The translations under genes were made by a program, and so were the position numbers. 22,373 bases of DNA from a bacterium. GTDB lineage: Bacteria > UBP7 > UBA6624. Under the pieces are notes generated by a model. The model saw nothing but the letters and a program-made list of their open reading frames with translations, made no database searches and was not told the origin of the DNA. Where the stretch lies: contig JACNFQ010000063.1 of NCBI GenBank assembly GCA_014384545.1, positions 1 through 22,373 of the forward strand. The letters are read 5' to 3'. This document shows positions 1 through 22,373 of this stretch, in pieces (position 1 is the first letter of the stretch; every line of letters begins with the position of its first letter).

Positions 1-20
1 GAGCCTCTTTCCTGCTCTCT

Positions 21-2393
21 GTGACCTCCCCCATTGGAGAGAGGCTTGCTGTGACGAATGGCGTAGAGGGGACGATCATTCACCATGAGCTCGCCATCAT
101 TCAGGGGACGGTAAGACCTTGGATCCGCAAGGTCAAGGTAGAGGGTCCTAACGGGACGACCCAATGGCCTGCAAGGGGCGGGTACTTTACAGCCTTAGTT
201 CCCCTAGAAGAAGGAAAGAACCGCATTACGCTTCACGGGGGCGGAAAGGAGAGCTTTACCTTGCGGTATCAACCTAGGGAGGAGGGTCCTCGTGTACGCC
301 TCGTTTATCTACTGGCACAAGACGAGAATGAAGACCATCTTTTTGATGCCCCCGAAGGGGGCGCACCAGAAAACCGCGATGCTTCAGCGGCAGCAGCCCG
401 CATCGCATTGGGGGCGAGACTCCTCCAAACAACCACGGCGGAGATGATGCATCGTGGTGGATGGGGGCGAAAGACATTCCGTCTTGAGAGGGATGGGGAG
501 GGCGAACCCATCGTCCATATCCTCCACACCAACCTAACAGAGAAGGCTGCTCGTAGCATGACGGGGTTTCAACTCTGGGGGCACATAAATGGCGAGATTG
601 CCTGCGACGGCGATGAAGGTTCCTGTGGAGAGCTGGGGGGTATCTCTAACAGAGGGCGCGATAAAGTGATTGTCCTTATGGCGTTCACCCACCTCGATCC
701 CAAGACGGGCGAAGTCGTTGCCCATACGGCGCTGGGCGGAGGCGAACTCGCCCTCTTTGGGTCGGCATCGCTCCATTCTTGGCCCACATCAGTTGACGAG
801 GTCCCCGATGCCTTTATGGATAGTACGCGGTACAAAGATATCTCTCCTCGCCTCCATGACGATTCCCACGGCAGGGGGACCTTTGGGGCAGCAGCAAGCA
901 CCACACTGGGCGCTGTGCTCCACGAGCTAGGGCATACTCTGGGGCTTCCCCACCTCGGCGGGGAATGGGTGATGCAACGAGGATTTGACAATAGCAACCG
1001 AGCGTTCCTCTCGGTGGAGATCGTGGGCTCTCGGGGGGGGAGGAGGGCAATCTCTCCGGGCGAAGCACCCCTCTGGCACCCCCTACATACCCTCCACCTG
1101 GCCCACAGTCCGTGGTTGGGAGGAAACGGAGACTTCCCGCCCCCTGTTCCTGTAGTAGAGGTAAAAGGAGGGGAGGTTTTTGTGGTGGGTGGGGCGCCTC
1201 TAACCTACCTTGCTGGGTGGGCCGACAACCACTACCTTTCCTATCAATCGTGGCCTGAAGGCGGATTCGAGAATGGGACGGTTCCCAGTGAGGATTACTT
1301 TACAGAAGGACCCTACCAATCTGTTGCACTCCGCTCCCAGAATATCTTGGGTGGTGGGATGGAGCGCGGATGGGGTATCGGTTTCTTGACGCCACCCAAA
1401 AAGACCCCACTTGGTCCCCTCGCTGTTCTGTGGCGGACTTGGGGGGTGGATGAGGCAGGAGAGACCACCGCAAGGTGGGAGGGAGTTACGGGGATGGGAG
1501 AGCGCATCCCACCGGTCGTTGGGGGGTCTGCTCCTGACAGAAACGAAGTCTACTGTGCCCTCCTTCCCGTTCCTGCCGAAGGGGAGGGGCGAGTGGTGGT
1601 GGATGCTACTCCAGACGGCATCCCGATGAGAACGATCGCCAACTGGGAGGAGGGGGCAGACAAGATGGAGATGAGTAGACCTTGGATTATTGCGCACCGA
1701 GGCGCCTCTGCCGCAGCGCCCGAGAACACACACTCTTCTTTGGATTTGGCGTGGCAGTTGGAAGCTGATGCTGCCGAAGTGGATATCAGGCTTACGCGTG
1801 ATGGAGTGATCGTCTTGATGCACGACAGCACGGTGGATCGAACGACCGATGGAGTGGGGCGTGTGAAGGAACTTACGCTGGAAGAACTCCAAGGATTGGA
1901 TGCGGGATCGTGGAAGGGCGAGGAGTGGGAAGGAGAACGCGTTCCCACCTTGGAGGACGTCTTGGCGCTCCATCCTGCCCACGGACAACGGTTGGTTGTG
2001 GAGATGAAAACGGGTCCCGAGATCCTCCCAGAACTCCAACGGGTCGTTGAAGCCTCGGGGATTGATCCTTCAGAGATTCTCTTCACTTCGTTTGATTTTG
2101 AGGTGGTCAAAGGAACAAAGAGAGTGCTTCCCTCCTACGAGGCGATATGGCTTGTTGCCTCCTTTGATACATCGATGATTGCCCAAGCGATAGACCACGG
2201 TATTGATGGGTTGGATATCCACTACAGCTCCATCAACGCCGATTCGGCGGCGTGCGTTCTGGGTGCTGGTCTTAGGTTGGTTTCTTGGACGGTTAACGAT
2301 GTGGTGGAGGGTATTCGGCTGAGATTACTGGGTGTGGAGGGCTTTACAACAGACCATCCCCAAGCGATGCGGGACGCTCTATTTATAGATTGA
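21..2393 (+). CDS. Metallopeptidase (HExxHxxGxxH) fused to glycerophosphodiester phosphodiesterase
   Basis: This 790-aa protein has two unrelated enzyme parts. Residues about 8-520 hold an N-terminal beta-type region and the metzincin zinc motif HELGHTLGLPH (His301, Glu302, His305, His311). The overall pattern recalls the putative metallopeptidase family typified by yeast YIL108W (Pfam PF12044). Residues about 551-790 are a GDPD domain: His559-Arg560 in IAHRG, the acidic EVD pair at Glu586 and Asp588, His601 in MHD, and a C-terminal SWTVND...GFTTDHP. GDPDs hydrolyse glycerophosphodiesters to glycerol-3-phosphate and an alcohol. The start used is GTG at 21, but the frame is open to the window edge, so a longer N-terminus or signal peptide is possible. 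A purine-rich ribosome-binding-like stretch (1645-1656) lies before ATG codons at 1665 and 1671, so the GDPD part may also be made alone. The 3' end lies in the left copy of the 263-bp repeat. The GDPD call is firm; the peptidase family call is from memory of the fold signature. Confidence 0.82.
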   Translation: MTSPIGERLAVTNGVEGTIIHHELAIIQGTVRPWIRKVKVEGPNGTTQWPARGGYFTALVPLEEGKNRITLHGGGKESFTLRYQPREEGPRVRLVYLLAQDENEDHLFDAPEGGAPENRDASAAAARIALGARLLQTTTAEMMHRGGWGRKTFRLERDGEGEPIVHILHTNLTEKAARSMTGFQLWGHINGEIACDGDEGSCGELGGISNRGRDKVIVLMAFTHLDPKTGEVVAHTALGGGELALFGSASLHSWPTSVDEVPDAFMDSTRYKDISPRLHDDSHGRGTFGAAASTTLGAVLHELGHTLGLPHLGGEWVMQRGFDNSNRAFLSVEIVGSRGGRRAISPGEAPLWHPLHTLHLAHSPWLGGNGDFPPPVPVVEVKGGEVFVVGGAPLTYLAGWADNHYLSYQSWPEGGFENGTVPSEDYFTEGPYQSVALRSQNILGGGMERGWGIGFLTPPKKTPLGPLAVLWRTWGVDEAGETTARWEGVTGMGERIPPVVGGSAPDRNEVYCALLPVPAEGEGRVVVDATPDGIPMRTIANWEEGADKMEMSRPWIIAHRGASAAAPENTHSSLDLAWQLEADAAEVDIRLTRDGVIVLMHDSTVDRTTDGVGRVKELTLEELQGLDAGSWKGEEWEGERVPTLEDVLALHPAHGQRLVVEMKTGPEILPELQRVVEASGIDPSEILFTSFDFEVVKGTKRVLPSYEAIWLVASFDTSMIAQAIDHGIDGLDIHYSSINADSAACVLGAGLRLVSWTVNDVVEGIRLRLLGVEGFTTDHPQAMRDALFID

Positions 2394-2509
2394 GCCCTCC
2401 TCTCTCATTTGAGATTGAAGAGGGAGGGAGCAAGAACGCCTTTCTGAAGGATGGAGAGGTGGCTGTCCATGTAGAGACTTCGAGGGGATCTTCCCGTCTT
2501 GTCGTCGCC
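2247..2509 (+). repeat. Left copy of 263-bp direct repeat flanking the AbiE insertion
   Basis: Positions 2247-2509 match 4814-5076 base for base at a constant offset of 2567, except position 2482 (G) versus 5049 (A). The repeat covers the last 49 codons of the GDPD gene, the TTGA stop/start overlap and the first 40 codons of the glycosidase-like gene. The single difference is a silent third-position change (TCG/TCA, Ser) in the glycosidase frame. Identity stops abruptly at both ends. This copy supplies the real 3' end of the GDPD gene; its glycosidase part is a dead fragment. Confidence 0.97.
2390..2509 (+). pseudogene. Orphan 5' fragment of the six-hairpin glycosidase gene
   Basis: The first 40 codons of the gene at 4957-6852 are repeated here, starting with the same TTG that overlaps the GDPD stop. 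After 2509 the frame runs into unrelated sequence and stops at 2680, so any product would be a 40-residue N-terminus with a foreign 56-residue tail. It is the left-hand debris of the duplication and no function is expected. Confidence 0.88.
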
Positions 2510-2541
2510 CTAGTCCTTTGGGTTGCCATGGTCTTCCCTTC

Positions 2542-2577
2542 GGCTCCTGCGGAGCCTCGTCCAGGGGGCAGAGCCCC
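2542..2577 (+). repeat. Two adjacent short hairpins
   Basis: GGCTCC (2542-2547) pairs with GGAGCC (2551-2556) across a 3-nt loop. GGGGC (2565-2569) pairs with GCCCC (2573-2577) across a 3-nt loop. They sit in the non-coding left arm of the insertion, about 160 bp before abiEi. They could be a REP-like element or a weak transcription stop for the upstream genes; there is no T-tract after them. Confidence 0.4.
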
Positions 2578-2707
2578 TAGGCTAAGGGGAGCGTTGCGGG
2601 ACGCGCCTGGAGAGACGAACCGCCTCCCTTTGAACGGCATGCGTATCGGCGCTCTGCAGGATTCACTCAGGGACCCCTGACTTTACGTTTCGTGGGGTTG
2701 ATGGGAA

Positions 2708-2733
2708 TTACATCCCCTATAATAGGGCTGTAA
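2708..2733 (+). promoter_or_regulatory. abiE promoter -10 inside a palindromic operator
   Basis: A consensus -10 box TATAAT lies at 2718-2723. It is the centre of the palindrome CCCTATAATAGGG (2715-2727), whose arms are perfect around a central A. TTACA (2708-2712) and TGTAA (2729-2733) form a second, outer pair of arms, and ACTTTAC (2680-2686) with GTAAAGT (2734-2740) a third. No good -35 is seen at normal spacing. AbiEi antitoxins of known systems repress their own operon by binding inverted repeats in the promoter, so a dyad centred on the -10 box just before abiEi is a strong operator candidate. Confidence 0.75.
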
Positions 2734-2738
2734 GTAAA

Positions 2739-3533
2739 GTGAAATCCCTTGAGTTCTTCGCCATCTATCCCGTCTTCTCCTTGGAGGAGGCTGTAGGGGC
2801 AGGTCTGTCTACGGGCGGGCGGGCGGGCACCTTGGATCTTCTGAAATACCATCTGGACACTGGGCGGCTCAAGCGCGTGGCCCGAGGGATCTATGCGGTC
2901 GTCGCCCCGGGTGTGGGTCCGAAGCGATTCCAGCCAGACCCCTTCATAGCCGCTTCGGCTGTGCGACCCGACGGTCTGTTTTCCCATCACGCAGCTTTGG
3001 AACTTCTGGGGGCCGCCCATTCCGTTTGGCGCGAGGTGACCTTGTACACGAATCGCCCTCACCGCCCCTTGGCCTTGCGAAGCGAGGTGCGGTTTCTGCA
3101 CCATCCGACAGCCCTTGTCGCTTGCCGAGATACGTTTCTCGGGACGCGCAAGGTAGAGCGGCAGGGGCGGGTGTTGCGAGCCACTGGACCTGAGCGGACC
3201 TTGGTGGAAGGGTTGCGCCGACCCCGCCTGGCAGGCGGGTTGGAAAACCTGGTGGCGTCCGCTGCGGGATTTCCTGTGCTCGATTTGGATCTCGTTCTCC
3301 ATCTCCTCGAGGTCTACGCCACCGGGGTCCTCTGGGGTGCAGCGGGGTGGTTCTTGGAGACACACAAGACGGCCTTTGCGGTTCCCCAGAGCATCTTCCA
3401 ACGCTTGGAGGACCGTCGCCCGGCTACACCGCGGTATCTTTTGCGAGACAGCCGGGGCGGTAAATTCGTGCGGCGCTGGAACCTGATCCTCCCGCCAGGG
3501 GCGGAGAGTTGGAGCGAGCCGGATGCCGGTTAG
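2739..3533 (+). CDS. abiEi: AbiEi-type antitoxin / transcriptional autorepressor
   Basis: This 264-aa protein belongs to the type IV toxin-antitoxin AbiEi family. The N-terminal quarter has a winged-helix-like segment with LLKYHLDTGRLKRVARGIY, the usual pattern by which AbiEi proteins begin (helix, then 'G.l.rv.rGiY'). The larger C-terminal part is needed in known systems to neutralise the toxin. The start chosen is GTG at 2739, about 9 nt after the expected transcription start. There is no clear Shine-Dalgarno, so translation may depend on a very short leader. It overlaps the toxin gene by 11 bp, the normal arrangement for this two-gene operon. AbiE systems act in phage defence by abortive infection and in stabilising mobile DNA. 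It lies inside a duplicated-flank insertion, which supports a mobile origin. Confidence 0.88.
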   Translation: MKSLEFFAIYPVFSLEEAVGAGLSTGGRAGTLDLLKYHLDTGRLKRVARGIYAVVAPGVGPKRFQPDPFIAASAVRPDGLFSHHAALELLGAAHSVWREVTLYTNRPHRPLALRSEVRFLHHPTALVACRDTFLGTRKVERQGRVLRATGPERTLVEGLRRPRLAGGLENLVASAAGFPVLDLDLVLHLLEVYATGVLWGAAGWFLETHKTAFAVPQSIFQRLEDRRPATPRYLLRDSRGGKFVRRWNLILPPGAESWSEPDAG

Positions 3534-4482
3534 CCTCCCGTTCCTCCAACGCTGTGCCGCCGAGACGGGGTTCGGGGAAGCGGCTCTGGAAAAGGTAGTG
3601 CACCTAGGGGAGCTGGCATCCCAGATCTCCAGCCATCCTCTTTTGGGAAAGGTTTTGGCTCTGAAGGGCGGCACAGCACTGAACCTCTCCCACGGCGAGC
3701 CCGCGCGCCTTTCCGTGGATTTGGACTTCAACTACGTTGGATCCCGGGGAAGAGCCGACATGTTGAAAGCGCGGCCAGAAGTGGAGGAGACCATAGAGAG
3801 GTTGGCTAGGCGTCTGGGATACCGAACCCAAAGGTCAGTGGATGCGCATGCGGGGCGAAAGGTCTACCTTCGCTATTCCTCGGTTTTGGGCTCGACCGAT
3901 CGAGTGGAAATCGACTTGAATTACCTGTTCCGCGTACCTGCCGGAGAACTGCGCCATCTCGCGCTGTGGCAGCCCGGGGGACTGGACCGGCCCCGGGTTC
4001 TCGCAGTCCCCTTGGTGGAACTCCTTGCGGGGAAGATCAACGCCCTGTTGGATCGGGTCGCCGTCAGGGATCTGTGGGATGTCAGCAGGTTGTCGTCCAC
4101 CGAGCCGGAGACACTCGCTTCACCGCGGTTCCGCGCATGGTTTTTGGCTCTGTCGGCTGTCTTGCCCCTTCCGCTCACCAAGTACGGCAAGGAGAGGCTG
4201 GAGACAAGGGTGACCACGGAACAGATCGGAGAGCGGCTGCTTCCTATGTTGGCTATGGGGCAGGAGGCGGTGGCTGAGGATCTCATTGACCGGGCGTGGG
4301 CGGTGGTTGCCCCCCTTCTCGATCTGAAGCCCAAGGAATTGGAATATGTTGAAAGGCTGCAAGAGGGGGACTTGCGACCCGGTCTGCTTTTTCCCGACGA
4401 CCCGACCATGACCGATCGGGTCGCCAACCATCCAGCAGTCCTTTGGAGATTGAAGAATATCCGCCGTCACATCGGTCTCTAG
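3523..4482 (+). CDS. abiEii: AbiEii nucleotidyltransferase toxin
   Basis: This 319-aa protein is of the AbiEii/AbiGii nucleotidyltransferase family (DUF1814). The polymerase-beta-like signature is present: LKGGTALNL (Gly49, Gly50, Thr51) followed by RLSVDLDFNYV (Asp66 and Asp68), which are the expected nucleotide and metal ligands. EIDLNYLF around residues 128-135 and the family motif KINALLDR...RDLWDV around residues 168-186 follow. Family members transfer nucleotides, for several members onto the tRNA acceptor stem, which stops growth. The key motifs look intact, so the toxin is probably active. The start ATG at 3523 lies inside the last codons of abiEi, giving coupled translation. Which nucleotide and which RNA it uses cannot be read from the sequence. 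Confidence 0.9.
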   Translation: MPVSLPFLQRCAAETGFGEAALEKVVHLGELASQISSHPLLGKVLALKGGTALNLSHGEPARLSVDLDFNYVGSRGRADMLKARPEVEETIERLARRLGYRTQRSVDAHAGRKVYLRYSSVLGSTDRVEIDLNYLFRVPAGELRHLALWQPGGLDRPRVLAVPLVELLAGKINALLDRVAVRDLWDVSRLSSTEPETLASPRFRAWFLALSAVLPLPLTKYGKERLETRVTTEQIGERLLPMLAMGQEAVAEDLIDRAWAVVAPLLDLKPKELEYVERLQEGDLRPGLLFPDDPTMTDRVANHPAVLWRLKNIRRHIGL

Positions 4483-4813
4483 AGCGGATTCGGGCTCGCA
4501 TTCTCGCGACGTCTTCGCCAGCAATCGGGTCGGGGTTTCCCCCGTTCACCGCCACATCCACATGGAAAACAAAACCCTCTTCCCCCGCCCTGAAGGGGTA
4601 GCCCGCCCTTGCCACCCTTTCCATAGGTACAAACCCTCATGCAAACCGGGTACAAACGGTTCGCCCAAGCGGGTACAATCAGTACGCCAAACCAAGTACA
4701 GAGAGAACGACATCAGGGAAAACCGAGCAGATTCAAGCAACCTAGAGAGCCCACTGGTGGAGGGCAGAAGGGCGATGGAGGTATACCAGCCGCGCATAGT
4801 TGAGGGTAGGGCA
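4483..4813. other. Non-coding right arm of the insertion
   Basis: These 331 bp between abiEii and the right repeat copy contain no convincing gene. The only distinctive structure is the 23-bp direct repeat array at 4626-4717. An open frame that begins at ATG 4562 enters the right repeat copy in the frame of the GDPD tail. It has no recognisable sequence before the repeat and is read as chance. No T-rich terminator hairpin was found after abiEii. Confidence 0.6.
4626..4717 (+). repeat. Array of four degenerate 23-bp direct repeats
   Basis: Units start at 4626, 4649, 4672 and 4695, exactly 23 bp apart. Units 1-3 open with GGTACAA and unit 4 with AGTACA. Units 2 and 3 agree at 17 of 23 positions, units 1 and 2 at 15, and units 1 and 3 at 15; unit 4 is weaker. 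Constant spacing near two helical turns is typical of a row of protein-binding sites, such as plasmid iterons or transposase sites at an element end. There is no rep or transposase gene beside it, so the role is open. Confidence 0.75.
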
Positions 4814-4960
4814 GCGGCGTGCGTTCTGGGTGCTGGTCTTAGGTTGGTTTCTTGGACGGTTAACGATGTGGTGGAGGGTATTCGGCTGAGATTACTGGGT
4901 GTGGAGGGCTTTACAACAGACCATCCCCAAGCGATGCGGGACGCTCTATTTATAGATTGA
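4814..4960 (+). pseudogene. Orphan 3' fragment of the GDPD gene
   Basis: The last 49 codons and stop of the GDPD gene are repeated here, cut off from the rest of that gene by the insertion. By chance an upstream frame from ATG 4562 continues into it without a stop, giving a possible 132-aa product whose C-terminal 49 residues equal the GDPD C-terminus. It has no catalytic residues. Translation through it could still feed ribosomes to the TTGA overlap of the glycosidase gene. Confidence 0.88.
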
Positions 4961-5076
4961 GCCCTCCTCTCTCATTTGAGATTGAAGAGGGAGGGAGCAA
5001 GAACGCCTTTCTGAAGGATGGAGAGGTGGCTGTCCATGTAGAGACTTCAAGGGGATCTTCCCGTCTTGTCGTCGCC
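4814..5076 (+). repeat. Right copy of 263-bp direct repeat
   Basis: This is the partner of 2247-2509, with 262 of 263 positions identical (A at 5049 against G at 2482). This copy supplies the real 5' end of the glycosidase-like gene, while its GDPD part is debris. Recombination between the copies would remove 2,567 bp and restore a single GDPD/glycosidase junction. Confidence 0.97.
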
Positions 5077-6852
5077 TTTCCCGCAGGAAACCTAGGTGTA
5101 GCCGTTTGGCTAGAGGATGGTACTTTCCAAGTAGAGGGTGCGTTGTCCCCTTCCATTCAGAAAGAGGGCATGAGAGGGGTCTCCTTCTCGCTCACTTCTC
5201 CCCAGAAGAGACTCTGTATCACAGAGACGGTCTTAGCCAATATCCGATTCATCCGTTCTCGCTGTGCCCAGGGGGTTCTTCCCCCCGAGGTTAGCTCCTC
5301 TCCACCAGCGTTCGCACCTTGGGTTTGGGAGAGGGTGTTGCTGGACGGGAATAAAGTCAGGTTCTCCCTCCACCCCCAAAGAGGAACATCTATAACATCA
5401 GATCCTCAAGGACGAATCAAGATCCAAGGGGGAAAAGATGGAATTTCCCTCCACGCAGAGGTGCTTTCGGATGCCCCCCCTCTAACCCCTCTCCCACCTG
5501 AGGCGCTGGTTCAGGAGGAGGCTGCAAGTTGGGTTGGGGTGCACGCTCTGGAGTTCTTGGTGTTCAAAGAGCTTTTTGGAGCGGGAAGTTGGAGGTATCT
5601 CACCTACTTTGGGAGAGATACCCTCATCACGCTTGCACTCCTCAAGCCGATATTGAAGAAGGAAGCACTCTTTCTTGGGTTGAGGAGTGTCCTAGAGCGT
5701 CTCTCCTACAAGGGGGAGGTTGCCCATGAAGAGGAAGTGGGAGAGTTTGCCGTTTGGGAGAGGATGCGTCACGACGAAAAACCTTCTTCTGCACCAAGAT
5801 TGGACAGGAAGATGATTGACGACGACTTCCTCCTTGCTCCCGTCTCGGCTCTCCTCTTGCTGGGGCAAGCGGAGAGCACGTGTCAGGAGTTCTTAGACGG
5901 GGTGGACCGTTCTGGGAGGACTCTTCGTGATGCTCTCTCCTTGAATCTGGATCTCGTAGTCAGTTTGGCAACGCCCTATGGAGAAAAGCCTTCTAGGGAG
6001 AACTTGATTCGGTTGAAATCGGGTGTTGTTGGTGATTGGAGGGACAGTACCGACGGGTTGTGCGGGGGGCAATACCCGTATAGTGTAAATGGTGCACTTG
6101 TCCCTGCAGCACTAGCGGCGGTGATTGCACTCTCGCGAATCCTCCCAGACCCTGAGAGGGTTGAAAGAGCAAAGAGACTCCTCGCTGTTTGGGAGGGTGC
6201 CACGGCACACTATAGGGTGGTGGTCCCTCAGGGGGAGGCAAGGGAGCGAATCTCTGCTTGGGCAGAAAGGAACGGTTTTGATGCCACAGTGGCCCTCTCC
6301 CAAACCACGGAACGCTTGGCATTCTCCGCACTCTCGCTGGGGGGTCACGGAAAGCCCATTCCCATTCTCCATTCAGACATTGTCTTTGACCTCTTCTTCA
6401 AAGAGCCTCATCCAAATTGTCTCGTGGGCATTCTTGATACGCTCTTCCGACCTTTCCCTTTGGGGTTACTTTCGCCAGTAGGGTTGATGGTAGCCAACCC
6501 CGTTCTTGCTCCCAGTGATGTTCAAGAACGGTGTACGAAGAACCACTACCACGGCACGGTTGTCTGGTCGTGGCCTATGGCGATGGCTGCAGCGGGGTTG
6601 GCGCGCCAACTTAGCAGAAAGGATTTACCCTCTATACTGCGAGAGAAGGTAGAAGACGCCCAAGGTGCCCTGTGGACGGTGATTCAGGAGAACGGGGCGT
6701 TTGGTCAGAGCGAATTGTGGAGTTGGTGCTCTGAAGGGGATGCAATGGAGGCTGTTCCCTTCGGTGCAGACCAGAGACACCGCACGGAGGGTAATCCGAT
6801 TCAGTTATGGAGTGTGATGGGGCTTGCTCTTGAGCCACCAACGATCACCTAG
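4957..6852 (+). CDS. Six-hairpin glycosidase-like protein (glycogen-debranching-type)
   Basis: This 631-aa protein has an N-terminal beta-rich region (about 1-180) and a C-terminal helical part. The latter contains YFGRDTL near residue 218, VAHEEEVGEFA, and DDDFLLAPVSALLLL. Such a pattern is seen in (alpha/alpha)6-barrel glycosidases and amylo-alpha-1,6-glucosidase-like proteins, with the acidic clusters as likely catalytic residues. The substrate is unknown. The start is TTG at 4957, overlapping the GDPD stop as TTGA. There is no Shine-Dalgarno before it, so translation was probably coupled to the upstream gene. An in-frame GTG at 5026 after a purine-rich stretch is an alternative. The AbiE insertion has separated the gene from its former operon partner and promoter, so its expression may now depend on read-through from abiE. 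It ends 17 bp from a convergent gene with no obvious terminator between them. Confidence 0.65.
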   Translation: MSPPLSFEIEEGGSKNAFLKDGEVAVHVETSRGSSRLVVAFPAGNLGVAVWLEDGTFQVEGALSPSIQKEGMRGVSFSLTSPQKRLCITETVLANIRFIRSRCAQGVLPPEVSSSPPAFAPWVWERVLLDGNKVRFSLHPQRGTSITSDPQGRIKIQGGKDGISLHAEVLSDAPPLTPLPPEALVQEEAASWVGVHALEFLVFKELFGAGSWRYLTYFGRDTLITLALLKPILKKEALFLGLRSVLERLSYKGEVAHEEEVGEFAVWERMRHDEKPSSAPRLDRKMIDDDFLLAPVSALLLLGQAESTCQEFLDGVDRSGRTLRDALSLNLDLVVSLATPYGEKPSRENLIRLKSGVVGDWRDSTDGLCGGQYPYSVNGALVPAALAAVIALSRILPDPERVERAKRLLAVWEGATAHYRVVVPQGEARERISAWAERNGFDATVALSQTTERLAFSALSLGGHGKPIPILHSDIVFDLFFKEPHPNCLVGILDTLFRPFPLGLLSPVGLMVANPVLAPSDVQERCTKNHYHGTVVWSWPMAMAAAGLARQLSRKDLPSILREKVEDAQGALWTVIQENGAFGQSELWSWCSEGDAMEAVPFGADQRHRTEGNPIQLWSVMGLALEPPTIT

Positions 6853-6869
6853 GGTAGCCCCGGCATGAC

Positions 6870-7697
6870 CTAGTTGCAGTTAGCGAAGCAGCCAAGGGCT
6901 GTGCGGAGAAGCCAATCTGTTAGGAGGGGGTGGGGTGCGAGACCTTTTCCATCAGAGAGATAATCAAGGCCCTCTAACACATCGGTATAGGGGCCAAAAC
7001 CTGCTACACGGAGAGGAATCACGATCGCTGTTCCCAAGGCAGAGGCGTCTTCAACGAATGAACGAATCCGTTTTTCAGCTGCTTCTCTGGGGCCTTCCCA
7101 ATCTTCTCGGAGTGTATCTACCCGCACTTCACGGTATCCATCCCTTGCCAAGAGACGTGCATGTTGGCGCATCGCACGGAGCCAAGCATCGTTCTCTTCT
7201 TCATTTCCTGTTCCGTGGGAGAGGATTAGAACACTCTCTGTAGAAGGATCTACCGAGAGAGCTTGGGCACGCTCGCGGAGGATACGCCCCACACGAGAGT
7301 CCTCAATAAGGTTTTTTGGAGACCAAAGAAGGGTCGCTTCGGTCTTGACTTGAGATAATGGGTGCATCGAATAAGGAGGTGGTTCATCAGAGAAACCCAA
7401 GATGTAATGGTTGGCTCCTTTAAACGAGGAAGATGAGAGGAAGAGAGGCAATACAACGATTCGTGTTGCTCCCTGCTCCTCCAGCATCGTTAGCGAGGTT
7501 TGAATCGTTTCGGGGTTTGCCATCCCAAAGGCGACCTCCACGGGGAAACGCTCCTCCAAGGGTGTCACAGTTTCATGGATAAGAGCGTTCCATGCCTCTC
7601 CGCCGCCATGTGCCAGCACCAAGATACCCCAATGGGAAGAACAGCCTGCCAAGAAGAGGGCAAGGATGGGGACGCCCTTATTGAGAATCGCTCGCAT
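6870..7697 (-). CDS. Lipoprotein with two CbiX/SirB-like chelatase halves
   Basis: This 275-aa protein begins with a lipoprotein signal (MRAILNKGVPILALFLAGC, lipid-attached Cys19), so it should sit outside the cytoplasm. The mature part resembles CbiX/sirohydrochlorin chelatases. The first half has LVLAHGG with His30 and GATRIVVLPLFLSSSS; the second half has LILSHGTGNEE with His161. In CbiX such histidines bind the metal inserted into the tetrapyrrole. Cytosolic chelatases have no lipobox, so an exported version is unusual, and it may bind or handle metal rather than insert it. The promoter is close: TATAAT lies 6 bp before the ATG, so the mRNA is probably leaderless. It stands alone on the reverse strand. 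The family call is good; the activity is unknown. Confidence 0.72.
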   Translation of the reverse strand: MRAILNKGVPILALFLAGCSSHWGILVLAHGGGEAWNALIHETVTPLEERFPVEVAFGMANPETIQTSLTMLEEQGATRIVVLPLFLSSSSFKGANHYILGFSDEPPPYSMHPLSQVKTEATLLWSPKNLIEDSRVGRILRERAQALSVDPSTESVLILSHGTGNEEENDAWLRAMRQHARLLARDGYREVRVDTLREDWEGPREAAEKRIRSFVEDASALGTAIVIPLRVAGFGPYTDVLEGLDYLSDGKGLAPHPLLTDWLLRTALGCFANCN

Positions 7698-7703
7698 TAG
7701 GGG

Positions 7704-7709
7704 ATTATA
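7704..7709 (-). promoter_or_regulatory. -10 box of a leaderless promoter
   Basis: On the reverse strand TATAAT is followed by six bases (CCCCTA) and then the ATG of the CbiX-like lipoprotein gene. Transcription would begin at or next to the ATG. No clear -35 is seen and no Shine-Dalgarno is possible. Confidence 0.65.
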
Positions 7710-7800
7710 CGACTATGGTTTCCCTCACGGAGTAGACGGATGCCAATGCGTGGAATCTGAATGTGGGCAGGCGTGGACATGAGGGACGGAGACCAGAGAA

Positions 7801-7827
7801 GGACGCATGCGTCCGGCTCTGCGCCGG
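7801..7827. repeat. Palindrome and adjoining hairpin
   Basis: GGACGCATGCGTCC (7801-7814) is a perfect 14-bp palindrome. It runs into CCGGC (7813-7817) paired with GCCGG (7823-7827) over a 5-nt loop. It lies in a 239-bp gap (7698-7936) with no convincing gene. It may be a protein-binding site or an RNA hairpin ending the alpha/beta hydrolase transcript, which would reach here on the reverse strand. Confidence 0.5.
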
Positions 7828-7853
7828 AGCACCCGACATGGTGGCTCGGAAAA

Positions 7854-7900
7854 CCACAACCCCCGACCTAACGGAGAGCCACAACCCAGCCCCTAACGGA
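7854..7900. repeat. Pair of 22-bp direct repeats, 25 bp apart
   Basis: 7854-7875 and 7879-7900 share CCACAACCC at the start and CCTAACGGA at the end, with four central bases different (18 of 22 identical). They are just downstream of the stop codon of the reverse-strand alpha/beta hydrolase. Their role is unknown. Confidence 0.65.
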
Positions 7901-7936
7901 TTCATGGTGATTGCGGGGGGGTGGAAGACCCAGTGA

Positions 7937-8818
7937 CTAAACAAGGGCCGGCAAGAACCTAGACAAGAGTTCCCCCGACTGTGCCCAACGCGTTATCGGC
8001 AAGAGGTGTCCTCCTGTCGCAAAGGACTTCACCTTAGCGTGGGGGTGCAGGGCGTGCAATCCTCTTTGCGCCCCCCGTGGAATCGTGGCATCATCTTCTG
8101 CATTCACAAGGAGTACGCGGTTGTGCCAGTTGCGAAAGTCGCCTAACCGAAAAGAAGTGTCCCTAAAGAATCGGGGAACGGCTCGTAGTGTTATAGCCCC
8201 AATCTCTTCCATACTCAGTCTTTCATTCCCCTCTGTAAGGAACTGGGTCCAAAACGACTTCTCTCCATCGCTAACTGTTCGTAAGTGGGTTCGTTCTAGC
8301 CGCCGTGGATAACCCCATCGTGCCCACTTGTCGGGAACCTGCATTGATAGCCGGGCTAGAAAAGTCAAGCCTGATGTAAAAGCCCAATGGATACCCGACG
8401 AGTTCAACGGTGTAGGTGCAGCGGTATTAAAGAGTGAAAGAGAGAGAACCCTGTTGGGCATATGGTGGGCAAGCGCTTGGGCTGCCATCCCCCCAAACGA
8501 ATGTCCCACCGCATGGAACTTATCCACTCCGTGGGCATCCATCACACAGAGGCAGCCGGATACCATCTCTTCCATCGTTTCAATGGGTGGGGGCGAAGGT
8601 GCTACGAACCGAAACTGACCCGACAGAGCGTCTGCTACAGGAAACCAAACCTCAGCTTTTCGTAAACTACCCGGTAAGAAAAGGATAGTCTCGTTTCCTT
8701 TACCACCCGAATAGATCTTCCAGACTCCATGGGGAGTGCGCACTTCGCTCTGTTCACAACCCGCCATGAACCGGGCATGGACCCGATTCAACGATTCAAC
8801 AGCACCACCCCGATTCAC
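7937..8818 (-). CDS. Alpha/beta-fold hydrolase
   Basis: This 293-aa protein has the classic hydrolase layout. An FLPG stretch near residue 49 gives the oxyanion region, and the nucleophile elbow GHSFGG has Ser107. The acid is Asp242 or Asp243 in VNAEDDATIP, and His271 lies in GGHLLPI. There is a cap-like helical insert at about 130-210. No signal peptide is seen, so it is probably cytoplasmic. Its substrate could be an ester, lactone or haloalkane. The start used is GTG at 8818, with a GATAAT -10 box six bases before it; a later ATG (residue 18) is possible. It is divergent from degP with only 34 bp between the two starts, so the two promoters overlap. Confidence 0.8.
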   Translation of the reverse strand: MNRGGAVESLNRVHARFMAGCEQSEVRTPHGVWKIYSGGKGNETILFLPGSLRKAEVWFPVADALSGQFRFVAPSPPPIETMEEMVSGCLCVMDAHGVDKFHAVGHSFGGMAAQALAHHMPNRVLSLSLFNTAAPTPLNSSGIHWAFTSGLTFLARLSMQVPDKWARWGYPRRLERTHLRTVSDGEKSFWTQFLTEGNERLSMEEIGAITLRAVPRFFRDTSFRLGDFRNWHNRVLLVNAEDDATIPRGAQRGLHALHPHAKVKSFATGGHLLPITRWAQSGELLSRFLPALV

Positions 8819-8821
8819 AAG

Positions 8822-8849
8822 CCTATTATCCTTTACCTTCTACAATAGG
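8822..8849. promoter_or_regulatory. Overlapping divergent leaderless promoters with inverted repeat
   Basis: For degP, TACAAT (8841-8846) is six bases before ATG 8853. For the divergent hydrolase, GATAAT (reverse of 8825-8830) is six bases before GTG 8818. CCTATT (8822-8827) and AATAGG (8844-8849) form a 6-bp inverted repeat that covers both -10 boxes, so one bound protein could control both genes. Confidence 0.6.
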
Positions 8850-8852
8850 ACG

Positions 8853-10313
8853 ATGAAACAGTTCGTTCTTGCCCTTTCCCTCACTCTGCTTGGTGCCACG
8901 ATGGCGTCAGAGGACTCTTTAGTTATCGCCCAAGCCGCTAGTGAAACCTATGTAGAGATTACGAATCGGGTTATGCCTGCCGTTGTAAACATTCGTGTAG
9001 AAGCATTTGTACAAAGACCTCGTGGAGACCAGCGGTTTTTCTGGCCCTTTGGTCCACCCCCTACTGAAGAGGAACCCAATAGAGAGTTTACGGAAAACGG
9101 GGGTACGGGGTTTATTGTGGATGCTTCGGGGTTGGTGATTACGAACTACCATGTGGTAGCCAATGCTCAAAAAGTCCGGATTACCCTTAGTGATCAGACC
9201 GTTCTAGATGCAGAGATTGTGGGGGTAGACCCCACGACCGATATCGCTGTTTTGCGGGTTCAAGGTGAGGGTCCTTTCCCCACTATAGAGCTAGAAACAA
9301 CCCGTAAACCCCAAGTGGGCGAGTGGGTCTTGGCGTTTGGCAACCCCCTTGATCTTCCCTTTACGGTAACGAGTGGCATTGTGAGTGCACGCGGGCGCAG
9401 ATTGGGGATTCTGGCGGGGACGGGCGGGGCGTATTCGGTTGAGGACTATATTCAAACAGATGCGGCAATCAACGCAGGAAACTCGGGTGGCCCGTTGGTG
9501 GACCTAAATGGCAAAGTGATTGGCGTAAACGCCGTGCTGGCTAGCCCTACAGGGGCGTTTACTGGTTATGGATTCGCTATCCCTGCAGAACTGACCGCCA
9601 AAGTGATGGAAGACCTCGTCTTGTATGGCGTGGTTCTACGAGGCATCATGGGCGTCATGGTTGAACCTGTTTCCTCCTTAGATGCAGAAGCATTTGGGTT
9701 GCCTTATCCAGCGGGAGCAAAAGTGGTGGGGCTGTCTGGAAGCAAGGCGCAACCGGGTCCAGCCATGGCAGCAGGGATTCATCCCGGAGATATCATTTGG
9801 TCCTTGAACGGTACGTTAGTTGAAGACCCTGGCACCCTGCAAAGAGTGACAGCTTTGGGGCACCCGGGGGATGTGGTGCAAGTCTTACTATATAGAGAGA
9901 CCCACATCTTATCGTTTCCAGTAGTATTAGGAGAGAGACCCTCTGAAGATCCCCTGAAGGCACCGCCTGTGACGAAGGAAGAAGAAGAGCCCCGCCCATT
10001 AGGTATTGACATTCGCCCCTTGGATGATGATGCGTGGGCTTTGGCTGAACGCGCCCTTCCTAGTTGGCAAGCTGAAGAACGTCCCACGGGGTTTCTATTG
10101 GGGGGTGTCCAGTTTGGTTCGGCGGGTTGGGAAGCGGGTATTAACCGGTATATTGGCTATGTGGTGATTTCTGTAGATGGCGTTACCCTCAAGAATCCCA
10201 AGGATTTTGCACAGGTCGTTTCCAAAGCCAGCCCGGGCGACTTGGTTCTGTTGGGCATTATCGGTCCCCAAGGGTATAGCAACACCCTCCCCATCCGCGT
10301 CCCCAACCCGTAG
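8853..10313 (+). CDS. degP: DegP/HtrA-family periplasmic serine protease
   Basis: This 486-aa protein has an N-terminal signal peptide (MKQFVLALSLTLLGATMA) and then a trypsin-like protease domain. The full triad is present: His100 in TNYHVV, Asp130 in TTDIAVL and Ser211 in NAGNSGGPL. Two C-terminal PDZ domains follow (about 280-365 and a more divergent one at about 380-480). Such proteases degrade or refold damaged exported proteins. The frame is open further upstream to 8736, but ATG 8853 is preferred: it starts the signal peptide and has a -10 box at leaderless distance, while the earlier part overlaps the divergent gene. It stands alone in its operon and ends 2 bp before the convergent short gene. 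Confidence 0.92.
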   Translation: MKQFVLALSLTLLGATMASEDSLVIAQAASETYVEITNRVMPAVVNIRVEAFVQRPRGDQRFFWPFGPPPTEEEPNREFTENGGTGFIVDASGLVITNYHVVANAQKVRITLSDQTVLDAEIVGVDPTTDIAVLRVQGEGPFPTIELETTRKPQVGEWVLAFGNPLDLPFTVTSGIVSARGRRLGILAGTGGAYSVEDYIQTDAAINAGNSGGPLVDLNGKVIGVNAVLASPTGAFTGYGFAIPAELTAKVMEDLVLYGVVLRGIMGVMVEPVSSLDAEAFGLPYPAGAKVVGLSGSKAQPGPAMAAGIHPGDIIWSLNGTLVEDPGTLQRVTALGHPGDVVQVLLYRETHILSFPVVLGERPSEDPLKAPPVTKEEEEPRPLGIDIRPLDDDAWALAERALPSWQAEERPTGFLLGGVQFGSAGWEAGINRYIGYVVISVDGVTLKNPKDFAQVVSKASPGDLVLLGIIGPQGYSNTLPIRVPNP

Positions 10314-10315
10314 CC

Positions 10316-10507
10316 TCAAGAGGAATCCGTTGGGGTCCGGGGCGCAGTGGGGGTCGGCGGTGCCCAAGGGGAAGGAGGGGCTGGGGGGGGTGCGATGGGA
10401 GGGGGAGGCGGAGTAGGGGTGGGGTCGGAAGGAGAGCGTATGCCACCCCCTCCGCAACCTAAGGCGGACATAACAAGGAAAGGGGGGAGTCGCCTGTGGG
10501 GTCTCAT
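10316..10507 (-). CDS. Short proline-rich putative lipoprotein
   Basis: This is a 63-aa frame with a basic N-terminus (MRPHRR), a hydrophobic stretch, the sequence MSALGC followed by glycines, and then a tail almost entirely of Pro, Thr, Ala and Ser with PPPPP and PPPAPPSP. It looks like a tiny lipoprotein with an extended proline stalk. The lipobox is imperfect (Ala at -3), and the low-complexity C-rich strand could give this by chance. TAGACT lies ten bases before the ATG, which fits the short-leader promoters nearby. It converges with degP at 2 bp. Confidence 0.4.
   Translation of the reverse strand: MRPHRRLPPFLVMSALGCGGGGIRSPSDPTPTPPPPPIAPPPAPPSPWAPPTPTAPRTPTDSS
10332..10437 (+). other. 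G-run-rich tract downstream of degP
   Basis: The plus strand contains more than ten runs of three or more G within about 105 bp, directly after the degP stop. The degP 3' untranslated RNA could fold as a G-quadruplex. The same bases read on the other strand give the proline-rich frame, so the composition may simply be coding. Confidence 0.5.
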
Positions 10508-10525
10508 GGCGTTGGTGAGTCTAGC

Positions 10526-10542
10526 ACAGTGAAGGGCACTGT
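10526..10542. promoter_or_regulatory. Short inverted repeat upstream of the proline-rich gene
   Basis: ACAGTG (10526-10531) and CACTGT (10537-10542) pair across a 5-nt loop, just upstream of the -10-like TAGACT of the reverse-strand small gene. It is a possible operator or hairpin. The rest of 10508-10694 shows nothing I recognise. Confidence 0.3.
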
Positions 10543-10694
10543 CTCACATGCATCTGTTGGGTGTTTTTCCTGAGGGTTGGATATATCTTGAGGGGAAGGG
10601 GGAGGGCGTCCCTAGCACGTTCCACAAATCCCATGTCCAACGGAATGGAGGAGGCGGCGGCGGTTCCACGGGATGGGGGAAGGGGTGCTAGAGA

Positions 10695-10853
10695 TTAGTC
10701 GTCTTGTTGGCGGTGTTTCCTCTTTCGGGGTAAGCGCCCCTTTTTTCCTTTCTTGGTGGAATGGAAATGGGACTTTTTCCAGAAGGTTTTTAGGAACGCC
10801 AAGATGCCCTTAGACCCCCCCTTCTTCTTCTTTTTTCTCTTCTTACTCCCCAT
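10695..10853 (-). CDS. Very basic 52-aa mini-protein
   Basis: Starting from the ATG at 10853 on the reverse strand, this frame overlaps the last codons of the upstream hydrolase gene by 11 bp (ATG inside GAT-GGG), a normal sign of coupled translation in this genome. The product starts MGSKKRKKKKKGGSKG, has a central hydrophobic/aromatic stretch ILAFLKTFWKK, and ends KKGRLPRKRKHRQQDD. I count 22 Lys/Arg among 52 residues. No family is recognised. Such composition is seen in nucleic-acid-binding or ribosome-associated small proteins and in cationic membrane-active peptides. It is the last gene of the aquaporin-hydrolase run. The overlap and the unbroken basic composition favour a real gene, but a chance A/G-rich frame is not excluded. 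Confidence 0.5.
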   Translation of the reverse strand: MGSKKRKKKKKGGSKGILAFLKTFWKKSHFHSTKKGKKGRLPRKRKHRQQDD

Positions 10854-12021
10854 CTAGAAGTTGCCGCAGCCACACCAAAGATTCTTCTCTGCGCCATTGG
10901 CGGGAAGAAAGGGGACCAAAGGCGACATCGGTATGTCTCCCCAATCCCACCACCCTGTAGTCCACTTCAACGCCACCTTCACGCAACTTTGATACGAGAC
11001 TATTGGTAGATGGTGCAGGGACAATACTATCCAGCCCCCCCTGATAGATGAGTAAGGGTGCGGTTTGGTGGTAAGTCTGGATATCGTTCTCTACAAACCC
11101 CTTCTCCAATGCTGGCCATGCCGACAGATCGCCCTCTTGCCAATCATGGATTAGCGTGTCAGAGAAGATAGCAGAAGGGTCTTTACCTATTCCCCTAACA
11201 AAGGAATCATTCCCACCTTGACACTTCGAAGCGGCTAGGGAATCGATACGGGCTTCCATTCCCGGTGCCCAAACAGGGGGGCCTTCGTTCCCATAGTGGT
11301 CCAGCCAAGAGTGGACAAGCCATGCGTAGTAGGCCAAGTGGGTTCCTGGGACATCTACATACGCTCCCCAGCCCTCTAGAGAAAGATGGGAGGGTGCTGC
11401 GGCACCAAAAGCCCGAATAGCTAACTCCGGTGCATAACCCTCATGTTGGGCAGCGGTGCCGATAACGGCATGCCCTCCTTGTGAAACCCCCACCACGGCA
11501 CTCTTCCCACTTAGAGGAATCTCAAAGATTCTCCCCAGATTTTCCATCGCACGAAGCGCATCCAAGATAGAGCGACCCTCAACTTCAGAGACCAAGTAAG
11601 GGTGGTTCCCCTCCGTGCCCAACCCTGCATAGTCCACAGCGACCCCCACCATTCCCCTAGCTCCCATTGAACCTGCTAGATCTACACCGTAAAGGGAGTT
11701 GCCCGGTGCACATACATCACCCGTTCCCACCGTCCAAGGTGCCAGTGCAACGACATGCCAACCAAGGGGAGGAGGTGCCAACCCAAAGGGAACAGTGATC
11801 GTTGCCCTTGCCGTCCGTCCATCCGAAGCGAAAGAGACTTGATAAACGGAATAGCCATTCTCCACCTCTGTCCCTATCCCGATCTCATTAGCGATTTCTT
11901 CCCTTCTGTAATCGCCCCATAGGGTGATGGACTTTAGGCATCCATTATGGACACAATCGGGTCGAACACCTTGATCCCAATCTTCCCCCACCCAAGACGC
12001 CAAAGCAAGATAGGCGACCAT
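10843..12021 (-). CDS. Secretory-lipase-like alpha/beta hydrolase
   Basis: This 392-aa protein resembles the LIP/secretory lipase family of alpha/beta hydrolases. It has VALAPWTVGTGD and GVAVDYAGLGT strands, the nucleophile elbow GVSQGGH (Ser180), Asp in YQGGLDSIVPAP and His in GLGRHTDVAFG. The start ATG 12021 is chosen because AAAGGGGG lies 2-3 bases before it. The longer frame to 12132 would overlap the aquaporin gene by about 80 bp. The N-terminus is hydrophobic but short, so export is uncertain. It has several cysteines (for example DCVHNGC near residue 23), as in extracytoplasmic proteins. It follows the aquaporin gene by 29 bp and probably shares its mRNA. Confidence 0.72.
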   Translation of the reverse strand: MVAYLALASWVGEDWDQGVRPDCVHNGCLKSITLWGDYRREEIANEIGIGTEVENGYSVYQVSFASDGRTARATITVPFGLAPPPLGWHVVALAPWTVGTGDVCAPGNSLYGVDLAGSMGARGMVGVAVDYAGLGTEGNHPYLVSEVEGRSILDALRAMENLGRIFEIPLSGKSAVVGVSQGGHAVIGTAAQHEGYAPELAIRAFGAAAPSHLSLEGWGAYVDVPGTHLAYYAWLVHSWLDHYGNEGPPVWAPGMEARIDSLAASKCQGGNDSFVRGIGKDPSAIFSDTLIHDWQEGDLSAWPALEKGFVENDIQTYHQTAPLLIYQGGLDSIVPAPSTNSLVSKLREGGVEVDYRVVGLGRHTDVAFGPLSSRQWRREESLVWLRQLLDGE

Positions 12022-12050
12022 GGCCCCCTTTCGCCACCTCAGCGAAAAGT

Positions 12051-12725
12051 TCAGGTTGGCGGTTCCTCTTTGAGAAGGATGCGCGACCAAAGGGCGGATG
12101 CGATAGCAGCCCCAAGCAAAGGACCAATCCAATAAAGAGCCGTTTGGGAGAGGTTTCCAGACATTAGGGCAGGACCCAAATGGCGGGCGGGATTCATCGC
12201 AGCACCCGAAACGGCACCCCCAGCTAAAACGCCCATCACCACAGCCAATCCAATAAAGAGCCCTCCTGTAAAGGAGTTCGCTTTGGTGTGAACCGCGGTG
12301 CCAAAGACGGCACTTACTAGTAGGAAGGTAAGGACGATTTCCATCGCGACACCCTGTCCCATAGAGACTCCACCACCCAACGCAGGGGCGCCGTGTCCGA
12401 TGCGGGTAAGCGCTTCAGGTGACCATACCAAAGTAGCTAAGAACGCACCCACAATCCCCCCAGAAATCTGAGCAATGATGTAAGGGAGAAGATCTTTTTG
12501 GGGGAACTTACCTGCCATCCAAAGCGCTAACGAGACGGCTGGGTTTAGGTGGGCCCCACTGATTGCAGCGGTGGCAGCCACACCAACCCCAATCGCCAGC
12601 CCATGGGCTAGCGCAATACCTGTTAGTCCAAGCGCCCCACCAGTGGATTCGTTGGAGGCGATTGCCCCAATTCCCACAAATACGAGGGCAAAAACCCCCA
12701 AAGCCTCTGCGATTAAACGTCTCAT
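12051..12725 (-). CDS. aqpZ: MIP-family aquaporin
   Basis: This 224-aa protein has six membrane segments and the two pore motifs: SGAHLNPAV (Asn61-Pro-Ala) and SGAAMNPAR (Asn178-Pro-Ala-Arg). Length and motifs fit water channels. The second pore region reads VLAGGAVSGAAMNPARHLGPAL, close to the pattern of plant tonoplast (TIP) aquaporins. At the place where E. coli AqpZ has the filter His there is Val166. This suggests a wider filter that may pass small solutes as well as water (inference). On the reverse strand GGGGGT precedes the ATG by a few bases, so this gene is translated from a Shine-Dalgarno. It is first in a run with the lipase-like gene and the basic mini-protein, and divergent from the ccm operon. 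Confidence 0.9.
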   Translation of the reverse strand: MRRLIAEALGVFALVFVGIGAIASNESTGGALGLTGIALAHGLAIGVGVAATAAISGAHLNPAVSLALWMAGKFPQKDLLPYIIAQISGGIVGAFLATLVWSPEALTRIGHGAPALGGGVSMGQGVAMEIVLTFLLVSAVFGTAVHTKANSFTGGLFIGLAVVMGVLAGGAVSGAAMNPARHLGPALMSGNLSQTALYWIGPLLGAAIASALWSRILLKEEPPT

Positions 12726-12732
12726 ATAGACC

Positions 12733-12771
12733 CCCTTGGGACTTTAGCATCCGTCCCAAAGGGATGATAAT
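12733..12771. promoter_or_regulatory. Divergent aqp/ccm control region with long inverted repeat
   Basis: CCCTTGGGAC (12733-12742) and GTCCCAAAGGG (12753-12763) form a 10-bp inverted repeat with one extra A in the right arm. GATAAT (12766-12771) is a possible -10 box for the ccm operon, and TAAAGT (reverse of 12741-12746) one for the aquaporin gene. The repeat would place a bound regulator over both promoters. Confidence 0.5.
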
Positions 12772-12801
12772 CCCCCGATGGCAACAGAAAAGGCGGATTA
12801 G

Positions 12802-13437
12802 ATGATGAAGAGCAAAGGCAGAACAGCAAGAAGTCAAAACCCCGTGAGCCCTAGGTCTCTTTTGATTGGGTTGGTCCTTGGGTTGGTGGGGGGGTACTTT
12901 TTGGGGAGAAGTGAATCGCCCGTGTCCCAGACTGGGCTGCCCCCCAATCATCCTTCCACGGCAGGGACAGGGGATGTGGGGCCCGTGATGGATGATGCCA
13001 CACGCATGGAGATGGAAGCTTACCGGGAAGAGTTGGAAGCACTAAGGGGTGTGTGGGAAGAGGATAACGAAGATTGGGAAACAGCCTTGCGCGTGGCAGA
13101 GATGTATTGGGAGGTGGCGTTCTATCCCCAAGCTGTTACATGGTATGAGAGGGCTTTGGCTCCGCGCCCCAACCCAGATATTCAAAATGACCTAGGGTTT
13201 GCCACCTTGCTAGCTGGCGATGTTCAGGGTGCGATTGAGGTGCTAAAAGACCTAACGGGGAAGCACTCCGATTATGCCCGAGGTTGGCTCTCTTTGGGTG
13301 TGGCGTATCTCTATGGAGAAGAGAACAGGGTAGCGGCAATGGAAGCGCTATCCCATGCAGTCTCTTTGAACCCTACCGGAGAGATTGGGGGGGAAGCTGC
13401 CCGCATTCTGGACGAGATGAAGGAGGGCAATGAGTAG
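12802..13437 (+). CDS. Membrane-anchored TPR protein at the head of the ccm operon
   Basis: This 211-aa protein has a basic N-terminus and one membrane segment (about residues 19-36, LLIGLVLGLVGGYFLG), then a linker, an acidic helix and two to three TPR repeats (about 80-195). The TPRs include YPQAVTWYERALAPRPNP, LGFATLLAGDVQGAIEVL and LGVAYLYGEENRVAAMEAL. The orientation puts the TPRs outside. Its last 8 bp overlap ccmA, so it belongs to the operon. In proteobacteria the TPR part of CcmI/CycH holds the apocytochrome for haem ligation. No CcmI is seen elsewhere in the cluster, so this protein is the likely stand-in (inference). The start could also be the second ATG at 12805. Confidence 0.75.
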   Translation: MMKSKGRTARSQNPVSPRSLLIGLVLGLVGGYFLGRSESPVSQTGLPPNHPSTAGTGDVGPVMDDATRMEMEAYREELEALRGVWEEDNEDWETALRVAEMYWEVAFYPQAVTWYERALAPRPNPDIQNDLGFATLLAGDVQGAIEVLKDLTGKHSDYARGWLSLGVAYLYGEENRVAAMEALSHAVSLNPTGEIGGEAARILDEMKEGNE

Positions 13438-14095
13438 TTCTTCCTTGATGCTAATGGCAAAGGGGTTGGTTGCGGGGTATGGTGGGGCACCCGTACTATC
13501 TGGATTGGATGTGGATATTCCGAAAGGGGAGCGTTGGGCTCTTGCAGGGGCAAACGGCGCGGGAAAAACGACCCTACTAAAGTTGGCGGGTGGTGTCATC
13601 TCAATCAGTTCGGGTGTGCTTGAAGTGATGGGCGGCAATCCCTCCCATGCATCCATACGAAGACGAATAGGGAGTTTAGGTGCTGGAGATGGGTTTTATC
13701 CCACCATGACTGGGCTAGAAAACCTCCTGTTTTTTCAGTCGCTAAACGGTGAATGTGATAGGGATGATGCCGAACGCCATTTAGAAGGTCTTTCACTCGT
13801 TCCCAGCAGGATGCCTGTATCTGCTTTTTCCACAGGCATGCGTCGGCGCTTAGCATTAGCTAGATTGGCATTGGGCCATCACGAGGTGCTCTTGTTGGAC
13901 GAGCCGTTTCGGGGGTTGGATACAGAAGGGTGTGCTTGGTTAGATAGCTGGTTAGATGCCCGACATCAAGCGGGAAAGGGATGGATATTGGTCTCTCATG
14001 ATGCAGGGCGTATCACCCGCCATGCAGACCATGTGGCAAGGTTAGCGGGAGGTGTTGTTCACGCAATCGAGCGAACAGGGGGGGTGCGGCGTTGA
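13430..14095 (+). CDS. ccmA: Haem exporter ABC ATPase CcmA
   Basis: This 221-aa ABC ATPase has Walker A at residues 40-47 (GANGAGKT), signature FSTGMRRRLALARL at about 133, Walker B VLLLDEPFRGLD from 153, and the switch His in VSHDAGR. With CcmB and CcmC it forms the CcmABCD complex, whose ATP hydrolysis releases haem-loaded CcmE. By itself the sequence could be any ABC-2-type ATPase; the following ccmB and ccmC fix the call. The signature is STGM rather than SGGQ, as is common in exporters of this group. ATG 13430 overlaps the end of the TPR gene. Confidence 0.88.
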   Translation: MSSSSLMLMAKGLVAGYGGAPVLSGLDVDIPKGERWALAGANGAGKTTLLKLAGGVISISSGVLEVMGGNPSHASIRRRIGSLGAGDGFYPTMTGLENLLFFQSLNGECDRDDAERHLEGLSLVPSRMPVSAFSTGMRRRLALARLALGHHEVLLLDEPFRGLDTEGCAWLDSWLDARHQAGKGWILVSHDAGRITRHADHVARLAGGVVHAIERTGGVRR

Positions 14096-14766
14096 CGATT
14101 TGGCGAACGACGTGTGCTCTTTACCGCCGAGAAGCGGGGATGATAAGGCGAAGACGGGGGCCCCTGGCAGGGATTCTCCTCTTTGCGATTGCACTTCTCC
14201 TTATTGGACAGGTCGCCTTTGATCCCAACCCTACAGAGACTATCGCTTTGATTCCTGGTTTGATTTGGTGGGCAGGATTGATGGCAAGTGGTTTGGGGCT
14301 AGCACGCCTTTGGGATGCGGAAGGGGACGCTGCGTTGCGCGATGCCCTGTTGGCAACATCAGCAGACAGGGGGGGGATGGTGCTGGGTAAGGCTTTGTGG
14401 GGGGCGACACTCTCTTTTCTTGTGTTGGGGGGAACTACGGTTGCGGCGTTTTTCTTCTTCAACCCGTTGTTTCAGTCGCCCAATCTAGGTGGTCTCCTAT
14501 TGGTCCTAGCAGTGGGTGCTTTGGGATTGGGCGCTTTGGGGGCGTTGTTTGGGGCGGTTGCTGCAGGGCTGCCAACGAGAGATTTACTTCTACCACTTCT
14601 GCTTTACCCTGCCGTAGTCCCCCTTCTGTTGGGGGTCGTTAGTTTGACAGCGGAGGTCTTAGATGGGGGTGGCATAGGAGGATCGTGGCTTAAGGTTGTT
14701 CTCGTTTTCGATTTCGTTGCCCTATTGGCAGCAGTTGGGTTAGGGGAGGCGGCATGGGAAGGATGA
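14092..14766 (+). CDS. ccmB: Haem exporter membrane subunit CcmB
   Basis: This 224-aa protein has six predicted membrane segments and the CcmB-type stretch RDLLLPLLLYPAVVPLLLG near residue 165, after a polar loop. The N-terminus begins with a cytoplasmic segment (YRREAGMIRRRRGPLAG), as in the family. It pairs with CcmA as the transmembrane half of the ABC complex. The start is TTG 14092, overlapping the ccmA stop as TTGA, with AGGGGGGG seven bases upstream. Confidence 0.88.
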   Translation: MTIWRTTCALYRREAGMIRRRRGPLAGILLFAIALLLIGQVAFDPNPTETIALIPGLIWWAGLMASGLGLARLWDAEGDAALRDALLATSADRGGMVLGKALWGATLSFLVLGGTTVAAFFFFNPLFQSPNLGGLLLVLAVGALGLGALGALFGAVAAGLPTRDLLLPLLLYPAVVPLLLGVVSLTAEVLDGGGIGGSWLKVVLVFDFVALLAAVGLGEAAWEG

Positions 14767-14803
14767 AAAAGGGTATAACTCTCAGGGAGAATACCCCAAA
14801 GTA

Positions 14804-15466
14804 ATGAAAGTCATACCAAAATGGTCAATCGCTGTTCTAGCGGTATATATTCTGGGGCTTTATTGGGCTCCCACAGATGGTGCGATGGGCGAGTCGTATC
14901 GCCTTATCTACCTCCATGTCCCCTTTGCTTGGAATGCTCTTTTGGGCACCTTCCTAGCTGCAGGAGCCGCTGGGATATACCTCTGGAAACGAGAAGAGGA
15001 ATGGGACCGCACAGCACAAGGGCTGGTGGAAGCATCAGCCTTCTTGGCGGCGATGGCGTTAGCTACAGGCTCGCTTTGGGGACGGTATACATGGGGAGTA
15101 TGGTGGACGTGGGATGCCCGTCTAACGACTTTTCTTATTCTCTTCCTTCTGTTGGCTGGAACTATCGTCGTTCGAGACATGCTAGGCACAACACCACGAG
15201 CCCGACGAGCAGCATCTATCGTAGCGATTGTCGCTGCATTAGATGTACCCATCGTTCATCTTAGCGTCCGGTTGTGGCGCACGCTTCACCAAGATGCATC
15301 GGTCCTAAAACCCGATCGTCCTTCTATGGATGCTGAAATGTTGTGGGTCTTATTGGGTGGTGCGGTCGCTGTGGGGTGGTGGCTCTTTGCCACGGCAGGG
15401 GCACGGATGAAAGCGCTAGAAAAAGTGACCAAAACAGATGGGTACATCGCAGAAGGATCTTCCTAA
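14804..15466 (+). CDS. ccmC: Haem-handling WWD protein CcmC
   Basis: This 220-aa, six-TM protein carries all the CcmC hallmarks: LHVPFAWN with the first haem-ligand His, the WWD-type loop WGVWWTWDARLT, and HLSVRLWRTLHQ with the second His. CcmC presents haem to CcmE on the outer membrane face. There are 37 bp between it and ccmB, the largest gap in the cluster; TATAAC at 14774-14779 could be a weak internal promoter. The stop TAA overlaps the ATG of ccmD. Confidence 0.94.
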   Translation: MKVIPKWSIAVLAVYILGLYWAPTDGAMGESYRLIYLHVPFAWNALLGTFLAAGAAGIYLWKREEEWDRTAQGLVEASAFLAAMALATGSLWGRYTWGVWWTWDARLTTFLILFLLLAGTIVVRDMLGTTPRARRAASIVAIVAALDVPIVHLSVRLWRTLHQDASVLKPDRPSMDAEMLWVLLGGAVAVGWWLFATAGARMKALEKVTKTDGYIAEGSS

Positions 15467-15555
15467 TGCCGCCCCTTACTTTCGTTCCAGTCGCTTATCT
15501 GATTGCGTTCATCTTGATGGTTTACTTTTATCAAAGGGCAGGTCGTACCCCATGA
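15466..15555 (+). CDS. ccmD: CcmD-like single-TM mini-protein
   Basis: Only 29 residues: MPPLTFVPVAYLIAFILMVYFYQRAGRTP. It has one membrane segment followed by a basic tail, the form of CcmD, though family members are usually about 45-70 aa. It overlaps ccmC (TAATG) and ccmE (ATGA), exactly where ccmD lies in system I operons. CcmD holds the CcmABC-CcmE complex together. The identification rests on position, size and topology rather than on strong sequence identity. Confidence 0.78.
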   Translation: MPPLTFVPVAYLIAFILMVYFYQRAGRTP

Positions 15556-15992
15556 ATCGACAAGCTAAGACGCTACTTGTGGCTGCGGTCGCGATAGGTT
15601 GGCTCGTCTTCTCTGGCATAAAAGAGGCATCCGTCTATTTCAAATACCCTTCGGAGCTAACCCCTACTGTTTTGGCGGAACTGGGTCATGAAGAGCTCCG
15701 CATTGGCGGGATGGTCGCTGGCGGTTCGTTGGAGAGGGAAGGGAGTGATATTCGTTTCGTGATGGTGGATGATGGAGAGGGGCAGGTTTTGGTCCATTAT
15801 GTGGGGATTCCGCCCGATATGTTTGCAGAGGGGCGGGGCGCAGTGGTTGAGGGGAGTTTTACGATGGAGGGGGTATTTGAAGCCCATACTCTTATGGTGA
15901 AACACGGAGAAGATTATTCCGCCGAAGAGCATCCCGATCGCGAAAACATCCGTTCCGATTTTGGTACAGGAATCCCCGACCCCGGAGGGTAG
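15552..15992 (+). CDS. ccmE: Periplasmic haem chaperone CcmE
   Basis: This 146-aa protein has an N-terminal membrane anchor (about 7-22) and an OB-fold-like outer domain with VRIGG-type and FVMVDDGEGQVLVHYVGIPPDMFAEG strands. The haem-binding motif VKHGEDY has His118 and Tyr122. CcmE binds haem covalently through this His and delivers it to CcmF. ATG 15552 is chosen because it overlaps the ccmD stop and starts the anchor; the frame is open further upstream. The acidic tail after the motif is flexible, as in other CcmE proteins. Confidence 0.94.
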   Translation: MNRQAKTLLVAAVAIGWLVFSGIKEASVYFKYPSELTPTVLAELGHEELRIGGMVAGGSLEREGSDIRFVMVDDGEGQVLVHYVGIPPDMFAEGRGAVVEGSFTMEGVFEAHTLMVKHGEDYSAEEHPDRENIRSDFGTGIPDPGG

Positions 15993-15993
15993 T

Positions 15994-17934
15994 TTGGTCC
16001 TTTCATCTCTCCCAGTTCTTCTGGGCCGATTCGGTCTTTGGGCAGTCGCTGCGGGCTCCCTTTGGGCTTTGATTGCTACAGTTGTTTCCATGCGGAAGGG
16101 AGGGGGGTGGGCAAGGTCTGCCCGACGGGGAATGGTCGTTGCTTTGGTGGGGGCGATTCTTGCTGCAGCAGGGTTGGAGTGGGCTCTTTTTCATCACGAC
16201 TTTTCTTTGCCCTATGTCGCTAGTGTCTCTGCAAAGAACCTCCCCTCGCTATATCTGTTCTCGGCTTGGTGGGGCTCTTTGGAGGGTTCATTACTTCTCT
16301 GGTGTCTCTTGGTTTTGGCTTTCGCTGTTCCGGCCCAACAGACGAAGGGGATGGGAGAGAAGGTACGTCGCGCATTTCCGCTCTTGCCAGCGGCAACCGC
16401 CCTTTTCTTTGCAGGGGTCATGTTGCGCTTTGCCAATCCGTTGAGTGGTTGGCCTGGTGGGGGCGCTGGCCCCTCTGACGGTATCGGGCTAAACCCCTTA
16501 CTTCAAGATCCCGGCATGGCGTATCACCCTCCTCTCCTTTACTTAGGGTTTACGGGCCTTGTTGTGCCCGGCGCGTGGGCATTGGCGATACTGTTTACAG
16601 GTGAAAAAGAAGACTGGACCAAGCCCACGCGCCGGTGGGTGTTAGCAGCATGGGGCATGTTGTCTGCGGGGATTCTCTTGGGTAGTTGGTGGGCGTACCA
16701 TGAGCTGGGGTGGGGGGGGTGGTGGTTTTGGGACCCTGTAGAAAACGCCAGCCTGATGCCTTGGTTGGCGCTAACAGCGTATGCCCATGGTGCTTTGGCG
16801 CAAGAGGCACGGGGGATGTTACGCAGGTGGAACTTGGGGCTACTCCTTTTGGCGTATGCTTTGACTCTCTTTGGAACGTTCCTAACCCGTAGCGGCATTC
16901 TGACGAGTGTCCATGCGTTTAGTGAAAGTGGTTTGGGTTCGTGGTTCTTGGGCTATATCGCTGTTTTTCTCCTTATTGCATTTGGGGTGTTGGCTTGGCG
17001 GTGGGACGATTTGGACGATCCCAAACCCCCTGGGGGGCTTATTACTAAAGAGGGTGCTATTCTCTATAACCACCTCTTATTTGGGGGTCTTCTCTTGGCG
17101 GTTCTCTTGGGAACCACATGGCCGATTTTGGCCGAACTTGCCACGGGCGAACGTGTAAGTGGGGGCGCCCCGTTCTTTGCTGCCACAATCCCCCCCATTG
17201 CCCTTCCCACCCTGTTCCTGATGGCGGTTGCCCCATGGTTTGGTTGGGGAAGAACCGGTAAAGAGAGTCTGCGCCCTCGCCTTATAGCGGGGGTTGTGGG
17301 TGGGGTCGTGGTTTCAGGGGGCTTGGCGTGGGCTAGGGCATCTATGGGTATGGGTATGGGAGGATGGGCACATGTGGTGTCGGTCTTTATTTTGGGTGCT
17401 GTTTTGGGCCCTATCTTGGCTGATTTCGTGCGGACGGCAAGAGCTGTGGGGGGCTCTAGAAAAGCACTCATCAAGAGACCCCGTCATTGGGGAGGGTTAC
17501 TGGTCCATTTGGGCATCGCTGTCCTTGCTGTAGGTGCAACGGGTGCATCTGGGGGGAAAACGGCTGTAGATTTTCAGCTGGCCCCCCAAGAGACTGCTGT
17601 CGTTGTGGAGGGGGTCTCGCTTAGACATGTGGGTGTTACGGTCAAGAGTAGAAAGAGTCACCGTGCTTGGATTGCGAATGTCGTCCTTACCCAGCAAGGT
17701 AAAGAACACCCTTTGCAGAGCGAACGGCGCGACTATGGTTCCAATTGGCCGGGCACTACTGAGATGGCGTTGCTTTCCAACTGGAAACGGGATATCGCCA
17801 TCACCCTTGCCGAGACCGAATCGGATGGTTCCGCTTCTTACAGGGTGACGATTCAACCCTTCCTCTCGTGGCTATGGGTTGGTGGAGCTCTCTCCTTGTT
17901 GGGATTCCTATGGGCAGGGAGAAAGGGAGGATGA
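15994..17934 (+). CDS. ccmF: Cytochrome c haem lyase subunit CcmF
   Basis: This 646-aa protein has many membrane segments and the WWD domain GWGGWWFWDPVENASLMPWL near residue 240. It also has conserved His residues (YHPPLLYLG, WAYHELGWG, SVHAFSESGLG) that bind haem in the family, and a C-terminal outer domain before the last TM. CcmF with CcmH attaches haem from CcmE to the CxxCH motif of apocytochrome c. Start choice: the longest frame begins at TTG 15961 inside ccmE, but TTG 15994 directly follows the ccmE stop and has GGAGGG five to six bases before it, so it is preferred. The stop overlaps ccmG (ATGA). Confidence 0.94.
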   Translation: MVLSSLPVLLGRFGLWAVAAGSLWALIATVVSMRKGGGWARSARRGMVVALVGAILAAAGLEWALFHHDFSLPYVASVSAKNLPSLYLFSAWWGSLEGSLLLWCLLVLAFAVPAQQTKGMGEKVRRAFPLLPAATALFFAGVMLRFANPLSGWPGGGAGPSDGIGLNPLLQDPGMAYHPPLLYLGFTGLVVPGAWALAILFTGEKEDWTKPTRRWVLAAWGMLSAGILLGSWWAYHELGWGGWWFWDPVENASLMPWLALTAYAHGALAQEARGMLRRWNLGLLLLAYALTLFGTFLTRSGILTSVHAFSESGLGSWFLGYIAVFLLIAFGVLAWRWDDLDDPKPPGGLITKEGAILYNHLLFGGLLLAVLLGTTWPILAELATGERVSGGAPFFAATIPPIALPTLFLMAVAPWFGWGRTGKESLRPRLIAGVVGGVVVSGGLAWARASMGMGMGGWAHVVSVFILGAVLGPILADFVRTARAVGGSRKALIKRPRHWGGLLVHLGIAVLAVGATGASGGKTAVDFQLAPQETAVVVEGVSLRHVGVTVKSRKSHRAWIANVVLTQQGKEHPLQSERRDYGSNWPGTTEMALLSNWKRDIAITLAETESDGSASYRVTIQPFLSWLWVGGALSLLGFLWAGRKGG

Positions 17935-18509
17935 CCAGAGAGCGACGCCTTGCCCTTGTCGCCATCACGGTGGCAGCTGTCATCGCTTTCTTGAGATGGG
18001 GATTGGTTGGTCGCAATCCTCAGGCGCCCCTCCCCAGTGCCTTGGAGGGCAAAACGGTGCCCGAGGCGGTTGAGCTCCCTTTGATCGGTTCAGAATCCGA
18101 AGTACTCTTCCCGTTCTTGGCAGAAGGGGAAGAGGGGTGGCCCGCCGTCACAGTGGTGAACTTTTGGGGTTCGTGGTGCACAGCGTGCGAGCGAGAGATG
18201 CCTCACTTAGTGGCGATTGATAAAGAGTGGAAGGCGTGTCGGGAAGAGGGTGGGGAATCTTGTCCTGTCCTCTTGGGTGTGGCGTTCTACGATGCCCTAG
18301 AGAATGCCACGGCGTTCTTGGAGAATCATGATGCTACTTACCCTAACTACCTTGATTTAGAGGGAAAGGTTGTGGTGGGGTGGGGTATTTACGGCGCTCC
18401 CGAGACCTTCTTTGTGGACAGACACGGTAAGATTGTAGAACGATGGGTAGGACCAATCGATGTGGAGACACTCCGCCGTATCGCGGGCGAGGTAGCTATT
18501 TTGCCATGA
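17931..18509 (+). CDS. ccmG: CcmG/DsbE thiol:disulfide oxidoreductase
   Basis: This 192-aa protein has an N-terminal anchor (about 7-25) and an outer thioredoxin fold. The active site is VNFWGSWCTACEREMPHL (Cys83, Cys86), with the cis-Pro in IYGAPETFFVD. It reduces CcmH or apocytochrome c for haem attachment. Oddities: the active site reads WCTAC, lacking the Pro of the usual WCxPC. A second Cys pair (Cys103 and Cys111, ACREEGGESC) lies in a short insertion shared with the next gene. Start ATG 17931 overlaps the ccmF stop and has GGGAGG directly before it; ATG 17910 is an alternative. Confidence 0.86.
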   Translation: MTRERRLALVAITVAAVIAFLRWGLVGRNPQAPLPSALEGKTVPEAVELPLIGSESEVLFPFLAEGEEGWPAVTVVNFWGSWCTACEREMPHLVAIDKEWKACREEGGESCPVLLGVAFYDALENATAFLENHDATYPNYLDLEGKVVVGWGIYGAPETFFVDRHGKIVERWVGPIDVETLRRIAGEVAILP

Positions 18510-18519
18510 TGCTCCTCTT

Positions 18520-19182
18520 ATGAACCCCGGAGGATGTTTGGGCAACATCATTGGAGCTATCCTCTTTGGGCTTGGGTCGTGGTCCGTCTTTTTTCCCTTC
18601 TTAGACGATGGAGATGGTGGGGGAGGATTCTCCTCCTTTGGGGCGGAAGAGGTCGCACCCGATTTTGTGGGGGAGATGTCTCCTCCCCCGGTCGACTTGG
18701 AAGTCCTAGGAGCCCAAGACGAATGGATGGCAGCGGTGGGGCGGCTAGAGGAGGGTGTCTGGTCTCCTGTAACGGTGGTGAACTTCTGGGCATCGTGGTG
18801 TGGTCCCTGTCTTGATGAGATGCCTGATTTTGTGCGGGTTTCTCAAGATTGGGAGGCGTGTGCTGTCGAAAAAAGCCCTCCCTCTTGTCCTCGCCTCATA
18901 GGGATCGCCACTTGGGACGAAAGAGAAGACGCCTTGGATACGATGGAAGAGTTTGGGATGGAATTCATAAACCTCTTTGATGAGGGAGATCTCGTTTCGG
19001 ATGCGTGGATGGTGAACGGCATCCCCACTACTTTCTTTTTGGATGGGGAGGGGGTTGTGGTGCGGTATATAACGGGCTCCATGACAGAGGAAGAGCTAAG
19101 ATCGATTGCCCAGGAGGTGATGGATGGGAACCTCCTCCCTGCTGTTGACTGGGAATCCTACAAAATGGAGGGTGGCGAATGA
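18520..19182 (+). CDS. Second TlpA/CcmG-like thioredoxin
   Basis: This 220-aa protein has an N-terminal membrane segment (about 8-27), a Gly/Asp-rich linker and a thioredoxin domain. The domain has VVNFWASWCGPCLDEMPDF (Cys94, Cys97) and cis-Pro in VNGIPTTFFLDGEG. The active site is the standard WCGPC, unlike its neighbour. It shares the insertion with an extra Cys pair (Cys114 and Cys123, ACAVEKSPPSC), so the two genes look like an old tandem duplication. It probably splits the job with CcmG, for example one reducing CcmH and the other apocytochrome. Its N-terminal Cys6 lies before the TM, so it is not a lipobox. Its last bases overlap ccmH. Confidence 0.85.
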   Translation: MNPGGCLGNIIGAILFGLGSWSVFFPFLDDGDGGGGFSSFGAEEVAPDFVGEMSPPPVDLEVLGAQDEWMAAVGRLEEGVWSPVTVVNFWASWCGPCLDEMPDFVRVSQDWEACAVEKSPPSCPRLIGIATWDEREDALDTMEEFGMEFINLFDEGDLVSDAWMVNGIPTTFFLDGEGVVVRYITGSMTEEELRSIAQEVMDGNLLPAVDWESYKMEGGE

Positions 19183-19556
19183 AGGGGGTTCCCGCTTTGA
19201 TTGCCCTAAGCCTGTTGGCATGGCGTCCCGCTACCGAGGATGAAACAGCGCGCGCTATCGCCTTGGGCGAGCGATTCCGTTGTCCCACCTGCAGGTTTGT
19301 CAGTGTTTCGGAATCCTCCGCACCTATTAGCCTAGAGATTCTTGGAATCATCACAGAGATGGTTGTCGAGGGAAAGAGCGACAGCGAGATTGAGACTTTC
19401 CTTGTGTCAAAGTATGGTGCTTGGGTCGTCTTTGAACCCCCCAAGCGAGGGGTGAACTGGTTGCCTTGGGTCGTTCCCTTGGCAGTCGTTATGGTGGGGG
19501 GGATTGGTCTTGCCAGACGCTTGATAGGTATGCCCAAAAAAGAGATTGATGGCTGA
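19179..19556 (+). CDS. ccmH: Cytochrome c maturation thiol protein CcmH
   Basis: This 125-aa protein has a signal/anchor at the N-terminus and then a small helical domain with ALGERFRCPTCRFVSVSESSAPIS. The CPTC pair stands in for the usual LRCxxCQ of CcmH. It ends with a C-terminal membrane segment (LPWVVPLAVVMVGGIGLA). Size and layout are those of the short CcmH (CcmH/CcmL), without a fused TPR domain. It keeps the apocytochrome cysteines reduced and works with CcmF. It is joined by ATGA overlap to the thioredoxin gene. Confidence 0.88.
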   Translation: MKGVPALIALSLLAWRPATEDETARAIALGERFRCPTCRFVSVSESSAPISLEILGIITEMVVEGKSDSEIETFLVSKYGAWVVFEPPKRGVNWLPWVVPLAVVMVGGIGLARRLIGMPKKEIDG

Positions 19557-19644
19557 GTATGCCAACCTTTGGTCAGGGATAGGTGCTGTCCTCATTGCCT
19601 ACTGGGTCTTTACGCCTCTATGGAAACCCCGTCATAGGGGCTAG
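19549..19644 (+). CDS. 31-aa single-TM mini-protein at the end of the ccm operon
   Basis: ATG 19549 overlaps the last codons of ccmH. The frame gives MAEYANLWSGIGAVLIAYWV followed by FTPLWKPRHRG: a short polar start, one membrane helix and a basic tail. Tight overlap, ordered topology (basic end inside) and position make a real gene likely. No family is recognised. It could be a small subunit of the CcmF/CcmH lyase, or what is left of the membrane part of CcmI, whose TPR part would be the first gene of the operon (inference). Confidence 0.55.
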   Translation: MAEYANLWSGIGAVLIAYWVFTPLWKPRHRG

Positions 19645-19706
19645 ATGAACCAAGGGGCACTTCCAGTTTGCAGTTGTTTCGGAACCTAGTTTCTCTCTTT
19701 GAACTC

Positions 19707-19712
19707 TAGAAT
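19707..19712 (+). promoter_or_regulatory. -10 box upstream of deoC
   Basis: TAGAAT is followed by seven bases and ATG 19720, again the leaderless spacing. GAGGG lies directly against the ATG, too close to act as a normal Shine-Dalgarno. No clear -35 is seen. The stretch 19645-19706 after the ccm operon shows no hairpin terminator. Confidence 0.5.
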
Positions 19713-19719
19713 CCGAGGG

Positions 19720-20613
19720 ATGTATAAAGGCCCTTCCTCCCGTGCTGTTGACACCATTGCTGTCACTGCTAGGGCAAGCTCTTTTTCTAAGCGAAGCATC
19801 AAGCGCGAAAGTAAGGATGCTCTCCTTCGCCTCGCTCTCTCTATGACCGACCTAACCACCTTAGAGGGGAAGGACTCGGAGGGTAAAGTGCGCGCCCTTT
19901 GTCAGAAGGCGTTGCACCCGGATTCATCACAACCCGATCTTCCCACTGTCGCCGCCGTATGCGTCTACCCTCGTTTTGTCGCCTTGGCAGCTTCCATTTT
20001 GAAGGGAACGGGTATCAAGGTTGCCAGCGTCGCCACTTCCTTTCCTAGTGGTCAGTCCCCCCTAGCTCTCCGGTTGAAAGAGGTGGAGGGTGTCGTGGCT
20101 GATGGCGCCGACGAGGTGGACATGGTCATCAATCGCGGTGCCTTCCTCAGTGGAGATTACCCGACGGTATCCAAAGAAATCAAAGCGGTGAAAATGGCGT
20201 GTGGGCATGCCCACCTCAAGGTGATTCTTGAGACGGGCGAACTGGAAACGCTAGACCATGTCCGCCTTGCCAGCGATATCGCTATCCAAGCTGGGGGGGA
20301 TTTCATCAAGACAAGCACCGGAAAGGTAAGTCCAGCAGCGACGATGCCCGTTACCCTTGTCATGCTCCAAGCGATACGGGATCACTATACCTCTACAGGG
20401 GTTCGTATTGGGATGAAACCTGCGGGAGGTATCTCCAAAGCGAAACTTGCCCTCCATTACCTCATGATGTTGCACGAGACATTGGGAGAGGCATGGATGA
20501 CACCTGACTTATTCAGATTTGGGGCGTCCTCCCTCGTCAACGATCTTGTTCGCCAGATTAGGCGGAGGCATTCGTCTGTATACACAGCCGACTACGATAC
20601 GACTTTGGGATAA
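19720..20613 (+). CDS. deoC: Deoxyribose-phosphate aldolase
   Basis: This 297-aa DeoC has an N-terminal extension of about 45 residues compared with short bacterial forms, nearer the size of animal-type DERA. It carries VCVYPRFV, the Schiff-base Lys in GGDFIKTSTGK, the proton-relay Lys in RIGMKPAGGIS, and FRFGASSLVNDL for phosphate binding. It splits 2-deoxyribose-5-phosphate into glyceraldehyde-3-phosphate and acetaldehyde. ATG 19720 is chosen because of the -10 box seven bases before it; TTG 19699 would add seven residues. The TAA stop overlaps the ATG of the aldehyde dehydrogenase, so acetaldehyde removal is probably coupled. Confidence 0.93.
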   Translation: MYKGPSSRAVDTIAVTARASSFSKRSIKRESKDALLRLALSMTDLTTLEGKDSEGKVRALCQKALHPDSSQPDLPTVAAVCVYPRFVALAASILKGTGIKVASVATSFPSGQSPLALRLKEVEGVVADGADEVDMVINRGAFLSGDYPTVSKEIKAVKMACGHAHLKVILETGELETLDHVRLASDIAIQAGGDFIKTSTGKVSPAATMPVTLVMLQAIRDHYTSTGVRIGMKPAGGISKAKLALHYLMMLHETLGEAWMTPDLFRFGASSLVNDLVRQIRRRHSSVYTADYDTTLG

Positions 20614-22049
20614 TGACCGATTTTGACTTAGTCCCCGCCCCCGAAACGACAGCCGTTGAGATCGCCGATGCCTACGGTCATCTCATCGGTGGGGCGTGGA
20701 CTTCCCCCTCCGGAAATCGGATGTCCAGTATCAACCCCGCTAATGAAGAGGTCTTGACAGAGTTTTCTGTAGCGGGGGCGGATGAGGTTTCTGCTGCAGT
20801 TGGTGCGGCAAGAGAGGCATTCAAGAGTTGGTCGGTTCTTCCGGGGAGGGAGCGAGGCAAGTTCCTCTTCGCCATCGCCAGGAGGATTCAGGAACGTGCG
20901 AGGGAACTCGCGATTCTGGAGACGATGGATGGCGGAAAGCCGATCAAGGAAAGCCGTGATGTGGATATCCCCGAAGCTGCAAAACACTTTTTTTACTACG
21001 CTGGATGGGCTGACAAGTTGCGGTTCGCCTTCCCGGGGAGAGAAGTGGGTGCGGTAGGCGTTGCGGGGCAGATTATTCCTTGGAACTTCCCCCTCTTGAT
21101 GGCAGCGTGGAAGGTCGCCCCCGCATTGGCTGCGGGGAACACCGTTGTCCTAAAACCCGCCGAAACTACTTCTCTTACAGCCCTTCGCCTTGGGGAGATT
21201 GCCCAAGAAGTGGGATTGCCCCCCGGTGTTCTCAACATCGTCACAGGTGCTGGCGAGACGGGGGCTGCATTGGTGGACCACCCCGATGTGGACAAGATAG
21301 CGTTTACAGGGAGTACGGTGGTGGGGAAGGCGATTGCAAAGAGCGTGGCAGGAACAGGTAAACGCCTCACCTTGGAACTGGGCGGCAAGTCCCCCCACAT
21401 CATCTTCGCCGATGCTGCGATTGACGAGGCGGTGGAGGGCATCGTTCAAGGGATTTTCTTCAACCAGGGCCATGTCTGTTGTGCAGGCTCTCGCCTATTT
21501 GTAGAAGAGAGTATCCTTGAAGTAATCACCGAAAAACTCCACCGTCGCATTCAGACGATTCGGGTGGGAGACCCCCTTGATAAGAACACCGACTTGGGAG
21601 CTATCAACTCCAAGGAGCAATGGGAGATAATCCAAGGGTTCTTGAAAACAGGGGCGGAGGAGGGAGCGACTCTCCACAGCCCAAGCAAGGGAGAGGTGCC
21701 CAAGAGGGGGTATTGGGTTCCCCCTTGCTTCTTTACGGGGGTCGAACCTGCCCACACGATCGCAAGGGAAGAGATCTTCGGGCCCGTTCTTTCGGTGATG
21801 ACATTCCGCACGCCGTCAGAGGCGATTGAGCGTGCTAACAACACCCCCTATGGTTTAGCTGCGGGTGTTTGGACCGACAAGGGAGCCAAGGCGCTGGAGA
21901 TGGCCCACCAACTCAAGGCGGGTGTGGTTTGGCTGAATAGTTACAACCGCCTTGACGCTGCGTCACCCTTTGGAGGGTATAAGGAGTCTGGGTTTGGGCG
22001 GGAGGGTGGGAGGCAAGGGATTCTCCCCTATTTGAAGGTGGACGGATGA
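20613..22049 (+). CDS. Aldehyde dehydrogenase (NAD(P)-dependent)
   Basis: This 478-aa, full-length ALDH superfamily enzyme has the cofactor and active-site marks: IIPWNFPLLMAAWKVAPALAAGN, KPAETTSLTAL, FTGSTVVGKAI, the general-base Glu in LELGGKSPHI, and the catalytic Cys near residue 289 in NQGHVCCAGSR. EEIFGPVLSV and the C-terminal NSYNRLDAASPFGGYKESGFGRE complete the pattern. The context (deoC before, a second ALDH after) suggests oxidation of the acetaldehyde made by DeoC. This pairing of deoC with two ALDH genes is known from other bacteria, for example actinobacteria. It overlaps both neighbours (TAATG, ATGA). Confidence 0.93.
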   Translation: MTDFDLVPAPETTAVEIADAYGHLIGGAWTSPSGNRMSSINPANEEVLTEFSVAGADEVSAAVGAAREAFKSWSVLPGRERGKFLFAIARRIQERARELAILETMDGGKPIKESRDVDIPEAAKHFFYYAGWADKLRFAFPGREVGAVGVAGQIIPWNFPLLMAAWKVAPALAAGNTVVLKPAETTSLTALRLGEIAQEVGLPPGVLNIVTGAGETGAALVDHPDVDKIAFTGSTVVGKAIAKSVAGTGKRLTLELGGKSPHIIFADAAIDEAVEGIVQGIFFNQGHVCCAGSRLFVEESILEVITEKLHRRIQTIRVGDPLDKNTDLGAINSKEQWEIIQGFLKTGAEEGATLHSPSKGEVPKRGYWVPPCFFTGVEPAHTIAREEIFGPVLSVMTFRTPSEAIERANNTPYGLAAGVWTDKGAKALEMAHQLKAGVVWLNSYNRLDAASPFGGYKESGFGREGGRQGILPYLKVDG

Positions 22050-22373
22050 GCCGCAACCCCATCCCTAAGACCCATAAACTCTACATCGGAGGCAAATTTG
22101 CCCGCACCGAGTCCGGACGCACCCTCAAGGTGAAGGGGGAGGGAGGGGTGGTCGCCCATCTCTGCCACGCCTCAAGGAAAGACTTTAGGGGCGCGGTAGA
22201 GGCTGGTAGGGCGGCGTTCAAGGGCTGGTCTGGGCGCACCCCATATAACCGCGGGCAGATTCTCTACCGAATGGCGGAGATGCTTGAAGGGAAGAGAGAG
22301 GAGTTTGCAGGGGGGTGCTCTTTGCCAATTTTGGGGGGGGTACGGAGATAGTGTGGGATTGTTGTCGCGGTGG
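22046..22373 (+). CDS. Second aldehyde dehydrogenase, N-terminal part, frame lost before window end
   Basis: This protein starts MSRNPIPKTHKLYIGGKFARTESGRT and continues with FKGWSGRTPYNRGQILYRMAEMLEGKREEF, the usual beginning of the second ALDH found after deoC-ald. After EEFAG the sequence no longer looks like ALDH and a stop comes at 22351. Runs of six G (22310-22315) and eight G (22333-22340) lie just there. Either the gene is broken or the frame was lost by a homopolymer error near the end of the sequence. The remaining bases to 22373 are included as the probable continuation. Confidence 0.7.

Follow-up and report, generated by a model that had tools for sequence, protein, structure and literature searches.

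How does a small defence module that carries no recombinase come to lie at the junction of two overlapping genes and leave both of them whole? This question is raised by a 22,373-nt stretch of DNA (the window), which is the whole of contig C43 in a metagenome-assembled genome (MAG) of 1.39 Mb, 107 contigs and 79% completeness, and it belongs to a wider open question, the movement of small defence modules without recombinases. The features of the window that matter here are the following:

3..2393, + strand: upstream ORF with Metallopep and GDPD domains, truncated by the contig start and kept whole at its other end thanks to R1
2247..2509, no strand: R1, left copy of the duplicated target, with the 3' end of the GDPD ORF and an orphan start of the next gene
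2510..4813, no strand: X, the insert of 2,304 bp, enclosed by R1 and R2
2708..2733, no strand: imperfect inverted repeat TTACATCCCCTATAATAGGGCTGTAA, overlapping a TATAAT box directly upstream of abiEi
2739..3533, + strand: abiEi, predicted antitoxin (PF13338 at its cut-off; PADLOC AbiEi E = 1.5e-63, 259/264 residues)
3523..4482, + strand: abiEii, predicted nucleotidyltransferase toxin (PF08843 E = 3.9e-25; PADLOC AbiEii E = 2.6e-81)
4562..4960, + strand: an entry of the ORF list, running from X into R2 in the GDPD frame
4814..5076, no strand: R2, right copy, with an orphan GDPD 3' end and the putative functional start of the downstream gene
4957..6852, + strand: downstream ORF with no family assigned, whole thanks to R2

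R1 and R2 form a direct repeat of 263 nt at a spacing of 2567, identical at 262 of 263 positions (99.6%), so that a long copy of the target stands on both sides of the inserted module. The sole mismatch (G vs A at 2482) is silent in the frame of the downstream gene (TCG/TCA). The edges are sharp, identity dropping immediately beyond the repeat to 35/120 and 36/120, which is the level of chance. This is the only repeat of at least 30 nt in the window; neither a further copy of R (with the nearly complete MAG searched) nor a second copy of X was found in the MAG. A tblastn hint that the right end of X is homologous to GDPD past R2 was rejected, the extension being at chance level.

In the unduplicated junction the GDPD stop and the downstream start overlap (TTGA). 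In the window, the GDPD ORF stops at 2393 inside R1, while the downstream ORF starts with the TTG at 4957 inside R2. Because of the overlap, at least one of the two genes would be broken by an insertion that lacked such a duplication. It is probable that an AbiE module was inserted at this two-gene junction with a long target duplication that spared both neighbours. The ORF at 4562..4960 may preserve translational coupling to the downstream gene, or may be there by chance.

No recombinase was found among the ORFs of the window, no transposase ORF in the insert, and neither tRNA or Rfam RNAs nor inverted repeats of at least 30 nt in the window. The transposase, terminal inverted repeats and short target duplication of a transposon or insertion sequence are thus missing, the duplication being 263 bp long. 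An integrase-borne island would be marked by an integrase and by short attachment cores at a tRNA or at the end of a gene; the window has neither an integrase nor a tRNA. The sequence-only reading of this DNA had described two 263-bp copies with one silent mismatch, abiEi-abiEii between them, a left copy completing the upstream gene and a right copy restoring the downstream start, a duplication too long for a transposon target site and no recombinase, all of which agrees with our results; the insert consists of abiEi-abiEii and short flanks only. Its gene labels fared less well. The GDPD domain is present, although not alone, as the same ORF (window 3-2393) joins it to an upstream Metallopep domain, either as a fusion or for lack of a start signal, and the downstream gene, called a glycosidase, gave no Pfam or NCBIfam match.

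The predicted antitoxin and nucleotidyltransferase genes lie in one operon, and in an alignment the KGGT and SxDxD motifs of AbiEii are conserved with its relatives, features consistent with membership of the AbiE family. The G+C content of abiEi is at the 99th and that of abiEii at the 98th percentile among the genes of the MAG, a base composition foreign to it. The inverted repeat at 2708..2733 is a candidate promoter or operator; its hairpin is weak (z -1.4), and a consensus promoter scan made no call there. Positions 2677-2721 match, over 45 nt, sequence that lies upstream of abiE in another genome (L166). AbiEii was found in none of the viral contigs searched and only as one distant match in phage records, and a search of solved structures by sequence matched no relative.

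We compared the nearly complete MAG all against all for spaced repeats and removed paralogues and tRNA pairs. It is evident from the remaining cases that gene-sparing duplication in this genome is not limited to AbiE, and that older insertions built in the same way are present in the MAG, one of them at another junction of overlapping genes. In the latter (L065, contig C61), copies at 4523-4606 and 7382-7467, 84% identical, flank a 2.8-kb insert of uncharacterised genes. The duplicated piece comprises the end of a FAD-oxidoreductase gene and the overlapping start (GTGA) of a metallophosphoesterase gene; the oxidoreductase gene is completed in the left copy and the phosphoesterase gene begins in the right one, whose respective orphan halves have degenerated, with a 2-nt deletion among the changes. 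Elsewhere in L065 (9951-10022 and 12295-12366), 72 nt of the 3' end of a SRAP gene are duplicated with 92% identity around a two-gene module of uncharacterised proteins. In L093 (2-86 and 3578-3665), the duplicated piece belongs to a CstA-like gene (84%), its left copy abutting the contig end; genes related to the two-gene module recur there, between the CstA-like copies, and elsewhere.

This repeated module encodes a secreted-looking Cys-rich protein and a lipoprotein-like protein, with no Pfam match where tested, and at some of its sites it is flanked by duplicated pieces of neighbouring genes. It occurs at:

L093, 120-3553
L065, 1107-1955 and 10625-12217
L099, 6320-7782
L009, 4998-7833
L101, 9059-9286

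Several other spaced repeats were set aside, those of L053 and C41 as tRNA-like pairs and those of L054 as paralogues, and L099 and C35 were rejected as junction duplications, being displaced gene fragments. The same applies to L040, where a 110-bp piece of a CusA-like gene (4078-4187) has a 95% copy 3.6 kb away (7679-7787), upstream of its own operon, and was taken as a displaced copy. Intergenic repeats of about 110-170 bp, rich in palindromes, are also scattered over the MAG, at 7770-7875 of the window and at many other sites, and contigs often terminate in such repeats. A segment nested in them resembles window 2536-2589, and the match of the left part of X in contig C77, beside a toxin-antitoxin pair, is this 54-nt segment only.

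Is the arrangement seen at other AbiE loci? We surveyed 80 of them from other genomes, of which 71 were testable, counting a repeat only if the locus had exactly two copies of it and deriving the expectation from pseudo-modules slid along the same loci. Direct two-copy repeats of 38-224 bp hugged the module at six of the 71 loci (L169, L171, L199, L208, L236 and L242), against 0.22 expected, and none of 200,000 simulations reached six; the survey was devised after the window had been seen, and p stayed below 0.001 for all of the several length cut-offs tried. Other AbiE modules between copies of neighbouring sequence, for which the sequence-only reading had proposed a search, do thus exist. 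Two of the six were set aside as clean cases, L199 because further members of its repeat family are scattered over the genome and L171 for a repeat that ends in repetitive sequence. The four clean cases left come from four unrelated groups; in each, the inserted DNA is little more than the abiE operon itself, and the host sequence that is duplicated changes from locus to locus:

L169, 105 bp: a whole tRNA-Glu and its flank
L208, 38 bp: the 3' half of a tRNA-Val
L236, a gammaproteobacterial locus, 41 bp: the 5' half of a tRNA-Lys
L242, a Bacteroidota locus, 144 bp: the 3' end of a gene that we take, from our own reading of its sequence, to be PLD-like

A further locus, L170, has 82-bp copies (7559-7640 and 11003-11084), including the start of the next gene, around a 3.4-kb island that holds AbiE and another small gene pair; its relatives show no clean empty site.

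Empty sites were recovered for two of the clean cases. Five species of the same genus as L242 have a single 144-bp copy and no AbiE at the orthologous site, where sequence matching the left flank through the end of R1 runs on without a break into sequence matching R2 and the right flank, the 144 bp being shared, as confirmed in L248. In one of the five (G400), whose orthologous site is empty, AbiE adjoins a paralogous copy of the PLD-like gene. For L236, two genomes (G539 and G540) have the tRNA-Lys adjoining the right-hand gene without AbiE, and in L254 (from G539) R2 and the right flank of L236 align to a single tRNA-Lys and its flank. These empty sites show that other lineages, too, have acquired AbiE by insertion with a long duplication of the target.

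For the locus in the window, no empty site was found among the relatives compared, the phylum being represented by three genomes, and the two others have neither the downstream gene nor AbiEii. The sequence-only reading had raised the caveat of an assembly artefact, and it stands. Could the assembler have joined an intact single-copy junction with a separate R-X molecule, or the sequences of two strains? Contig ends in the MAG share exactly 55 nt, which implies a de Bruijn assembly with k = 55, and with 235 identical bases in the repeat, read pairs were needed to cross it. In a short-read MAG of this kind, 79% complete, k-mers by themselves do not distinguish R-X-R from an R-X circle accompanied by an empty site. 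The contig, however, could be formed only with both the R-X and the X-R junction in the reads, the same anatomy occurs elsewhere together with empty sites, and an artefact cannot account for the older, diverged cases in the same MAG. We thus regard an assembly error as improbable, and a real insertion as the better reading of this indirect evidence.

As to how such an insertion could proceed, the target was probably copied while the insertion break was being repaired, through repair synthesis or a template switch rather than by a dedicated enzyme. The left copy completes the upstream gene and the right copy starts the downstream one, and selection would keep those events that spare genes. If two genes overlap, both can escape damage only when the insertion duplicates their junction, which would explain the tidiness of both junction cases in the MAG. 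Target copying during break repair would also explain first events at unrelated sites and the variable repeat length, and the repeats left behind may permit later excision or amplification by homologous recombination. A different route had been put forward as the simplest model by the sequence-only reading, namely a Campbell-type integration in which a circle of about 2,567 bp carrying R and X recombined with the single chromosomal R to give R-X-R. Its geometry does fit, and the G400 AbiE beside a paralogous PLD-like gene is what a homology-guided move would produce, but the circle must first acquire the host fragment, this fragment differs between AbiE loci, and no circle or second copy was seen in viral contigs or in the MAG. 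Since the circle must already hold a host fragment from an earlier R-X-R, the first insertion is left unexplained, and we consider it rather unlikely that this locus arose in this way. Campbell circles may account for spread inside a species or from one paralogous gene to another, of which the Bacteroidota locus may be an example; between repair-type copying and a circle-mediated route we would give about equal weight to each.

Two further scenarios have points in their favour. The junction may have been tandemly duplicated before AbiE DNA replaced the middle in a second event, and the MAG does have many short tandem duplications as well as the displaced 110-bp CusA-like piece; yet two events would be needed for an anatomy that recurs around AbiE, and we find this very improbable. 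A recombinase acting in trans might also have integrated the module site-specifically, through a long attachment site that the module brings along; targets that include tRNA genes and gene ends, as in integrase-borne islands, speak for this. It is very improbable given repeats of 38-263 bp that are a different host sequence each time and have no common core, a copied piece in L236 that is the 5' half of a tRNA, and inserts devoid of an integrase. The tRNA cases of AbiE insertion could nevertheless stem from such recombinases.

Insertion with a long target duplication, which we retain as the probable description of this locus, is not a new kind of event. According to PMC1643837, it was named from a comparison of two Helicobacter pylori genomes, with restriction-modification genes; the original description is credited to Nobusato et al. 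(2000, Gene 259:99) in PMC1643837, PMC3031569 and PMC2749054. Target duplications of long and variable size can accompany the insertion of restriction-modification systems of all types, as stated in PMC3031569 and also in PMC2749054. In our literature search no paper joined AbiEii with target duplication, so that AbiE as a cargo appears unreported, and the papers examined among those joining toxin-antitoxin systems with long target duplications cite the 2000 paper or concern restriction-modification. The sequence-only reading had seen here a mobility route worth naming; the route is recurrent for AbiE (6/71 loci, with empty sites), although it had been named already in 2000 (PMC1643837, PMC3031569).

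AbiE is now linked to a 25-year-old, little-explained pattern of restriction-modification genes, with empty sites in two other lineages. We tentatively suggest, as a possibility that we hold with some reserve, that AbiE operons are by themselves compact mobile units without a recombinase that cross phyla, like restriction-modification genes, through an insertion process in which some 40-260 bp of the target are copied. If true, addiction modules would have in common a general, host-driven way into genomes, and AbiE loci offer places where the target-copying step can be tested.

Among known systems, AbiE type IV toxin-antitoxin systems have the same abiEi-abiEii operon of overlapping genes from the expected families; the genes here are ordinary, and what differs is the duplicated host junction that flanks them. 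Integrase-borne islands also keep the target gene intact by duplicating one piece of it, whereas here both neighbours are spared, without a recombinase, by a 263-bp duplication with no common core. Campbell insertion-duplication by a non-replicating circle is laboratory practice, and ends in the same R-X-R structure, but presupposes a circle with the host fragment in it, and no such circle was seen here. Closest is the insertion with long target duplication, with which our case shares a compact addiction-type module, a long and variable direct duplication and no need of a transposase; relatives of the restriction-modification cases have the empty site, as do those of AbiE at L242 and L236. It differs in its host, a rare phylum, with AbiE cases in several other groups, and in its cargo, a type IV toxin-antitoxin operon and not restriction-modification genes, which makes it a variant of the original kind: a known kind of event with a different cargo, AbiE, that is recurrent across phyla.
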